Shown: positions 1-63,431 of the stretch, one piece after another
How positions within the stretch are numbered: position 1 is the first letter of the stretch
Layout: each line of letters opens with the position of its first letter
Assembly: GCA_905233145.1 (NCBI GenBank)
Contig: CAJODI010000030.1
Coordinates: forward strand, 1-63,431
Origin: an uncultured Ruminococcus sp.
Lineage (GTDB): Bacteria; Bacillota; Clostridia; Oscillospirales; Acutalibacteraceae
Direction: 5' to 3'
Length of the DNA: 63,431 nucleotides
Made by a program: the position numbers and the translations under genes
The notes under the pieces: model-generated
The model's input: the letters and a program-made list of their open reading frames with translations, nothing else
What the model was told of the DNA's origin: nothing
The model's database searches: none

Positions 1-931
1 CTTTTTTGTCTGCACTCAGCGTAAAAGCAACGTCCCTTTCTCCGGTTACCGTCACCGAATCCGCGCTTCCTCCCACACACGGTATTTCGGCGCAGAAGCC
101 CGAGTCGTCGCTTTCATAGCGAAAAAGGCGGTCAAAGCCGTAGTCAAAAAGCGACTTGTGGTCGTCCCAGTCGTTTTTGTCGTTGAGGGTTACGCAAATC
201 AGGCTTACGCCGTCCTTTTGCGCCGAGCTGACAAGGCATCTTCCTGCCGCCGCAGTATAGCCGGTTTTGCCGCCTGTGCAATATTCATAATCCCTGAGCA
301 GACGGTTGTGGTTTGAATATGTCGTCCTCTTGTCCCGCGGCAGAACAAAGTCAACAGTCGCCGTTTTCTGAGCCGTAAGTGATTTGAAGCTGTCGTTTTT
401 GAGAGCCTCTGCCATGAGCAGGGCAAGGTCGCGCGCGGTTGAATAATGATCATCGTCGTCAAGACCGCTCGGCGTAACAAAATGGGTATTCTTCATTCCG
501 ATTTCGCCGGCGCGGCTGTTCATCAGCGAAGAAAAATCCTCAAAGCTGCCCGATATGCCCAGCGCGGCGGCGTTTGCCGCGTCGTTGCCCGAAGCCATCA
601 TCATTCCTGCCGCAAGGTCGCTGAGGCGAACCATTTCGCCAAAGCCAAGGTACATTGAGCTGCCCTCAGCCGCCATTTCGGGCGTGAATTCTATTATCCT
701 GTCGTCACGCTCCGCTTCCTCAAGCGTGAGCAGAGTCGTCATAAGCTTTGTGGTGCTTGCAGGCTTCATTTTTTTGTCCGGCTCGCGCGAGGCTATTGTC
801 TCGCCGTTTTGCGGACAATACAAAATATAGCTCTGTGCCGACACGCCGGTTTCGTTTTCCGCTGACATAACCGACGTGACCGCCGCGGAAGTCAGCATAA
901 CAACCGACAGTATTATCGCTGAAAATCTCAT
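1..931 (-). CDS. D-alanyl-D-alanine carboxypeptidase (peptidase S11), C-terminus beyond window
   Basis: Penicillin-binding D,D-carboxypeptidase of the DacA/DacB/DacF type, which trims the terminal D-Ala of peptidoglycan stem peptides outside the membrane. About 310 residues are visible; the gene continues past base 1. A signal peptide covers roughly residues 1-24. All three active-site motifs are present: STTK with the nucleophile Ser at about 59, SGN at about 117, and KTG in GGKTGYT at about 223. The downstream beta-rich domain is cut by the window edge. The ATG at 931 follows a GGGGTGG. It is the last visible gene of a minus-strand series with scpAB, DUF2953 and gerW, and a sporulation role (DacB/DacF-like) is plausible from that company. 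Family is certain; the subtype is inferred. Confidence 0.9.
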   Translation of the reverse strand, partial: MRFSAIILSVVMLTSAAVTSVMSAENETGVSAQSYILYCPQNGETIASREPDKKMKPASTTKLMTTLLTLEEAERDDRIIEFTPEMAAEGSSMYLGFGEMVRLSDLAAGMMMASGNDAANAAALGISGSFEDFSSLMNSRAGEIGMKNTHFVTPSGLDDDDHYSTARDLALLMAEALKNDSFKSLTAQKTATVDFVLPRDKRTTYSNHNRLLRDYEYCTGGKTGYTAAAGRCLVSSAQKDGVSLICVTLNDKNDWDDHKSLFDYGFDRLFRYESDDSGFCAEIPCVGGSADSVTVTGERDVAFTLSADKK

Positions 932-1003
932 GATACCACCCCGTACAGAATATGCCGGGACGGAGAGAACTATGAAAGATCAGACGCTTTCATTTGTTAT
1001 CTG

Positions 1004-1429
1004 TCAAACGTCCACATCGTCAACCGTGATTTCCGAAAAATCGTTGTCCTTGTTATTGTCCTTCTTGTCCTTTTTGAAAAAGCCGTGGATTTTGTCGATA
1101 GCTTCGGGAATCCTGTCCGCGATCGCGTCAATCGCTCCGTCCTTCTTGTCAACCGAAATCAGCCTTACGTTGCCCTTGTAAACTGTCAAAAACGCAACGG
1201 GCTTGATGGTAACGCCTGCGCCGCTTCCGCCGCCGAAGCAATCCTTGTTTTCTTTTTTGGTCGGCAGGTCCGAACCGCCCGAGGCAAAGCCGTAGCTGAC
1301 CTTTGAAACAGGGATGATAAGTGTTCCGTCGGGAGAAGTAATCGGCTCTCCGATGATTGAGTTTACGTCAATCATTTCCTTGATTTTTTCCATGGTTGTA
1401 TTCATCAAATTTCCGATTGGATGATCCAT
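1004..1429 (-). CDS. gerW: GerW family sporulation protein (YtfJ)
   Basis: Small protein of 141 residues matching the GerW/YtfJ family, needed for normal spore germination in Bacillus. Family signs are the IIGEPITSPDGTLIIPVSKVS segment near the N-terminus, followed by a glycine-rich stretch and a VxPVAFL-like core. The tail is highly charged (KKDKKDNNKD). The chosen start, ATG at 1429, has AGGAGAG six bases upstream; a longer TTG-initiated reading has no site. It lies 44 bases after the DUF2953 gene, the same pairing as ytfI-ytfJ in Bacillus. Its presence argues that the organism forms spores. Confidence 0.9.
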   Translation of the reverse strand: MDHPIGNLMNTTMEKIKEMIDVNSIIGEPITSPDGTLIIPVSKVSYGFASGGSDLPTKKENKDCFGGGSGAGVTIKPVAFLTVYKGNVRLISVDKKDGAIDAIADRIPEAIDKIHGFFKKDKKDNNKDNDFSEITVDDVDV

Positions 1430-1473
1430 AACAACTCTCCTGTCTGTATACAAAATATATACTGTTTATGTTC

Positions 1474-2130
1474 TTATTCTTTGATTTCAAGCATGAGCCT
1501 GATTCCTTTTATGCCGTATTTTATTACCAAAGCGACAAGCCAAAGCACAAGGATTCTCGCTTTTAGCTCAAGACTGATTTGTGTTTTAGCGTTTTCTTCA
1601 AAATCGGGAGCGATCTCCACTCCGTAGCGGCGGTGCCTTGCCGCTCCCATGATTATTCCCAGAGCCGGATATACCGCCGCGCAGGTTTTTCCGTAGCTTA
1701 CCGCGGTTTCGGCAGCGTCCTCCCCGGCAACCCTTATGCTGAGCATAAGCTTTTTTATCATTATGCGCCCAAAGAAAAACTTTAACGCTCCTGCGGCAAG
1801 CTCTGCCGCGCGTTTGATAAAGTCAATCAGCCACGAAAGGCCCTTTTTTTTGATGATTCCATCCTCTTTTTCCTTGGGCTTTTCGTCCTTGGGTTTTTCT
1901 TTTGTTTCTTTTTTCTTTTGTTTCTTTTTTGGCTTTTCCTTTTTGGGCTTAGGCGGATATACGGTTATCGGAACAAAGGCGATTTTAAGCTTTACTATAA
2001 TATCGTCCTTCCAGCTGACGTCCGCGCCAACCGGAATCAGCAGAAGCAAAAGGATCACCGCAGCCACAATCAGCAAAATATACAGCCAAAGCAATACAAT
2101 CACCCCGGAGGCTTTTCGTGAAAACAGCAT
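1474..2130 (-). CDS. DUF2953 domain-containing membrane protein
   Basis: About 218 residues: an N-terminal membrane segment (roughly residues 12-35), a Lys/Glu/Pro-rich linker at about 70-105, and a C-terminal DUF2953-like region with a hydrophobic helix near the end. Members of this family commonly sit next to gerW (Bacillus YtfI). Function is unknown; it may act in the forespore or envelope. The start is uncertain: ATG at 2130 has no good ribosome-binding site and lies at the edge of a dispersed repeat, while a TTG about 45 bases downstream follows GGGGTG and would still keep the membrane segment. The longer reading into the repeat is probably not translated. Confidence 0.75.
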   Translation of the reverse strand: MLFSRKASGVIVLLWLYILLIVAAVILLLLLIPVGADVSWKDDIIVKLKIAFVPITVYPPKPKKEKPKKKQKKKETKEKPKDEKPKEKEDGIIKKKGLSWLIDFIKRAAELAAGALKFFFGRIMIKKLMLSIRVAGEDAAETAVSYGKTCAAVYPALGIIMGAARHRRYGVEIAPDFEENAKTQISLELKARILVLWLVALVIKYGIKGIRLMLEIKE

Positions 2131-2345
2131 ATCAATTGACAATTGACAATGGACAATTTCGGTCGTGCAGACAGATTCCCTTTTTCGGAACCGTTTGTTC
2201 CCGACTGTATCACTATTGATTGATTTTTCTTGTATGGTAAAATCAATATCCGCAACCAAAGTAACGTAGGGTCGCACCGGAAGGAATGAATAATGAATAA
2301 TGAATAACGAATAGTGAATAATTTTGGTCGGGAAGATAGAATTCA
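2131..2345. repeat. Dispersed intergenic repeat (GGACAATTTCGGTCG / GAATAATGAATAATGAATA type)
   Basis: AT-rich non-coding DNA holding pieces seen elsewhere in the window. The string TTGACAATGGACAATTTCGGTCG recurs near 7577-7608. The run of GAATAATGAATAATGAATAACG followed by GGTCGGGAAGATAGA at 2286-2340 recurs in inverted form near 55825-55872 and in part at 55530-55552. No coding signal is visible. It is likely a mosaic of decayed palindromic elements. Confidence 0.55.
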
Positions 2346-2400
2346 TCTAATATATGCCTTTGTTCCCGATTACATTCATATTCATTTGGCATAATTTTAC

Positions 2401-2478
2401 TGTAGGGGCGCACCCATGTGTGCGCCCTACCTATAAAGCCATTGATTCCTAGGGCGCACACACGGGTGCGCCCCTACA
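2401..2478. repeat. Long GC-rich inverted repeat
   Basis: Two arms, TGTAGGGGCGCACCCATGTG at 2401 and its near-perfect reverse complement ending at about 2478, enclose a short AT-rich loop. Each arm also contains a smaller GGGCGCAC/GTGCGCCC palindrome, so the RNA could fold as a long hairpin or a cruciform. It lies about 50 bases past the scpB stop codon and may protect or end that transcript, although there is no T-run. A related fragment (GGTCGCACCCATGTGTGCGACC) occurs at about 55715. Confidence 0.6.
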
Positions 2479-2530
2479 CGGTGAGGGTTTACGATTTTTA
2501 AGTTGTTGATAATGATGCTAAAATATATTT

Positions 2531-3121
2531 TTATTCATCGGAAAGCTCGGTTTTTGGAGCATCCGTGATTTCTTCGTTGGTTTGTGCTTCTGCTTCGGAG
2601 CTTTGGGCTTCTTCCTCTTCGGGCAGAGCCGGCAGCTCGTCAAGCGATGAAACGTTGAAGCAGCGCAAAAAGTTCTCGGTCGTGCCGTAGAGCAGAGGAC
2701 GGCCGGGAAGCTCAAGCCTTCCCTTTTCTTCGATCAGTCCCTTTGTTGTCAGGCTTCCGATAACTCCGCTGCAATCAACTCCCCTGACCTGTTCCACAAA
2801 CGCTTTTGTGACCGGCTGGTTGTACGCCACGACCGCGAGCACCTCCAACGCCGCCTGAGAAAGCGGAGTATTTCGGCGCGAGTCCATGACGGCGCGGATC
2901 TGCCCGGCGTATTCCTTGCGCGAAGTCATCTGATAGGAGTCTCCGAGCCTTATTATGGTTATTCCCCGTTCGCCCGTGCTGTATTCATCAAGCAAAAGCG
3001 AAACAGCTTCGTCAACCCTTTCGGGAGTGGTTTCGAGAGCCCGGGCAATTCTCTCGCGCTCAACCGACGCGCCGGAAGCAAAAATAATCGCCTCGACCGC
3101 CGCTTTTATATCAAGCTCCAT
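2531..3121 (-). CDS. scpB: Segregation and condensation protein B
   Basis: ScpB, 196 residues, the winged-helix kleisin-associated subunit of the bacterial SMC condensin. It dimerises and binds ScpA to help chromosome compaction and segregation. The sequence shows the family's typical tandem winged-helix layout, with MELDIKAAVEAIIFASG at the start and the conserved PLSQAALEVLAVVAYNQPVTK and GLIEEKGRLELPGRPLLYGTT segments. The acidic, Glu-rich C-terminal 40 residues are a variable tail. The ATG overlaps the last 11 bases of scpA, so the two are translationally coupled. Confidence 0.96.
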   Translation of the reverse strand: MELDIKAAVEAIIFASGASVERERIARALETTPERVDEAVSLLLDEYSTGERGITIIRLGDSYQMTSRKEYAGQIRAVMDSRRNTPLSQAALEVLAVVAYNQPVTKAFVEQVRGVDCSGVIGSLTTKGLIEEKGRLELPGRPLLYGTTENFLRCFNVSSLDELPALPEEEEAQSSEAEAQTNEEITDAPKTELSDE

Positions 3122-3863
3122 CGCCGCTGCTCTCCTCTCCCGCTTCGTTTTTTTCTATCATTTTTACAACGGCGTGCTCGCCGCTGCCCTCGATTACTAT
3201 TCTTTTTCCCTTGACAAGCTCAAGCGTTGCCAAAAAGGTTGCCACAAGCTCGCTTTTGCCCTCGCACGCCTCAAATATCTCGTGATATTCCAGCCGCTTT
3301 CCGTGCCTGAGCCTGCGCATAAGGTGAATAATTCGGCTGTTGACCGAAACAATTTTGTGCGATACGATCCCCGAAAACGCCTGCTCCGGCGGCGGCAGCC
3401 TGCGCTTGCCGCGTCCCACCGCGCTGACATATGCCCTTGCGATGTCGGAGCTTGGGTGAAGGCGGTTGTAGGTCAGGTCAAAATCGACCCTGGACGGCTC
3501 TCTGAAAAAGCTGTCAAAGTCATATATCGTGCTCAGCCGAGCCGCAATTTCGCGGCAAACGGCGTATTCGATGAGCTGACCCGAAAGCTCCTTTTTGAGC
3601 TCCTCTGCCTCTTCCTCGTATTTTGGCAAAAGCGAAACGGACTTGATATAAACAAGCCTTGAAGCCATTGTCAAAAATTCGGAGGCAACGTCCATTTGGT
3701 TTTCGCGCATTTTGTTGATCTGCTCCATATACTGGTCGAGCAGATCGGTGATGCTTATATCATAAATATTGATTTTGTTTTTTGAAATCAGCGTCAAAAG
3801 CAAGTCGAGCGGTCCCTCAAAATCGGACAGCCTGTATTGCAGACGCGTCTGCGCGCCGCTCAC
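3111..3863 (-). CDS. scpA: Segregation and condensation protein A
   Basis: ScpA kleisin, 250 residues, which bridges the SMC heads with ScpB. The N-terminus holds the diagnostic FEGPLDLLLTLISKNKINIYDI segment, followed by DQYMEQI and EFLTMASRLVYIKSVSLLP; the C-terminal winged helix includes ATFLATLELVKGKRI. The start is a GTG at 3863, three bases after the stop of the upstream M50 protease gene, with no clear ribosome-binding site, suggesting reinitiation from the preceding gene. It overlaps scpB by 11 bases. Confidence 0.96.
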   Translation of the reverse strand: MSGAQTRLQYRLSDFEGPLDLLLTLISKNKINIYDISITDLLDQYMEQINKMRENQMDVASEFLTMASRLVYIKSVSLLPKYEEEAEELKKELSGQLIEYAVCREIAARLSTIYDFDSFFREPSRVDFDLTYNRLHPSSDIARAYVSAVGRGKRRLPPPEQAFSGIVSHKIVSVNSRIIHLMRRLRHGKRLEYHEIFEACEGKSELVATFLATLELVKGKRIVIEGSGEHAVVKMIEKNEAGEESSGDGA

Positions 3864-3866
3864 GAA

Positions 3867-4556
3867 TCAGTTGATAAACGGCACAAACGGAAGGCTCGCA
3901 AGCCAAGAAATGCCGTAATAAAGACCGTTTGTCGCCCAGCCGAGAACTCCGTTGAGCACGCCTGTCCAGATGAGAACAAACAGGATGATGAACGAAGCCT
4001 GCTGATACTTGTAGCAGAAATTAACCGCGCTGTCGGGCAAAAACAAGAACAAAACCTTTGAGCCGTCAAGCGGCGGGATCGGAATCAAATTGAACACCGC
4101 AAGGCTGATGTTTACCGAAATATAGAAAAGGAAAAAGGTTTCGAGCATTCCGCCGAAAAACGTTTGGGTGATAAAATTCGGGAAGAAAAACAGCAAAAGA
4201 TTGTAGAGCAGCCTGCCGACCAGCGCAGCGACAAGGTTAGCCACAGGTCCCATGACCGCGGTAATCGCCATGTAAAGCTTTGGGCGTTTGAAGTATCCGG
4301 TGTCGATCGGCACGGGCCTTGCCCAGCCAAAGCCGACCAAAAACATCATGATCGCGCCGGCGGGATCGATATGGTTGATGGGATTAAATGTGAGTCTGCC
4401 GCTGTTTTTTATGCTCCTGTCGCCAAGACAGGAGGCGGTAAAGGCGTGCGCCCATTCGTGAAACGGCAGAATCAAAAATATTATTACAAGAACCGCAAAC
4501 AATTCCGCAATAATAGTCTGAACTGAAAAATTTCCTCTTAAAATTTGATGTAGCAT
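3867..4556 (-). CDS. Site-2 protease family membrane metallopeptidase (M50)
   Basis: Integral membrane zinc protease of about 229 residues with HEWAH (the HExxH zinc site) near residue 46 and the second metal-ligand motif in NLIPIPPLDGSK, giving the N-x-x-P-x-x-x-L-D-G signature of the rhomboid-like M50 group. Several hydrophobic helices surround the motifs. ATG at 4556 is preceded by ACGGAGG; the longer reading upstream lacks one and runs into promoter DNA. This type of small M50 protein often precedes scpA in Firmicutes; its substrate is unknown. Confidence 0.9.
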   Translation of the reverse strand: MLHQILRGNFSVQTIIAELFAVLVIIFLILPFHEWAHAFTASCLGDRSIKNSGRLTFNPINHIDPAGAIMMFLVGFGWARPVPIDTGYFKRPKLYMAITAVMGPVANLVAALVGRLLYNLLLFFFPNFITQTFFGGMLETFFLFYISVNISLAVFNLIPIPPLDGSKVLFLFLPDSAVNFCYKYQQASFIILFVLIWTGVLNGVLGWATNGLYYGISWLASLPFVPFIN

Positions 4557-4667
4557 ATTTTCCTCCGTGGGATATTTGATTGCGGCATTTACATAACAAA
4601 AGATACCTAGTATATAGTATACTATAAGCGCATAAAAAAAACAAGTCAAGAAATTTTAAAAAAAGAC

Positions 4668-4735
4668 TTGCATTTTTTGCGATTTTCTGGTATGATAACA
4701 AAGTTAGAAATAGATTTAGCATATTAAGGAGGTGC
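4668..4735 (+). promoter_or_regulatory. rpmB promoter and ribosome-binding site
   Basis: Strong sigma-A type promoter: TTGCAT at 4668-4673, a 17-base spacer, and TATGAT at 4691-4696 with a TG two bases upstream (extended -10). A near-perfect Shine-Dalgarno AAGGAGGTG follows at about 4726-4734, just before the rpmB ATG. Confidence 0.85.
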
Positions 4736-4741
4736 AGACGC

Positions 4742-4930
4742 ATGGCAAAATGTCAATTCTGCGGTAAGGATGTAAAATTCGGTATTAAGGTATCCCACTC
4801 TCACAGACGTTCTAACAGAACATGGAAACCAAACGTTCAGCGTGTTAAGGCAATCGTTGACGGTTCTCCAAAACGTGTATATGCATGCACCCGTTGCTTG
4901 CGTTCAGGTAAGGTTACCAGAGCCAACTAA
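4742..4930 (+). CDS. rpmB: 50S ribosomal protein L28
   Basis: Ribosomal protein L28, 62 residues, full length, very basic. It begins MAKCQFCGKD and keeps CxxC pairs near residues 4-7 and 48-51, so it is the zinc-binding (Cys4) form of L28 rather than the Cys-less form. It is a single-gene transcript with its own strong promoter and terminator, divergent from the M50-scpAB genes. Confidence 0.98.
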   Translation: MAKCQFCGKDVKFGIKVSHSHRRSNRTWKPNVQRVKAIVDGSPKRVYACTRCLRSGKVTRAN

Positions 4931-4956
4931 TCTAACAACCAACCACCAAATGTAAC

Positions 4957-4998
4957 AAAACCGCTCTACAGCTTGTGCAGAGCGGTTTTTTGTTTTTT
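4957..4998 (+). terminator. Intrinsic terminator of rpmB
   Basis: AAAACCGCTCT at 4957-4967 pairs with AGAGCGGTTTT at 4979-4989, followed by a run of T residues. It lies 27 bases after the rpmB stop codon. Confidence 0.9.
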
Positions 4999-5002
4999 TT
5001 AA

Positions 5003-5160
5003 TCTGGAATTAAAATGGTATTTCTTTTGCTGTGGTTTTTTCAGGCTACCGACGTTATTTATACATCCGCACTATCTTCTGGAATTAAAATGGTATTTCT
5101 TTTGCAATGGTCTTTTTCGGGCTACCGACGTTATTTATACATCCGCACTATCTTCCCGGA
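5003..5160. repeat. Tandem duplication of a 75-base unit
   Basis: Two near-identical 75-base units start at 5003 and 5078 (TCTGGAATTAAAATGGTATT ... GACGTTATTTATACATCCGC), with a third partial start at 5153 (TCCCGGATTAAAAGG) that runs into the 3' end of the next minus-strand gene. The few differences between copies suggest a fairly recent local duplication. No ORF or hairpin function is evident. Confidence 0.85.
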
Positions 5161-6210
5161 TTAAAAGGTTTCCAGTTCCTTTTTGCGAATGATGAAAAGG
5201 ATCGTGGCGGCAACGATTGTAACCAAAAGAAATATCAGGGCGCGAGTGGAATCTCCGGTGCTTATAAGCGCCGGGGGTTCATTTTTTTTGCGCGCGCTGT
5301 CGGGCGTTGAAGCTTTTGCGGGAGCGGAATACGGCAACGTGGTGATCTGCTGTGTGCTTGGAGCAGTTGTGAGCATTTGATCGGGAGTCGCCGGCGGAGC
5401 GGTGGTTGGCGAAACAAAGGTTGAGGGAGTCAGGGTCGTGCTGTGTGAAACGCTGACCGAGGTTGCCTCGCGGCTTTTGTTGATTTCAAAATTATTCACA
5501 AGCGCGATTTCATCGTCAAAATCAGAAAAGCCTGTTTGGGGGTTGACTCTCGACACCTTAAGCACGCTTACGGTAAGATCGATTGTGGTTGTTACCGGCT
5601 CGGTTTTGGGGAGATCCCTGATATCAAAGATAACCTTTGCAAAGATTTTTTCCTGAGTTGAAAAGTCAAACAGCCTTAGGCTTGAGGAGTTAAAGTTGAT
5701 CACACCTTTTTCTTCGTTTAGCTCAAACGCCGCTTTTCCGCCCATTGACGGGCAAATTGAGGTTTTGGTGTTTTTGGAGGAATAGCTGAGCACCGAGCTG
5801 TCGTAGGTCATGCTCCACTGGGTGTTGAGGATATCTCTTGTGGATTTAAAAAGGTAGGTCACGACGATTTCCTTGGTTAGGTCGTTGTATTCCGACGTTG
5901 CCTTGGGACAAAGATTTGAAATCGCGTTGACTGTCAGATATGGAAAATCAACCACCTCCGGCTGCGGAGAGGTTGCGGTAACAGCCTGTGAAGAAGGGGT
6001 TTCGTCAGGGTTTTCGTCGATTTCGTCGGCATTTTTAGCCACCTCGCCCTCTTCCTCGGGGCGGGCAGTGTCGAAGTATTCATTATTTACAGAGGCTTCG
6101 CCGGCATAGTACGGCTCCTCACCCTGTGCCGAAAGGCTGAGAGCGGAAAACCCCACCATGGCGGCGGTGAGCAGTATTGCAAGAACAATACTGACTGCTT
6201 TTCTTGACAT
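5161..6210 (-). CDS. Cell-surface protein with cohesin-like domain and C-terminal sortase-type anchor
   Basis: Secreted protein of 349 residues. Residues 1-29 form a signal peptide, followed by an acidic linker. About residues 90-245 resemble a cohesin-type beta sandwich (VTYLFKSTRDILNTQWSMTYDSSVLSYS ... GVINFNSSS ... IFAKVIFDI), though this is a remote call. A Thr/Ser/Pro-rich stalk follows, then STGDST, a membrane helix and a RKKE tail, the layout of a cell-wall sorting signal with an atypical LISTG in place of LPXTG. The ATG at 6210 follows CGGAGGAAC. If the domain is a real cohesin it could hold the dockerin proteins of this window at the cell surface; that is inference. Confidence 0.6.
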   Translation of the reverse strand: MSRKAVSIVLAILLTAAMVGFSALSLSAQGEEPYYAGEASVNNEYFDTARPEEEGEVAKNADEIDENPDETPSSQAVTATSPQPEVVDFPYLTVNAISNLCPKATSEYNDLTKEIVVTYLFKSTRDILNTQWSMTYDSSVLSYSSKNTKTSICPSMGGKAAFELNEEKGVINFNSSSLRLFDFSTQEKIFAKVIFDIRDLPKTEPVTTTIDLTVSVLKVSRVNPQTGFSDFDDEIALVNNFEINKSREATSVSVSHSTTLTPSTFVSPTTAPPATPDQMLTTAPSTQQITTLPYSAPAKASTPDSARKKNEPPALISTGDSTRALIFLLVTIVAATILFIIRKKELETF

Positions 6211-6267
6211 TAAAGTTCCTCCGAATCAACTGCTAATACTGTATGTTCGTATTATTTCTCAGGATAT

Positions 6268-6296
6268 ATTATAATACACAACCACCCAAAAATCAA
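6268..6296 (-). promoter_or_regulatory. Promoter of the cohesin-like gene
   Basis: On the minus strand, TTGATT (6291-6296), 17 bases, then TATAAT (6268-6273). The predicted start site leaves a leader of about 50 bases before the ATG at 6210. Confidence 0.7.
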
Positions 6297-6355
6297 GCAC
6301 GTATTAGGCGGCGCCGGGTGCAGACATCCGCGGTTTTAATTTTTTTTAAAAAAGC

Positions 6356-6384
6356 TTGACATTTGAGCTCGGATTTGATATACT
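6356..6384 (+). promoter_or_regulatory. Promoter of a candidate small RNA
   Basis: Consensus TTGACA at 6356-6361, a 17-base spacer, and TATACT at 6379-6384. It fires away from the divergent cohesin-like gene and leads into a short stretch closed by an intrinsic terminator at 6505. Confidence 0.8.
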
Positions 6385-6390
6385 ATAGTC

Positions 6391-6505
6391 AACGAGTTAA
6401 TCACGTTTATAATTAAGTAATACTACTCTAATTTTGAATTGGAAGTTTTTCAATATTCTCCCCCCTTGATATTGAGCTGTCGGTTTTGGCAGCTCAATAT
6501 TTTTT
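6391..6505 (+). ncRNA. Candidate C-rich small RNA or leader RNA (about 115 nt)
   Basis: This stretch has a strong promoter at its 5' end and a perfect intrinsic terminator at its 3' end, with no ORF of note between. The predicted RNA has an AT-rich 5' part, a small TTGAA/TTCAA hairpin at about 6434-6453, an unpaired TTCTCCCCCCTTGAT, then the terminator stem. A single-stranded C-run next to the terminator is the seed layout of Gram-positive sRNAs that bind Shine-Dalgarno sequences (RsaE/RoxS type). The alternative is a terminated leader of the membrane-protein gene that starts at 6615. No similarity search was done. Confidence 0.55.
6469..6505 (+). terminator. Intrinsic terminator of the candidate small RNA
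   Basis: ATATTGAGCTG (6469-6479) pairs perfectly with CAGCTCAATAT (6490-6500), followed by TTTTT. Confidence 0.88.
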
Positions 6506-6614
6506 CTGCTTAAAAACCAATCGCCGCAGCTCTTTCGGGTATCATTTTGCTTGACAAATCACATTTATAAGACTAAAATATTATTTGATTTATCAACACA
6601 AAAGGAGTTTGATT

Positions 6615-7514
6615 ATGGAAACCGAAAACAAAAACGCATTGCGCCGCTTTACCGACAAGCTGTTCGGCGGTTTAAACATGAGCTGGCCCGTGGTCATTCT
6701 TTATGCTGTTGGCACGGCTGTTTTGACAACGCTGTTTCTGATTATCCCTATTTTCAGCCACACCTCGTTCCAAAAAATGGGCGAAACCTTTGAGGCATGG
6801 GTGTTTTTTGCGATTATTATTATGGCAAATTGCAAAAAGCCGCTTGAATCCGCGCTCAAAACCTTTGTATTCTTTTTGATCAGCCAGCCGCTGATATATC
6901 TTTTTCAGGTTCCCTTTTCGGAGCTGGGCTGGGGAATCTTTGGGTATTACAGATACTGGTTCATCTGTACGCTGCTCACCTTTCCCATGGCGTTCGTCGG
7001 CTGGTTCATCAACAAAAAGAACTGGCTCAGCCTGCTTATCCTGTCTCCCATGCTGATCTATCTGACAACAGTATATGTATCTTCATTTCAGTTTGCTTTC
7101 GCTCATTTTCCGATGCAGCTCGTAGCCGCTGTTTTCTGTCTGTTGCAGGTGGTGCTTTATCTTTATGTTTTCACTCCAAAGCTTGTGCAAAGACTGATAG
7201 GATTTTTTGTTCCTCTCGCGGCGGTAATCATTTTTACCGTTATGACTCCGCGACTTGATATGAATGGAACTAATTTCCTGCCCGGAGACCCGGTCCTCAG
7301 CGAGAACGCAGTGCTTACTGTTGAGGACAACAGCTTTGTAACCGTGTCGATCAATGAAAGAGCCGACAGCTACACTACTATCGCTATTAAGGCAAGCGAT
7401 TACGGCGAGACCAAAATGACGGTCAAGGACGGAGAAAATGAATATAATTACAAGCTCAGAATATATGAGGACGATTTGGGGCATGTACAAACCGAGATAA
7501 CTCAGATCGACTAG
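6615..7514 (+). CDS. Multi-pass membrane protein of unknown function with extracytoplasmic C-terminal domain
   Basis: About 299 residues. Six or so hydrophobic segments occupy residues 15-215 (for example MSWPVVILYAVGTAVLTTLF and YWFICTLLTFPMAFVGWFI). A polar C-terminal domain of about 85 residues (VLTVEDNSFVTVSINERADSY ... EYNYKLRIYEDDLG) reads like a small beta-rich, Ig-like module. The chosen ATG at 6615 has AAAGGAG upstream; the longer reading begins in the leader. I do not recognise the family. It lies about 110 bases after the small-RNA terminator and is followed by its own terminator, so it is a single-gene unit. Confidence 0.75.
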   Translation: METENKNALRRFTDKLFGGLNMSWPVVILYAVGTAVLTTLFLIIPIFSHTSFQKMGETFEAWVFFAIIIMANCKKPLESALKTFVFFLISQPLIYLFQVPFSELGWGIFGYYRYWFICTLLTFPMAFVGWFINKKNWLSLLILSPMLIYLTTVYVSSFQFAFAHFPMQLVAAVFCLLQVVLYLYVFTPKLVQRLIGFFVPLAAVIIFTVMTPRLDMNGTNFLPGDPVLSENAVLTVEDNSFVTVSINERADSYTTIAIKASDYGETKMTVKDGENEYNYKLRIYEDDLGHVQTEITQID

Positions 7515-7530
7515 AATATTTGCATAACAC

Positions 7531-7567
7531 AACAGCTCCCTGCTTTTTCGGCAGAGAGCTGTTTTTT
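7531..7567 (+). terminator. Intrinsic terminator
   Basis: AACAGCTC (7531-7538) pairs with GAGCTGTT (7555-7562), with inner CTGC/GCAG pairing, followed by TTTTT. It ends the membrane-protein transcript. Confidence 0.85.
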
Positions 7568-7568
7568 A

Positions 7569-7612
7569 ATTGACATTTGACAGTTGACAATGGACAATTT
7601 CGGTCGAGAAGA
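7569..7612. repeat. Copy of the GACAATGGACAATTTCGGTCG repeat
   Basis: TTGACAGTTGACAATGGACA and the following ATTTCGGTCG match the repeat at 2135-2165. It lies between the plus-strand terminator and the 3' end of the CotH gene. Confidence 0.6.
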
Positions 7613-7661
7613 TAGATTTTGTTTTAAGTCAGCACCGCACAATTCATGGCGCACAAAAGTC

Positions 7662-9125
7662 CTACATCACAAGATATTCACCTATTCTGTAGGAGGTATC
7701 CAGTCCGACAAGGTATTTTTGGATCTCGGTAGCATCGTTGATTTTAAGACTTTCGCCCGTAACATTTCCGCGCAGGGCGATGCCTCCGTCCTCGTCGTTC
7801 AAAAGCTCGGCAAGAACATATTGAATGTAGGTCGCGTCGGTAATGGTGATCTTGCCGTCGCCGTCGCTGTCGCCTATCATATAGCGAAGCGAAGGGATTC
7901 CGTAATGACCGCAAAGCCACGCGTCGCGCTCGGCGCACCAGTTTTTGAGAAACGCAAGGTTTTCGTCATAGGTCGGAAGCGGTTGCATCATAACGTTTAT
8001 CAGGTATCTGATCGACCAGCCGGCTTCGTTGTAGTTGCGGCTGAACACGTCGGAGTAGTCGCTCGCAAGGGTGTCGATCAAGCCGCCGGTTGTATATATC
8101 CCGCGGATATAATCTGCGTGAAGCGCGTACTCACGGTGCACCGCCTGCATGAACCAGTCGTATGAGCAAAGCTTTTTGTAGAACAGCTTGTTGTTGATAA
8201 ACTCTCCGTCGGTTTTGAACGCCGCAGCGGAATTCGTCGAGAATTTCATGTTTACATTGCCCATCGAAAGGTCGTAGTCCCACGGAGGGCCTGCGTAGAA
8301 TTTTCCGTCCTTGTAATAGAAATAGACTGAACTGAAATTGAAGTCGTTTGTTTTGATAAATTCGTTTAGCACATAGAATTTGACAAACGAAGGAAGGTCA
8401 AGACTTGCTTCGATCGCCGCCTGATCGCCGCTGTTTATGGTGTTTGTCAGTTGTGTCAGAGTGTTAGTGATATAGCCGAGCTGATCATTGTCCGGCTCGT
8501 CCGGCTCGCTGACTCCGAAACGCAGTCCGCCCACAGTGACATACGACGTGCCCTCGTCGGTTCTAAGGCTCTCGTATTCGAGCATAAAATCATTGCTGCC
8601 CTCTGTATTGATGTCAACCCTTTTGCTGCCTGCCTCAACCGGCTCCATAAGCGTGTAGCAGCCGCGGAACCTGCCGTCGAGCCACAGCTCGACTATTTTT
8701 TGGTTTGAGGTGTATTCAAGCCCCAACTCCTGCGCAAAATCAAAGGCAATGTAATTTCTGAGTAAAGTCGGGTCAAAAGGGTTTGCAAGAAGCACCCATT
8801 TTTTGGCTTTGCCCATTCCGAACAAATCCTTTTTGCTGTCAAATTTGAATGTGAAGGATTTTTTGGCAGTCATGGCTGTGCTGTTGCCCCTGACCTTCAT
8901 AATGATGTGCTCCCCTGCCTCGTCGCCGATCGAAAACTGAGCGTCGGTGTAGCCGTCCTCTTTTTCGAGCGATATGCCGTTGCCGTTTGCGGTGCTGATG
9001 TGAAGCTGAGGGACCTGTACGGCTGAAACGGAAGCAGTTCCGGTTTCTTTGGCTGATACCGAACTCGCCGCCGCAAGTGAAAGCAGCATTGCTATGCAGA
9101 TCATACATGCAGTAAATTTTTTCAT
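7662..9125 (-). CDS. CotH kinase family protein with C-terminal dockerin
   Basis: Secreted protein of about 487 residues. A signal peptide (residues 1-26) precedes a CotH domain (about 60-410) with the GNSTA and SFTFKFDSKKDLFG segments near its start, and GPPWDYDLSMGN, the motif that carries metal-binding Asp in this atypical protein-kinase fold. The C-terminus is a type I dockerin: a canonical loop DSDGDGKITITD with a following helix, a degenerate second loop (GNVTGESLKIND), and an IGEYL tail. CotH modules joined to dockerins are known from ruminococcal cellulosomes. The second ATG is chosen because AAGGAG lies nine bases before it. The plausible role is phosphorylation or attachment in an extracellular complex. 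Confidence 0.88.
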   Translation of the reverse strand: MKKFTACMICIAMLLSLAAASSVSAKETGTASVSAVQVPQLHISTANGNGISLEKEDGYTDAQFSIGDEAGEHIIMKVRGNSTAMTAKKSFTFKFDSKKDLFGMGKAKKWVLLANPFDPTLLRNYIAFDFAQELGLEYTSNQKIVELWLDGRFRGCYTLMEPVEAGSKRVDINTEGSNDFMLEYESLRTDEGTSYVTVGGLRFGVSEPDEPDNDQLGYITNTLTQLTNTINSGDQAAIEASLDLPSFVKFYVLNEFIKTNDFNFSSVYFYYKDGKFYAGPPWDYDLSMGNVNMKFSTNSAAAFKTDGEFINNKLFYKKLCSYDWFMQAVHREYALHADYIRGIYTTGGLIDTLASDYSDVFSRNYNEAGWSIRYLINVMMQPLPTYDENLAFLKNWCAERDAWLCGHYGIPSLRYMIGDSDGDGKITITDATYIQYVLAELLNDEDGGIALRGNVTGESLKINDATEIQKYLVGLDTSYRIGEYLVM

Positions 9126-9173
9126 ATTTTTCATCTCCTTGCGTTTTTTCTCAAAAGAATTATAACAGCGTCT

Positions 9174-11732
9174 CTAAAACTCTTCGTTGATTATGCTTCT
9201 GATTTCCTCCTCGGCATGACGAACCTCTTCGTAAAAGGCTCTTGACGATACCCTCAGCGCACCGTTGCCGAGGATAATAAGCTGTTCGAGCGCGTCTGAG
9301 GTGACCACCCTGACGCGGTGGTTTTTTGCAAGCTTGTGAGACGTTCGCTCGATATATGTATCGGCTGTTTCGGCTTCCTTGGTATAAACAACGCTGATCC
9401 CGTCCACAGTCTCGATCTCGCGGTGCGCGCCCTTGACCTTGTAGGCGTCGAACACCAAAATCAGCTCGCAGCCTTTAAAGCCCTGATAATTGCAAAGAAT
9501 AGTGATCAGGCAGCTTATGGCTCCGTCTATGTTTTCTTCCGCCAAAGTCCTGAGCTTGTCCCACGCGAAAATAACGTTGTAGCCGTCCACCAAAACATAT
9601 TCCGTGCCGTCAAATTCGGGCGCGGTCTTTTTGTACTTGCTGTTTGCGGCAGTATCGGGAGCTTTAAAATGCCGCTTGGTTTCATTCGCTCTGCGCCTGC
9701 GCACCGGACCGTAGGTCTGCTCAAAAATCCGCATAAGCTCCTTGTCGAGCGCGAAAATATCCTCTTGGGTCTTGCACCTTTCAAAAATGCTTTGTCTGCC
9801 TGAGCCTGACGCTTCATCCTTCTTTGCGTTAAGCGCAGACGGAAGATGCATGTGCTTTTCAACCTCGTCCCAGCTTACGTTGTGTCCGGCGCCGTGAGAG
9901 CAAAAGACAGAGCCGCAGGGATTTTCAAGGTCGGAATCGGGATCGTAGCCTGCGGCGGAAATGATTTCTTCGGCATTGTGGCAGGGCGCGTAGCCCTTTA
10001 AGCTGCAACTCAGCCTTCCTCTGCCTCTTGTGTACTGAACGACCTCGGAGGCGTAGCCGCGCATCTCCGAAACAGGCGCAACGCCCTTTAGCACTGACAT
10101 TTCTCCGTCGGTCTCCGGCGGCTCAAAGCTGCCGCAAAGCCTCTGGATATCGGACATAGCCCTGCCTACATTTTCGGTAGGGATCTCAAGAGTAAAATCA
10201 TAAACAGGCTCGAGCAAAACGCTTTTGGCACGTCTGAGACCCTGCCTTACGGCGCGGTAGGTCGCCTGCCTGAAATCTCCGCCCTCGGTATGCTTTGCGT
10301 GAGCTTTGCCCGAGGCAAGGATGATCTCCATATCGGTTATCGGCGCGCCGGTCAGCACACCGAGGTGAGTTTTTTCATAAAGGTGGGTCAAGATCAGCCG
10401 CTGCCAGTTTTTGTCAAGCTGATCCTCGCGGCACTCGCTTTTGAAAACCAATCCGCTGTCGCGCGGCGCAGGCTTCAAAATCAGGTGAACCTCAGCGTAG
10501 TGGCGCAAGGGCTCAAAATGCCCGACCCCCTCGGCAGGCTCGGAAATCGTTTCTTTATAAATAATATTACCCTCGCCGAAGCCCACCTCAAAGCCAAAGC
10601 GTTCGCTTATTATGCTTTTAAGGATCTCAAGCTGGATCTCACCCATGAGTCTAATCTGAATTTCTCCGAGGCGCTCGTTCCAAACAACGTTGAGCAAAGG
10701 GTCCTCAGTCTCCAAAATCCGCATTTTTGCCAGCGCAGTGTGAGAGTCGATTTCGGGCGGCAGCAAGAGGGTGTAGGTCAGCACCGGCTCCAGGACCGGC
10801 AGCTCGGCTTCTCCCTGCGCGCCCAGACCGTCGCCGGGCTTTGTAAAGCTGATTCCGGTTACCGCGCAGACAGTTCCGGCGCGAGCCTCGTCTGCACAGG
10901 TGAATTTCTCACCGGAATAAACGCGAATTTGGCTGACCTTTTCACCGTTGACGTTTGAGCTGCTCTGCAAAACATCTCTGACGCGCAAAACTCCGCCGGT
11001 GACCTTTAGGTGAGTAAGGCGGTTGCCTCGACCATCCTCCGAGATTTTATAAACCCTTGCGGCAAATTCGCTTTTGTAAGCCGGCATTTCGGTGTAGCTC
11101 TCAAGGCAGCTCAAAAAACGCTCAACTCCGTCGAGCCTGAGCGCGGAACCGAAAAGGCAGGGAAAAACCTTTCGCTGTGCAATTGCGCGAACAATATCCG
11201 AGTGCGGAATACTGCCGTTTTTGTCAAAGCTGTTGAGCAGGCTTTCGTCGCAAAGCGCGAGGGATTCAAGAAATTCACCGGAATTTTCTTCGCCGAAATC
11301 CACACAGTTTTCGCTGAGCCTTGTCCGAAGATTTTTCGTAACTGACGCCTTGTCCGCGCCGCTGAGGTCCATTTTGTTCACAAAAACAAAGCACGGAACA
11401 TTGTAGCGCGCGAGGAGCTTCCACAAGGTTTCGGTGTGGCTCTGAACTCCGTCGGTGCCGCTGACAACCAGTATCGCATAGTCGAGCACCTGCAAGGTTC
11501 GCTCGGTTTCGGCAGAAAAATCCACATGCCCGGGGGTGTCGAGCAAAGTAAATTCGGTATCGCCGAAACTAAAGACCGCCTGCTTTGAAAATATAGTTAT
11601 GCCCCTGTCGCGTTCAAGCGAAAAGGTGTCGCCAAGCCTTCCGATAGTGCCTGAGCAGTACATAAGCGCTTCGGACAGGGTTGTTTTTCCCGAATCGACA
11701 TGAGCCAAAATACCAACGACTGTTTTTTTCAT
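9174..11732 (-). CDS. TetM/EF-G-like ribosome-protection GTPase fused to a C-terminal NYN (YacP/Rae1-like) nuclease domain
   Basis: About 852 residues. The N-terminal two thirds is an EF-G paralogue of the TetM/TetO group, with G1 AHVDSGKT, RGIT, DTPGH, NKMD and GSAL, followed by domains II-V and a Cys/His segment (CGSVFCSHGAGHNVSW) before a linker. From about residue 705 comes an NYN domain (LVDGYNVIFAWDK, LILVFDAYKVKG, EAETADTYIE, VVTSDALEQ) with its acidic catalytic residues intact, matching the family of YacP/Rae1, a ribosome-associated mRNA endonuclease of Bacillus. The parent family removes tetracycline from ribosomes; whether this one does is unknown. ATG at 11732 is used, with AGGA upstream. 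Its own promoter contains a dyad. Confidence 0.88.
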   Translation of the reverse strand: MKKTVVGILAHVDSGKTTLSEALMYCSGTIGRLGDTFSLERDRGITIFSKQAVFSFGDTEFTLLDTPGHVDFSAETERTLQVLDYAILVVSGTDGVQSHTETLWKLLARYNVPCFVFVNKMDLSGADKASVTKNLRTRLSENCVDFGEENSGEFLESLALCDESLLNSFDKNGSIPHSDIVRAIAQRKVFPCLFGSALRLDGVERFLSCLESYTEMPAYKSEFAARVYKISEDGRGNRLTHLKVTGGVLRVRDVLQSSSNVNGEKVSQIRVYSGEKFTCADEARAGTVCAVTGISFTKPGDGLGAQGEAELPVLEPVLTYTLLLPPEIDSHTALAKMRILETEDPLLNVVWNERLGEIQIRLMGEIQLEILKSIISERFGFEVGFGEGNIIYKETISEPAEGVGHFEPLRHYAEVHLILKPAPRDSGLVFKSECREDQLDKNWQRLILTHLYEKTHLGVLTGAPITDMEIILASGKAHAKHTEGGDFRQATYRAVRQGLRRAKSVLLEPVYDFTLEIPTENVGRAMSDIQRLCGSFEPPETDGEMSVLKGVAPVSEMRGYASEVVQYTRGRGRLSCSLKGYAPCHNAEEIISAAGYDPDSDLENPCGSVFCSHGAGHNVSWDEVEKHMHLPSALNAKKDEASGSGRQSIFERCKTQEDIFALDKELMRIFEQTYGPVRRRRANETKRHFKAPDTAANSKYKKTAPEFDGTEYVLVDGYNVIFAWDKLRTLAEENIDGAISCLITILCNYQGFKGCELILVFDAYKVKGAHREIETVDGISVVYTKEAETADTYIERTSHKLAKNHRVRVVTSDALEQLIILGNGALRVSSRAFYEEVRHAEEEIRSIINEEF

Positions 11733-11752
11733 AAATATCACGTCCTAACCTG

Positions 11753-11781
11753 ATTATATCATGCTTAGACATGATTGTAAA
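11753..11781 (-). promoter_or_regulatory. Promoter of the GTPase-NYN gene with a dyad in the spacer
   Basis: On the minus strand, TTTACA (11776-11781), 17 bases, then TATAAT (11753-11758). ATCATG (11758-11763), six bases, CATGAT (11770-11775) form a perfect dyad filling the spacer, well placed for a repressor that would block polymerase. The regulator is not identified. Confidence 0.65.
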
Positions 11782-11790
11782 TTAAAATTC

Positions 11791-11818
11791 TTGACAAAAG
11801 CGAACAGCGGAATATAAT
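11791..11818 (+). promoter_or_regulatory. Promoter of the DUF4250 gene
   Basis: TTGACA (11791-11796), 16 bases, TATAAT (11813-11818), divergent from the GTPase-NYN promoter and only ten bases away from it. Confidence 0.75.
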
Positions 11819-11859
11819 TGTAATATAATAGGTATGACAAAGCTTAAGGAGACGATTGT

Positions 11860-12033
11860 ATGCTTCCGAAAGACCCAATGATTTTGCTCAGCTACGTGAA
11901 CACCAAGCTGCGCGACGAATACGCAACGCTCGACGAAATGTGCGACGACCTCGGCATTGACAGGGCGGAAATTGAGCAGCCGCTGGCAGAGCTTGACTAC
12001 AGCTACAGCAAGGAGCTTAATAAGTTTATGTAA
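11860..12033 (+). CDS. DUF4250 domain-containing small protein
   Basis: A 57-residue protein starting MLPKDPMILLSYVNTKLRDE, which matches the small DUF4250 family of Firmicutes and other anaerobes. AAGGAG lies nine bases before the ATG and a good promoter is upstream. The sequence predicts a small helical, helix-turn-helix-like fold with an acidic middle (LDEMCDDLGIDRAEIEQPL). No function is known. It is divergently transcribed from the GTPase-NYN gene and could share control with it. Confidence 0.85.
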   Translation: MLPKDPMILLSYVNTKLRDEYATLDEMCDDLGIDRAEIEQPLAELDYSYSKELNKFM

Positions 12034-12049
12034 TAACTTTGCCGAATCG

Positions 12050-12078
12050 TTGACAAGAACAAAAAAATCCTGTATAAT
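12050..12078 (+). promoter_or_regulatory. Promoter upstream of the small membrane protein
   Basis: TTGACA (12050-12055), 17 bases, TATAAT (12073-12078), about 70 bases before the ATG at 12149. Confidence 0.75.
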
Positions 12079-12148
12079 AACTACTGGAAAAGACTCACAT
12101 ATTTCGGTCAGACACGCTGGGTTTAGATGACGACACTTTGGTGATAAT

Positions 12149-12574
12149 ATGAGTGCTTTTGTTAAAAAGTATATACTTAATGTAAAATGTATTCTTTTAT
12201 TCTTTGTTGCCTTATCACCTGCTTTAGGAACATTATTTATCTCTGCACTACAGTCAGTATTGGCAAGTTTTGATTCAACACCTTTATTTCTTGTTGCGCT
12301 GGAAGATGTTATCAGCAGCCCTTTTATATATTTGGTTGCTCTGGTATTACTGGTAATATTTTCAATCGACCTTGGGCATTGTATTGTATTAAACATCATT
12401 CAATTCGTCAGTACTTTTTCTGTAATTTGGGCGTTAGGCGGAAGCTCGGCGGGAAATAGTGAAGATTTGTTGAGAATCGTTGGTTTGATCTTATTAGGTT
12501 TTTTTGTTATATTACATGTAATAGCGGTTGTAATAAAAATAATTATAATTAAACATAAAAAGGCAAATGGTTAA
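12149..12574 (+). CDS. Small hydrophobic membrane protein, function unknown
   Basis: A 141-residue protein with about four hydrophobic helices (near residues 12-35, 52-75, 78-98 and 108-133) and a Lys-rich tail (KHKKANG). A modest GGTGAT precedes the ATG, and a consensus promoter lies upstream. Base composition is richer in A+T than the neighbouring operons. I do not recognise the family. It is followed by the tRNA-Leu gene about 120 bases on. Confidence 0.6.
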   Translation: MSAFVKKYILNVKCILLFFVALSPALGTLFISALQSVLASFDSTPLFLVALEDVISSPFIYLVALVLLVIFSIDLGHCIVLNIIQFVSTFSVIWALGGSSAGNSEDLLRIVGLILLGFFVILHVIAVVIKIIIIKHKKANG

Positions 12575-12693
12575 CTGCTTATTATTTGCGGACACAGTGA
12601 AATTTTGACTCAAAATTTTCAGGTAACGTCCCCTTGGTGTAACAATTAAATAACAGATAAATATCGGGTTTTGCGACCTGATTTTATAGATTT

Positions 12694-12777
12694 GCGGGCG
12701 TGGTGGAATTGGCAGACACGCAAGATTTAGGTTCTTGTGCCAATGGTGTGCAGGTTCAAGTCCTGTCGCCCGCACCA
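12694..12777 (+). tRNA. tRNA-Leu (anticodon UAG)
   Basis: Acceptor arms GCGGGCG and CGCCCGC pair fully, with an encoded ACCA 3' end. The D-arm region is TGGAATTGGCAGACA. The anticodon stem CAAGA/TCTTG closes a TTTAGGT loop, giving the anticodon TAG. There is a long variable arm typical of class II tRNAs and a GGTTCAAGTCC T-arm. Confidence 0.96.
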
Positions 12778-12780
12778 ATT

Positions 12781-12825
12781 CGTAAAAATCCGATTCTTCT
12801 TTGAATCGGATTTTTACGTCTTTTT
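12781..12825 (+). terminator. Intrinsic terminator after tRNA-Leu
   Basis: CGTAAAAATCCGATTC (12781-12796) and GAATCGGATTTTTACG (12803-12818) form a perfect 16-bp stem with a six-base loop, followed by TCTTTTT. Confidence 0.92.
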
Positions 12826-12855
12826 GATAGACACTATCGGAAAGGAGCTGTAGTT

Positions 12856-13149
12856 ATGCCTACAAGATTGGATATAGAAAACACAATAAAAGCTTTGCTC
12901 ATTCGCTATAACGCAGAATACGCACTGCTGTTTGGCTCCTATGCCAGAGGTGAAGAAACTCCCGATTCTGATATCGACGTGGTTGTGTTTGGCGGCGACA
13001 AATTCAAAAAATCAAATATTTTTGCCTTTGCCGAAGAACTTCGTGAAGCACTTGGAAAAGACGCGGACGTTTTTGAAATCAGCGAAGTAAACAAGGGAAC
13101 TCCTTTTTATGATAACCACCTTATGAAAGAGGGAGTGAAAATCGCATGA
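12856..13149 (+). CDS. Minimal nucleotidyltransferase (MNT/MntA-like)
   Basis: A 97-residue protein with the nucleotidyltransferase signature GSYARGEETPDSDIDVVVF: Gly-Ser, then the Asp-x-Asp metal-binding pair. This is the MntA-type domain, which in HEPN-MNT toxin-antitoxin pairs AMPylates and silences the HEPN RNase. AAAGGAG lies upstream of the ATG. The partner HEPN gene follows directly (overlap at 13146) but is only a frameshifted remnant, so the MNT protein appears to be an orphan. It sits just after the tRNA-Leu terminator. Confidence 0.85.
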   Translation: MPTRLDIENTIKALLIRYNAEYALLFGSYARGEETPDSDIDVVVFGGDKFKKSNIFAFAEELREALGKDADVFEISEVNKGTPFYDNHLMKEGVKIA

Positions 13150-13294
13150 AGATTTCCGATTCCAGTGGAGTTTGGTTTCAGGGTTACGGCATCGACTGGT
13201 TCACGACTATGAAGGTATCAACCGGACGATTATCGTTGAAGTCATTTTTGAAGAAATGGATGATTTTGTAGAATCAATTAAAAGCATAATATAA
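13146..13294 (+). pseudogene. HEPN toxin remnant (DUF86-like), N-terminal part missing and out of frame
   Basis: After the overlapping ATG at 13146 the frame gives a non-HEPN peptide ending near 13270. In another frame, 13178-13294, the DNA reads SGLRHRLVHDYEGINRTIIV and then VIFEEMDDFVESIKSII. That is the C-terminal third of a HEPN protein including the catalytic Arg-x4-His-x-Tyr motif (RHRLVHDY). Roughly the first 60-70 residues expected for the family are missing. This looks like an internal deletion that removed the toxin core. Confidence 0.7.
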
Positions 13295-13303
13295 TATAAA
13301 AAC

Positions 13304-13348
13304 AAGCACACATGCTTTCTGTAGTGATTTCATGTGTGCTTATTTCTT
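13304..13348 (+). terminator. Terminator after the MNT/HEPN remnant
   Basis: AAGCACACATG (13304-13314) pairs with CATGTGTGCTT (13331-13341), followed by ATTTCTTT. Confidence 0.75.
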
Positions 13349-13432
13349 TATCTTTTGTCTTGATTTACCGATCTGAATGAGCTGGTTATCAATATATTAT
13401 TCTTTATATATCATACTTATCCACCAAAAATT

Positions 13433-13486
13433 AAAGAGGCTGCGAAGAACGAAGTCTTAAACTTCATTTCTTCACAGCCCCTTTTT
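13433..13486. terminator. Bidirectional terminator between convergent units
   Basis: AAAGAGGCTGCGAAGAACGA pairs with the reverse-complementary TTTCTTCACAGCCCCTTTTT across a short loop. The A-run and T-run at either side let it work on both strands. It sits about 75 bases past the aminotransferase stop and probably ends the long minus-strand operon. Confidence 0.75.
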
Positions 13487-13561
13487 CCACTATTCGACTA
13501 TCTCTTTAAAACAATCAATAATATAGGCAATAAGATGCTTTCTTTTTCCGAGATTATCAGA

Positions 13562-14728
13562 TTATCTCTTGTTGATTTTTGTTCTGATATGCTCCAAGCG
13601 GTTGAGCGCTTTATTAAGCGTTTCGTTTTTCTTGGCGAAATGAAGGCGGATCAGGTGATTGACGTCCTCGCGGAAGAAACTGGAACCCGGAACAGCGCCG
13701 ACGCCGACGTCTCTCGCCAGCACCTCACAAAATTCGAGGTCGCTTTTGTAACCAAATTCAGAAACATCGAGCAGGATATAATAAGCACCTTGCGGCACGG
13801 TATGCGCGATGCCGATATCGTCCAAGCCCTTCAAAAACAGGTCACGCTTTTCGGTGTATTTGTCCCTGAGCTGTCTGTAATAATCGTCGCCGAAGCGCAG
13901 TCCGGTCACCGCCGCCTCCTGCAAGGGAGCCGCCGCGCCGACGGTCAGAAAGTCGTGAACCTTTTTCGCAACTTCAATTATTTGCGCCGGAGCGATGATA
14001 TATCCCAGACGCCATCCCGTAATAGAATAGGTTTTTGAAAGTGAGGAACAGGAAATCGTCCTCTCCCACATATTGGGCAATGATGCGAAATAGGTGTGTT
14101 TGTGCGGAGCATAGACAATGTGCTCATAAACCTCGTCAGTGATTACAAAAGCGTCGTATTTTTCGGAAAGGTCGGCAATGATTTTAAGCTCGTCGTAAGT
14201 GAACACCTTGCCGCAGGGATTTGACGGATTGCAGAGGATCAGTGCTTTGGGTTTCTGTTTGAACGCCGCCTCCAATTCGTCGGGATCGAAATTAAATTCC
14301 GGCGGATAGAGCGGAACGTAAATCGGCTCCGCTCCGGAGAGGATCGTATCTGCGCCGTAGTTTTCATAAAACGGTGAAAACACGATCACCTTGTCACCCG
14401 GATTGGCGACTGTCATCATCGCTGCCATCATTGCCTCGGTGCTGCCGCAGGTGACGACGATTTCCGCGTTCGGGTCAATTTTTCTGCCCATCAGCCGCGA
14501 TTGCTTTTCAGCCAACGCCTCACGGAAATTCTGCGCGCCCCATGTGATGGAATACTGGTGAAAATCCTCGTTTGACACCTCGGCGAGCCTGTTCAGCAGC
14601 TCACGCGGAGGTTCAAAATCGGGAAAGCCCTGCGAGAGATTCACTGCTCCGTATTGATTGGAAATGCGCGTCATACGCCGAATCACCGAATCGGTGAAGG
14701 TTTCTGTTCGTTTTGAAAGTTCGGGCAT
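13562..14728 (-). CDS. Pyridoxal-phosphate aminotransferase, class I/II
   Basis: Fold-type I aminotransferase of 388 residues, catalysing amino acid plus 2-oxoacid exchange. It shows the N-terminal NLSQGFPDFEPP, CNPSNPCGKVF for cofactor and substrate contact, ITDEVYEHIVY with the pyridine-N Asp, and the Schiff-base lysine in SSLSKTYSITGWRLGY. The ATG follows ACGGAGG. It is the last gene of the operon, 42 bases after the PaaK-type ligase and downstream of the 2-oxoacid oxidoreductase. The context suggests that it feeds its 2-oxoacid product to that enzyme. Substrate is not readable from sequence; aromatic or branched-chain amino acids are the usual choice, a sulfur amino acid is another. Confidence 0.9.
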   Translation of the reverse strand: MPELSKRTETFTDSVIRRMTRISNQYGAVNLSQGFPDFEPPRELLNRLAEVSNEDFHQYSITWGAQNFREALAEKQSRLMGRKIDPNAEIVVTCGSTEAMMAAMMTVANPGDKVIVFSPFYENYGADTILSGAEPIYVPLYPPEFNFDPDELEAAFKQKPKALILCNPSNPCGKVFTYDELKIIADLSEKYDAFVITDEVYEHIVYAPHKHTYFASLPNMWERTISCSSLSKTYSITGWRLGYIIAPAQIIEVAKKVHDFLTVGAAAPLQEAAVTGLRFGDDYYRQLRDKYTEKRDLFLKGLDDIGIAHTVPQGAYYILLDVSEFGYKSDLEFCEVLARDVGVGAVPGSSFFREDVNHLIRLHFAKKNETLNKALNRLEHIRTKINKR

Positions 14729-14770
14729 AGCTGTGCCTCCGTAGAAGATTTAGAATAAATTATACACCGA

Positions 14771-16111
14771 TCAAATACTATAATCAAGTGTACGTTCGTC
14801 GATAACACGTCTGGATTTGTGCTCCGAGCGGGTGTCAAGACCGCCGTCGGGACGCACGACGACTCTCGCCGGCTTCACGCCGATACGCGCCTTCAAAGCC
14901 GCTGTCACCTCTGCCGCTACCTCGTCATCAGACTTTGGATTATCGGCATTCTTTTCGATTTCAACGGCGTACTTATTGGTGAAATCCCTCTCAAAGATCC
15001 TGATAAGATATTCGCCGGTAATACCGTTATGCTCGCGGATGACAGCCTCAATGTCGCTCGGGAACACGTTTACTGCGGAAACGATGAACATGTCGTCTTT
15101 TCTGCCCAGAATATGGATCCTGCCGTGAGTTCTGCCGCAGGAGCATTTTGTGTTGTCAATACGTCCGATGTCGCCTGTGCGGAAACGGATAAGCGGACGA
15201 GCGTGCTTTCTGAGGGTCGTGAATACCAGCTCACCGACCTGACCCGGCTCCAAAATCTCACCGGTGTGGATGTCAATGGTTTCAACCAGAATATGATTCT
15301 CGGCGATGTGAAGTCCGTCCTTAGCCTCGCACATTGCGGCGCAGGCTCCGAAAATGTCAGACAAGCCGTAGAAATCGTAAACCTCCGCTCCCCAAATATC
15401 TTCGATAGCCTTTCTGGTGGCGTCGATCGAGCCGCCAAGCTCGCCGGCAACGATGATTTTTTTGATGTTCAAATCCTTTTTGGGATCAATGCCGCTCTTG
15501 AGAGCTTTTTCGCCGAGCTGCCACGCGTAAGACGGAGAAGTCCAGATAACGGTGGGCTGATAGGTTTTCAGGACGAACAGGAGTCGTTCGCTGGGCAGCG
15601 TGCCGCCCCAAATGCAAAGTGCTCCGAGATTTTGCGCGCCGATAACGTCGGGACCGCCGACGTACAGCGAGAAGTTGAGCGCATGAACATAGCGGTCGTT
15701 TGGACGCATACCGATCTGCCAGAACCAGCGGCTTTCGGTGTCCTGAAATTCGTCAAAGTCCTTCTTGGTAAACGGGCTCATGGTGGGAACCCCGGTTGAA
15801 CCGGACGAGGTGGAAATGAACACCACGTCCTCCTCGGGGACAGCCGCAAGCTCTCCTAAAAATGAGCCCACGCCCTGAGTGTCGCGCTGAGTTTTCTTGT
15901 TTATAAACGGGAACTTTTGAATATCCTTGAGGGTTTTGATGTCCTCGGGCTTTACGCCTGTCTCATCAAAGCTGCGCTTGTAATACGGCGAGTTTTCGTA
16001 GGCGAATTTTACGATCTCCTGCAAATCCGCAAGCTGTCTTTTTTCAAGCTCCTCGCGGGGCAGGGTCTCAAGCTCTTCGTCCCAGAATTTATTATTGATA
16101 TCTCTGCTCAT
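14771..16111 (-). CDS. PaaK-like acyl-CoA ligase (phenylacetate-CoA ligase family)
   Basis: ANL-superfamily adenylate-forming enzyme of 446 residues, the usual length for PaaK. The phosphate-binding loop STSSGSTGVPT lies near residue 100, and YGLSDIFG and the FRTGDIGR hinge motif follow. A small metal-site-like CSCGRTHGRI is also present, as in many PaaK proteins. Next to an oxidoreductase making acyl-CoA, the enzyme could run in reverse to give ATP, CoA and a free acid, or activate a carboxylic acid. AAGGAG lies nine bases before the ATG. It is 13 bases after the beta subunit. Confidence 0.9.
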   Translation of the reverse strand: MSRDINNKFWDEELETLPREELEKRQLADLQEIVKFAYENSPYYKRSFDETGVKPEDIKTLKDIQKFPFINKKTQRDTQGVGSFLGELAAVPEEDVVFISTSSGSTGVPTMSPFTKKDFDEFQDTESRWFWQIGMRPNDRYVHALNFSLYVGGPDVIGAQNLGALCIWGGTLPSERLLFVLKTYQPTVIWTSPSYAWQLGEKALKSGIDPKKDLNIKKIIVAGELGGSIDATRKAIEDIWGAEVYDFYGLSDIFGACAAMCEAKDGLHIAENHILVETIDIHTGEILEPGQVGELVFTTLRKHARPLIRFRTGDIGRIDNTKCSCGRTHGRIHILGRKDDMFIVSAVNVFPSDIEAVIREHNGITGEYLIRIFERDFTNKYAVEIEKNADNPKSDDEVAAEVTAALKARIGVKPARVVVRPDGGLDTRSEHKSRRVIDERTLDYSI

Positions 16112-16124
16112 TGCTGATTACTCC

Positions 16125-17012
16125 TTATTTAAAACTGTTATTAATGAACTCCCATTTTTCATCGCGGGATCTTGTGATGATTTCTATGTCTGCGTCGGTC
16201 AGGTGCTTAAAGCGGCTCTGACGTTTGAGATAAGCCGAAACGTCCGAAAACTCCTTAGGGCGTCGGTTCAGCGTAAATTCGCCGTTCTCGTATTCGGCGA
16301 GGTACCAAAGACCGCAGTCAACGACCTCCTTGGCGATTTCAACGGTTTCGTCTGTTTTTACACCCCAGCCGGTGGGACAGGGCGCAAGAACGTGAATGTA
16401 CTTTGTGCCCCTGATATTCTTTGCCTTTTCCACCTTTCGCATAAAATCGTTGATATATCCCACGCTTGCAGTAGCGGCGTAGGGTATTCCGTGGGCGGCG
16501 ACTATCTCAAAAAGATTCTTCTTGGGTCTGAGGTTGCCGCGGATGTTTTTGCCTGCGGGAGTGGTGGTCGTCCTTGCGCCAAAAGGCGTCAGCGAGCTTT
16601 TTTGGATACCCGTGTTCATATAGGCTTCGTTGTCGTAGCAGATATAGAGGATATCGTCATTGCGGTCTATCGCTCCCGACAAAGCCTGCAAACCGATGTC
16701 AGCCGTGCCGCCGTCGCCTGCAAAGCCCACCGCGTGAAAGTCGGTGATACCCTGTGCTCTGAGTCCGGCTTCAACGCCTGTCAGCATGGAAGCGGTTCCG
16801 GCAAAGGTGGATATAATGGCATTGTTGCCGAAGCAAAGCTGAGGAAAGTTAAAGCCGACAGCCGACATACAGCCTGCCGGAAGAACGGCGACGGCGTTTT
16901 CGCCCAAAACCTTTAGAGCGATTCGCACCGCGAGGCTTCCTCCGCAGCCGGCGCACGCCTTGTGACCGTAGAAAAACTCGGTTTCGTTGAGCGTTTTTGC
17001 GTTAATTGCCAT
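16125..17012 (-). CDS. 2-oxoacid:ferredoxin oxidoreductase, beta (thiamine-diphosphate) subunit
   Basis: About 295 residues. CAGCGGS near the N-terminus supplies iron-sulfur ligand cysteines of the PorB type, and GFAGDGGTADIG is the thiamine-diphosphate/Mg motif (GDG...). YDNEAYMNTGIQKSS and PCPTGWGVK are conserved in pyruvate and related oxidoreductases. The enzyme decarboxylates a 2-oxoacid to acyl-CoA and reduces ferredoxin. ATG at 17012, preceded by GGCGGTG, overlaps the alpha-subunit stop by 11 bases. Confidence 0.93.
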   Translation of the reverse strand: MAINAKTLNETEFFYGHKACAGCGGSLAVRIALKVLGENAVAVLPAGCMSAVGFNFPQLCFGNNAIISTFAGTASMLTGVEAGLRAQGITDFHAVGFAGDGGTADIGLQALSGAIDRNDDILYICYDNEAYMNTGIQKSSLTPFGARTTTTPAGKNIRGNLRPKKNLFEIVAAHGIPYAATASVGYINDFMRKVEKAKNIRGTKYIHVLAPCPTGWGVKTDETVEIAKEVVDCGLWYLAEYENGEFTLNRRPKEFSDVSAYLKRQSRFKHLTDADIEIITRSRDEKWEFINNSFK

Positions 17013-18174
17013 TTGTTTCACCGCCGATCCCTAAGAATTTTACCGTTGACTGCTGCTGTTCCAGCTCGTCAAAGATAATTTTTATTTCTTCTTTATAAAT
17101 ATTTCTGCCGCCGAGACCGCCGATATAATCGGAGCTCGGAATACGGAGCTTTGCCTTTTGCAGCGCCGAGTTGACGTTGGTGTAGACCGTGCCCTCGTTG
17201 CCAAAGGAAATGTCCTTTTCCAACACCGCGACTGCTTTTGCATTCTTTACGGTTGCAGCTATCTCCTCGTTTGGGAACGGACGGAGGTAACGCAGTCTCA
17301 GCAAGCCTACCCGACTGCCCTCTTTTCTTAGTTCGTCAACAACCTCACGAACCAAACCCGAGAGGCTGCCGAGGGTAATTAAAATATAATCAGCGTCCTC
17401 GGTTCGATAACTTTCGGTCAAGCCGGTGTAACGTCTGCCGAAAATTTTTGCAAAGCGTTCCTCTGCTTCACCAATGATTTTGGAAGCGTTCAGAATTCCG
17501 AGGTGCTCCCTGTGTTTAAAAAACGCGTTGGTGTCGGGACCGGCTGAAAAAGCAAGGTTGCGCGGTTTTTGCAGATCCATTTTGTTATCTGTTTGATATT
17601 TCGGAAGAAAAGCGTCCGCCTGTTCCGCTGTCGGAACGTCAACCACTTCATAGGTATGGGTAAGGACAAAACCGTCGAGATTTGCCATAAACGGCGTGCT
17701 TACGTCCTTGTGCTCGGCGATATAAAAGCTCATCAATGCCAAATCGAGTGCTTCCTGCGCGTTGCAGGCATACGCCTGGATCCAGCCACTGTCAAGCTGA
17801 GAGATCGAGTCGCGCTGGTCGCCGTATATGTTCCAGGGCAACGCGGTGGAACGGTTGGCGTTCATCATAACGATCGGGAACCTACCGCCTGCCGCGTAGG
17901 GCAGACACTCCGCCATATAAAGCAAGCCCTGAGAGGAGGTCGCGGTGAACGCCCTCGCGCCGACCGAGGACGCGCCAATCGCACAGGACAGCGCGGAATG
18001 CTCGGATTCCACATGAATGAACTCCGCGTTCAGGCTGCCGTCCTCAACAAATTCGGAGAGCTTTTCGACCACGATAGTTTGCGGCGTGATCGGATAGGCG
18101 GAGATCACCTGCGGACGCGCAAGGCGAACGCCGTATGCAAACGCCTCGTTGCCCGATAAAAATTTTTTTGCCAC
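17002..18174 (-). CDS. 2-oxoacid:ferredoxin oxidoreductase, alpha subunit
   Basis: About 390 residues of the PorA type: SGNEAFAYGVRLARPQVISA, YPITPQT and VESEHSALSCAIGASSVGAR near the N-terminus (pyrimidine-binding domain), and a C-terminal transketolase-like domain ending GGLGGRNIY. The start is taken as GTG at 18174, which overlaps the delta subunit stop (TAGTG) with GGAGG ten bases upstream; the longer reading would run back inside the delta gene. Gene order gamma-delta-alpha-beta matches archaeal and clostridial POR/VOR operons. The substrate 2-oxoacid cannot be read from sequence. Confidence 0.93.
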   Translation of the reverse strand: MAKKFLSGNEAFAYGVRLARPQVISAYPITPQTIVVEKLSEFVEDGSLNAEFIHVESEHSALSCAIGASSVGARAFTATSSQGLLYMAECLPYAAGGRFPIVMMNANRSTALPWNIYGDQRDSISQLDSGWIQAYACNAQEALDLALMSFYIAEHKDVSTPFMANLDGFVLTHTYEVVDVPTAEQADAFLPKYQTDNKMDLQKPRNLAFSAGPDTNAFFKHREHLGILNASKIIGEAEERFAKIFGRRYTGLTESYRTEDADYILITLGSLSGLVREVVDELRKEGSRVGLLRLRYLRPFPNEEIAATVKNAKAVAVLEKDISFGNEGTVYTNVNSALQKAKLRIPSSDYIGGLGGRNIYKEEIKIIFDELEQQQSTVKFLGIGGETNGN

Positions 18175-18464
18175 TACTTTTCCGCCTCCATTTTTATCGC
18201 CTGGAGCTTGCAGATTTTTGCGCAAATGCCGCAGCCCTTGCAAAAGTCGTAATCTATACCGACCTTACTGTCCTCACGGAAAATCACGCCGTCGGGACAG
18301 TAAAGGTAACAATTCAAACAGCCGACGCATTTTTGAGCGTCTATCACGGGGCGGACGTTGCGCCAGCCAGCGTTTTTTGTGACGAGATAGCCTGCCTCAT
18401 AAGCGGTCGCTTCGGGAATGTCATCATAAGAAGTCGGGACGAAATCCCTCAGATAAGGCTTCAT
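18174..18464 (-). CDS. 2-oxoacid:ferredoxin oxidoreductase, delta (ferredoxin) subunit
   Basis: A 96-residue protein with two [4Fe-4S] motifs, CVGCLNCYLYC and CKGCGICAKIC, the 2[4Fe-4S] delta subunit that relays electrons to external ferredoxin. It starts at an ATG that overlaps the gamma stop (ATGA), preceded by GAGG, and its stop overlaps the alpha start, so all subunits are coupled. Confidence 0.94.
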   Translation of the reverse strand: MKPYLRDFVPTSYDDIPEATAYEAGYLVTKNAGWRNVRPVIDAQKCVGCLNCYLYCPDGVIFREDSKVGIDYDFCKGCGICAKICKLQAIKMEAEK

Positions 18465-18982
18465 GCGACAACCTCCTCAAAAGCTGCCTTGACAGCGGCG
18501 ATATTCTTTTCGTGCAGGCGGTGCGGCATTGTTTGACGTATTGCTTTGTTGATATCTTCAAGTGTTATTTCACGTGACACCGCCGCAAACGCGCCGAGAA
18601 GAATCGTATTGGTAATAGGCAAGCCCAAAATCCGCGCGGCAATACCGTCTCCGTCAAGCGTGATCACACGCGGATCCTCGAAAGTTTTCTTTGTATTCAA
18701 AAGTATTATTCCGTTTTGCTTTAGCTCACGGAAGGATTTTTCGTTAAAAAGCGTATCGTCAAGAAAAATACTGTAGTTTGATCTTGTGATCTCGCTGCGG
18801 TTGCCTATCGGTTTTTTGTCAAGCTTTGTAAACGCGCGTATGGGCGCGCCTCTGCGCTCGGGACCAAAGGAGGGGAAAGCCAGCGCGTAGGCGTTATCCT
18901 TCAGCGAATACGCGTCGCCAAGAAGTCTTGCTGCGGTAAAGGCTCCCTGACCTCCTCTGCCGTGCCATAAAATTTCTGTCAT
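18461..18982 (-). CDS. 2-oxoacid:ferredoxin oxidoreductase, gamma subunit
   Basis: A 173-residue PorG-type subunit: GRGGQGAFTAARLLGDA at the N-terminus, FPSFGPERRGAPI and NRSEI are family hallmarks (CoA-binding gamma domain). GAGGAGA precedes the ATG. It begins 12 bases after the permease gene stop, so the oxidoreductase is part of the same transcript as the importer. Confidence 0.94.
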   Translation of the reverse strand: MTEILWHGRGGQGAFTAARLLGDAYSLKDNAYALAFPSFGPERRGAPIRAFTKLDKKPIGNRSEITRSNYSIFLDDTLFNEKSFRELKQNGIILLNTKKTFEDPRVITLDGDGIAARILGLPITNTILLGAFAAVSREITLEDINKAIRQTMPHRLHEKNIAAVKAAFEEVVA

Positions 18983-18994
18983 GCTTTTGTCTCC

Positions 18995-19915
18995 TCAGTG
19001 CTTCCAGCGAAGCAGATATTTTTGGATTTTGTTAAATACGAACGAAATGACGACGATCACAATGCCGATCACGATCAAGCCGACGAGCGTTCTTGTGTAG
19101 TCGCCGAGATCGGAATAATTTTTGATGTAGTAGCCCAGTCCGCTCTGCGCTCCGATCATCTCAGCCGAGGTCAGCAGGACAAACGAAACGGTGAGTCCCT
19201 GATTGCAGCCGATAAAGATTTGCTGCAGGGACGCCGGGAGAATAACAGAAAACAGCATGGTTATTTTTCCGACGTTAAGCACCTTTGCGGAGTCGATCGT
19301 TTTTTTGTCAACATTCATTACGCCGCTCATTGTGCCTGCCAGCACCGGCCAAAAGGTCGCGAGGAAAATGACGAACACCGAGACCGAACGGAATGTCGGC
19401 AACAAAGCGATGCCATAGGGAATGTAGACAATAGGCGGGATCGCGCCGAGGAATTTTGAGATATAGGTCGCGACGTTTCCGAGCCTCTCGCTTGATCCGA
19501 GCAGCAAGCCGAGAATGATCGCCGCTGCCGCTGCAAGCAGATAGCCCTGCAAGATAATGCCGACCGAGCTGAAAATGTTGGTGATGATTTTTTCGCAGTC
19601 GCCGATCAGCTGCCAGAAAACTCTTCCCGGCGGCGGAAACAACGCGGGCTTGAGCAAATTGAATTTTGCGGTTGCCAATGTCCACGCGATCAACAGACCG
19701 TAAATAAAGCTTACAATGTCAACGAAGAGCGTCAAGCCGATCGGCTTTTTGATGAACGAGGATACGATCAGCGTCAAAATCTCCACGCCCACAGCAAACC
19801 ATACTACGTATTGCGCATAGGTGTCGCCGCTGAGCTTATCAGGCAGAAGCCGGATAAGCAAAAATACGATAAAGAGTAAGTGAACCAATCTGAGGTATCT
19901 CTTTTTGAATGTCAT
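18995..19915 (-). CDS. ABC transporter permease, TauC/SsuC/NrtB type
   Basis: A 306-residue permease with six or more hydrophobic helices and the EAA-type coupling loop near residues 210-235 (TIDSAKVLNVGKITMLFSVI, followed by LPASLQQI), as in nitrate/sulfonate/taurine importers. The N-terminal 70 residues form an additional hydrophobic region that makes it somewhat longer than the 250-260 residues usual for SsuC. The ATG overlaps the ATPase stop (TAATG). It is co-transcribed with the ATPase, binding protein and oxidoreductase. Confidence 0.88.
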   Translation of the reverse strand: MTFKKRYLRLVHLLFIVFLLIRLLPDKLSGDTYAQYVVWFAVGVEILTLIVSSFIKKPIGLTLFVDIVSFIYGLLIAWTLATAKFNLLKPALFPPPGRVFWQLIGDCEKIITNIFSSVGIILQGYLLAAAAAIILGLLLGSSERLGNVATYISKFLGAIPPIVYIPYGIALLPTFRSVSVFVIFLATFWPVLAGTMSGVMNVDKKTIDSAKVLNVGKITMLFSVILPASLQQIFIGCNQGLTVSFVLLTSAEMIGAQSGLGYYIKNYSDLGDYTRTLVGLIVIGIVIVVISFVFNKIQKYLLRWKH

Positions 19916-20727
19916 TACAGCACCACCTCGTCTCCGCCGATTTTGCTGACGATGTCGCTGTAGAACATCGCAAGCAGCTTATTTCTGAACTGATTGTACT
20001 CCTGCGTCTGAACAAGCTCGGCGCGGTTGCGCGGACGATCGAAGGGAACCTTGATCTCACTATACACCTGACCGGGATTTGCGGTCATCATCACGATCTT
20101 ATCCGAGAGCAGGATAGCCTCGTCGATATCGTGAGTAACAAACACAACGGTTTTTCTCGCGCCCGTTCCGTCGCCCTCCCACAGCTCCAGCAGCAGCTCC
20201 TGCAAAATGGTGCGGTTTTTTGCGTCTATCGCGCCGAACGGTTCATCCATCAGGAGAATGTCGGTGTCCATCGCCAATGCTCTTGCGATCGCTACGCGCT
20301 GCTGCATTCCGCCCGAAAGCTGTGAGGGGTATTTGTTTTTAAAGCCTTCCAGTCCGACCTTCTCCAAAAACTCGTCGGCGATTTTCAGGCGTTCGGTTCT
20401 GCTTGCGTCTTTGTTGACCTGCTTGATACCGAAGGCAACGTTTTTGCGAGCGGTCATCCACGGAAAGAGCGAATAGTGCTGGAACACAACGCCTCTGTCG
20501 GTGCCGGTGCCGCGGATCGGCTCGCCGTTGATCAAAATCTCGCCTGCTGTCGGCGTGTTGATACCCTCCAAAATGCTGAGCAGTGTGCTTTTGCCGCAGC
20601 CGCTTGAGCCGATAACGCTGACAAACTCGCCGTCCTCAATGGAAAAGCTGACGTTTTTAAGCGCGGTAAAGCGGTTCTTTTTTTCTGTATAGTCAACCGT
20701 TAAATTGTTTATCTCTATCTTGCTCAT
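19915..20727 (-). CDS. ABC transporter ATP-binding protein, TauB/SsuB/NrtD type
   Basis: A 270-residue ATPase: Walker A GSSGCGKST, the Q-loop in VFQHYSLFPWMT, the signature LSGGMQQRVAIARAL, Walker B DILLMDEPF and switch His in FVTHD. The best family fit is the nitrate/sulfonate/taurine group. A weak ribosome-binding site precedes the ATG 24 bases after the binding-protein gene. Confidence 0.9.
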   Translation of the reverse strand: MSKIEINNLTVDYTEKKNRFTALKNVSFSIEDGEFVSVIGSSGCGKSTLLSILEGINTPTAGEILINGEPIRGTGTDRGVVFQHYSLFPWMTARKNVAFGIKQVNKDASRTERLKIADEFLEKVGLEGFKNKYPSQLSGGMQQRVAIARALAMDTDILLMDEPFGAIDAKNRTILQELLLELWEGDGTGARKTVVFVTHDIDEAILLSDKIVMMTANPGQVYSEIKVPFDRPRNRAELVQTQEYNQFRNKLLAMFYSDIVSKIGGDEVVL

Positions 20728-20751
20728 ATAGGATCATCTCAGTTTATAATC

Positions 20752-21858
20752 TTATTCAAATTCTTCAAAGTGCTTTTGAAGCTCGGCGTATACCTTGTCG
20801 CCGGGATTTTCTTTTATCAGGCTTTCGAGAGCGTTCTTATAGATATCGGTGTTATACAGCTTGTCGATATCATAATCCTCGGCATAGCCAAGCTCTACGA
20901 TCGAATTTTTCAGAGTGACCGTACCCTGCTTGTCAGGGTCGGGAACAGAGGAACCGTAACCGCCGTAAACCTCGGTGTTGATAAGCTTTTCCTCTATATC
21001 AATATACTTTTTAACGTCATTAACGGTCTGCTCTTTGTTTTCCTGAGTAAACTTATATGCCTTGATCAGCGCGCGCTCAAAAGCGGTGTAGGAATTTGGA
21101 TACTTTGCAAGCGACTCGGTAGCGGCTACCTGACGGCAGCAGGGCTGATTTTCGAGGAGCTTTTCCTCGGAGCAGCGGTAAACGACCTTGTAGCCCTGGC
21201 TCTCTGCAAGCGAGGTGTAGGGCGAATACGCCGAAGCCGCGTCGATCGAATCGTTTTGGAGCGCGTTGTAGGCGTCCTTTTGGCTGTCAAAGTAGACGAT
21301 GTTTACCTTGTCCTCACCCTCGCCGATCTCGATCCCTTTGTCTTTCAAAAGGATTTGAAGCTCCGCGTCCTGAACTGAGTTTTTTACGGAAGCTACGTTT
21401 CTTCCCTTGAGGATCGAAACATCCCAGTCTGTCTTGCCTTCAACAAATTCGGGCTTGATCACATAGCCGTGGCCGTTTGTCATCTCGCCGCCGAAGATGG
21501 TGAGGTCGTGACCCTGACTTTGGAAGGTGAGGGTGGGAACGGAGCCGATAAAGGCAACGTCGAGCTTATCGTTCTCCAATCCGCTTGACAGCTCCGCTGC
21601 GGAAGAAAACAGGGTGAGCGTTACGTCGAGTCCTTCCTCCTCAAAAAAGCCTTCTTCTTTAGCGACAAAGCCGAGCAGGTGGGCGGTGGAGTTAAGATGA
21701 CCAAGGTTGAAGGTCTTTTTTTCAAGCTTTGCTTCACCGTTTGAAGCAGCCGCGGAGGTTTCAGGGGCTGCTGAGCTGTCTGTTGATGTATTACAGCCGG
21801 TAAAAGCGGCTGTTAAAAGTACGGCGGTAAGAAATGCCGTGATGAATTTTGTTTTCAT
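20752..21858 (-). CDS. ABC transporter substrate-binding lipoprotein, NMT1/TauA-like, with PCC motif
   Basis: A 368-residue lipoprotein with lipobox AAFTGC and an NMT1/SsuA-like fold: NLGHLNSTAHLLGFVAKEEG, GSVPTLTFQSQGHDL and the later VASVKNSVQDAELQILL. It should capture a small organic ligand, classically a sulfonate or taurine. One oddity is the vicinal cysteine motif ENQPCCRQVAAT at about residue 240. The gene lies directly after a small lipoprotein with three Asp-Cys-Cys motifs and behind a Cys/Met-rich leader ORF, which points to a sulfur compound as ligand, by inference. Confidence 0.85.
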   Translation of the reverse strand: MKTKFITAFLTAVLLTAAFTGCNTSTDSSAAPETSAAASNGEAKLEKKTFNLGHLNSTAHLLGFVAKEEGFFEEEGLDVTLTLFSSAAELSSGLENDKLDVAFIGSVPTLTFQSQGHDLTIFGGEMTNGHGYVIKPEFVEGKTDWDVSILKGRNVASVKNSVQDAELQILLKDKGIEIGEGEDKVNIVYFDSQKDAYNALQNDSIDAASAYSPYTSLAESQGYKVVYRCSEEKLLENQPCCRQVAATESLAKYPNSYTAFERALIKAYKFTQENKEQTVNDVKKYIDIEEKLINTEVYGGYGSSVPDPDKQGTVTLKNSIVELGYAEDYDIDKLYNTDIYKNALESLIKENPGDKVYAELQKHFEEFE

Positions 21859-21888
21859 ATTGATTCCCTTTCTTTGTGTCGATTTGTT

Positions 21889-22125
21889 TTATTTTCCCGC
21901 GCAGCAGTCGGGAACATCTGAGGCATTTGACGAGCTGCTGTCCGAATGCACTTTGTTTTTGCAGCAGTCGGGAAGCTCTGAGGCGGTTGTTTCCTTTTCC
22001 TTACAACAGTCGCTCGTTTCGCTTTCGCTGTGACTGCTTTCCGTTGACGCGCTTGTCGTTGCGCAGCCGCTTACGGTGAACGCAGCGACAAGTGCTGTGA
22101 TACAGACGATCAATATCTTTTTCAT
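21889..22125 (-). CDS. Small lipoprotein with three Asp-Cys-Cys motifs
   Basis: A 78-residue lipoprotein: a signal peptide with lipobox VSGC (lipid Cys at about 20), then a Ser/Glu/Thr-rich, probably unstructured chain with DCCKEK, DCCKNK and DCCAGK spaced about 20 residues apart. AAGGGAG precedes the ATG. It is first in the importer operon, 30 bases upstream of the binding protein. I know of no family match. Vicinal cysteines outside the membrane could hold a metal ion, form mixed disulfides with a thiol ligand, or deliver it to the PCC-bearing binding protein. These ideas are inference. Confidence 0.8.
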   Translation of the reverse strand: MKKILIVCITALVAAFTVSGCATTSASTESSHSESETSDCCKEKETTASELPDCCKNKVHSDSSSSNASDVPDCCAGK

Positions 22126-22150
22126 TTAATTACTCCCTTTCATACTGCAT

Positions 22151-22179
22151 AAAAAAACGGAAGTCATATGCTGACTTCC
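22151..22179 (-). terminator. Intrinsic terminator/attenuator between leader ORF and lipoprotein gene
   Basis: On the minus strand GGAAGTCA, five-base loop, TGACTTCC, then G and TTTTTTT (22151-22157). It lies 24 bases after the leader ORF stop and 26 before the lipoprotein ATG, so full transcripts of the operon must read through it. Confidence 0.88.
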
Positions 22180-22202
22180 TTAGTGAAACGCAGAACTGCC
22201 CT

Positions 22203-22298
22203 TCACATTCGGAGCGCACAGCAAGCCACAACGCAGAAAAATGCCCTTTGCTTTTTACACATAAATGTATTCATACACATTGTTGCATAGGTGGTCAT
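22203..22298 (-). CDS. Cys/Met-rich leader peptide (31 residues)
   Basis: A short ORF begins about 25 bases from the predicted transcription start with AAAGGAG eight bases before its ATG. The 31-residue peptide carries five Cys and five Met (segments MTTYATMCMNTFMCKK and FFCVVACCALRM). A perfect terminator follows at 22151-22179. Promoter, ribosome-binding site, residue-biased short ORF and terminator ahead of a biosynthetic or transport operon is the layout of ribosome-mediated attenuation, here most likely sensing Cys-tRNA (perhaps Met too). I did not find a clear antiterminator by eye. A functional Cys-rich peptide is the alternative. Confidence 0.65.
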   Translation of the reverse strand: MTTYATMCMNTFMCKKQRAFFCVVACCALRM

Positions 22299-22329
22299 GG
22301 CGTTTTCTCCTTTCGTTTTCAGTGAGATT

Positions 22330-22358
22330 ATTGTATCACGGCTTTTTCTTTTTGTCTA
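22330..22358 (-). promoter_or_regulatory. Promoter of the importer/oxidoreductase operon
   Basis: On the minus strand TAGACA (22353-22358), 17 bases, TACAAT (22330-22335), placing the start near 22323. Just upstream, ATCCTATAGG (22361-22370) contains the palindrome CCTATAGG; a second copy at 22390-22399 is partly made of the end of the neighbouring repeat element and may be chance. Confidence 0.7.
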
Positions 22359-22396
22359 ATATCCTATAGGTATAGTTGGTAATAGATTTATCCTAT

Positions 22397-22537
22397 AGGC
22401 AACACCGCACAATTCATGGCGCACGCCTTGCTTGCATATTATTCCGTCAGACTGCCCAAAAATCAGTATCCATACGTCAGTATGCACACTAAAATCTGAC
22501 TACGCAATCCGCGCACCGGAATTATGCGGTATTGCCT
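22397..22537. mobile_element. MITE-like element, family 1 (full length)
   Basis: Element of about 141 bp with terminal inverted repeats AGGCAACACCGCACAATTC and GAATTATGCGGTATTGCCT. The interior includes CGCACGCCTTGCTTGCATAT, TTCCGTCAGACTGCCCAAAA and CATACGTCAGTATGC, shared with copies at 32424, 43641 and 55566. It overlaps the 3' end of the amidohydrolase gene and supplies its stop codon. There is no transposase ORF. Confidence 0.85.
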
Positions 22538-23310
22538 ATAACCTTCAGCGCGTTTTGGTACGCGATCTTTTCAAATTCCGATGATGTCAAGGGCAGCTTT
22601 TTGAAAGCCTTCACCTCGGCTTTTGGACTCCACAAAGGGAAATCAGTGCCGAACAAAATCCTGTCCGCACCGTAGCCGCGAATGTATTGCGCGACCCTTT
22701 CGGGCGGCAAAAACATCGTGCAGCTCGAAATATCGAGAAAGCAGCCGCTGTTTTTCAGCAGTGCGAACGCCTCGTCAAACTGCGACCAACCTCCCAGGTG
22801 CGCGGCGATCACCTGTAATTTCGGGAAATTGTCCATAACGTTTTTCAAACGGCGCGGATGGGAAAAGTCAAACCTTTTGTCGCCGCAGTGAACGATCAGC
22901 GTTCCTCTGCCCTGCAAATAATCATACACCTCAAACAGTCGTTTATCGTCGGTGTTAAAGCCCTGTGTGTCGGGGTGCAGCTTTACCCCCAGCAAACCGG
23001 ACTGCAAGATGAATTCCGCTTCTTCAAGCTTTCTTTCGCAGTCAGGGTGAAGCGTTCCAAAGCCGTGAAACTCAGCGTGGGCGTTTACCTCGCCGCGGAT
23101 AAATGTGTTGATACTCCTCGCTTGTTCTGGTTTTGTTGCGACCGGCAAAAGGACAAATTCGTTGATACCTGCGCCTTTTCCCTCTCTGAGCAGCTCTTCG
23201 CTTGTTCCGATACAGGCAGGCGTTATACCATAAAAGTCGCCCGTGGCATTGGTTGCCTTTTCTGCGATTTTGTCGGGATAAATGTGCGCGTGAAAATCAA
23301 TGATCTGCAT
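22522..23310 (-). CDS. Amidohydrolase family metal-dependent hydrolase
   Basis: A 262-residue amidohydrolase-2 type TIM barrel. The N-terminal IIDFHAHIYP gives the His-x-His metal site, VKLHPDTQG, LIVHCGDKR and VIAAHLGGW give further ligands, and FGTDFPLWSP the catalytic Asp. ATG at 23310, preceded by AGGTGA, is preferred to a GTG further up. It is the last gene of the methyltransferase-luxS-mccBA operon, 12 bases after mccA. Its C-terminus (VIGNTA and the stop codon) is encoded by the inserted repeat element, so the native end may be lost. Substrate unknown. Confidence 0.82.
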   Translation of the reverse strand: MQIIDFHAHIYPDKIAEKATNATGDFYGITPACIGTSEELLREGKGAGINEFVLLPVATKPEQARSINTFIRGEVNAHAEFHGFGTLHPDCERKLEEAEFILQSGLLGVKLHPDTQGFNTDDKRLFEVYDYLQGRGTLIVHCGDKRFDFSHPRRLKNVMDNFPKLQVIAAHLGGWSQFDEAFALLKNSGCFLDISSCTMFLPPERVAQYIRGYGADRILFGTDFPLWSPKAEVKAFKKLPLTSSEFEKIAYQNALKVIGNTA

Positions 23311-23322
23311 TTTAAACGTCAC

Positions 23323-24234
23323 CTATTCGTAAAGATGTTTTGTAAAATAACGGTCGCCGCGGTCGGGAAGAATAATAACTATATTTCCTCTCGCGCCGCT
23401 GCTGACAAGTTTTTTTGCCGCAGCCAGTGCCGCGCCCGAGGAAGAGCCGGCAAAGATGCCTTCCTTTAACGCAAGCTCGCGTGCTCCGTCAAACGCCTCT
23501 GCGTCGGTCATTTTGACCACCCTGTCAACAAGCGACATATCCATGGTGTCGGCTATAAAGTCATTGCCGATGCCCTCGATATCGTAATCGCCGTGCTCGC
23601 CGCCTCCCATAGTGGAGCCGATGGGGTCGGCAAGCACACCTGTAATGTTTTTGTTTTTCTCTTTCAAAAATCTGACAACGCCGGAATAGGTGCCGCCGCT
23701 GCCTGCTCCCGCAACGAGGTAATCAATGTTTCCGTTTAAGTCCTCGTAAATCTCTCTGCCGGTGGTTTCGTAATGCGCCTGCGGATTCGCCTGATTTTTG
23801 AACTGCTCAAGCGTGACCGCGCCGGGAATGGAACGGCGTATTTCCTCCGCCTTGTCCCATGCGCCCAGCATACCGCCCTCACGGGGAGTATTGATGATCT
23901 TAGCCCCCAAAGCGCGCAGGAGAGTCTGCTTTTCTTCGGAAAACTTGGTGGGAACGACAAACACGATTTTGTAGTCCTTGTTCAGCGCGGCAAAGGCGAT
24001 CCCGAGACCCGTATTTCCTGCCGTGGCCTCGACTATCGTGCCGCCCTTTTTCAGGATACCGCGTTTTTCGGCGTCCCCGATCATATATTTTCCGATCCTG
24101 TCCTTAACGCTTCCCGAAGGGTTGTACAGCTCTAATTTTGCATAAAGATTCGCTCCGTCAGGCAAATCAAGGTGGCTCAGCTTTACAAGCGGAGTGTTTC
24201 CGATCAACTGCTGCATATCGTGATAGAGTGCCAT
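23323..24234 (-). CDS. mccA: MccA-like PLP-dependent cystathionine beta-synthase / cysteine synthase family
   Basis: A 303-residue fold-type II PLP enzyme of the CysK/CBS family. PSGSVKDR holds the cofactor lysine; ATAGNTG and AGAGSGGTYSG bind the phosphate; the family-specific IEGIGNDFIADTMD is also present. Next to mccB, luxS and a methyltransferase it matches MccA of the reverse transsulfuration pathway: homocysteine (from LuxS) plus (O-acetyl)serine gives cystathionine. It differs clearly from the second cysK-type gene at 27016-27939, which argues for separate roles. GAGG lies seven bases before the ATG. Confidence 0.86.
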   Translation of the reverse strand: MALYHDMQQLIGNTPLVKLSHLDLPDGANLYAKLELYNPSGSVKDRIGKYMIGDAEKRGILKKGGTIVEATAGNTGLGIAFAALNKDYKIVFVVPTKFSEEKQTLLRALGAKIINTPREGGMLGAWDKAEEIRRSIPGAVTLEQFKNQANPQAHYETTGREIYEDLNGNIDYLVAGAGSGGTYSGVVRFLKEKNKNITGVLADPIGSTMGGGEHGDYDIEGIGNDFIADTMDMSLVDRVVKMTDAEAFDGARELALKEGIFAGSSSGAALAAAKKLVSSGARGNIVIILPDRGDRYFTKHLYE

Positions 24235-24236
24235 GT

Positions 24237-25394
24237 TTATTCCTCGCTTTCCGCTATTGCCTGCTCCAAATCGGCAAGAATGTCGTCAATGCTCTCGATG
24301 CCGACGGACAGTCTGATCAAGCCGTCGGTAATGCCTATCCTTTGGCGCACCTCGTAAGGGATCGCGGCGTGCGTCATGCTTGCAGGGTGGCATACCAGAC
24401 TCTCCACGCCGCCGAGACTCTCCGCAAGCGCGACGAGCCTTAGCGACTTGAAGAATTTTTTGATATCGTAGCTTTCGTACAGCTCAAAGGAAATCATCGC
24501 GCCGCCGTTTTTCGCTTGCCGCTTGTTGATCTCGTAGCCCTGTGCGCCGGGAAGTCCGGGGTAATAGACCTTTTTGACAGCATTATGATTCTGCAAATAT
24601 TGAGCTGCTTTTTCGGCGTTCTCAACATGGCGGTCAAGGCGCACGCCGAGAGTCTTTATCCCTCTTATCAGCAAAAAGCTGTCGAAGGGTCCCGGCACGC
24701 CGCCTGTTGAATTCTGGATAAAGGCAAGCCTTTGCGCGAGCGCGTCATCGTTGACAACAACCAAGCCTGCCACCACGTCGCTGTGACCGCCGAGGTATTT
24801 TGTCGCGCTGTGAACAACGATATCAGCGCCCAGCCCGATCGGTCTTTGGAGGTACGGAGTCATAAAGGTATTATCGACAATCGAGAGGATACCGTGCTTT
24901 TTTGCCAGAGCCGCGACCGCAGCGAGGTCTGTGACCGTCAGCAGAGGATTTGCCGGGCTTTCGACGAGGATCGCCTTGACCTCGGGGGTGATTTTACTTT
25001 CCAGCGCGGCTAAATCGGTGGTGTCCTCGATCGAATAGCCGATGTTAAAATGACTGAACACCTTGTCGAGCACACGGAAGGTGCCGCCGTAAACATTGCT
25101 TGAAATCAGGATCTTGTCGCCCGATCCAAAAAGGCTGAGCACTGCGGTGATCGCAGCCATACCGGAACCGAAGGCAAAGCCTGCCGTTCCGCCCTCGAGC
25201 TCTGCGATCAGCGCTTCAAGCGCAGCGCGGGTCGGATTGCCCGTGCGCGAATACTCCCACTTAAACTCCTCGCCCAAGCCGGTCTGCCGATAGGTCGAGG
25301 TCTGATAGATCGGAACATTGACCGCTCCCGTGAATTCGTCTGTGGATATTCCGCCGTGAATCAGCGCGGATCCTATGTGTTTATAACTTCCCAT
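24237..25394 (-). CDS. mccB: MccB-like cystathionine gamma-lyase (Cys/Met metabolism PLP enzyme)
   Basis: A 385-residue fold-type I enzyme of the Cys/Met metabolism family: YSRTGNPTRAALE at the active site, SGMAA, and the cofactor lysine in HSATKYLGGHSD. In this neighbourhood the natural role is cleavage of cystathionine to cysteine, 2-oxobutyrate and ammonia, completing reverse transsulfuration. Cystathionine gamma-synthase or homocysteine lyase are alternatives with the same fold. AAGGAG overlaps the end of luxS and lies eight bases before the chosen ATG; mccA follows directly. Confidence 0.88.
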   Translation of the reverse strand: MGSYKHIGSALIHGGISTDEFTGAVNVPIYQTSTYRQTGLGEEFKWEYSRTGNPTRAALEALIAELEGGTAGFAFGSGMAAITAVLSLFGSGDKILISSNVYGGTFRVLDKVFSHFNIGYSIEDTTDLAALESKITPEVKAILVESPANPLLTVTDLAAVAALAKKHGILSIVDNTFMTPYLQRPIGLGADIVVHSATKYLGGHSDVVAGLVVVNDDALAQRLAFIQNSTGGVPGPFDSFLLIRGIKTLGVRLDRHVENAEKAAQYLQNHNAVKKVYYPGLPGAQGYEINKRQAKNGGAMISFELYESYDIKKFFKSLRLVALAESLGGVESLVCHPASMTHAAIPYEVRQRIGITDGLIRLSVGIESIDDILADLEQAIAESEE

Positions 25395-25399
25395 GATGA

Positions 25400-25861
25400 T
25401 CACTCCTTATATTTTAAATCTTCCGGTTTCCAGTTTTTTAATACGTTAAGCATATCCTTTGCGGTTTTTTTGGCGCCGTCCAAATCATGCTCGGCGTAGT
25501 TTCCGCACTCTGCACGTTTGCTTCCGGGGATTTCACCCTCAAAGCCGGATATATATTCAAGACTGTCGCGCACCAGACGGACAGCGCGTTCATTTGATAC
25601 GCTGTCTCTGACAAGCAGGTAAAAACCTGTGCGGCAGCCCATCGGCCCGACATATACAACATCATTGGACACATTGCTGTTTCGCGCGTAAGTGGCAAAC
25701 AAATGCTCAATCGTGTGAAGCTCGCCGTTGCCGAGATAGTCTCCGCCGTTTGGTTTTTTCATTCTGACGTCATAAGTCACAACGTCTCCGTCAACGCGCG
25801 AAAGGTACATTCCTTTTTCCAGTTTGTCGTGATCGACGGTGAAGCTAGCTATTGTTTTCAT
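25400..25861 (-). CDS. luxS: S-ribosylhomocysteine lyase
   Basis: LuxS, 153 residues, splits S-ribosylhomocysteine into homocysteine and DPD (the autoinducer-2 precursor). The metal site HTIEH (residues 49-53) and the second Cys ligand in AECGNYAEHD are present, as is the catalytic Cys in GPMGCRTGFYL. ATG at 25861 overlaps the methyltransferase stop (TGATG), with GGGGAGG upstream. No nucleosidase (mtnN) gene lies in this operon, so that step must be encoded elsewhere. Confidence 0.96.
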   Translation of the reverse strand: MKTIASFTVDHDKLEKGMYLSRVDGDVVTYDVRMKKPNGGDYLGNGELHTIEHLFATYARNSNVSNDVVYVGPMGCRTGFYLLVRDSVSNERAVRLVRDSLEYISGFEGEIPGSKRAECGNYAEHDLDGAKKTAKDMLNVLKNWKPEDLKYKE

Positions 25862-26781
25862 CAGGCAACCTCCCCGGGTATTTTTTCTTTGCAAGCCAAA
25901 ATAAAATTGATGTTCTCGAATGCCTCCATATCGCTGCGGTTTTTAAAATAACGCAGTTGTATCATCTGCGGAGTTTCATGCTCCTCGATCTCAAAGCCGT
26001 GACGTTCCAGCACGGTAAATACTTCCTTATAGGAATAGCCGTGCAGCATTTTCTCACCGAGCTTTTCTGTGATATGCGCAAGCGTGTGAACGCGCTCGGT
26101 GCTTTTGCCGTGCAGGGTCGTCTCATCGGGATAATCAAAAACCACCTTGCTCTCAGCACTGCACAGCGAGCTGATTTTGCGGATCGTTTCTTCAAAAACA
26201 GAAAGCGTCAGATAATAGGACACGCCCAGAATCGCAAAAAACGTCGGTAGCTCGGGAGCATAGCCCGAAGCGAGCAGACGTTCGCTCATATCATCCTTTG
26301 AAAAATCGATCGGAACAAAGGTGAGGTTATCCGGGATGTTCCACTCCAGCTCTTTGATCCTGCGCCGCTTGTACCTTCCCGTGTCGGGGTGATCGAGCTC
26401 AAACACCTTGATTTTGGGGTTATCGTTGCGAAACGCGAAGGTGTCCATACCTGCTCCGCATATCACATACTGACATTTGCCGTGACGCCGTGCAAACGCG
26501 TTGAGTTCACTTTCCGCAAAGGCTATGCGTGAGAGTGGGATCGGTGTGATGTAGCGATTGAGACATTTCGTGATCTTGTCGGACGCAAAGGCAAAGTTTT
26601 TATCCGACTTTTCCTCATCGAAATCATTTTGGATCAACTGTCCGATTTCCTCATATTCGTCCCTGCCCATCAAATCATAGGCAAGATAATCGTCGAAAAT
26701 CTTATTTTTTCCGATATTGGAATGAAAAGCGCGGGCAAAGGAACAAAGCTTTGCCGTAACGCTTTCCCTTGTTTCTACCAT
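25861..26781 (-). CDS. SAM-dependent methyltransferase, LCM-like family
   Basis: A 306-residue class I methyltransferase related to the leucine carboxyl methyltransferase / TIGR00027 group: YVICGAGMDTFAFR is the SAM motif, KVFELDHPDTGRYKR follows, and FAILGVSYYLT is typical of the family. It heads the luxS-mccB-mccA operon, the place held by yrrT in Bacillus and ubiG in Clostridium acetobutylicum. Its product S-adenosylhomocysteine would feed the same recycling route. GGAGG precedes the ATG. Methyl acceptor unknown. Confidence 0.85.
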   Translation of the reverse strand: MVETRESVTAKLCSFARAFHSNIGKNKIFDDYLAYDLMGRDEYEEIGQLIQNDFDEEKSDKNFAFASDKITKCLNRYITPIPLSRIAFAESELNAFARRHGKCQYVICGAGMDTFAFRNDNPKIKVFELDHPDTGRYKRRRIKELEWNIPDNLTFVPIDFSKDDMSERLLASGYAPELPTFFAILGVSYYLTLSVFEETIRKISSLCSAESKVVFDYPDETTLHGKSTERVHTLAHITEKLGEKMLHGYSYKEVFTVLERHGFEIEEHETPQMIQLRYFKNRSDMEAFENINFILACKEKIPGEVA

Positions 26782-26804
26782 CAGTTTTACCTCCGTTCAG
26801 GCAT

Positions 26805-26840
26805 AAAAATACCGCCTGCGCTGCAAATGCAGACAGACGG
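26805..26840 (-). terminator. Terminator/attenuator hairpin ahead of the methyltransferase operon
   Basis: On the minus strand CCGTCTG (26834-26840) pairs with CAGGCGG (26812-26818, one G-U), with CTGC/GCAG inside, followed by TATTTTTAT. It lies between the Cys-rich ORF and the methyltransferase gene, so transcription of luxS-mccBA from the cysK promoter must pass it. Confidence 0.75.
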
Positions 26841-26862
26841 CAAAGTTCAAACAGTGTTTTTA

Positions 26863-27003
26863 TCAAAAGCAAAACCCTTGACCGCCGCCTGTGTCCATAC
26901 AACACATACAGCAGGCGCAGAAGGGCGCAGCAATGCTGCCGAAACCATTCATGTTGACTTCGGCAAAAACGATATTGAATTGAACATTGCTGTTGATTAT
27001 CAT
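26863..27003 (-). CDS. Small Cys-cluster ORF (46 residues), leader peptide or Cys-rich product
   Basis: An ATG at 27003, nine bases after a GAGG and 12 bases past the cysK stop, opens a 46-codon ORF. It begins MIINSNVQFNIVFAEVNMNG and ends with a cluster, PFCACCMCCMD, then TGGGQGFCF: six Cys codons, five within a seven-codon window. A terminator hairpin follows 22 bases downstream and the sulfur-recycling operon after that. The best reading is a translated Cys-sensing leader for methyltransferase-luxS-mccBA. A metallothionein-like peptide or a modified-peptide precursor next to a methyltransferase is possible. No database family is recognised. Confidence 0.62.
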   Translation of the reverse strand: MIINSNVQFNIVFAEVNMNGFGSIAAPFCACCMCCMDTGGGQGFCF

Positions 27004-27015
27004 TTTGCTTACCTC

Positions 27016-27939
27016 TTATTCTGAAAACATGGGAGTTGAAAGGTATCTTTCTCCCGTGTCGGGCAATATTGCCACTATGATTTTTCCTTTGTTTTCGGGA
27101 CGCTTTGCCAATTGAGCCGCAGCCCAAACAGCCGCTCCCGACGAAATGCCGACAAGCAGACCCTCGTGCTTGGCGAGCTCTTTGCCTGTTGTGAAAGCGT
27201 CCTCGTTTGTCACCTTGATGACTTCATCATATACGTCGGCGTTGAGCGTTTCGGGAACAAATCCCGCGCCGATGCCCTGGATCTTATGCGGTCCCGGCTT
27301 TTCTCCCGACAAAACGGGAGAGCCGGACGGCTCAACGGCGACAACCTGAATGTTCGGATTTTTGGTTTTTAAATATTCGCCCACACCCGAAACGGTTCCG
27401 CCTGTTCCGACGCCGGCAACAAGAATATCTACTCTTCCGTCGGTGTCGTCCCAAATTTCGGGACCGGTCGTGTCATAATGCGCCTTGGGGTTGGCATTGT
27501 TAGTAAACTGGCTCGGAATAAAACTGCGTGCGTTTTCGGCAGCGATCTCCTGCGCCTTTTGAATAGCGCCCTTCATTCCCTTGACGCCCTCTGTCAAAAC
27601 GACCTTTGCGCCATAAGCCTTCAACAGGTTTCTGCGCTCAACGCTCATTGTCTCGGGCATGGTTAGGATCACCTTATATCCTCTCGCCGCAGCTACGGCA
27701 GCAAGACCGATTCCTGTGTTGCCGCTGGTCGGCTCCACGATGACCGAATCGGGCTTTAGTATTCCCTTAGCCTCGGCGTCGTCGATCATCGCCTTGGCGA
27801 TCCTGTCCTTGACGCTTCCGGCAGGATTGAAGTATTCCAGCTTGCCGAATACGGTCGCGCCCGTGTTTTTTTCTATGCTTTCGAGCTCCAAAAGCGGTGT
27901 GTTTCCGATCAAGTCGGTAATTTTCTTATATGTTCTCAT
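27016..27939 (-). CDS. cysK: Cysteine synthase (O-acetylserine thiol-lyase)
   Basis: A 307-residue Cys[24 protein letters not shown] with the cofactor lysine, the substrate loop [21 protein letters not shown] for phosphate binding, and [15 protein letters not shown], all classical for O-acetylserine sulfhydrylase A. It makes cysteine from O-acetylserine and sulfide. GGGAG lies upstream of the ATG. Upstream, a dyad (28043-28061) overlaps the predicted promoter. It is followed within 12 bases by the Cys-rich small ORF. Confidence 0.94.
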
Positions 27940-28037
27940 AGCAGTATACTCCCTTTGTATTTATTAACGCCTAAAAATACAGCAGAGTCAACATCGCTTT
28001 AAAGGTTGGAAAAAGCTCATAATAATTCCTCTGATTT

Positions 28038-28061
28038 ATAATACCTATTTACTTGGTAGGT
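28038..28061 (-). promoter_or_regulatory. cysK promoter region with ACCTA/TAGGT dyad
   Basis: The minus-strand -10 candidate TATTAT lies at 28038-28043, and the dyad ACCTA-N9-TAGGT (28043-28061) fills the spacer; the -35 is poor. An AT-rich dyad of this kind resembles operators of Rrf2-family regulators such as CymR, which control cysteine genes in Firmicutes; this is a suggestion only. A ten-codon ORF ending in a Cys codon (28020-27988, start MSFFQPLKRC) with GAGG upstream lies in the leader and may be chance. Confidence 0.45.
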
Positions 28062-28416
28062 TTATTCCATAAAACATTATCTCACATTTCAATTGGTTTG
28101 TCAAGCCGTTTTTTCCGTTACGGTTATAGATTATTTCTATTGCCGGTTATAAACCGAATATTCGATACAAGAAAAACCGGGTGTTGCCTTAATTTCATCC
28201 GATTTGTATGTAGTGAGCAGGTTTTGTACCTGCCCACCCTTTATCTTATGCGGATTTGTCAGGGATATAATATCCGAACATATTCAAACTTATTCGGTTG
28301 TGAATTGATTATGCTATATCTAACAATTTTTCGCCGGTTAAGTTCCGGTATTATGCACCGAAAATATGTATTGAACACTCTGATACGCGCCAATAAATCT
28401 CCAAAAAAGAAAAGTT
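28062..28416. other. Intergenic region without gene
   Basis: About 350 bases between the divergent cysK and response-regulator genes. It contains a perfect inverted repeat GCAGGTTTTGTACCTGC near 28218 and a GGTGTTGCCTTAA scrap (about 28181) like the end of the family-1 elements. I see no ORF or known RNA in it. Confidence 0.5.
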
Positions 28417-28471
28417 TTTACATAGATTTTACATTGCGATTATTGTAGAATTTACACGGATAATTTATAAT
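28417..28471 (+). promoter_or_regulatory. Response-regulator operon promoter with TTTACA repeats (Pho-box-like)
   Basis: TTTACA occurs at 28417, 28428 and 28451: 11 bases apart, then 23. The promoter itself is TTGTAG (28443-28448), 17 bases, TATAAT (28466-28471). Helical-phase TTAACA-like direct repeats are the binding pattern known for Bacillus PhoP, so the operon is likely autoregulated. Confidence 0.6.
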
Positions 28472-28496
28472 GAATAAAGGAATCGGAGGATAGATT

Positions 28497-29174
28497 ATGC
28501 TTATTTACATATTAGAAGATGACGAGAATATCCGTGAAATCGAGTGTTATACGCTGCGGACAAACGGATTTGAGGTAGAGGATTTTAATTTGCCGCAATT
28601 GTTTTACAAAGCGCTCGACAACAAAAAACCCGACTTGATTATTCTTGATGTCATGCTGCCCGGCGAGGACGGCCTGACGGTTTTGAAAACGTTAAAAGCC
28701 AGTAACGCTTATTCAGAAATTCCTGTGATTATCATTTCCGCAAAGACAACCGAGCTCGACCGCGTCAAGGGGCTTGACCTCGGCGCGGAGGATTATTTGT
28801 GCAAACCGTTCGGCGTGATGGAGCTTGTCAGCCGCGTCAAGGCCAGACTGAGAAAGCTTGATAAAAAAGAATACTACAGCTATTGCGGAATCGAATTGTC
28901 CAACGGTGAGCGGAAGGTTTTTTCAAACGGTGAAAGGGTGGAATTGACATATAAAGAGTTTGAACTGCTCAAGCTGCTTATCGGCAAACCGAAAACGGTT
29001 TTTACACGAGAAGCGATTCTCGGCAATATTTGGGGATATGACGATAACCTGGGCAGAACGCTGGATATGCACATAAACACCCTGAGAAAAAAGCTCGGGG
29101 ATAAGGGCAGATACATTGTCACCGTAAGAAATGTAGGTTATAAGCTGGAAAGGGAAGAAAAAGATGAAGCGTAA
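28497..29174 (+). CDS. OmpR/PhoB-family response regulator
   Basis: A 225-residue regulator: receiver domain with acidic pocket EDD and phospho-acceptor Asp51 in LIILDVMLPGEDG, Lys in the KPFG motif, then a C-terminal winged helix (ELTYKEFELLKLL ... TREAILGNIWGYD ... VDMHINTLRKKL-type, here LDMHINTLRKKLG). GGAGG lies before the ATG. The kinase gene overlaps its end, and a Na/Pi transporter follows, so a PhoP-like role in phosphate response is likely. Confidence 0.92.
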   Translation: MLIYILEDDENIREIECYTLRTNGFEVEDFNLPQLFYKALDNKKPDLIILDVMLPGEDGLTVLKTLKASNAYSEIPVIIISAKTTELDRVKGLDLGAEDYLCKPFGVMELVSRVKARLRKLDKKEYYSYCGIELSNGERKVFSNGERVELTYKEFELLKLLIGKPKTVFTREAILGNIWGYDDNLGRTLDMHINTLRKKLGDKGRYIVTVRNVGYKLEREEKDEA

Positions 29175-30474
29175 ACTTATACTCAGCCTGTTTTATATGG
29201 GCTTGATCGCCGCCTTAGTCAGCGTTGCAGCTACGGTGTTTATTTATCAAAACACAATGCGCGACGAGGTTCGTGATAACCTAAGAGATGAGCTGCGGCT
29301 TTTAAAAATCAGCTATCCAAAGCTGCAAAACGCTGATGAGCTGATGGACTATAACGCGGATGATCTACGGATCACTTTGATAAACAGCAGCGGCAGCGTA
29401 CTCTTTGAAAGCGACTCGGACGCAAAGCAAATGGAAAACCATCTTGACCGCCCCGAGATCCGTTCGGCTATTCAAAACGGATCCGGCAGCGATTACCGCT
29501 TGTCCTCAACGCTCGGCGTGGAGGATTACTATTATGCCGAAAAGCTCAGCGACGGCAATATCCTCCGTGTTTCAACGCAGATCAGTTCTGTGTTTTCTGT
29601 GTTTGGCAACTCCTTTTACATCCTTGTCGCCATTGTTTTAGGCATAGCCGGCGTTTCTGTAGCCGTTTCCGTTCATACAACCAAACGTATTTTGAAACCG
29701 ATAAAGGGGTTGTCAAAGTCAATCGACAGTCCCTCCTTATACGACAGGGAAACCTATCCCGAGCTGGTGCCGCTGATTGAGGAAATCAAATACCAGCGCA
29801 ATTTGCAGTCCGATATGCGGCAGGAATTCACCGCAAACGTGAGCCACGAGCTGAAAACGCCGTTGACAGCAATCTCCGGTTACGCGGAAATTATAGAGAA
29901 TGATATTGCGCGCGGCGATGACGTAAAGCGCTTTGCCGGAAAAATCCGCACAGAAAGCAGCCGTATGCTGACGCTGATCGGTGATATAATCAAGCTGTCA
30001 AAGCTTGATTCCGATGTAACAAGCGAAGCGAGCGATATGGTGGATCTAAAGAAAACCGCCGAGGAGTGCAGGGACAGTCTTGCTGTTGCCTGCAAGGAAA
30101 AGGATATTATGATTACCGTTACAGGCGAAGCTGAACCTGTTAAGGGCAATCAGACCGAAATATATGAGTTGGTGTATAACCTGATGGACAACGCCGTTAA
30201 GTATAACCGTCAGGGAGGTAATGTTGACGTTATTTTGTCCGGAAAAACAATTTGTATTTCCGACACGGGAATCGGTATCCCCGAAAAGGACAGACATAGG
30301 ATATTTGAGCGGTTTTACCGCGTTGATAAAAGCAGAAGCAAAGCGACAGGCGGCACAGGCTTGGGGCTTTCTATCGTCAAGCACGTTGCGGAAAAGCATA
30401 ACGCGGCAATCAAAGTTGAAAGCACCTTGAATGTCGGTACAGATATTACAGTGGAGTTTAACGGAGAGAAATAA
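29164..30474 (+). CDS. Sensor histidine kinase, PhoR-like
   Basis: A 436-residue membrane kinase: an N-terminal helix (about 5-27), an extracytoplasmic sensor region of about 110 residues, a second helix (about 152-172), then HisKA with phospho-acceptor His228 in VSHELKTPLTAISGY and the ATPase domain with N box (ELVYNLMDNAVKYN), G1 DTGIGI and GGTGLGLSIV. Its ATG overlaps the response-regulator stop by 11 bases. Next to a Na/Pi transporter it probably senses phosphate status. Confidence 0.92.
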   Translation: MKRKLILSLFYMGLIAALVSVAATVFIYQNTMRDEVRDNLRDELRLLKISYPKLQNADELMDYNADDLRITLINSSGSVLFESDSDAKQMENHLDRPEIRSAIQNGSGSDYRLSSTLGVEDYYYAEKLSDGNILRVSTQISSVFSVFGNSFYILVAIVLGIAGVSVAVSVHTTKRILKPIKGLSKSIDSPSLYDRETYPELVPLIEEIKYQRNLQSDMRQEFTANVSHELKTPLTAISGYAEIIENDIARGDDVKRFAGKIRTESSRMLTLIGDIIKLSKLDSDVTSEASDMVDLKKTAEECRDSLAVACKEKDIMITVTGEAEPVKGNQTEIYELVYNLMDNAVKYNRQGGNVDVILSGKTICISDTGIGIPEKDRHRIFERFYRVDKSRSKATGGTGLGLSIVKHVAEKHNAAIKVESTLNVGTDITVEFNGEK

Positions 30475-32240
30475 TGGATATTTTTTCAATTTTTACACTA
30501 TGCGGAGGCTTGGCATTCTTTTTGTTTGGAATGCACGTTATGTCGCAGAGTCTTGAAAAGCTGGCGGGCGGAAAGCTCGAAAAAACGCTCAGAAAAATGA
30601 CCTCTAATCCTTTTAAGAGTCTCGGCTTAGGCGCCGGAATCACGGTTGCGGTGCAGTCAAGCTCGGCAGTCACCGTCATGCTGGTCGGACTTGTAAATTC
30701 AGGTATCATGACGCTTGATCAGACAGTCGGCGTAATTATGGGCTCGAACATCGGAACCACGCTGACCGCATGGATACTCAGTATGGCAGGGATCGAGAGC
30801 GATAATGTTTTTATTTCCCTGTTAAAGCCGGAGAACTTTGCTCCCGTAATCGCGCTGATCGGCATTGTGCTGTTTATGCTCAGTAAAAAGAAAAAGCGTC
30901 AGGATATCGGTATGATTATGCTTGGCTTTTCTGTTCTGATGTACGGTATGGAGCTGATGAAGAATTCCGTTGCGCCTCTCGCCGAAATGCCGGAGTTTCA
31001 AAAGCTTCTGGTTGCTTTCAGCGTTCCAATTGTCGGTGTGCTGTTCGGAGCGGTATTTACGGGTATCATCCAATCCTCCGCGGCTTCTGTCGGCATTTTG
31101 CAGGCTCTGTCCATGACAGGAACCATCTCCTACCGAATGGCAATCCCTATCATTATGGGGCAAAACATCGGCACCTGCGTCACGGCTCTTATTTCGTCTA
31201 TCGGGGTCAACAGAAACGCAAAGCGCGTCACGATTGTTCATATGTCGTTCAACATTATCGGCACACTGGTTTGTATGCTTGTGTTCTACGGTCTTGACGT
31301 ATTTATGCACTTCGCGTTTCTCGACAATGCAATCAACCCTGTTGAAATTGCTTTTGTCCATTCAATTTTCAATATTATCACGACCGTTATATTACTTCCG
31401 CTGAGCAATCTCCTTGTCAAGCTCGCGTATAAAATAATTCCCGACAGCAAAAACAGTAAAAATCAGAATACAACCGTTTGGCTCGACGAGCGCCTGCTCG
31501 CGTCACCGCCGCTTGCAGCCTCGCAGTGCAGACAAAAAGCCAAGGGTATGGCAAAGGTTTCCAAAACGGCACTCCAAGACGCAATCAGCATTATGTTCCA
31601 ATATGATCAAAATATTGCCGACAAGGTTGAGGCAGGAGAGCAAAAGCTCGACACGATGGAAGACAAGCTGGCGACCTATATGCTCAAGCTATCGCAGAAG
31701 GAATTGACGGAAGCAGACAGCAAAACTGTCACCGAGTTGCTGCATACGATAGGAGATTTTGAGCGGATCGGCGACCACGCGATCAATATCGTAAATATCT
31801 CGCAGGAAATGAGCGATAACGGCTTGGAGTTTTCCGAGGTCGCAAAAGCAGATTTTGTCACGCTTTTTGCCGCCATTACCGAGATATCCGAGCTTGCCGT
31901 CAACGCCTTCAATAAAAATGACTTATCGCTTGCCTCTAAGGTAGAGCCGCTCGAAGAGGTAATAGACAAGCTTACCGCTAAAATCAAGCACAAGCACATT
32001 GAGCGGATGCAAAAGGGCTTGTGCAAGCCTGAGCTTGGCGTCCATATCTCGAACCTGCTCATTTATATCGAGCGCATTTCCGACCACTACTCCAATGTTG
32101 CGGTCATTATTATCCAGACCGCCCACGCAAATGTGTTCAAGCACGATTATCTCAACGAACTTAAAGCCGAACGTTCACCTCAGTTTATTGAGAACTATAA
32201 CGCTTATAAGCGTAAATATCGCCTGGCGGACAGCAACTAA
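30474..32240 (+). CDS. Na/Pi cotransporter family protein (NptA/PhoU-domain)
   Basis: A 588-residue transporter. Two inverted Na/Pi repeats carry the paired signatures VQSSSAVTVMLVGLV and IIQSSAASVGILQA; about nine membrane helices run to residue 320. The C-terminal 220 residues form a PhoU-like helical domain (IGDFERIGDHAINI; ISDHYSNV). It imports or exports inorganic phosphate with sodium. The ATG overlaps the kinase stop (TAATG), so phosphate sensing and transport are one transcript. The following repeat element begins with a hairpin plus T-run that can serve as terminator (about 32281-32308). Confidence 0.93.
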   Translation: MDIFSIFTLCGGLAFFLFGMHVMSQSLEKLAGGKLEKTLRKMTSNPFKSLGLGAGITVAVQSSSAVTVMLVGLVNSGIMTLDQTVGVIMGSNIGTTLTAWILSMAGIESDNVFISLLKPENFAPVIALIGIVLFMLSKKKKRQDIGMIMLGFSVLMYGMELMKNSVAPLAEMPEFQKLLVAFSVPIVGVLFGAVFTGIIQSSAASVGILQALSMTGTISYRMAIPIIMGQNIGTCVTALISSIGVNRNAKRVTIVHMSFNIIGTLVCMLVFYGLDVFMHFAFLDNAINPVEIAFVHSIFNIITTVILLPLSNLLVKLAYKIIPDSKNSKNQNTTVWLDERLLASPPLAASQCRQKAKGMAKVSKTALQDAISIMFQYDQNIADKVEAGEQKLDTMEDKLATYMLKLSQKELTEADSKTVTELLHTIGDFERIGDHAINIVNISQEMSDNGLEFSEVAKADFVTLFAAITEISELAVNAFNKNDLSLASKVEPLEEVIDKLTAKIKHKHIERMQKGLCKPELGVHISNLLIYIERISDHYSNVAVIIIQTAHANVFKHDYLNELKAERSPQFIENYNAYKRKYRLADSN

Positions 32241-32262
32241 TCTAAAACTTATCTAATATTAA

Positions 32263-32423
32263 TACTAAACTCAAATAAAAAATAGACAATTTTTGCGGTC
32301 TATTTTTCGCAATACTTCGTTGTCGTCCTTGCAAGGCGACAGCCTTGCAAGGACGACAGCCTTGCGGCGTCCTCCGCATTGTATTGTGATACTGTTATCA
32401 TCGCAAAGATTGTCTATTTTTTT
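32263..32423. mobile_element. MITE-like element, family 2
   Basis: Starts ATACTAAACTCAAATAAAAA, includes GCAAGGCTGTCGCC-like palindromic GC blocks (CCTTGCAAGGCGACAGCCTTGCAAGG) and ends GCAAAGATTGTCTATTTTTT. The outer TAGACAATTTTTGCGGTCTA hairpin followed by T residues can terminate the Na/Pi transporter transcript. Related copies occur at 44250, 47214, 47578 and 50065. Confidence 0.75.
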
Positions 32424-32572
32424 AAGGCAATACCGCATAATTCCGGTGCGCGGATTGCGTAGTCAGATTTTTCGTCAGAATGTACAAATAATCAGTGTGC
32501 ATACTGACGTATGGATTCTGACGAAACAATATTCAAGCAAGGCGTGCGCCATGAATTGTGCGGTGTTGCCTA
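32424..32572. mobile_element. MITE-like element, family 1 (full length)
   Basis: AAGGCAATACCGCATAATTC at 32424 and GAATTGTGCGGTGTTGCCT at its right end; the interior is the reverse orientation of the copy at 22397. It directly abuts the family-2 element, making a composite of two elements between convergent genes. Confidence 0.85.
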
Positions 32573-32595
32573 AATGGTTCGGATATTCATTGAAA

Positions 32596-33627
32596 TCATG
32601 AGCTGTGCGAAATATATTCGCCAATTGGATACGGAACATCAAATTCTGCCAGGTACCATTGCAGTGTTGTTGCGTCTGAAATATCGGTGTCTCTGTCCTG
32701 ATTTGCATCCGCCGCCAGCAAAGACAGCTCGTTTAGCTCTTCTAATTCTGCAATATGCCGCTGAATATCTGTAACATCATTGATGCTGATATAGCTGTCG
32801 GCGTTGACATCGCCAAGCATAAAAGAGTTGATCAAAACATACGGGATGTTTTTTTCTTTTGCAAAAGCATGAGCGTACGAATCAAAGTAACAGAAAACGG
32901 TGATATTTTCCCAGTCAAATGCATACGGCTGAATCAGCATTACGCTTTCCGGAATTGTCACATACTTTAAATTCGGACTGTTTGTGAAAGCGTAGTTCGG
33001 AATCGCCGTGAGCGAATCGGAAAGCTCTACCGACTCGGCTCCGCCGCCGTTAAACGAATAAGAGTCCAGCATAGCTCCGTTTTTTACAAAATCCAAATTG
33101 CTCAATGACGAACAGCCGTTGAAACAGCCGTAACCGAAATCGGCAATTTTTTCGTTGATTGTCAGATTTTCAAGCGAAGAACAGCCCGAAAACATATTTG
33201 TCGGCATACTGACCATATCAGAAAGCAGCGTAACGGTTTTCAGTGCGCCGCATTCCGCAAACGCTCTGTCGCCGAAGTTGACGACGTTTTCCGGAATTGT
33301 TACCGTTTCAAGCGAGGAACAGCCCATAAAAGCGTATTCCTCAACCGTAGTGTTGGTGCCGGAAAAGATAACCTCCTTAATGTTTTCATTTCCCGAGAAG
33401 GCGTTTTTGCCGATAACCGTGACAGGATAATTTCTGAAATACTCCGGTAAGATAACCGATCCACCGTTACCGCTGTAGGAGATTAGGGTAGCCTGATGTT
33501 TGGATGTATTTACTTCAAACCCAAAATCATTTTCATGAATCACTAACGCAGACGCCGAAAAACCAAAGCCTGCTGAACACAGTGAAAGAACAAGGGTGGT
33601 AATAATTAATTTTTTTAGATACTTCAT
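32596..33627 (-). CDS. BspA-type leucine-rich repeat protein with C-terminal dockerin
   Basis: A secreted 343-residue protein. Signal peptide (1-27), then five or six BspA-like LRR units (EEYAFMGCSSLETVTIPENV, DRAFAECGALKTVTL, NYAFTNSPNLKYVTIPESV), and a C-terminal type I dockerin with two good calcium loops, DVNADSYISIND and DANQDRDTDISD, and an IGEYI tail. LRR modules mediate binding; the dockerin should attach it to a cohesin. ATG at 33627 is chosen, as the longer reading has no signal peptide at its end. It lies downstream of the giant surface-protein gene. Confidence 0.88.
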   Translation of the reverse strand: MKYLKKLIITTLVLSLCSAGFGFSASALVIHENDFGFEVNTSKHQATLISYSGNGGSVILPEYFRNYPVTVIGKNAFSGNENIKEVIFSGTNTTVEEYAFMGCSSLETVTIPENVVNFGDRAFAECGALKTVTLLSDMVSMPTNMFSGCSSLENLTINEKIADFGYGCFNGCSSLSNLDFVKNGAMLDSYSFNGGGAESVELSDSLTAIPNYAFTNSPNLKYVTIPESVMLIQPYAFDWENITVFCYFDSYAHAFAKEKNIPYVLINSFMLGDVNADSYISINDVTDIQRHIAELEELNELSLLAADANQDRDTDISDATTLQWYLAEFDVPYPIGEYISHSS

Positions 33628-33681
33628 ATTTATTTCTCTCAAACTGATTTTTCTCTTAAACTGAATCAGACGGTAACTGTT

Positions 33682-33735
33682 AAGGCAATACCGCATAATT
33701 CGGGCGTGCGCCGCGAATTGTGCGGTGTTGCCTTA
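33682..33735. mobile_element. MITE-like element, family 1 (short, 54 bp)
   Basis: Only the two terminal repeats remain, AAGGCAATACCGCATAATTC and CGAATTGTGCGGTGTTGCCTT, joined by GGGCGTGCGCCG. It forms one long hairpin between the 43-residue peptide gene and the LRR gene. Confidence 0.8.
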
Positions 33736-33771
33736 ATGGTTTTTTGATAACAGTATAGTCATAAAACAGAA

Positions 33772-33903
33772 TCAAACATCACCGTCATCATCATTTTCAA
33801 TAATATCGTCTATGGGCGTTTCCGCGGACGTAGACGCGCAAACGACTGTTTCAAGCTCTAATTTAACGTATTCAAATTCAGGTGAAATATAAGATTTCTT
33901 CAA
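33772..33903 (-). CDS. Small acidic peptide (43 residues) coupled to the giant surface protein
   Basis: A TTG-initiated ORF starts 13 bases after the stop of the 3173-residue protein, with AGAGGG seven bases upstream that overlaps that stop. It begins MKKSYISPEFEYVKLELETV, has one Cys (VVCASTS), and ends in an acidic run (ENDDDGDV). A Lys-Lys-x-Tyr-x-x-Pro opening followed by a short extended segment is reminiscent of small peptide families in gut Firmicutes, and faintly of RiPP leaders, but no modification genes are near. Function unknown. Confidence 0.6.
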   Translation of the reverse strand: MKKSYISPEFEYVKLELETVVCASTSAETPIDDIIENDDDGDV

Positions 33904-33915
33904 CAAAACACCCTC

Positions 33916-36900
33916 TTAACTCCATTTTTTGGCTGTGTTGTCAACAACTTCGCCATTGTGATAAATCAAACAGTTGCTGCTTACGCTCCAATTATTCTGA
34001 TATTTTAAAGCGGCGCAATACATCAAACACGTATCTCCGTTAGAGCCCGTATTGTTGATATTTAGTGCGGAAGTTTTATAAACAGTCGTAAACTGCACTC
34101 TGTTTTTGTTTGTCAGATTTGCGGTTGAATCACCATTTTTGGGAGTATTGCCGTTTGAAACAACCGTATAAATGTATCCCTTGGTAGTCAGCGTCAGCTT
34201 CAATTCGGTATTAACGCCGCTTTCGTCTATGGCTCCGTCATAGGTTTCCGCAGACGAGAATTGCTTGCTGCCTGTTTCTTCATCGTGCTTTTGAACAATT
34301 TCCTTTAACTGATCCTTATACTGTTCAAAGAGCTCGTCAATTTTTTCAGGCGTATAGACCTCAGGGTTATCTCTGATCTGAGTGCTCAGAGAAATATTGA
34401 TGAACGCAATTTTTTGAACATTTTTATCATATTCAGGCGCGCCGTAAACGCTTCCGAGAATATTCAGTCGCGTTCTTGATATGCCGCTTGCGTCAACAAA
34501 GGTATCATTTACGTTTGCCGAAATTGAAATACCGGGATTGGAAGAACCGCTTTCCGAATAAACCGCATAGAGCTTGGTGTCGTCGGTGACACGGTACAAA
34601 AAGTCCCTTTCAACAGAAGCGATCTGCGTTCCCTCTTGGTTGTATGCCCAATACGCAAAGCGGTAGTTGTCAAACGCCTCGGCAGCATATTCCGACGGCA
34701 AATCGTCGGTATATCCGCGCAAACCGTATTTTTCGATAAATCCGCCTGCATCCTTAGCCTCATTATCGGTGCCGCCGAAACGCTGATTATAATAGAACTT
34801 ATCGTTAAGGCACTTGACAGCATTATCGGCGCTCTTGGCGTTCGCGACAAACACAGTATTGCCACCGACAGTTTTTTCAACCAAATCATCCGCACTGTTT
34901 GCGCCGTAGATGTCTACGTTATACAGTCTGGGATAATTGTAGCACCAAACAACGATTTTATTTACCTTTTTGTAATCATCCGGAGAGTTAAAGCTCTCTG
35001 CCAATTCGTTGCCTTCGGTATCGTAATAATTTACCCATTTTTCATTCTTAGACTCAGCCTGACCCGCGTATTCCTCATGATTGTTCGGCTTGCCGAGGTA
35101 GTCGGTGTGGTAGGTTGTATTGTCCCCGTAGCTGACAGGATTTCCGTTTACAAAATAGGTCCTGCCGCGCATAGCCTCTTTTGCAGCGCTTTGTGACGTC
35201 CAAAGGTCATAATCACACATAACGTTAGCTACCGACAGCGCGTTGTCGGAAAACTCAACCGCCTTGTCGCCGATGAGGTTGGCAAAGTCAATTGATTTAA
35301 CAGCATTTGAAGCGTCATAAGTAATGAATTCTTCCGGAATGCTTTTTACAGAAACGGTATACACGGTTTCCGTGTTTTCAATACCGGAGGGCTTTCCGTC
35401 GATTTCATAACGGTCATAATACTTAAACTGAATCTCAAACGGCTTGGGGGTGTTCACAATTGTCGCGGTAGCCGTTGCGCCCGTGTCGTCATAGGTTATC
35501 TGATTGCTATAGCCCAAAACCGGAGCTTCCTCAACCGTATAGCTGAAATAATAGGTCGTGTCGGCTTCGGTTGTGTAGACCGGCAGACCCTTGATCACTC
35601 TTGTCCATGTTGCGGAGCCCGGACGTCCGTTTTCCGCCTTGCTGACAGTGAACCAGCCGTCGTCCGCGTCAACATCGGGTATAACGCTTGCGTCGGTAAA
35701 CAACACAACCTTGTTTTCGCCTCCGTCAGTTACGGCGGTTCCGTCCTCGTTCTCCCAATGCTGCCAAATTCTAACCCTGATCTGTTCGGGACGTGATTTG
35801 TCCGCGTCGTTTTTGTCATTCCAAATCTTTTGAATGGTAAGGTCAATGTTGCCGCAGGGATCTTTGCTCTCGCCCGGATTCGGGATCAGACTCTCGTCAT
35901 TGGCATAGCTGGGCGTATCGAGCATCAAAACAGCTTTTGCGCTGCTGACATATACCTCCAGCAGTGTTGCATTATCTCCGGAAGGATTGGACGCGAGCTT
36001 TGCACCGTTCCATTTTTCAAATATCTTTCTGTACGGTTCATTTGTACCGGGCGCAATAGGCGCGGCAAGGTGTATGATATCAAATCTCTTATACTCTGTA
36101 CCGCTGTCTGATACAGCCTGCGAACCGATTTGCTGATTGCTGCCGGTCAGCGCATAGGTCAAATCGGTGTTTCTGTAAACCGAATAGCGGTTTTCTTCTC
36201 CGGCAACCTTTTCGATAGATTCCAAAGTATTGAAGCTGTAGACAGATTGAAGCCTTGTGCCGCCGCTGAAGGTGCCTACCTTTTGCGCGGTACCGCGCAC
36301 AACATCACAGTAAACCATTGTGTCGGAAGTGAATTTGCCTTCGTTATTATAGCCGACAAAGCCGCCCGCAAAACCGTTCTCGCCGCTGCCGTCCTCTGTG
36401 TTGGACGCGCCGCCGCCGTAAACGTCATAGCCGTCGGCAATACCCGTAACGGAGCAGTTGTCAACTCTTGTGCGGTTGCCCTTGATCAGATTGACAACGA
36501 TCTCAGCGTTTTCCGCGTTGGTGTCAATACCGTTTTCGTTATAGGGCAGCTCAACAATGGAATCGCCGATTGTAATAACGGCAGTTCCGGTTTTGCCGTC
36601 TCCCTGCTTAACCAGCGAAACTCCGATGCGCAGGCCAAGCAAATTAATAAGAAGCTTTAAGCCGAGAATGCCCAAATCCAGATTCAGCAAATCAAGCTTT
36701 TCCAAATCGTCAACCTGCAAAATTCGGATCAGCGCGTTGACGATTCCGAGCACTTGCTGTACCAGTGCAGAGTCAACCTCCGCCGATACTAAATAGTTCA
36801 TATTTGTCTTGCCGACAAAGCCGCCGGCAATTTGGTCGCTGTATACCTGTTTCAGCTTATTTACATGAGAATTTTTAATCTGAGAAACATCCGCGTAACC

Positions 36901-39900
36901 CGAGAAGCCGCCCGAAATCGGTTCAGCGCCCTCGGCAGACATAATGATCGCACCGGCGTCTATTCCCGAAACATTACAATTCTCGGCAACTGTTCCGAAA
37001 ACATCCAGAACGCCTGCGTTCAAGCCTGCTAGCGGTCCGGCGATCTGCGCGTCGTCAACATCGACCGCACCGTTTTTGCCCATGTGACCGATAAAGCCGC
37101 CGGCATAGTTGGGCGCAAAAACAGTGTTGAGATTGGTTACACCGGAATTTTTAACGGTGCCGTTCATCATGCCGCCGCCAAAGCCGCCTGCGCAGCCCGA
37201 CTGACGGATTTCACTGAGGATACCGCTCTGCGCGGATTGATAAGCACGGATAACCATGCCCTCCGGCACACCGTTTACATTTGAATAATAAATATATGTG
37301 CGGAACACATCCAGCAAGTCAACGCTTCCTGCCTTGATAAGGCTGAGTATACTGGTTGAACCTGTTCCGGTTGAGGAAACGGAAGCTACGCTGCCAACGT
37401 CTGCCAAGCCGACAAAGCCGCCTGCGTAATACAATCCGTCCACGCTGCGCAAGCCGTTTACGGTGATATCGCTTTCACCCTTGCGGCTGCCAATAACTGA
37501 CGCTTCAAGCAAGCCTGCAAAGCCGCCGGCAAACTGCGGAGGCGTATTTGTAACACCGCCGACAGTGAATCCAAAGCTTTGATTATCAGGATTCACCTCC
37601 GCCTTGCGAATAGTTGTAACGGTTGCTTCCATCACAGACGCCAGGCTGCCGGGAGTAGAAATAATGCTGTTCAAAATTTCTTGCAGGAGACCGTTTGATG
37701 AATTTGTATTTACATCCGCAACAGAAGCGGCAGTCGCCATTCCGACATAACCTCCGGCAGCGTTTGTACCCCTTACAAAACGCAGGTTGTAAACGTTGCA
37801 GCCGGTTCCCGCTGTGTCATCAGCGTTTTTGTCTCCCCAAATCTGCGCGCCGTACACAGAGCCGGCATAGCCGCCGGCATAACCGCAACTATGGGTGAAA
37901 TCTGTTCCAAAGCACTCAACCGTCATACCCGACTGCCATCCGCGAACAGAGCCGCTCTTGACTGTAGGTACAAACACCTGTGCTGCCTTTACAAGCTGGC
38001 CGAGGTTCAGATTCAGTCCGAGAATACCTACGTTGCCGAAGCTGGCAGCCGCGCCTGTCTGCATTTTGCCGGCGTAGCCGCCTGCGCTGCGCATTGCGCG
38101 TATTTTTTTCATATCATAAGACTGACCGTCGGTGATAACGCCTGTTACCATATAGCCGACATAACCTCCGGCGCTGCCGCCCTCGGTGATCAGCATTGTT
38201 TCGTGGGTTGATCGTCCTGCAACAACATTACAGCCGTAGACATATTTTGACAGCCTTACGTTGAGCTCTGCCTGAGTGGAAACAGTTCCGCTTTGCGCCA
38301 GCTCAGCGCCGTAGCCGCCGTATTTTCCTACATACGCAACCCACGCGTTCCAAGTGTCAACGTCAAGATTGCGCAGCGGACCGTAAACCGCTGTGTGTTC
38401 CTCTGTGGGATACACCGCGGAAAGCGCGGAAAGAACGTTATCCAGCTTAATCAGTCTGCCAAGGAGCTTGATGCTTCCGGTATCGGCTGTATCGGCGCTT
38501 TCCATGTAACCGGTAAAGCCGCCTGCGTATTCATAGCCATAAACCGAACGAATGCGCCATGCGGTAGCAATATGCTGTTCGCCGGTATAGCTGCCGATTT
38601 TTGGATCGTCCGACTGAGTTCCGATAACAGGGCGTATACCATCGTTCTGGTCTTTCCATGTGTCGGTATTCAGACCCCAGATGTGTCCACCCTCGTTGTG
38701 ACCGCAATAGCCGCCGGCAACGCCGCGCTGATGAGCTTCATCTGAAGCTGCCTGCGCTCTTATCGCGCCGCCGCAGGGCACACACGAGGTTGTGGAGTTG
38801 CGGATCGTAGGTACAAAATCCTCAACCAGAGAAGCCAAAGCGGAGTCAACATCTATCAGGCTGCCCAGAATACTTGCGTCATCAAGCAGATTGGCAACGT
38901 TGCCGGGCTGCATGTTGCCGACATAACCGCCTGCCGCTTCCTGAGCAATGATATAATAAAAATTCTTACTGTGTGAGTTTTGGATATGACCGCCGTAAAT
39001 GCCGCCGGCATAGCCGCCTGCCATACCAACCTTGCCGTCGTCGGGATCGGTACCGTCAGCAATAACCGAAAATCCGCCCGCGGCGCCCTGAACATCAGAG
39101 TGTTCGATTGTCGTAACAACAACATTGAGAGCTGAAAGCGCATTTGTCAGCGCAATGGATTCACCAAGCACCTTCAAACCTTTGCCGAGGCTTGCAGAGC
39201 TGCCGATGTCCATATTGCCGACGTAGCCGCCTGCAAAGTGACCGCCTGTGACCGCGTAAGTGCTTTGTGAGCTGTCAAAATATGAGGGAGCGCCAACCGC
39301 CTCCAAATCTGTCGGAGGAGTTACCTTTGTGTTTTTCAGCGTATAAACATCACAGTGTGAGATCTGCGCGCCGCTCATATAGCCGCCAAAGCCGCCGGCG
39401 CTGCCCGAATAGGGATCGTCCGGACGAATCTCGTTCGCCGCCACGGAGAAGCCGTTTTTGCTGTATACTCCGGCGTGATTCACAATCGGAATATAGGCGC
39501 TCATAATGTCGAGCAGCTTGCTCACGTCTATGCTCAGCTCGGTATCGCCGAGAATAGAGATGCCGCCGCCGGCGTCTGCCAAAGCACCCGAACGCAGCTT
39601 GCCGCCGAAGCCGCCGCCGTAGGTTCTGCCACGGACAAGGTTGATGTTAAAGACCGCGAACTGCTTTTCCAAATCACCGGTAGCGTTGACCGCGCCGGGA
39701 TCATAGAGCTCCTTCATGGTTTTTGTCCATTTGGGATTTTCGCTGTCGTCTACTGTTGAAATATCGGAATTATCGACTGTGCCGCTCTCCATATCAGCGA
39801 CAAAGCCGCCTGCGATATCCGCGTCTACATATCCGCCGTCCACAAATGTCGTGGTGCAGTTTGTATAAGAGGGGATCAGATACTCGACCGCGTTGAGCAG

Positions 39901-42900
39901 ACTTCCTTCCACAGAAAGCAAGCTCTTGAAGCCGTTGACGTCGGATACATCCGCGAGACCTCCGGTTGTTGAAACGCCGACAAAGCCGCCGCTGTAGCCC
40001 TGAACGGAAGCCGCCTTGACCGACAACAGCTTGTCGGTATGGCAGTTGCTGAGCTCTGTGCTGTTGCTCTGCGCGATAAAGCCGGAGGCTACATACTGAT
40101 AGCCCTCGTTGGAATTTCCGCTGCCCTTTGCCTCGACGGTAAAGCCGTCATCAATGCCGGTCACGGAGGAATCCGTTATCTTTACATGAATACTCTGTCC
40201 GATAGACAGCAGATTCTTAACATTAAGCAAATGGTTCAGACCGAGCAGATTGATTGTCAGGCCGCCCGAGCCAATCACATCACCGGGTCCGGCAGAGGCA
40301 ATAAAGCCTGCCGCCTTATTGTTCGCCGCTTCTACTCTTTTCAGCTTTTGCAGCGTAACATCATCAATAGTACCGCCATAGGCTCTGCCAAAGCCGCCGC
40401 CGGCATAATCGCCGTCAAAGTCCTGCGCCGTGCCGGTCGCCTTGACTTCATAACCGCCGTCCGCGCCGGTAACTGCGACCTTGCTGACGGTAAAGCTATT
40501 GAAGCTGCCTGCGCTGAGCGTACCGTCCAAAACTCCGGCAAGGTTTACCGTTTCGAGCTGTCCGGCAATACCACCGGCAAAGTCGCCGCTTGCTGTGACG
40601 GTTTCAAGATTGTTCAGTACGTTGGTGCGCGCGGTTTTATCCGTAATATGCTGATTCTCCTGCGACCAGAAGGAGAGCTTATTCATATAGTCTGCCGAGG
40701 ATTCTGTCAGGTAAACGCCCTGTCCCCTGCCGAGGATACCGCCTACATATTGACGTCCCGACACATTCACGGGACCGGCGTCGATCTGACAGCCCATGAC
40801 AGCGGACGGCACCAAACCAACCAGAGAGAGCAGCTTTTGGTTCTGTCCTTCGTTGCCCGAAGAAAGCAGACCGGTTCCAAGCTGTCTGACAACCGCCAGC
40901 AGGCTGTTGTCATTTTGATTTGCGGCGTCCTTGCCTATGCTGTTGAACCAGCCGAGAGTTGCCTCGCCGACAAAGCCGCCGATGTGGTCGCCGCTGCCTG
41001 TTACGGTCAGCGTGTTGTATTCATCGCCTGTGATCTCGCAGTCAATAGCATAGCTCGCCGACAGCGCGCCGGTAAAGCCGCCGAGATACTCGCCGCCTTC
41101 TACCGCGACATTTGAGTCGGAAATCGAGCAGTTTCTTAACAGGCTTTGAGTTTCAAACTCACCGATATTGTCAAGATTTTCGTTAAAGCGCGAGAAGATT
41201 TCGTTTTCTTCAATCACGTCTATGCCCAAATCGTTGAGCGTGCCCTTTACCTCCGCGTCACGCGCGACGCCCGAAAATCCGCCGCCCAGACTTGCCGCCC
41301 TGACGGTGTAATCGCTGTTTTGAATAGCGCAGTCCTCGATCTGCGTAGCGATTTGCAAGCCGACAAAGCCGCCGTTGTTATTCGTGTCATTTTGTCCGAC
41401 ATCACCCTGAAGACTGTCCAGCGTACAATTCAGGATATGAGGCTCCAAATATCCGGTCGGGATCAAATCGCGCAGCGGCAGTGCGTTTGTGAGCAGAATG
41501 CTGATCAAATCGCCCAGTCCCAGCCCGGGGATCGCGTTGAGCAGCGAGGCGAGTACATCCGTCAGGTCGCCCAGCACCCGTGACAAACCGCTGTACTGGG
41601 TTACGCCGTCGGTATAACCTACAAAGCCGCCGGTATTGTCCTTGTGGTTTTCAACCGTAACATTTCCGGAAACCGCACAGTCTTTGATCTCAACGTCGCC
41701 TACGATACGTCCGGCAAAGGCGCCTGTGGAATATATGGTGGGATCCTTTGTTCGTGCGTTAAGCAAAGCACTGAGCGTATCTCTCAGAGAAAGACTGACG
41801 CTGCCGAACGAAACGATTGTCAGCAGTCCGTCCAGTAAGTCGCCGACCAGCCAGCCCAGGCTGCTTGTCAGCGCGCTGACAAGCGTTGTGGCTTCTGTGG
41901 CAGTGGTAGCGGTGTTATGCACCTCTACCCGGTTCAGCTCGATATTATGCACCTTTACTGTGCCGGTGCTGACGCCGATATTGGCTGTATTAACTTCATT
42001 TGTGACCGTCGCAAAAAATCCAACGCCTATATATTCGTCAGCCTTGATCGGTACGTTTTGGTTGACATAGACATTGGAAATAACAGGGCGGTTAATGCTC
42101 GCCGTCGCCGTCAGCTCAGTGGCATCGGTATTGCTGCTGCCGTTCCAAAGCTTTTCACCTGCCGTGCTTTTTGCGCCGTACATATTTCCGCTGAACATCA
42201 GCGGCGTCCAGGGTTTTGCGCTGCCGCCGAGGTCAATATCACGGAAGATAATGTAGTTTGCTGTATTCGTGTATTTTTCTCCGGTTGTAATATCGCTGCC
42301 CTGTGACAGGCTTGTGTGTCCGGAGTCCAAATATGTTTCGCCTGTTTCCTGATTGACGCAGGCATAGTATTTAAGAACGTTTGAATCTTTGTTGTCGATA
42401 CCCTGAAACGAGTAATCCTTGCTGTCGTTTTGACTTTGGAGCAAATCCGCGTCGCCGCCGTACAGCATAACAGGTTCGCCGTTTTTTGTATCCGGTTCAA
42501 AATGAGTGCCAACCAGCTCCACCTGATAAATCGCGGACAAAACATCTTTGTCGGAACCAATAGCGCGCAGCTGCTCCTGATTGCCGATAAGAATATAGGT
42601 TTTGCCGTCTATCTTCTTGATAACCTGACCCGGGAAGTCGCGTCCGTCTGTCGCCGCGCCTACCTTGCCGTCAGCCTGCGCGCCGGCAGAATCCCCTGCC
42701 TTTGCGCCCACAGACTCGGTATCCGCTTTTTTGCCGATATTCGCTTTTTGAGTGATATCCGCATTTTTGCTGACGATAGAAACCGGCTTTTCCGAAATAT
42801 CCGAATCAAACTGCGCCGACACAACATAATTGTGATCCGGGCTGTAGGTCAGCGGCGCCTTGCCGTTTTCATCAAGGCAGACGGGCTGACCCGTACCAAA

Positions 42901-43437
42901 GGTTTTGGATTCCGCGTCACCGGTCAGAACCGGCTGCTGCTCCGCGTTGTCCATCTCCATAGTCGCAAGCTGATAAGGATTATACAGAAGAATGCTGTCG
43001 TCCGCGCTTTTATACAGCGGAGAATTTTGTTGCTTTTTTCCTGTGATTTTTCCCGTAAATCCTTCCGGTAGCTGCCATACAGTATGGCGCGGAAGCTTGA
43101 TCTCCCTTGCTATCCTGTACTCGGCGTCCAAAGCGTATACCGCCGTCACACCGTCGTCATAGGTGTAGCTTTTTCCGCTGCCGATCATAGACAACTGTTC
43201 AAAGCTGTATATCAGGATTTTGCCATCCTCATACGCAGTTTCTTTTTGAGCGGAAGCAGTCTGCGAAGGCTCCCCGTAATCCGCCAAGGTGTAATCACCC
43301 ACCGACTGATCAACGGAGCCGACCTCAGGCAGCGGCGAAATCGCAGCGCTTACTGTCTGCGGCAAAACCGGAGTTACAGCATTAAATCCGATTATAAACG
43401 ATAACAATAAAGCTATCATGCCAACTGTCTTTTTCAT
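33916..43437 (-). CDS. Giant repeat-rich secreted surface protein (3173 residues)
   Basis: Signal peptide at 1-32. Residues about 50-350 carry 'EQLxxIGS' segments (SFEQLSMIGSG, NQEQLRAIGSD). From about 500 to 2400 come some fifteen imperfect modules of 100-130 residues, each with AGGYVGNM-, GGFVGY- or GGYAGG-type glycine motifs and Ser/Asn-rich turns like GLUG repeats, suggesting a long beta-solenoid. A Cna-B-like domain follows at about 2525-2665, then an InlB-like segment (FAYWAYNQEG ... LYAVYSE, about 2880-2965) and a beta-rich tail. No LPXTG or membrane anchor is present at the C-terminus. GGGGGATAAGT precedes the ATG. Likely a large adhesin; ligand unknown. Confidence 0.85.
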   Translation of the reverse strand: MKKTVGMIALLLSFIIGFNAVTPVLPQTVSAAISPLPEVGSVDQSVGDYTLADYGEPSQTASAQKETAYEDGKILIYSFEQLSMIGSGKSYTYDDGVTAVYALDAEYRIAREIKLPRHTVWQLPEGFTGKITGKKQQNSPLYKSADDSILLYNPYQLATMEMDNAEQQPVLTGDAESKTFGTGQPVCLDENGKAPLTYSPDHNYVVSAQFDSDISEKPVSIVSKNADITQKANIGKKADTESVGAKAGDSAGAQADGKVGAATDGRDFPGQVIKKIDGKTYILIGNQEQLRAIGSDKDVLSAIYQVELVGTHFEPDTKNGEPVMLYGGDADLLQSQNDSKDYSFQGIDNKDSNVLKYYACVNQETGETYLDSGHTSLSQGSDITTGEKYTNTANYIIFRDIDLGGSAKPWTPLMFSGNMYGAKSTAGEKLWNGSSNTDATELTATASINRPVISNVYVNQNVPIKADEYIGVGFFATVTNEVNTANIGVSTGTVKVHNIELNRVEVHNTATTATEATTLVSALTSSLGWLVGDLLDGLLTIVSFGSVSLSLRDTLSALLNARTKDPTIYSTGAFAGRIVGDVEIKDCAVSGNVTVENHKDNTGGFVGYTDGVTQYSGLSRVLGDLTDVLASLLNAIPGLGLGDLISILLTNALPLRDLIPTGYLEPHILNCTLDSLQGDVGQNDTNNNGGFVGLQIATQIEDCAIQNSDYTVRAASLGGGFSGVARDAEVKGTLNDLGIDVIEENEIFSRFNENLDNIGEFETQSLLRNCSISDSNVAVEGGEYLGGFTGALSASYAIDCEITGDEYNTLTVTGSGDHIGGFVGEATLGWFNSIGKDAANQNDNSLLAVVRQLGTGLLSSGNEGQNQKLLSLVGLVPSAVMGCQIDAGPVNVSGRQYVGGILGRGQGVYLTESSADYMNKLSFWSQENQHITDKTARTNVLNNLETVTASGDFAGGIAGQLETVNLAGVLDGTLSAGSFNSFTVSKVAVTGADGGYEVKATGTAQDFDGDYAGGGFGRAYGGTIDDVTLQKLKRVEAANNKAAGFIASAGPGDVIGSGGLTINLLGLNHLLNVKNLLSIGQSIHVKITDSSVTGIDDGFTVEAKGSGNSNEGYQYVASGFIAQSNSTELSNCHTDKLLSVKAASVQGYSGGFVGVSTTGGLADVSDVNGFKSLLSVEGSLLNAVEYLIPSYTNCTTTFVDGGYVDADIAGGFVADMESGTVDNSDISTVDDSENPKWTKTMKELYDPGAVNATGDLEKQFAVFNINLVRGRTYGGGFGGKLRSGALADAGGGISILGDTELSIDVSKLLDIMSAYIPIVNHAGVYSKNGFSVAANEIRPDDPYSGSAGGFGGYMSGAQISHCDVYTLKNTKVTPPTDLEAVGAPSYFDSSQSTYAVTGGHFAGGYVGNMDIGSSASLGKGLKVLGESIALTNALSALNVVVTTIEHSDVQGAAGGFSVIADGTDPDDGKVGMAGGYAGGIYGGHIQNSHSKNFYYIIAQEAAGGYVGNMQPGNVANLLDDASILGSLIDVDSALASLVEDFVPTIRNSTTSCVPCGGAIRAQAASDEAHQRGVAGGYCGHNEGGHIWGLNTDTWKDQNDGIRPVIGTQSDDPKIGSYTGEQHIATAWRIRSVYGYEYAGGFTGYMESADTADTGSIKLLGRLIKLDNVLSALSAVYPTEEHTAVYGPLRNLDVDTWNAWVAYVGKYGGYGAELAQSGTVSTQAELNVRLSKYVYGCNVVAGRSTHETMLITEGGSAGGYVGYMVTGVITDGQSYDMKKIRAMRSAGGYAGKMQTGAAASFGNVGILGLNLNLGQLVKAAQVFVPTVKSGSVRGWQSGMTVECFGTDFTHSCGYAGGYAGSVYGAQIWGDKNADDTAGTGCNVYNLRFVRGTNAAGGYVGMATAASVADVNTNSSNGLLQEILNSIISTPGSLASVMEATVTTIRKAEVNPDNQSFGFTVGGVTNTPPQFAGGFAGLLEASVIGSRKGESDITVNGLRSVDGLYYAGGFVGLADVGSVASVSSTGTGSTSILSLIKAGSVDLLDVFRTYIYYSNVNGVPEGMVIRAYQSAQSGILSEIRQSGCAGGFGGGMMNGTVKNSGVTNLNTVFAPNYAGGFIGHMGKNGAVDVDDAQIAGPLAGLNAGVLDVFGTVAENCNVSGIDAGAIIMSAEGAEPISGGFSGYADVSQIKNSHVNKLKQVYSDQIAGGFVGKTNMNYLVSAEVDSALVQQVLGIVNALIRILQVDDLEKLDLLNLDLGILGLKLLINLLGLRIGVSLVKQGDGKTGTAVITIGDSIVELPYNENGIDTNAENAEIVVNLIKGNRTRVDNCSVTGIADGYDVYGGGASNTEDGSGENGFAGGFVGYNNEGKFTSDTMVYCDVVRGTAQKVGTFSGGTRLQSVYSFNTLESIEKVAGEENRYSVYRNTDLTYALTGSNQQIGSQAVSDSGTEYKRFDIIHLAAPIAPGTNEPYRKIFEKWNGAKLASNPSGDNATLLEVYVSSAKAVLMLDTPSYANDESLIPNPGESKDPCGNIDLTIQKIWNDKNDADKSRPEQIRVRIWQHWENEDGTAVTDGGENKVVLFTDASVIPDVDADDGWFTVSKAENGRPGSATWTRVIKGLPVYTTEADTTYYFSYTVEEAPVLGYSNQITYDDTGATATATIVNTPKPFEIQFKYYDRYEIDGKPSGIENTETVYTVSVKSIPEEFITYDASNAVKSIDFANLIGDKAVEFSDNALSVANVMCDYDLWTSQSAAKEAMRGRTYFVNGNPVSYGDNTTYHTDYLGKPNNHEEYAGQAESKNEKWVNYYDTEGNELAESFNSPDDYKKVNKIVVWCYNYPRLYNVDIYGANSADDLVEKTVGGNTVFVANAKSADNAVKCLNDKFYYNQRFGGTDNEAKDAGGFIEKYGLRGYTDDLPSEYAAEAFDNYRFAYWAYNQEGTQIASVERDFLYRVTDDTKLYAVYSESGSSNPGISISANVNDTFVDASGISRTRLNILGSVYGAPEYDKNVQKIAFINISLSTQIRDNPEVYTPEKIDELFEQYKDQLKEIVQKHDEETGSKQFSSAETYDGAIDESGVNTELKLTLTTKGYIYTVVSNGNTPKNGDSTANLTNKNRVQFTTVYKTSALNINNTGSNGDTCLMYCAALKYQNNWSVSSNCLIYHNGEVVDNTAKKWS

Positions 43438-43511
43438 ACTTATCCCCCTATTCTTTTATCCCATATGCCGTATTGCAGCATTGGGATTTTTGATAAAATA
43501 ATATTCAACAG

Positions 43512-43547
43512 AAAAAAGTACCGGCGGGCACTAACGCCCGCCTGTAC
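43512..43547 (-). terminator. Terminator-like hairpin in the leader of the giant gene
   Basis: On the minus strand GTACAGGCGGGC, loop, GCCCGCCGGTAC, then TTTTTT. It sits 75 bases upstream of the giant gene ATG, downstream of the likely promoter near 44000. It may be an attenuator. A 23-codon ORF (MGNLLIPPLNTFIVISTVST at its start) ends inside the stem. Confidence 0.75.
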
Positions 43548-43640
43548 TAACTGTGCTGATAACAATAAATGTGTTCAACGGCGGGATCAATAAATTTCCC
43601 ATAAAAACACACCATTCACAATTTTCCGAAAACCTAAAAA

Positions 43641-43809
43641 TTAAGGCAACACCGCACAATTCGCGGCGCACGCCTTGCTTGCATATTATTCCGTCAGACT
43701 GCGCAAAAATCAGTCCCCATACGTCAGTATGCGAACTGATTATTTGAACATTTTGACGAAAAATCTGACTGCGCAATCCGCACACCCGAATTATGCGGTA
43801 TTGCCTTAA
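43641..43809. mobile_element. MITE-like element, family 1 (full length)
   Basis: TTAAGGCAACACCGCACAAT at the left, GAATTATGCGGTATTGCCTT plus AA at the right, flanked on both sides by TTAA. It carries an extra segment (GATTATTTGAACATTTTGAC) compared with the copy at 55566. It lies inside the presumed 5' leader of the giant gene. Confidence 0.85.
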
Positions 43810-44249
43810 CCTTTAAGACATGTGTCAAGGGTATCTGCGCAAAGTTGTTTTGCTTTTTTGCGGTTTCGTAAATTTAGAACAGTGTGAAAGCTTATTAAGC
43901 TAAGGTAATGATAACACATCAGATTCTGTTATTGTTGCCATCGCTTGAAAATAAAATCAAAACTATATTAATATTTGTTGTACAACTATACACTACCACA
44001 CATAAAAGTATTTGTCAACATATTATGTTAAAAGTCATTATAAAAAACCTATTTTGATAAATCTTTCATAAAATTGTGCAATTTTATAATCTATACTTTA
44101 TTATTTTTGTCTAATTTATGATCTTGTAAAAACATCACATAAATGGCAATTGTTCTGCTTTATGTCTTTTTGTTGCATTTATTCACCTGCCGGTTATCTT
44201 GCCGTTTATAATTCTGAGGCAGCAAGAAGCTTCTCTCATACTATTTTCT
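43810..44249. other. AT-rich intergenic region
   Basis: About 440 very AT-rich bases without ORFs. It contains the candidate promoter for the giant gene (43990-44018) and the palindrome GTTGTACAAC (43977-43986). Nothing else recognisable is seen. Confidence 0.5.
43977..44018 (-). promoter_or_regulatory. Candidate promoter and palindrome upstream of the giant gene
   Basis: On the minus strand TTGACA (44013-44018), 17 bases, TAGTGT (43990-43995), with the perfect palindrome GTTGTACAAC (43977-43986) at the expected start site. The leader to the ATG would be about 540 bases and includes a family-1 element and a terminator-like hairpin. Confidence 0.5.
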
Positions 44250-44388
44250 GATTAAAGCAGACAATCTTTGCGATGATAACAGTATCACAATACAATGCGT
44301 AGGACTCCGCAAGGCTGACGCCTTGCAAGGACAGCAACGCAGTATTACGGAAACCGGACCGCAAAGATTGTCTATTTTTTATGAAACC
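44250..44388. mobile_element. MITE-like element, family 2 (variant)
   Basis: Contains AGACAATCTTTGCGATGATA, CCGCAAGGCTGACGCCTTGC and CCGCAAAGATTGTCTATTTT, the interior blocks of the family, with diverged ends. It lies between the AT-rich leader and the terminator at 44411. Confidence 0.65.
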
Positions 44389-44410
44389 GGCATGGTCAGA
44401 CAGATTTCTG

Positions 44411-44459
44411 TAAAACAAAAAAAGACCGGCTCCTTTTACCTTTGAGCCGGTCACTTTTT
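44411..44459 (-). terminator. Intrinsic terminator (bidirectional) after the DUF308-papain gene
   Basis: GACCGGCTC (44424-44432) pairs with GAGCCGGTC (44444-44452). A-rich and T-rich flanks on either side make it usable on both strands; on the minus strand it ends the gene at 44553. Confidence 0.85.
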
Positions 44460-44552
44460 GTTTTATGATTATATATCAGAGATACCTCTCAGAATAACTT
44501 CGAGAGGTTGCCTTAAGCTATGAATTTGTCATCAAAGCGCCTCGAAAGGTCG

Positions 44553-45926
44553 TCACTTTTGATGCTTATCCGGCAGTGAAGTATGTTCATCCTCCATGAT
44601 CTCTTCGATATTATCGGTTGAAAAATAAGATATTTTTCGGATAATACGGTTGTTCCTGCGCTGGAACATGTTTTCAAGCAGATAGTAAAAGGCGCCGGGC
44701 GTGCGGAGTCCGCCCAACGAAACCGCGTCAATGCCCGTGTCGGCAAGAAGCCAGTCCGCAAATTGTACGCAGTTGACGTTTACGCCAAAATATTGCTTAA
44801 AGGAGCCGTCAACCACCGTATATATCTTGGCGTTGAGAAACCGCACCAGGTTTTCTCCCGAATCGCCGTAACGCTTGCCCGGTTCCGGGGTGGTGTTTTC
44901 GGGGTCCTCGATCTTAAACTCCAGCGGCTCGCAGTATTCATTAAACATTTCAATTCGTTTCTTTACTGTATCAAGCTGTTGCTCCGAAAAACACGCGCCG
45001 TAGCTGATGAGATAATCACCGCAGTTGTCGATACAGTATTTATAATACGGAAGCTTTGGGATTTTTGCATAGGTTCCCTGTGAAACAAAGCCTGCCAGCT
45101 TGTTTTTGCTCTTGTCATAGGTTCCGTATGAATACACGGTATCGCCGATAGCAATGTCCATATGGCCAAACTGGTTGCCGGCGGGATCGGTTAGGTGAAG
45201 GTTGATTTCAAGGTTGACTTCGTCAGATTCGTTGTTTTCTTTGTATTCAACAAGGTTTTTCTTATCAAAGCTGTTATCTTCAATTTTTTTGTAAATTTCC
45301 TTGACCATATTTTTTATCTTAAACGCCGTAAACAGGTTTGGCATAGCAATGTGAGTACGGCGGCGCATACGATCTGCTTCCAGCTCGGAACGGGTGATCT
45401 CGGCATAAAAATCCCCGAAAATCGTTATAGCATAGACAAACAGATAGAATGAAATAAAATATCTCAGCATACCAAAGTTTTCAAGCGGAAAAAGCACAAG
45501 GAATAAGCCTGTCATAATCAAAATTATGGCAAACAGACCGTTTATAATGCCGCCCCTAAATCCGTTTAGAAAACAGTTCAGGCATATTGCTGCCCTCACA
45601 AAGCCGACAAGCACCGCGACAATACCTATCAGCAAACAGGGCGTAATAGTGACAATCGAAAAATAATACTGCAATACAACCAAAACGGCTGCAACAAGCA
45701 AATAGCCGACCAAGCCCAAAATTCCTGCCAAATATCTTTTTATCTGAAAGCCCTGGATCATGAACGAAATGCCTGCCAGCACCAGGCTGACGGACACAGC
45801 GGCTACCATTAAAAATTCAACGGTTTCGTCCTTGAGAAACAAAAGGACGATGCCGATTAACGTTACACCCAGCGCAGCCAAAAGCGTGACAATCGGTTCT
45901 CTCATTTTTTTAATCTGTTTTACCAT
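44553..45926 (-). CDS. Membrane protein with DUF308/HdeD-like N-terminus and permuted papain-like C-terminal domain
   Basis: 457 residues. Six hydrophobic helices fill residues 12-175 in the paired-helix pattern of HdeD/DUF308 proteins. A basic linker follows, then a soluble domain of about 230 residues with GHMDIAIGDTVYSYGTYD and later NVNCVQFADWLLADTG. His first and Cys later, in just these contexts, is the order seen in circularly permuted NlpC/P60-papain domains (YiiX/DUF4105 type), so it may be a membrane-tied thiol hydrolase. Which side of the membrane the domain faces cannot be told. No close family is recognised. Confidence 0.65.
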   Translation of the reverse strand: MVKQIKKMREPIVTLLAALGVTLIGIVLLFLKDETVEFLMVAAVSVSLVLAGISFMIQGFQIKRYLAGILGLVGYLLVAAVLVVLQYYFSIVTITPCLLIGIVAVLVGFVRAAICLNCFLNGFRGGIINGLFAIILIMTGLFLVLFPLENFGMLRYFISFYLFVYAITIFGDFYAEITRSELEADRMRRRTHIAMPNLFTAFKIKNMVKEIYKKIEDNSFDKKNLVEYKENNESDEVNLEINLHLTDPAGNQFGHMDIAIGDTVYSYGTYDKSKNKLAGFVSQGTYAKIPKLPYYKYCIDNCGDYLISYGACFSEQQLDTVKKRIEMFNEYCEPLEFKIEDPENTTPEPGKRYGDSGENLVRFLNAKIYTVVDGSFKQYFGVNVNCVQFADWLLADTGIDAVSLGGLRTPGAFYYLLENMFQRRNNRIIRKISYFSTDNIEEIMEDEHTSLPDKHQK

Positions 45927-45981
45927 ATGTTTTTCCTCCGTTAGTTTTCTTGACTTCTTTGCGTATCCGCAGGAGAAGGTT

Positions 45982-46144
45982 TAGGCAACACCGCATAATT
46001 CAAGTGTGAGGATTGCGCAGTAAGATTTTTCGGCAGAGTGTACAAATAATCAGTACGCATACTGATGTATGGATGCTGATTTTTGGACACTATGACGAAA
46101 TAATAAAAGGCAAGGCGCGCGCCTGAATTATGCGGTGTTGCCTT
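45982..46144. mobile_element. MITE-like element, family 1 (diverged, about 163 bp)
   Basis: AGGCAACACCGCATAATTCA on the left, TGAATTATGCGGTGTTGCCT on the right; the interior has CAGTACGCATACTGATGTAT and TGGACACTATGACGAAATAA blocks related to the other copies. It lies between the DUF308-papain gene and the lipoprotein gene. Confidence 0.8.
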
Positions 46145-46357
46145 TATAATAATCGCACAAAAACATTTGTGCGCTTACCTTACTTATAGTATATTTTTAT
46201 AATAACATGCTCACACGCAAAAATCAATTACTGTTTTAAATATTTTGTCAAACAAAAGGATATTTTATCGGAAACAACCGGTATTCCGCAGCTTCTGCCG
46301 CAAGCAAAACGGAGCCGCCGCTCAGCAAGCAACAGCCCCGTGATTTTGGTTATGGAA

Positions 46358-46873
46358 TCATTGTTTTTCAAAAATCATTTCGCTTTCTTCATCGACAACG
46401 GTAATTCTGTTGCCGTCAACGGTGAACGAAAGCTCGCCGTCGGCATCAACCAGCTTGCCGTCCTTAACGGAGTATTTCGAGCCCATCAAGTCCGCCTTGT
46501 CGCCGTCGAACACAAGGTCGGTGGGCAAGCCCATGCTTTTAAGGCGTTCAACCTGTTCGGTAGCGTCCTTGCCGTCGCTTTTCAGCTCGACAAACGTATA
46601 TGTGCCGTCAAGACCCGACCCCTCGGATTTTTCGGCTTTTGCGCTTTCGGAGCCTTCCGAGGAGCCGCTGTCGGAGCTTTTCGCAGAGCTGCTTTCAGCA
46701 GAAGCTTCGGCGGTGGCGGCAGCATTGCCCTCGGCAACGGTTGTAACAACGCCTTCGGCTGCCGAGCTGCTTCCGGTATTGCTTTCCGGGCTGCTGCCGC
46801 ATGCAGCGAGGGCTGAGATCAACAGAATAGCCGCCGCGGCAAAAGCGGCAGCAGAGAACAATTTCTTTTTCAT
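46358..46873 (-). CDS. Lipoprotein of unknown function
   Basis: A 171-residue lipoprotein: lipobox ALAAC near residue 25, then a long low-complexity Ser/Ala/Glu stretch to about 85 (SSAEGVVTT ... SSEGSESAKAEKSEGSG), and a compact C-terminal domain of about 80 residues (GTYTFVELKSDGKDATEQVE ... LSFTVDGNRITVVDEE). The end resembles small beta-rich lipoprotein domains common in Ruminococcaceae, where a short residue-scale equation (L/V-x-G-N-x-I) recurs. AAGGTGA precedes the ATG. No function is assignable. Confidence 0.75.
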   Translation of the reverse strand: MKKKLFSAAAFAAAAILLISALAACGSSPESNTGSSSAAEGVVTTVAEGNAAATAEASAESSSAKSSDSGSSEGSESAKAEKSEGSGLDGTYTFVELKSDGKDATEQVERLKSMGLPTDLVFDGDKADLMGSKYSVKDGKLVDADGELSFTVDGNRITVVDEESEMIFEKQ

Positions 46874-46916
46874 AATCAGTTCACCTTACTTCAAAATAAT
46901 AAACAAATGCTTGTTA

Positions 46917-46963
46917 TGGCAATACCGCATAATTCGGGTGTGCGGATCGCGCGGTGTTGCCTT
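46917..46963. mobile_element. MITE-like element, family 1 (short remnant)
   Basis: GGCAATACCGCATAATTCGG and GCGCGGTGTTGCCTT with the interior lost. It lies just upstream of the lipoprotein gene. A more decayed trace (CGGCAACGCCGCAAAATTC) is at about 47036. Confidence 0.7.
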
Positions 46964-47213
46964 GTGTTTTTGTTATACTAATGATATCATCTTAACCCCG
47001 AAAATGTCAAGAAAATACATAACAAAAACCACAAAACGGCAACGCCGCAAAATTCAAAGCTGTTGAATAATACGACGCTGCCGGTCAGTGAGTATTTTTA
47101 GTTTTAAAAGAATCGCGGTTTTGCCTTGTGCAGCACTAAATCAATTCTGCAAGATGCACCTGCAATTGAGTTGCGTCATCAATGGTAACCAAAACGCACT
47201 GACAACTACGTTC

Positions 47214-47351
47214 ATACTAATCTCAGATAAAAAGTGGACAAAGATTTGCGAGGATATTTTTCGCAAGACGAGGCGAAGGACGCCGCAAGGCTGTCGCCTT
47301 GCAAGGACGATAGACCGCAAAGATTGTCTATTTTTTATTTGAGTTTAGTAT
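47214..47351. mobile_element. MITE-like element, family 2 (full length)
   Basis: ATACTAATCTCAGATAAAAA at the left and TTTTTTATTTGAGTTTAGTAT at the right, with the CCGCAAGGCTGTCGCCTTGC hairpin inside. Over its length it is nearly identical to the copy at 50065, missing a block of about 16 bases, which suggests recent movement. Confidence 0.85.
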
Positions 47352-47374
47352 CAACTGTGGGATCAAGCAATTTT

Positions 47375-47576
47375 CTAAAAACAAGAACGTCCGGATTTCC
47401 CCGAACGTTCCAAATCATTGTTATTTATCTTAACGCAGTTGTAGAAGTAAGCTGCAAAGCGAGCTCCGTCTGACTTCCACTCATTTGAGAATGATACTCC
47501 CAGAGTTGTCTTTTTTGGTGCTTCGTATGAAGCCACAGCCTGTGTAACGTCAACTGTTGCTGCGGAAGCTCTCGAT
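47375..47576 (-). pseudogene. Remnant of a secreted-protein module
   Basis: On the minus strand this stretch reads SRASAATVDVTQAVASYEAP, then KKTTLGVSFSNEWKSDGARF and AAYFYN before losing meaning. That reads as a piece of a beta-rich surface or carbohydrate-binding module, without start or context. It is bounded on both sides by family-2 elements, so insertions probably destroyed the gene. The parent family is not identified. Confidence 0.4.
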
Positions 47577-47577
47577 T

Positions 47578-47653
47578 TTATACTAAAAGTATATAAAGAT
47601 TTGCGGAAATCAGACCGCAAAGATTGTCTATTTCTTATTTGAGTTTCGTATTA
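47578..47653. mobile_element. MITE-like element, family 2 (partial)
   Basis: Contains AAGATTTGCGG, AGACCGCAAAGATTGTCTAT and TTCTTATTTGAGTTTCGTAT. Its right end runs into the VanZ-like gene and encodes the last residues (IRNSNKK) and stop codon of that protein. Confidence 0.75.
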
Positions 47654-48155
47654 TATATCCTACAATCAAAAATACTGTCGTTCCGATAACCGTTCCCAAG
47701 GTGTTCATCAGCAAATCGTCCGTTTCACATCGCCCAAAGCGGAAGATGTACTGAATTATTTCCGCCGCCAGCGACAAAACAATTCCCGTGATTATCGTAA
47801 ACAATACCCTGTGCTTTATCTTTTGCGGCAATACAAACGGCAGGCTCATCCCCAACGGCATAAACAGCAAAAAATTCATAAACATGGTTCGCGGAACTTC
47901 GTCATTGGGAATTGAAAAATCATGAACGAAAAATGAAGGAATTAAAACCAGCTCAGGCTGCGCCGCGCTTTTTCGTCCGATTACAGTTAAGGCAAAAATC
48001 AGCACAACAGAAAGAACGGATCCTATGCACGCTGTAATTTTTCTTGGCTTTTGCGGCAAAAAAAGCATTAGCAAAAACCAAATTACATACATAGTAACCG
48101 CTTCAATATACACATAGTTCATCGGCTGTACATAAAACATTTGCCTCAGACTCAT
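47628..48155 (-). CDS. VanZ-like family membrane protein
   Basis: A 175-residue VanZ-like protein with about five membrane helices; FMNFLLFMPLGMSLPFVLP and AAEIIQYIFRFGRCETDDLLMNTLG are the signature parts of the family (the Asp-Asp-x-x-x-N-x-x-G). Such proteins occur in teicoplanin resistance clusters and widely elsewhere with no known job. Start ATG 48155 has GGGAG nine bases before it. Its C-terminal residues come from an inserted repeat. It follows the polysaccharide genes and could act on undecaprenyl-linked intermediates, by inference only. Confidence 0.85.
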   Translation of the reverse strand: MSLRQMFYVQPMNYVYIEAVTMYVIWFLLMLFLPQKPRKITACIGSVLSVVLIFALTVIGRKSAAQPELVLIPSFFVHDFSIPNDEVPRTMFMNFLLFMPLGMSLPFVLPQKIKHRVLFTIITGIVLSLAAEIIQYIFRFGRCETDDLLMNTLGTVIGTTVFLIVGYIIRNSNKK

Positions 48156-48212
48156 GCAATGCAACTCCCGTTTGATGAATAAGCCCTTCAGAAAAGGCTC
48201 TATAGCAAATCT

Positions 48213-49250
48213 CTAAAGTTCGTCAAGCATTTCTGTAACATATTCCGTAGTGAGAATCTTGCGAACGGTACCCTCAACGTCAAGAAGCTTGGTGTTGTGG
48301 CTCGTATAGGAATCGTCAGCCTCTGTATGGACCTCACCCTTGACAACAAATTTATCGTAGTTAAGGTCTCGGCTGTCTGCGGCAACCCTGAAATAGTTGC
48401 CCATATCCTCGGCTCTGAGCCTCTCTTCCCTGGTCATCAGCGTCTCATAGAGCTTTTCGCCGTGGCGTGTGCCGATAAGCTTTGTTCCGGTGTCGCCGAA
48501 TAGCGTCTGAACAGCCTTGGCGAGGACTCCTATTGTAGAAGCGTCCGCCTTTTGAATAAACAAATCGCCGGGATTTGCGTTTTCAAACGCGAACTTGACC
48601 AAATCCACAGCCTCGTCAAGATTCATCAAAAATCTTGTCATTTCCGGGTTAGTTATCGTGATCGGATTTCCGGACCTGATCTGATCAATAAACAGCGGTA
48701 TAACCGAACCTCTGCTGCACATAACGTTGCCGTATCTGGTACAGCAAATCACGGTGTCGCTGCGCTCGGCGGCAACTCTGGCGTTAGCGTAGATAACATG
48801 CTCCATCATCGCCTTTGAGATTCCCATGGCGTTGATCGGGTACGCCGCCTTGTCGGTTGACAGGCAGACAACGCGCTTTACTCCGCAGTCGATCGCCGCA
48901 TGAAGCATATTGTCCGTGCCCTCAACATTTGTGCGCACAGCCTCCATAGGGAAAAATTCGCAGGAAGGAACCTGCTTTAGCGCCGCAGCGTGAAAAACAT
49001 AGTCAACCCCCCACATGGCGTCCTTTATCGACTGAGCGTTGCGCACATCTCCAATATAAAACTTCACCTTGCCGGCAAGCTCGGGAAATCTCGCCTGCAA
49101 ATCGTGACGCATATCGTCCTGTTTTTTTTCATCGCGGGAGAAAATCCTGATTTGTCCGATATCGGTGTGCAAAAAATGCTTTAGAACGGTATTTCCAAAG
49201 GAACCTGTACCGCCTGTAATCATCAAAGTAGCTCCTGAAAAGCCAGACAT
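48213..49250 (-). CDS. UDP-GlcNAc 4,6-dehydratase/epimerase-type polysaccharide biosynthesis protein (CapE/FlaA1-like)
   Basis: A 345-residue extended short-chain dehydrogenase: nucleotide site ITGGTGSFGN, FHAAALKQVPSCE, and the active-site segment STDKAAYPINAMGISKAMME. The usual Tyr-x-x-x-Lys is replaced by Met-Gly-Ile-Ser-Lys, the feature known from CapE, where Met stands in for Tyr. It should convert UDP-GlcNAc to a 4-keto-6-deoxy sugar for surface polysaccharide. AAGGGGG precedes the ATG. It follows the sugar transferase gene by 18 bases. Confidence 0.9.
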   Translation of the reverse strand: MSGFSGATLMITGGTGSFGNTVLKHFLHTDIGQIRIFSRDEKKQDDMRHDLQARFPELAGKVKFYIGDVRNAQSIKDAMWGVDYVFHAAALKQVPSCEFFPMEAVRTNVEGTDNMLHAAIDCGVKRVVCLSTDKAAYPINAMGISKAMMEHVIYANARVAAERSDTVICCTRYGNVMCSRGSVIPLFIDQIRSGNPITITNPEMTRFLMNLDEAVDLVKFAFENANPGDLFIQKADASTIGVLAKAVQTLFGDTGTKLIGTRHGEKLYETLMTREERLRAEDMGNYFRVAADSRDLNYDKFVVKGEVHTEADDSYTSHNTKLLDVEGTVRKILTTEYVTEMLDEL

Positions 49251-49268
49251 AAATATCCCCCTTAAACA

Positions 49269-49886
49269 TCATTTTTTCTCTTGTGTGTCTTTTTTAGCAC
49301 CGGTGCCGCCCTCTAAAACGCCCTCGTGCTTTAAAACGCTGGTGATAGAGCCGAAAAAGCACTTTAGGTCAAAAGCAAAGCTTAGATTTTTTACGTATTC
49401 TCCGTCGAGCTTTGCTTTTTCGGGTATCTCAAGCTCGTCTCTGCCGTTGATCTGCGCCCAGCCGGTAAGCCCGGGCTTTACGCCGTTTGCTCCGTATTTG
49501 TCGCGCTCGGCTATCAAATCGTCCTGGTTCCACAGCGCGGGACGAGGACCGATAATACTCATCTTGCCCACCAGAATATCCCAAATCTGGGGCAGCTCGT
49601 CAAGACTGAACTTTCTCAAAAACCTGCCTACGCGCGTTATGTATTTCTGTGGGTCGTCCATCAAATGCGTTGGAATATCATGAGGAGTGTCCATCCTCAT
49701 AGAGCGGAATTTGTGAAGCATAAAGTAGGTTTTGTTAAGTCCCACGCGCTTTTGAGTAAACATGGCCGGGCCCGGGTCATCCACCTTGATTGCTATAATG
49801 ACTGCCAAAAAAAGCCATGACAAAAAAACAAGCGCAAAAAACGACAGCAAAATATCGAGCAATCGCTTTATATACTTGGCGTACAA
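49269..49886 (-). CDS. Undecaprenyl-phosphate sugar phosphotransferase (bacterial sugar transferase)
   Basis: A 205-residue enzyme that transfers a sugar-1-phosphate from UDP-sugar to undecaprenyl phosphate, starting glycan assembly. N-terminal re-entrant hydrophobic helix (LLDILLSFFALVFLSWLFLA), KRVGLNKTYFMLHKFRSM, the Asp-Glu pair in FSLDELPQIWD, MSIIGPRPAL and GLTGWAQINGRDE are all conserved. Start is a TTG at 49886 with GAGGTGAGG upstream. It forms a short operon with the CapE-like gene and VanZ-like gene. Confidence 0.92.
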   Translation of the reverse strand: MYAKYIKRLLDILLSFFALVFLSWLFLAVIIAIKVDDPGPAMFTQKRVGLNKTYFMLHKFRSMRMDTPHDIPTHLMDDPQKYITRVGRFLRKFSLDELPQIWDILVGKMSIIGPRPALWNQDDLIAERDKYGANGVKPGLTGWAQINGRDELEIPEKAKLDGEYVKNLSFAFDLKCFFGSITSVLKHEGVLEGGTGAKKDTQEKK

Positions 49887-50064
49887 TGCCTCACCTCATC
49901 ACTGTTTTTCAATAATAACATAAAATTGCCAAAAAATTGTCAAACCAAACTGTATTTCTTACAAAAAGCATGTTAAATCAAATGACAATATTAGTATTAT
50001 ACTACAATTATATACCTCTGTCAATGTAAATAACAATCAAAGCCCGGCAATCCAAAAATAATTG

Positions 50065-50218
50065 ATACTAATCTCAGATAAAAAGTGGACAAAGATTTGC
50101 GAGGATATTTTTCGCAAGACGAGGCGAAGGACGCCGCAAGGCTGTCGCCTTGCAAGGACGACAAGTATTGCGGAAAATAGACCGCAAAGATTGTCTATTT
50201 TTTATTTGAGTTTAGTAT
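50065..50218. mobile_element. MITE-like element, family 2 (full length)
   Basis: ATACTAATCTCAGATAAAAA to TTATTTGAGTTTAGTAT, 154 bp, with GCGAAGGACGCCGCAAGGCT and GTCGCCTTGCAAGGACGACA inside. It ends five bases from the stop codon of the phosphoesterase gene. The remaining bases from 49887 to 50064 are AT-rich leader DNA of the sugar transferase operon, with a TTGACA near 49940. Confidence 0.85.
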
Positions 50219-50222
50219 GAAT

Positions 50223-51056
50223 TCATTTTGGCAAAACGTTCACAATCACAAGCTCGCGCGGATTGTTTATCCTTGGGATCGCGATAGTATTTGAGCAGCC
50301 GGCGGAGATCACCATTTTGTTGTCAATAACACCTTTGTGATACTTAGGGAACAATCCCTGTCCCGAAGAAAACAAACCGCGGTCAAAAAAACGAATTTGA
50401 CCGCCGTGCGTATGTCCCGACAAAATCAGGTCGATGTCAAGCTGCTCCAACAGCACGGGATAATACTCCGGACGGTGACACAGCAAAAGCTTGAAGCCGT
50501 CCTTTTGCGCAAACTCCCCGAGCCACTCCTCATCGGCGTCGCACGAAAGTCCGCCGATCCTCAGCCTGTTGTCGCCGGTGTAAACCAAGCTGTCGTCGTT
50601 ATCCAGTAAAATAATTCCCAACTCGCCCAGCTTTGAGATATCCTCATCAAAAAGTCTCTGCTCATGATTGCCCAGGCTCATAAAAACGGGCGCGACGCTT
50701 GCCGCCCTGTCCAAAAATTCAAAGGCTGATTCGGAGGAATGAAAACGGTTTTTTCTGAAAACAGTCAGCAAAAGCGCGTTGAAATAATAGGCAAAATTAA
50801 TAAAAAGCCACTTTACAACGCTGAATTTCTCCTGAACCACAGCCTTACCTTTTGGACCTCCGTATCTTTCAAGGGTGTCGCCGGCAACGGCGATCAGCTC
50901 CGGCTTTTGCAATTCAAGCATTTTCAGGATATCGTCGGCGTTTCTCTCGTGCAGATCCGAAACGAGCGCGATTTTTAGCGGCGAACAAAGCTTTTCTGCG
51001 TCTGCAAAAATTGTGTATTCGGTCAACACAGCCGTATCTGACAAAGCCCGCACCAC
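50223..51056 (-). CDS. Calcineurin-like metallophosphoesterase
   Basis: A 277-residue phosphoesterase with the full metal-site set: ALVSDLHER, AVAGDTLERY, SLGNHEQ, LLCHRPEY and LSGHTHGGQIRF. Family members of this type (YkuE/YaeI-like) often face the outside; the hydrophobic stretch at about 85-105 (FINFAYYFNALLLTVF) is inserted between metal motifs and may touch the membrane. Start is uncertain among clustered GTG/TTG codons after AAAGGGTG. It is 15 bases after the activase-related gene. Substrate unknown. Confidence 0.88.
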   Translation of the reverse strand: MVRALSDTAVLTEYTIFADAEKLCSPLKIALVSDLHERNADDILKMLELQKPELIAVAGDTLERYGGPKGKAVVQEKFSVVKWLFINFAYYFNALLLTVFRKNRFHSSESAFEFLDRAASVAPVFMSLGNHEQRLFDEDISKLGELGIILLDNDDSLVYTGDNRLRIGGLSCDADEEWLGEFAQKDGFKLLLCHRPEYYPVLLEQLDIDLILSGHTHGGQIRFFDRGLFSSGQGLFPKYHKGVIDNKMVISAGCSNTIAIPRINNPRELVIVNVLPK

Positions 51057-51071
51057 CCTTTCAAATGATCA

Positions 51072-52364
51072 TCAGTCCTGCTGATTTTCCTGAGCCAGCT
51101 TCTTTTCCAGTTCTTCTCTGCCCACCGCGAGCATAAGCTTGATGCGGTTTTCCTGATTGACCTTCGGTGCGCCGGGGTCATAGTCTATTGTGACAATATT
51201 TGCGTTAGGCTTTATCTCTTTGATTTTGCGGATCGCGCCCTTGCCGTTGATGTGGTTCGGAAGGCAGCCAAACGGCTGGGTGCAGACAATATTTTCATAG
51301 CCTGTCTCGGCAAGCTCGAGCATTTCTGCCGTGAGCAGCCAGCCCTCGCCCATCTTGCTTCCGTAGCCGATAACGCCCTTGACAAGCGACTTTGTGTGAG
51401 CGTATTCGTGCGGCGGAACAAAGCCGTATTTTTTTGCCGCGTCTATCATCAGGCCCTCAAGCTTTGTCACATAATTGAGCAGCATTTTGCAAAAATCATA
51501 TTTAAGCTTGCTGCCGCCGAACATCTTGTAGTCCTCGATCCGGTTGTCAACCTTAAAGGCGGCAAAGCCCATAAGCCCCGGAACGCAAACCTCGCAGTCC
51601 TGTTCGGCAAGAAAGTCCTCAAGCCCGTTGTTAGCCATTTTTGAATATTTTACGTAAATTTCTCCGACGATTCCGACCTTGACCTTTGGGGTCTTGTTCA
51701 GCTCTATCTTTGAGAACGAGCGAGTGATTTTGTCAAGGTTTTCGTCAAGCTCCTCAAGCGTATAGCCCTTTCCCTCGACAAGAAGCTGTGAGATCGTGCC
51801 AATCCACTCGTCCACAAGGCGCATACTCTCGCCCTTGTTCACCTCATAGGGCTTTGTCTGGTTTGAAAGCAGCATAAGCTGATCGCCGTAGACAAGTCCG
51901 CCCACAAAGCGGCGTATAAGCGGAAGCGTCAGCGAAAATCCGCTGTTCTTTTCCATGCCGAACGACAGCGAGATTACCGGAACAAATTCAAAGCCCGCCT
52001 TTTTGAGCGCCTTTCTGAGCAGAAAGATATAGTTAGAGGCACGGCAGCCGCCGCCCGTCTGGGTTATCATCAGCGCGACCTTGTGAACGTCGTATTTTCC
52101 GCTTTGCAGCGCGTTGATAAACTGTCCGATAACCAAAAGAGCCGGATAGCAGGTGTCGTTGTGAACGTATTTAAGACCGGTCTGCGCGATTTCGGGTCCG
52201 GTTGTGTTGAGCAAATCGGACTTGTAGCCGTAATGCGTAAAAACGTTTTGCAAAATTTTAAAGTGGATCGGAGCCATATTAGGCATAAGGATCGTATATT
52301 CCTTCTTCATTTGCTTGGTAAAAAGCAAACGACCGGTTTTTTTATCATACTTTAGTTCAGCCAT
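51072..52364 (-). CDS. Acyl-CoA dehydratase activase-related protein, C-terminal (DUF2229/HgdB-like) part as separate gene
   Basis: 430 residues matching the C-terminal third of the large (about 1400-residue) 2-hydroxyacyl-CoA dehydratase activase-related proteins of clostridia: LPNMAPIHF-like start (ILMPNMAPIHFKILQ), HNDTCYPALLVIGQFI, ALMITQTGGGCRASNYIFLL, and PFGCLPNHINGKG with cysteines that can bind a cluster. Here it is its own gene, with CGGAGG before ATG 52364 and 29 bases after the stop of the upstream activase. It probably forms a complex with that protein. Reaction unknown. Confidence 0.85.
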   Translation of the reverse strand: MAELKYDKKTGRLLFTKQMKKEYTILMPNMAPIHFKILQNVFTHYGYKSDLLNTTGPEIAQTGLKYVHNDTCYPALLVIGQFINALQSGKYDVHKVALMITQTGGGCRASNYIFLLRKALKKAGFEFVPVISLSFGMEKNSGFSLTLPLIRRFVGGLVYGDQLMLLSNQTKPYEVNKGESMRLVDEWIGTISQLLVEGKGYTLEELDENLDKITRSFSKIELNKTPKVKVGIVGEIYVKYSKMANNGLEDFLAEQDCEVCVPGLMGFAAFKVDNRIEDYKMFGGSKLKYDFCKMLLNYVTKLEGLMIDAAKKYGFVPPHEYAHTKSLVKGVIGYGSKMGEGWLLTAEMLELAETGYENIVCTQPFGCLPNHINGKGAIRKIKEIKPNANIVTIDYDPGAPKVNQENRIKLMLAVGREELEKKLAQENQQD

Positions 52365-52393
52365 TTTTCCTCCGAAATGTTTTACCGAATCAA

Positions 52394-55275
52394 TCAGTCG
52401 TTATCAATAGCCGCCAGCAAGCTGCGGATACGGATCTTTACCGCACCGAGGTTGGTGATTTCGTCGATCTTGATCTGGGTATAAATCTTGTTTTTGCTTT
52501 CAAGGATCTCTCTGACCTCGTCAGTGGTGATCGCGTCAACTCCGCAGCCAAACGACACAAGCTGCACAAGCTCCATGTCGCTGCGCGTTGTAACGTACTT
52601 GGCTGCCGCATACAGCCGCGAGTGATAGGTCCACTGATTGAGCACGTGGGTGTTAAATCTTTCGACCCTTGCAGCCACAACATCCTCGCTGACAATCGCA
52701 ACGTCAAAGCCTGAGATCAGCTTGTCAATGCCGTGGTTGATTTCGGGATCAACGTGATATGGTCTGCCGGCAAGAACAAAAATCTTTTTGCCCTGCTTTT
52801 CAGCCTTTTCAATAATCTCGTTTTGTAAAGCTCCTGTTCCTCATACGCCTTTTTTGCCGCAACGCGAATTTCGTTGAGCGAAATGTCGGGGAAGTGGAAC
52901 GAAAGCCTCTCGTATGCCTTTTTAGGAAAATCCTTCGGGCGGTGAATGCCAAAGTACTCCTTGATAAAATGCACCTGACGGATATCCTTCATATTGTTCT
53001 TTATTACCTCAGGATAATACGCAACGACCGGGCAGTTGTAGTGATTATCTCCCAGGTTTTCGTCAAAGTTGTAGGACAGGCAGGGATAAAAAATCGTCTC
53101 CGCGCCGTCGTCAATCAGCGACTGAACGTGACCGTGCATAAGCTTTGCCGGAAAACAAATCGTGTCGCTGGGTATCGTCTGCTGACCCCTTTGATACAGC
53201 TTTCGGTTTGAGAACGGAGATTTAAAGACCTCAAATTTCAGCTCTGTAAAAAAGCGGTACCAAAACGGATAAAGCTCAAACATATTAAGTCCCATGGGTA
53301 TTCCCAGCTTGCCGCGCAGCCCCTCAACGGGCTTGTATTCGTCAAGCAGCCTGAGCTTGTATTCATACATATTCAGCTCTCCCGAGGGAGCCTTTTTGGT
53401 GATCGGGCGTTCGCAGCGGTTGCCTGCGATATATTTTTTGCCCTTGCCAAAGGAATTTATTGTCAGGCGGCAGTTGTTGCTGCACATTCCGCAGTTTGCC
53501 ACCTTGATTTCGTGAACAAAGTTTCTCAGCTCCTCCGCGTTTGAAAGCGTGCTGCCGGTCTTGCCCTTTGACTTCTTCTTGGCGTAAAGAGCCGCGCCGT
53601 ACGCGCCCATAAGACCGGCGATGTTCGGTCTTACGACCTCGACTCCCATCTCCTGCTCAAAGGCGCGCAGCACCGCATCATTTAAAAAGGTGCCGCCCTG
53701 AACAACAATTCTTTTTCCCAACTCGTCGGGACCAGAGGCACGGATAACCTTGTACAGCGCGTTTTTGACAACGCTCAGCGAAAGTCCGGCTGAGATGTCC
53801 TCAATCGTCGCGCCGTCCTTTTGCGCCTGCTTAACGCTGGAATTCATAAACACCGTACAGCGCGAGCCAAGGTCAACCGGTCGCTTCGCAAAAAGCCCCA
53901 GCCTTGAAAATTCTTCGATCTCGTATCCGAGCGCGTTTGCAAAGGTCTGCAAAAAGCTTCCGCAGCCCGAAGAGCACGCTTCGTTGAGAAAAATATTGTC
54001 AATTGCGCCGTTGTGGATCTTGAAGCACTTTATGTCCTGACCGCCGATGTCGATAATAAACTCAACGTCGGGCATAAAATACTTTGCCGCGGTAAAGTGA
54101 GCGATAGTCTCAACAATGCCGTAGTCCACACTGAAGGCGTTCTTTATAATATCCTCGCCGTAGCCCGTAACGGCAGACGAGGCAACCTTGATTTCCGGAT
54201 TGATTTCGTAGATTTCCTCCAAAAACGCCTTGATAATTTCAACCGGGTTGCCCTTGGAGGGAAGATATTTTGAATAGAGCAGCTCGCCGTCCTCGTTGAG
54301 CACAACGCCCTTGACGGTGGTAGAGCCTGCGTCCATGCCTATATAAGCCTTGCCCTTGTAGCCCTTTAGCTCCTTTTGGGCAACGTCTGCCTTGGCATGG
54401 CGCGCCTTGAACCGCTCATATTCCTCAGGGCTTTTAAAAAGCGGAGGATTAAAGGCAAAATTGCCGGTTCCGCGATAGGTTTTGACCATATTGATAACAT
54501 AGTCAAAATCAATCGGCTTGTCGGCGCACAAAGCCGCGCCGCAGGCAACATAATACAACGAATTTTCGGGGCAAACGCCCTTGGTTTTGAGCGTGCGGTC
54601 AAAGCAGCTTCTCAGCTCGCTCATAAAGGTGAGCGGACCGCCGAGATAAACGACCTTGCCCTCGATCTCTCTGCCCTGAGCAAGACCGGCAACAGTCTGG
54701 CTGACAACCGCGTTAAAAATACTTTCGGCAATATCGCTCTTGCGCGCGCCCTGGTTGAGCAGCGGCTGAATATCAGTTTTTGCAAAAACACCGCAGCGCG
54801 AGGCTATTGTGTAGGTTTTTTCGTACTGCTTTGCAAGGTCGTCCAGATCCTCCAGCTCAACGTTGAGCAGGGTCGCCATCTGGTCGATAAACGCGCCCGT
54901 GCCGCCGGCGCAGGTGCCGTTCATTCTGACCTCAAGACCGTTTGTCAAAAACAAAATCTTTGCGTCCTCGCCGCCCAGCTCGATCACAACGTCGGTGCCC
55001 GGCAAAAAGGTATTGACCGCCACGCGGGTTGCGTAAACCTCCTGAACAAATTCGATTCCGCAGCTTTCGGCAACGCCCATTCCGGCAGAGCCCGACATCG
55101 CGACAACGGCATTTTCGACTCCGTTGATCTCACCGCGGACGCGGTTCAGGATTTCCGCGATTTTCTCTGTGATCTGCGAAAAATGACGCTCATATGTATT
55201 GTATATCAGCTTGTTGTCATCATCAAGCACAACACACTTGATTGTGGTTGAGCCAATGTCAAGTCCTAATTTCAA
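52394..55275 (-). CDS. 2-hydroxyacyl-CoA dehydratase activase (BadF/HgdC ATPase repeats) with single-base frameshift
   Basis: Two ASKHA-type ATPase domains (LGLDIGSTTIKCVVLDDD at the start; IGMDAGSTTVKGVVLNED near 310), each with a [4Fe-4S] ligand motif (GTCAGGTGAFIDQMA; EACSSGCGSFLQTFA), then a DUF2229-like region. It should energise an electron for radical dehydration. The start is TTG at 55275 with GGAGG upstream. Near 52821-52824 the reading frame breaks: up to ELYK it is in one frame, then EIIEKAEKQGKKIFVLAGRP continues the protein to the stop at 52394. One base lost from an A-run explains it. Could be a real mutation, programmed shift or sequence error. Full product about 960 residues. 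Confidence 0.85.
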
Positions 55276-55437
55276 AGTTTTTCCTCCAAAAGACACGCTC
55301 GAAAAACTCTTTTCGCGCTTTTTGCTTCATTATCGGCTGTGCATACCTTGTACCGCACCCGAAAAAAGCCGCCGCATATAGCTTCTCTATTTTATATTCC
55401 ACAATATTATAATATTATTTACCGGCTTTTTAATTCT

Positions 55438-55466
55438 ATTATAGAATCATTAATACTTTAATTAAA
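55438..55466 (-). promoter_or_regulatory. Candidate promoter of the activase operon
   Basis: On the minus strand TTTAAT (55461-55466), 17 bases, TATAAT (55438-55443). The -10 is perfect, the -35 weak. Confidence 0.45.
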
Positions 55467-55565
55467 CTTTACCATTTTTCTTTTGATCTGTTCACAGGGA
55501 TTCGGCAATTCGCCGCCATTTTATTCGGTCGGGAAGAAAGAATTTGTCGTATTACTATAGTCTTA

Positions 55566-55708
55566 TTAAGGCAACACCGCACAATTCGCGGCGCACGCCT
55601 TGCTTGCATATTATTCCGTCAGACTGCCCAAAAATCAGTCCCCATACGTCAGTATGCGAACATCTGACTGCGCAATCCGCACACCCGAATTATGCGGTAT
55701 TGCCTTAA
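55566..55708. mobile_element. MITE-like element, family 1 (full length)
   Basis: TTAAGGCAACACCGCACAAT to GGTATTGCCTTAA, 143 bp, flanked by TTAA at both ends. The interior closely matches the copy at 22397 (CGCACGCCTTGCTTGCATAT, CCGTCAGACTGCCCAAAAAT). It lies between the activase promoter and the amylase gene. Confidence 0.87.
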
Positions 55709-55879
55709 AACAGCAGGGTCGCACCCATGTGTGCGACCTCTGAGAAATACAGCCAAAATAGAAAAATATTGCTAAATAAATAAAAATACAGTCGGGAACA
55801 AAGGTAATTTTAAGACAAATCCTTTCTTCCCGACCGAAATTATTCTTTATTCGTTATTCTTTTTTCCCGGTCGCCCCAC
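55709..55879. repeat. Intergenic repeat fragments
   Basis: Holds a short GGTCGCACCCATGTGTGCGACC palindrome and then CAGTCGGGAACAAAGGTAAT and CCCGACCGAAATTATTCTTT, which match inverted pieces of the repeat cluster at 2131-2345. No gene is visible. Confidence 0.55.
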
Positions 55880-56035
55880 AGCTTGCGGAGCAAATTTAGC
55901 TTACGGAGCAAATTTAGCTTGCGGAGCAAATTTAGCTTGCGAAGCGAATTTAGCTCGCGGAGCGAATTTAGCTCGCGGAGCGAATTTAGCTCGCGAAGCG
56001 AATTTAGCTCGCAAAGCGAATTTAGCTCGCTTTAG
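55880..56035. repeat. Tandem array of an 18-bp unit
   Basis: Eight full copies and a partial ninth of AGCTCGCGGAGCGAATTT, with a graded change from the Tt/Caa form (AGCTTGCGGAGCAAATTT) at the left to the Cg/Cga form at the right. There are no spacers, so it is not CRISPR. The amylase stop codon lies in the copy nearest the gene. Unit length of 18 keeps any reading frame constant across copies. Confidence 0.93.
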
Positions 56036-57629
56036 TTTCGAGCACCACCGAGCCGTGCGGCGGAAGGGTAAGCTTTCCGTTTTTCAGCTCGCACCTTGAT
56101 GCTTCAACGGTGCTCAAATCGGCAGCGATCTGCGGATTTTCAAGCATTTCGGATGTGAGTTCAAGCTCTTTCGGCTCTTTTCCGTTAAAATTATGGATAA
56201 TCATCAGCTTTTTGCCGTCATATTCGGTGTAGTACGCCGCAATTTCCTTGTCGCCAAAGTCTGCCTGAGCCGTGATTTCGCCGCGCGCGATTGCAGGATT
56301 TTGGTTTTTGACCTTGATCAGCCTGCGGTAATGATTGAGCAGTGAGCCTTTGTCGGCAAGCTGCTGCTTAACACCGCCGTTTACGGGCGGTTCAATTTTC
56401 GAGCCGATGTTTCCGACCTTGATCGACGGCAGCTTTTCGCTGTCGAATACCATGGCGGTCCTGTAATATGCGTCGTTTGAGTTGCTCTCAGCCTTTGTGC
56501 CGATCTCCTCGCCGTAATAGGTAAAGCTGTTGCCGGGCATTAGCATATAAATATTTGCCGCAAATTTTTCATAATCCAAACCCTTTGACTGCAACGCGTT
56601 AGCGATTCTCACCTGGTCGTGATTAGAGAGGAAATAGGCGTTGATCGCGTTCGGGTTACTTTCGCGCATTTTGCCGTCATAAGCCTTGAGCTTCTTTGCA
56701 AAGGTCGCGCCCTGCATTGTGTTGATATTGCTGACGATCTGACCGGTATTCTGAGCGAATTTGAAGGAAAACAGGCTGTCGATCCCGGACTTGTACAGTT
56801 CTTGGATATCGCTGTCCTCCGTCCAATCCTCACCCACCATGTAGACGTCCTCCTTGATGCCCTTGCAGGTGTCGTAAAACCATTTCAAAAATTCGGTGCC
56901 GTCAACGGTTTTGTTCTGAAAAAACTTGCACGCGTCCAAGCGGAAGCCGTCAACCTTTCTGTCCTCCAGCCAAAACTTTGCGATTTTGGTAAATTCCTCA
57001 CGGGTTTTTTCGGAATTCAAATCCCATTCCGGCATATCCTGAGAGAAATTCGCCTCGCAAACATAGCCGTCCGAGAGCCTTACAACCTGAATATCGCTGC
57101 TGTAGTAATCTGACTTGTGGATTTCAAAATACTTTGCCGCGCCGTCAAGCTTGCCTTCGCTCACCTCGGTTACAGCCTGCTGAAACAGCGGATTGTTGTA
57201 TGAAATGTGATTGAGCACAAGGTCGATAATAATGTTGATCCCTCTGTCGTGGCACTGCTTTACAAGCTCGTCAAAGTCCTCAAGCGTTCCGAAATTTGGG
57301 TCTATGTCATAGTAATTTTCAACATCATATTTGTGATATGATTTGGACGGCATAATCGGGGTGAGCCAAAGTCCGTCAATGCCCAAATCGTCTCCCGAAT
57401 TTGGGTCGCCGTCGTTCAAATAGTCAAGCTGCGAGATGATTCCCTTTAGGTCGCCGATTTGGTCGTCGTTTGAATCACAAAAGGAATTTACAAAAATCTG
57501 ATAGTAGTTGCGGTATTTATCGGTTGAAGCCGCAGCTTTTTTTGTCTCAACCGGGTCGGCGGAGCAGCCCGAAAGCACTGCCGTTCCTGCAAGCGCAGCG
57601 CAAAGCAAGGCCGCAATTATTTTTTTCAT
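56022..57629 (-). CDS. GH13 alpha-amylase family lipoprotein
   Basis: About 535 residues: lipobox LSGC, then the (beta/alpha)8 GH13 barrel. DLVLNH, GFRLDACKF with the nucleophile Asp, VGEDW with the acid Glu, and FLSNHDQ with the third Asp are intact. The C-terminal beta domain ends GSVVLET. It sits 160 bases after a MalEFG-type importer, so membrane-bound cleavage of maltodextrins at the site of uptake is likely. ATG at 57629 with GGTGA is used; an ATG 12 bases upstream is possible. The stop codon is in the 18-bp tandem array, so the end may have been altered by it. Confidence 0.9.
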   Translation of the reverse strand: MKKIIAALLCAALAGTAVLSGCSADPVETKKAAASTDKYRNYYQIFVNSFCDSNDDQIGDLKGIISQLDYLNDGDPNSGDDLGIDGLWLTPIMPSKSYHKYDVENYYDIDPNFGTLEDFDELVKQCHDRGINIIIDLVLNHISYNNPLFQQAVTEVSEGKLDGAAKYFEIHKSDYYSSDIQVVRLSDGYVCEANFSQDMPEWDLNSEKTREEFTKIAKFWLEDRKVDGFRLDACKFFQNKTVDGTEFLKWFYDTCKGIKEDVYMVGEDWTEDSDIQELYKSGIDSLFSFKFAQNTGQIVSNINTMQGATFAKKLKAYDGKMRESNPNAINAYFLSNHDQVRIANALQSKGLDYEKFAANIYMLMPGNSFTYYGEEIGTKAESNSNDAYYRTAMVFDSEKLPSIKVGNIGSKIEPPVNGGVKQQLADKGSLLNHYRRLIKVKNQNPAIARGEITAQADFGDKEIAAYYTEYDGKKLMIIHNFNGKEPKELELTSEMLENPQIAADLSTVEASRCELKNGKLTLPPHGSVVLETKAS

Positions 57630-57791
57630 GTTGTTCACCATAGCCTTTCTTTGGGCACACCGCAAAGCTGCGGCGCAGCCCGATTTTGATCTGCATAGGA
57701 GCCTACAAAGTGTTTCAGGCGGCAGCCAAAGACTGTCGCCCGAAAATATTATTTCTTTTTTAATATACTTACTGTCCTAAAACGCCTTGTA

Positions 57792-58655
57792 TTAACCCTT
57801 TACGCCGCCGGCGGTTACGCCTTCAACATAATACTTCTGCATCTTGAGGAAGAGCAGGGTGATCGGAACGGCAACTACAACCGAGCCCGCAAGGAACTGC
57901 TTGTAGTAGGTGTTGATAAAGTCGTTTTCGAGCATAAGTCTCAGTCCGATAGCAACCGTGTAGTTTTCACGCGAGTCGCCCATGATGATCTTGGCAAGAA
58001 TAAAGTCTGTCCAGGGACCGATAAACGAGGTGAGAACCGTGTAAACAACGATCGGCTTTGACATCGGAAGAATGATCTTCCAGAAGATCTGGTTTTTGGT
58101 CGCTCCGTCGATCGTCGCCGCCTCGTCGAGAGCACGCGGGATCGTATCGAAGAAGCCCTTTGAGATCTGGAAGCCCAAGCCTGCGCCGCAGCTGTAGCAG
58201 ATTACAAGTGCAATGAGGTTCTGGGTAAGACCCATAGCTTTGAGAAGATAGTAGATAGCGATCATTGTCATAAAGCCCGGGAACATGCCGAGGATCATGC
58301 CAACGTTCATAAACTTTTTACGTGCCTTAAAGCGCAGACGGCTGAAGGTGTAGCTTACTGCGAGAACCGAGATCGTTGAGATAACACAGCTAAAGCACGC
58401 AACAACAAAGGTGTTGAGGAACCATCTTGGGAAGTTGATGGCTGCCTGACCGCCCTTTCCGGTGAAAAGGTCAATATAGTTTTGCAGCGTCCACTGCTTT
58501 GGAATAAGCCAGTCAACCGAGATAAGACCCTCGCCGCGGAAGGAGTGCATGAGCAGGTATACGAAAGGTGAAACCCAGATAACGCCCATTACGATCAGGA
58601 TGATATAGATAAGCGCGTTGGAAATATGCCTTCTGATTTTATAGCTTTTTATCAT
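57792..58655 (-). CDS. Maltodextrin ABC transporter permease, MalG type
   Basis: A 287-residue permease with six membrane helices and the EAA loop in ALDEAATIDGATKNQIFWKI, followed by LPMSKPIVVYTVL, as in MalG/GanQ. Its ATG overlaps the MalF-type gene stop (ATGA). With the adjacent permease, binding protein and amylase it forms an oligosaccharide importer. The ATPase is not encoded here, so a shared MsmX-like ATPase elsewhere is expected. Confidence 0.92.
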   Translation of the reverse strand: MIKSYKIRRHISNALIYIILIVMGVIWVSPFVYLLMHSFRGEGLISVDWLIPKQWTLQNYIDLFTGKGGQAAINFPRWFLNTFVVACFSCVISTISVLAVSYTFSRLRFKARKKFMNVGMILGMFPGFMTMIAIYYLLKAMGLTQNLIALVICYSCGAGLGFQISKGFFDTIPRALDEAATIDGATKNQIFWKIILPMSKPIVVYTVLTSFIGPWTDFILAKIIMGDSRENYTVAIGLRLMLENDFINTYYKQFLAGSVVVAVPITLLFLKMQKYYVEGVTAGGVKG

Positions 58656-60154
58656 GAGAACGCCTCCTCATCCTTCATAGACTTAGAATTGTTGTATACG
58701 ATAAGGGAGATGGTAGCGCATACGATAAATACCAGAATACCTATTGCCGCCGCCAATCCGTAGTCCTGAGAGCTCATGGTCAGGTTGAACAGCCAGGTTA
58801 CAAGGATATCTGTTTGACCTGCCTGATAGAAGTCCGGCGTGGTGGGTCCGCCGCCCGTAAGGAGGTAAATAACGTTGAAGTTGTTGATATTACCTACAAA
58901 CTGGGTGATAAGCTGCGGAGTGGTTACAAAGATCATGTAAGGCAGCGTGATCGCGGTAAAGGTCTTGAACGGACTTGCGCCGTCGATACGCGCCGATTCG
59001 TAGAGATCCTCCGGAATATTCATCAAAATACCCGACATCGACAAAATCGTGTACGGAATACCGACCCAGCAGTTGATTACGATTACAACGGTCTTTGCGA
59101 TCAAGCCCGTCGTGTTCAGCCACTGGAAGCCAACATGATGCCCCACTATATGCGAAAGCAAAACGTTGATAGCACCGTTTGCCTGAAGCATCTGGTTCAT
59201 TACGAGGAGCGATACAAACTGGGGAACAGCGATCGTGATAACAAAAAGTGTTCTCCAAAGAGCCTTGAACTTGATGCCCTTTTTGTTGATCATAAGGGCA
59301 ACGATCATTCCGAGGATATAGTTTGTAAAGGTTGCGAGCACCGCCCAAATAAGAGTCCATTTTGTGAGCTCAATAAAGGTGGTCGCTTTTCTTCCTGAGT
59401 TTACAACGTCAAAAAGTGAATAGAAATTGTCTAAACCTACCCAGGTAAAAAGTGTGCCCGGAGGAAGGTGAGTTTTGTCGTAGTTTGTGAACGCAATCAA
59501 AATCATGAAGATGAGCGGCAGAATGTTGAAAATACCGATCATCAGCACGGGGAATGAAAGCAGAGTAACGTGATATTTGCCGTCAAGGAATTGCTTGGCG
59601 TCTGTTTTGAGAGAGGTTGGCTTTTCGCCGTTGGCTCTCATGATCTGATGCCTGTAGGCGTCCTTGATGTTTGAAATGTAGATCGCAAAAACAAAGATAG
59701 TAATTACGATCGTGAGCACCGAATAGAGCAAAATAAGCATTGAGTTATCGCCGTATTCGGTCTTGGGAATGATATTTCCGGGATGTAAAACCTTGCGGGT
59801 CTCGACCGTACCCAGAGTGCCGAAGTCCTTGAGGTAGCCCCAGCCGAAGAATATCATGTAGAGTATGTAGAGAACCTCAGCCAAGAAATAAAGTATTCCC
59901 TTGTAATACTTTCCCTTGCTAAGGTCGCCCACACCGAAAATGAGATAAGATAGTTTTGTTGCCCAGTCGCCTTTTACAAAGGTGACACCGTAGTTTTTGA
60001 AGCCTTTGCCGATTCCTGTAAAGAACTTTACAATCGTTTTCCCCAAAGCTCTAAAGAATTTTCCGAGCGCACGCGGAATATTTACTATAAAGTTCTTAAA
60101 GTTGTGAGCAAATCTCTGAAACGGATTGAGCTGTTTATATTCAACATATGTCAT
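58652..60154 (-). CDS. Maltodextrin ABC transporter permease, MalF type
   Basis: 500 residues, with the EAA loop LYESARIDGASPFKTFTAIT followed by LPYMIFVTTP, and eight or so helices. The first 75 residues are an unusual, basic, amphipathic extension (FQRFAHNFKNFIVNIPRALG) before the first membrane segment; MalF from many Firmicutes has a shorter start. AGGAGAG lies before the ATG. Confidence 0.92.
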   Translation of the reverse strand: MTYVEYKQLNPFQRFAHNFKNFIVNIPRALGKFFRALGKTIVKFFTGIGKGFKNYGVTFVKGDWATKLSYLIFGVGDLSKGKYYKGILYFLAEVLYILYMIFFGWGYLKDFGTLGTVETRKVLHPGNIIPKTEYGDNSMLILLYSVLTIVITIFVFAIYISNIKDAYRHQIMRANGEKPTSLKTDAKQFLDGKYHVTLLSFPVLMIGIFNILPLIFMILIAFTNYDKTHLPPGTLFTWVGLDNFYSLFDVVNSGRKATTFIELTKWTLIWAVLATFTNYILGMIVALMINKKGIKFKALWRTLFVITIAVPQFVSLLVMNQMLQANGAINVLLSHIVGHHVGFQWLNTTGLIAKTVVIVINCWVGIPYTILSMSGILMNIPEDLYESARIDGASPFKTFTAITLPYMIFVTTPQLITQFVGNINNFNVIYLLTGGGPTTPDFYQAGQTDILVTWLFNLTMSSQDYGLAAAIGILVFIVCATISLIVYNNSKSMKDEEAFS

Positions 60155-60398
60155 AATAGCTCTCCTAAAATAAGTGTGATAAAATCTCTCTTATTTATTA
60201 CCGATCCATACTTACCCGCCGCCGCACTGCGCAAGCCGCACCGTCCACCGACAGGCAAAATCAGATTTAGTAACCGGTATTCCGCCAAACCAATAATGCT
60301 TTTTCTCCGCTTTGCGGTCTTTGTTCTTGACTTTTGCCGAAAGCCGGAACAAAACATTATTTGTTTGGCGAAACAAAAACGTATAACCGGAAAGCACA

Positions 60399-60425
60399 GG
60401 GGTACCCTGAAACTCAGAGTACCCC
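60399..60425 (-). promoter_or_regulatory. Stable stem-loop between binding-protein and permease genes
   Basis: GGGGTACC (60399-60406) and GTACCCC (60419-60425) form a strong hairpin 40 bases after the binding-protein stop. On the minus strand no T-run follows, so it more likely protects the 3' end of the binding-protein mRNA, allowing unequal expression, than terminates. The remaining intergenic bases (60155-60398) hold no ORF. Confidence 0.6.
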
Positions 60426-60463
60426 GTTTTTACCGGAATAATGCCAAGCTAACAGATATTAAA

Positions 60464-61804
60464 TCAGCCTTCGTCGCGAACGTTTGCGATTGTATCCTGG
60501 AGAAGCTTTCTTGTTTTAGCCTCGTCGGAAGGATCCCACTCGTCAGCAACGATCTTGTTGCCGAGTGTACCCATCGGCTGCCAGAAGGTAGGAGCGATAT
60601 TAACCTGTACGCAAGCGTTTTCAGCCTGCTCCTTGATTGCGTTAAGAGCAGCGTTGCCCTTTACAAGGTCGCTCTCCTGAACAGCCTTGTTTGATGTGCC
60701 CCATCCAAGAGACTCAACTCTCTGCTTTGCACATTCCTCACCGCTGAGATAGAGAGCAAGGATCTGAGAAGCAGCCGGGAACTTTGAAGAACCGTTTACG
60801 CCGATATACTTGTAACCGAACATTGAAACGAGCTGCTTGTCTGTGCCGTCAACACTGATTGTAGGAAGCTTTGCTGCGCCGAACTTCTCGCCGAGAGCAG
60901 TCTTGTTTACTTCTGTATCCCAAGAACCGTCTACGCCTGCGCCGCAGGTTCCGTTTGTAAAGCCGGAAGCAACCTGCTTAACGTTGAGTGACTTGAATGT
61001 GCCCTTGTAGTCCTTCATGAGCTTTGCAAATGCCATGATTGTCTTAACAGCGTCGTCCTCGTTATAGTCCGCGAACTTCTGAGTTCCGTCTGCTTCAAGA
61101 CCGTCGATCTTTGCGCCGGCTGTGAAAGCGAAGGTACATGCATAGAAGCCGTCGCCGCAGTCCATAATAAAGTCCTTGCCGCCCTTCTTACAAGCCTCGA
61201 GAACACCCTCAAGAGTCTTTGCGTCCTCGGGAGTAACAATAGTGTTGTCATATACAAGATAGTAGCCGTTATCGTTTGTCTCAGGATAAGCAAACAGTGT
61301 TCCGTTCATTGTTGCGGCTGTTACTGTATCCTCTGAGTTCTGCTCCTTAACAGCGTCTGCAAAAGCAACCTCTGCGATAACCTTTGCGTCAACAAGCTGG
61401 TTGAGCTGGTCGCTTGGGAATGCGAATACGTCGGCAGCTACAGAAGCGTCGTTAAGAACCTGAGTAGCAGCGTCGCTCTCGCCCTGAGCAACTACCTCGA
61501 TTGTCATTTTTTTGCCTGAATAATGCTCCTGGAATGCGGAAACCTGATCCTTAACAAGGCTTACAGCCTTATCTGGAGCCCATACCTTAAGAGTGATGTT
61601 GTCCTCATCGCCGAAGTATGATTCATCAACAAAAGAACCGTCAACCTTTAATTCCGAGCTGCCGCCGGAAGCTGCGCTTGAATCGCCGGAAGTCGCGCTC
61701 GAGTCGCCTGATGCGCCTGAGCTTTGTCCGCCGCCGTTGTTGCAGCCTGCGAATGCGGTAGCTGTCATCATTGCAGCCAAAAGGACTGCTAAAATCTTTT
61801 TCAT
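60464..61804 (-). CDS. Maltodextrin-binding lipoprotein, MalE type
   Basis: A 446-residue extracellular solute-binding lipoprotein. Lipobox AFAGC (Cys at about 20), a Ser/Gly-rich linker, then the mature domain (ITLKVWAPDKAVSLVKDQVSAF, GVDGSWDTEVNKTALGEKFG). Typical of maltose/maltodextrin-binding proteins of Firmicutes. It leads the operon binding protein-MalF-MalG-amylase, with GAGGGA before its ATG and a promoter at 61881-61909. Confidence 0.9.
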   Translation of the reverse strand: MKKILAVLLAAMMTATAFAGCNNGGGQSSGASGDSSATSGDSSAASGGSSELKVDGSFVDESYFGDEDNITLKVWAPDKAVSLVKDQVSAFQEHYSGKKMTIEVVAQGESDAATQVLNDASVAADVFAFPSDQLNQLVDAKVIAEVAFADAVKEQNSEDTVTAATMNGTLFAYPETNDNGYYLVYDNTIVTPEDAKTLEGVLEACKKGGKDFIMDCGDGFYACTFAFTAGAKIDGLEADGTQKFADYNEDDAVKTIMAFAKLMKDYKGTFKSLNVKQVASGFTNGTCGAGVDGSWDTEVNKTALGEKFGAAKLPTISVDGTDKQLVSMFGYKYIGVNGSSKFPAASQILALYLSGEECAKQRVESLGWGTSNKAVQESDLVKGNAALNAIKEQAENACVQVNIAPTFWQPMGTLGNKIVADEWDPSDEAKTRKLLQDTIANVRDEG

Positions 61805-61880
61805 TGGAATATCCCTCTTTCATAAAAATAAAAATTCATTATGGATTGCAGTGCCTCGGCACATTATTTCCACTACATAA

Positions 61881-61909
61881 ATGATATCAAAAATCGGAAC
61901 AAATTTCAA
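61881..61909 (-). promoter_or_regulatory. Promoter of the maltodextrin operon
   Basis: On the minus strand TTGAAA (61904-61909), 17 bases, TATCAT (61881-61886), about 75 bases before the ATG. No clear LacI-type operator was seen. Confidence 0.65.
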
Positions 61910-62243
61910 CCACTTTTGTACTTTTTATCTAGTTTGTTAATTTCGGGTTTATTTTTTGTGCAATTTGCTACAAAAATTCTTGGTTTTTATTTTTATAAAC
62001 AAATTTATTTTCAGATATTTGTGCATTTTGACTAAGCTGCTCTTGTGCAAACTGCTTAAGCCCGGAATAAAATCTTATGATAATTCGACTATTTACAGTG
62101 ATTTGAAGCATAAAAATTCTTTGAGGTATGATTTTTCAGCGATTTTTTCGTATAATTTTACCAATACCTCCGCACCAATAGTTTTTTGTCGAAATACTTA
62201 CACGTATTTGCTGCAAGAAACATGCCGGTTCGCTGCCGTATTG
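61910..62243. other. AT-rich intergenic region without gene
   Basis: About 330 AT-rich bases between the maltodextrin operon promoter and the esterase gene. I see no ORF, hairpin of note or known RNA. Confidence 0.5.
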
Positions 62244-62275
62244 TAGGCGATTCCGCATAATTCGGGTGTTGCCTA
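62244..62275. mobile_element. MITE-like element, family 1 (very short remnant)
   Basis: TAGGCGATTCCGCATAATTC and GGGTGTTGCCTA: two element ends fused. The CTA at its right side is the stop codon (TAG) of the tannase-like gene on the minus strand. Confidence 0.6.
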
Positions 62276-63431
62276 ATGGTTTTGTGTACAGGAGATCACC
62301 CAATCAATAAAGTTTGTTACGCTGTCGCCGTTTTCGCGCTCGGCAGGCTCGTGGTTACGCTCCCAAACGGTTTCAAAGTCCACACTCTCAACGCCTTCGC
62401 AGGCTTTAAGCGCAAGGTCGAGATTGATCTCAGTCGTCACCGAATTGGTGTCCTGCCCGATGCCCGAACGAATACGCCAATATTTCGCGACGTTCGCTGT
62501 TTTGTAACCCTCGCGGCTTTCCATCAGGAAATAAAGAGGCGAGTACATATTCACCCGCTGCTCAACGGTATAACCCAGCGCGTCTTTTTTTGCCAGATCT
62601 GCCTGATAGTCAGCAGCGTATTTGCTGTCAAGCCCGGTCAGCACATCACATAGGATTTGATCAAAATGCGCGCCCTTGCCGTCGCCGTAGCCGAAAAGAT
62701 TATTCTGCCCCTCGGGCTGATCAAAGCCGGTTACCATATCCTTGGCCTGCTTGCACGCCCTGGCAAAATCGGCTATGCTCGTGATCGAGGCTGTATCGGT
62801 GCTCCTGTCGTAGCTGATCCAGTTTTTGTCCGCGTTCATTTTGTCAACATATTTTTGAGCGTCTTTTGGATCGGACAGATCGGAAAGATAGTTGTTGAGC
62901 GAACCCTCGATCACACCCTTGACATAATCGTAGTAGCTTCCTGCCTGATAAATCCCCTCTTCGGATTCGCTCAGGATCAGCTCATTGCCGTTCTTGTCAA
63001 CAAAGCCTGCGCTGTTGACGTATTTCGCAAATTTATAGGCAAGCTTGTCAGACATAGCCTGTTCTTCTGCACTTCTGTCGGTACGGGTGCAGCCCATCAT
63101 CCACTCGTACTCGGCGTTGGCGGTATCTAAGCTCGTGACGGGACACCACGACATTGAGCCTAAAACAGAATCGGAAACGCCTTGTATCGCGCCGATTTTT
63201 TCAAGATAAGGATCGTAAATCCCACTGTCGCCCGACGCTCCGAGCAAAACGGACTGCGCTCCGCCTCCGCTCATCCCGAAGGTAAATATCTTCTCGGCAT
63301 CGCCGGGAATCACATCGCTGCAATATCTCAAATAGCGAATTGCCGCCTTTAGGTCGGTAACACCAGATGGCGCGCCCTCGCTGATTCCGCGGCAGCCGGG
63401 ATAAACATAAACAATGCCCTTGGCTGTATAC
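62273..63431 (-). CDS. Alpha/beta hydrolase, subtype-B tannase / feruloyl-esterase-like (5' end beyond window)
   Basis: About 386 residues are visible; the gene continues past 63431. In-frame codons above the first listed start read VYVYPGCRGISEGAPSGVTD and continue into the esterase. The nucleophile elbow is FGMSGGGAQSVLLGASGDS, with the YDPYLEKIGA and GAHFDQ segments typical of bacterial tannases and related esterases. These split galloyl or feruloyl esters from plant polyphenols. The stop codon is formed by the adjoining repeat remnant. Substrate call is tentative. Confidence 0.65.
   Translation of the reverse strand, partial: YTAKGIVYVYPGCRGISEGAPSGVTDLKAAIRYLRYCSDVIPGDAEKIFTFGMSGGGAQSVLLGASGDSGIYDPYLEKIGAIQGVSDSVLGSMSWCPVTSLDTANAEYEWMMGCTRTDRSAEEQAMSDKLAYKFAKYVNSAGFVDKNGNELILSESEEGIYQAGSYYDYVKGVIEGSLNNYLSDLSDPKDAQKYVDKMNADKNWISYDRSTDTASITSIADFARACKQAKDMVTGFDQPEGQNNLFGYGDGKGAHFDQILCDVLTGLDSKYAADYQADLAKKDALGYTVEQRVNMYSPLYFLMESREGYKTANVAKYWRIRSGIGQDTNSVTTEINLDLALKACEGVESVDFETVWERNHEPAERENGDSVTNFIDWVISCTQNH

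Follow-up and report, generated by a model that had tools for sequence, protein, structure and literature searches.

A cysteine-rich open reading frame (ORF) and a terminator located between cysK and a methyltransferase gene in an uncultured Ruminococcus sp. are interpreted here as parts of an intra-operonic, ribosome-mediated transcription attenuator that would sense the charging of tRNA-Cys, a reading to which we assign a probability of roughly 84%. It is well supported by comparison among related loci, as distinct from experiment. The sequence contains the defining parts of such an attenuator, namely an ORF led by a Shine-Dalgarno (SD) sequence, Cys codons, an intrinsic terminator, and an antiterminator that shares the 5' arm of the terminator. 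Cys codons also fit this operon, because the genes downstream make cysteine.

Gene content and organization of the locus

The window (the whole stretch of 63,431 nucleotides that was analyzed) carries on its minus strand, in order, cysK, the leader ORF, a methyltransferase gene (TIGR00027/LCM), luxS, an mccB-like gene and an mccA-like gene; all features described below lie on this strand unless they are symmetrical. The cysteine synthase A gene cysK (27016..27939) matches TIGR01139 above its cut-off (472 bits). The first gene past the candidate attenuator encodes a SAM-dependent methyltransferase of the LCM family (25861..26781; TIGR00027, 147 bits, above cut-off; PF04072), and is followed by luxS, encoding S-ribosylhomocysteine lyase (25400..25861; NF002604, 178 bits, above cut-off; PF02664). 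The next product (24237..25403) is an mccB-like enzyme of the cystathionine gamma-lyase/synthase family (PF01053, 500 bits) with 58 NCBIfam matches, the best 25 of which all fall below their own cut-offs, and the last is an mccA-like beta-synthase of the CysK/CBS family (23323..24234; TIGR01136, 332 bits, just under cut-off; PF00291). A consensus-like promoter, recognized by sequence match, precedes cysK at 28075..28104 (TTGACA, 28099-28104; GATAATG, 28075-28081) and probably serves the whole unit from cysK to the mccA-like gene. The message for the leader ORF would come most simply from the cysK transcript, because the SD sequence of the ORF overlaps the cysK stop codon and the ORF starts only 12 nt downstream of that stop.

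The leader ORF and its cysteine codons

The leader ORF spans 46 codons (26863..27003, stop codon 26863-26865; MIINSNVQFNIVFAEVNMNGFGSIAAPFCACCMCCMDTGGGQGFCF), is present in the ORF list, and has orthologues in relatives. Its SD sequence AAGAGGT lies at 27011..27017, and all 12 cysK-linked genus copies that retain their 5' end have AAGAGG. Hence the short Cys-cluster ORF with its own ribosome-binding site that the initial annotation placed between cysK and the methyltransferase gene is confirmed, as is the terminator hairpin 3' of it, which consists of a stem at 26811-26841 plus a U tract. The proposed stall site is a run of Cys codons, TGC GCC TGC TGT ATG TGT TGT (26899..26919), identified from the sequence and from folds. 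Five Cys within seven codons is far above background, because in eleven neighbouring genes Cys makes up only 30 of 3606 residues; the binomial probability is about 2e-6 for at least 6 Cys in 46 codons and about 8e-10, before correction for position, for at least 5 Cys in 7 codons. A hairpin inside the leader ORF, GCCGAA...TTCGGC (26938..26964), was seen by eye to be kept in most of the cysK-linked genus copies.

Terminator, antiterminator and the proposed mechanism

Four segments can be recognized by folding, two of them also by pairing at individual loci. Segment 1 (26902..26918) overlaps the Cys codons and is the possible arm of a 1:2 protector hairpin. Segment 2, ACACAGGCGGC (26884..26894), lies just past the Cys codons and would form the 5' arm of the antiterminator. 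Segment 3, GCCGTCTGT (26833..26841), is common to the antiterminator, as its 3' arm, and to the terminator, as its 5' arm. Segment 4, GCAGGCGGT (26811-26819), completes the intrinsic terminator (26803..26841), whose stem is followed by TATTTTTAT (26803-26811) and which folds at about -20 kcal/mol; its U tract (26803-26810) is short, which counts against the model. Segments 2 and 4 have nearly the same sequence, which is what competition for segment 3 would require.

Folding of the window strand without ribosomes gave a hairpin across the Cys run and segment 2, together with the terminator. When the fold left out both the Cys run, as if covered by a stalled ribosome, and segment 4, as if not yet transcribed, segment 2 paired with segment 3 at -25.3 kcal/mol, against -18.2 in shuffles. 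Whole-copy folds of 13 genus copies (L050 not among them), again without ribosomes, gave the terminator in 9 and the antiterminator in 4 (L042, L043, L046 and L051). The 1:2 protector over the control codons did not rise above shuffles at the 58 loci compared: segment 2 was paired in 56 of 58 native folds and in 2773 of 2900 shuffled folds, with a mean z of -0.77.

The course that we infer would involve translation of the ORF and stalling on it, read-through that depends on Cys, and a transcript shared with cysK. The cysK promoter would give rise to an RNA carrying cysK and then the leader ORF. With ample Cys-tRNA, the ribosome would cross the Cys codons and segment 2 and reach the stop codon, and its position at the moment when segment 3 is made, either over segment 2 or within the loop separating the two, would block 2:3 pairing; segment 3 would then pair with segment 4, and RNA polymerase would halt before the methyltransferase gene. 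With scarce Cys-tRNA, the ribosome would stall at the first Cys codons, free segment 2 would pair with segment 3, and the terminator would not form, so that methyltransferase, luxS, mccB and mccA would be transcribed; these genes would turn methionine-derived homocysteine into cysteine.

The spacing bears on two of these steps. Segment 2 starts 0-12 nt past the last Cys of the run (58 loci), so that it would remain accessible when a ribosome stalls on the first Cys codons. Over the 58 loci, the leader stop codon ends a median of 19 nt beyond segment 2, with 36 of them falling between 16 and 30 nt, and in the window the stop starts 18 nt beyond it; because the stop is well past segment 2, a terminating ribosome need not cover that segment. 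The weakest step of the model is the assumed blocking of 2:3 pairing from inside the loop by a ribosome finishing the ORF.

Conservation within the genus

A survey of the genus recovered the methyltransferase at E<=1e-60 in 14 of 161 genomes, and all 14 have the Cys run, segments 2, 3 and 4, and the terminator, the start of the ORF being cut off by a contig end in one. The Cys of the ORF are thus conserved, where the initial annotation had named a lack of conserved Cys, together with a lack of any ribosome footprint, as grounds for abandoning its proposal. Native pairing of segments 2 and 3 was reached by at most 9 of 500 spacer shuffles in each of the 14 copies, with antiterminator z values from -1.9 to -4.4. 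The genus encodes 12 distinct leader peptides with 4 to 6 Cys each. Because the multiple alignment misplaced segment 3 of the divergent R. bromii copy, pairing was scored locus by locus. A query with the leader peptide against 59 relatives returned only the window itself and six other genomes (E 0.06-0.29), and orthologues were located via neighbouring genes. The pattern CxCCxCC was discarded as a genus-wide detector, having matched 140 of 161 genomes while a control pattern matched many too.

The copy in R. bromii YE282 (L052/L191) has no cysK upstream in the stretch examined, and its leader is preceded by its own promoter-like TTGACA/TATAAT. Since it keeps the leader without cysK, the element appears to go with the methyltransferase operon and not with cysK. 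One base is added in each of segments 2, 3 and 4 of this copy (scored as L191). Cultured strains among the carriers include R. bromii YE282, Eubacterium oxidoreducens DSM 3217 and Ruminiclostridium sufflavum DSM 19573.

Distribution beyond the genus

A scan with the methyltransferase alignment, taking one genome per species, gave 131 stretches, of which the best 80 were kept. These are mostly from Clostridia, with eight from Treponema, two from alphaproteobacterial metagenome-assembled genomes (MAGs) and one from a Gastranaerophilales MAG. Among the best 80 of 131, a scripted leader (at least 3 Cys in 8 codons) was found in 71 by a script that scores an SD sequence without requiring one, and in 60 by a stricter detector. 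A scripted terminator follows 70 of the 71 leaders; the terminator script mis-parsed L158, L168 and L206 and missed L166. All 20 loci missed by the stricter detector, and four others, were inspected by eye. The Cys run of L173 lies in a frame that is open through to the gene, that of L178 is cut by the contig end, L215 has a looser run and L199 is doubtful; no clear Cys leader was seen by eye in L195, L196, L204, L207 or L211. The leader precedes the methyltransferase gene in 7 of the 8 Treponema loci, in both alphaproteobacterial MAG loci, one of them a loose case, and in the Gastranaerophilales MAG locus, MAGs that may be mis-binned.

Controls were tiled from the same loci and are largely coding. 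At least 4 Cys in 8 codons together with a terminator occurred in 66 of the 78 upstream regions of at least 400 bases, versus 6 of 2488 control windows, and the same architecture was found in 4 of the 78 upstreams when reversed. With segment 2 added, the counts became 55 of 78 upstreams, 1 of 2488 controls and 0 of 78 reversed upstreams. At 56 of 70 loci the best complementarity exceeded shuffles (p<=0.05); at the other 14 it did not reach this level. At 17 divergent loci that had not been picked for pairing, the observed pairing was reached by 4 of 5000 permutations of the terminator arms, a test from which two mis-parsed loci were dropped beforehand and in which the mis-parsed L206 remained; at six of the 17 (L197, L198, L200, L205, L212 and L213), the locus's own pairing was no better than swapped pairing. 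The antiterminator pairing is weak in several divergent loci. At L180, the three segments carry a coordinated triple change, CAGGTGG/CCACCTG/CAGGTGG.

An order-wide search for MccB found it at E<=1e-130 in 12 of 394 genomes, eleven besides that of the window. Five of these loci (L122, L123, L124, L127 and L129) have a Cys leader and a terminator by script, and at L123, L124 and L129 the pair lies directly before mccB, with the methyltransferase and luxS unmatched there. Two loci (L125 and L132) have Cys-rich frames without a scripted terminator, three (L126, L128 and L130) have no Cys leader by script, and L131 offers less than 100 nt of upstream sequence. Cys-codon attenuation, one of the readings offered by the initial annotation, is supported by the joint occurrence of Cys cluster, terminator and competing antiterminator, which was seen in all 14 genus genomes that have the gene and in the majority of the 80 wider loci.

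Conserved RNA and alternative explanations

Reading frames were compared at 58 loci with pairing of at least 7 bp, a selection that leans toward the attenuation model and leaves the covariation table biased. In 53 of the 58, the CGG within the core of segment 2 falls at one codon position, and the codons that follow the Cys run mostly encode TGG or TDG. Segment 2 lies in another frame in five loci (L188, L194, L201, L203 and L210), where the peptide reads KRVV, KRAV, HRR or DRR; because of this change of frame, it would be the RNA and not the peptide that has been kept in these five. The number of Cys ranges from 3 to 7 per 8 codons, their spacing is variable (CACCMCC, CCCCLCCC, CCCV, CRCMCC), and the C-terminal tail is missing from some loci and differs among the others.

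These observations bear directly on the possibility, also raised at the outset, that the product of the ORF is a Cys-rich peptide with a task of its own, such as metal binding or a role as a modified peptide, and that the hairpin just ends the message. The ORF and its SD sequence are kept in the genus copies, 31 leader homologues exist as predicted proteins (mostly unnamed), and codons 2-28 show some constraint, with a pooled pN/pS of 0.68 for six close copies and a pN of 0.048 vs a pS of 0.268 (ratio 0.18) in the close pair G107/G163, so that the N-terminal part of the peptide is under weak constraint. However, the pN of distant copies (0.35-0.42) is near their pS (0.42-0.49), the number of Cys, the N-terminus and the tail vary between loci, five loci read the element behind the Cys run in a different frame, and the peptide matches no Pfam or NCBIfam family; an independent function is accordingly disfavoured, and we regard it as improbable. 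Cys-rich regulatory ORFs for copper exist and CCxCC clusters are able to bind metals, which would suit a nascent Cys-rich chain that senses copper, another thiol-binding metal or redox and thereby arrests or releases the ribosome; yet the Cys spacing is not fixed and the downstream genes encode enzymes of cysteine and methionine recycling, making such a sensor decidedly improbable. It is scarcely credible that an ordinary terminator between two genes of the same direction lowers distal expression after cysK while the ORF is a chance frame: a Cys run may arise by chance in one genome, but the combination recurs in the upstreams far above its rate in control windows (66/78 against 6/2488), and the R. 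bromii copy occurs without cysK behind its own promoter-like sequence.

Riboswitch searches and comparison with known attenuators

The initial annotation saw neither an S-box nor a T-box at the leader, and covariance-model scans bear this out. Across the whole window, the sole Rfam match at gathering score is a tRNA. Relaxing the threshold to E=10 over 26600-27200 gave four weak, unrelated matches, none of them a T-box or SAM element. At gathering score, the 80 related loci together yielded a single Rfam match, a TPP riboswitch in L158, and neither a T-box nor a SAM element. Control by a T-box or SAM riboswitch was accordingly set aside for the leader and for these loci. Elsewhere in the genome, six T-box matches reach E<=0.001 (best E 6.2e-21), none above cut-off among the matches listed.

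Andre and colleagues reportedly described, in 2008, S-box, T-box and antisense control of the ubiG-mccBA sulfur operon of Clostridium acetobutylicum. The Ruminococcus operon resembles it in having genes of the same pathway and control proposed at the RNA level, and differs in having no T-box or SAM element and a translated ORF as the proposed sensor. Ribosome-mediated attenuators of the trp/his/ilv type comprise a translated ORF with tandem codons for the end product and an antiterminator that competes with an intrinsic terminator. The present element shares with them a short ORF with end-product codons and a competing antiterminator and terminator; in contrast to these systems and to Listeria Rli60, it uses Cys codons, lies inside the operon after cysK in most copies, and has a protector not above shuffles. 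Canestrari and colleagues are said to have found, in 2020, that mycobacterial polycysteine leaderless ORFs are cysteine-responsive attenuators. Those ORFs likewise carry stretches of Cys codons ahead of cysteine genes, but are reportedly leaderless, whereas the ORF here, judged by its sequence, has an SD sequence at 27011-27017 and lies behind cysK.

The control by mycobacterial polycysteine ORFs has been termed translation attenuation (PMC13236596). Rli60 (ilv-leu) in Listeria is an example of ribosome-mediated attenuation in Bacillota, with an ORF carrying tandem end-product codons followed by antiterminator/terminator competition, as proposed here (PMC8079631). The uORFC-8-2 motif upstream of cysS in Rhodobacterales is described as having two tandem Cys codons and an intrinsic terminator and as a proposed sensor of tRNA-Cys charging (PMC8632094). 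The element studied here has Cys codons in an upstream ORF and an intrinsic terminator as well; unlike that alphaproteobacterial motif (PMC8632094), it has longer Cys runs, precedes a methyltransferase-luxS-mccBA operon and is found mainly in Clostridia, and its downstream gene is a methyltransferase gene and not cysS. Leader ORFs of actinobacterial cys operons also carry runs of Cys codons before cysteine genes, without obvious terminators (PMC1262725), whereas the leader here is led by an SD sequence and followed by a terminator and antiterminator. Histidine leader peptides occur in bacilli before hisS/hisZ genes (PMC2965389); these are similarly leader peptides where Bacillota usually use a T-box, but for histidine and hisS/hisZ rather than for Cys and a sulfur operon. 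Among the mainly open-access papers listed by literature searches, none was recognized as reporting a Cys attenuator at clostridial luxS, mccB or methyltransferase operons.

A second cysteine-rich leader

Two Cys-rich leader ORFs within 5 kb had been claimed, and the second is indeed present at 22203..22298 (MTTYATMCMNTFMCKKQRAFFCVVACCALRM), with an SD sequence at 22307-22313. A terminator-like hairpin (22159..22179), seen in the sequence and in folds, lies past this ORF and is followed by a T tract. Downstream is the gene for a binding protein of an SsuA/NMT1-type (sulfonate-type) ABC transporter (20752..21858; TIGR01728, 99 bits, below cut-off; PF13379), found at E<=1e-60 in 17 of 161 genus genomes and preceded by a Cys-rich leader in all 17 (L083-L099), with the SD sequence or start of the leader outside the stretch taken in L087, L095 and L097. 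The C-terminus reads FCV(V/K)ACCA(L/F)RM in 16 of the 17, and L099 differs. A design of competing stems was considered for this leader and found unsupported, as the terminators change while the C-terminal codons stay. In several folds, GCGCTCC in the leader pairs with a GGGAGT that precedes the next gene, which hints that this leader may act by masking the ribosome site of that gene. A small lipoprotein-like ORF with three DCC motifs (21889-22125, minus strand; no Pfam or NCBIfam match) adjoins the transporter gene.

The suggestion of a general mode of Cys-codon attenuation in this lineage can be followed over the methyltransferase, mccB-only and transporter operons: it is supported for the first and for some of the second, and the transporter operon is less clear in mechanism.

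The cysK upstream region and implications

Upstream of cysK, a 10-codon mini-ORF with an SD sequence, MSFFQPLKRC (27988..28020), has counterparts in related cysK upstreams. Among loci L137-L216, an SD-led mini-ORF with Arg-Cys was found in 35 of 50 cysK upstreams versus 28 of 5074 control windows, one ending in Arg-Cys in 30 of 50 versus 11 of 5074, and CGATGTTG in 34 of 50; no terminator was noticed by the mini-ORF in the cysK upstreams. On this sequence pattern, the mini-ORF may be another Cys sensor. At L173, a mini-ORF (MYPKRCCAV) lies ahead of the large Cys leader and no cysK was matched upstream; the mini-ORF may hence belong with the promoter and not with cysK. The palindrome ACCTACCAAGTAAATAGGT (28043..28061) looks like a possible CymR/Rrf2-type operator. 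CCTA-N9-TAGG occurs near the promoter in 11 of the 17 loci examined (L191, L198-L200, L203-L206, L210, L212 and L124), and 44 of the 50 related cysK upstreams have a looser palindrome-like box, a raw count without background control.

Taken together, these features allow a broader proposal that we advance tentatively, at somewhat less than even odds. One unit would read tRNA-Cys charging more than once, through a CymR/Rrf2-like operator at the promoter, a strongly conserved Arg-Cys mini-ORF ahead of cysK and a Cys-run attenuator; the transporter leader would extend this control to sulfur uptake; and translated Cys sensors, not T-boxes, would be the main cysteine control of the lineage. If so, cysteine would be made from sulfide first, and the costlier methionine route would be used only if charging stays low.

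Cys attenuators are already known from Actinobacteria and from cysS of Rhodobacterales, and the element described here lies within a clostridial operon, a placement that makes physiological sense. In published descriptions, Bacillota rely on T-boxes for the tasks that leader peptides perform in proteobacteria, apart from a few exceptions (PMC1262725, PMC2965389). If the attenuator reading is true, classical attenuation would act on sulfur metabolism in gut and rumen Clostridia and rank two cysteine routes within one operon. It would also offer a role for 31 predicted small proteins, and the element would be a ready reporter of cysteine status in the bacteria that carry it.
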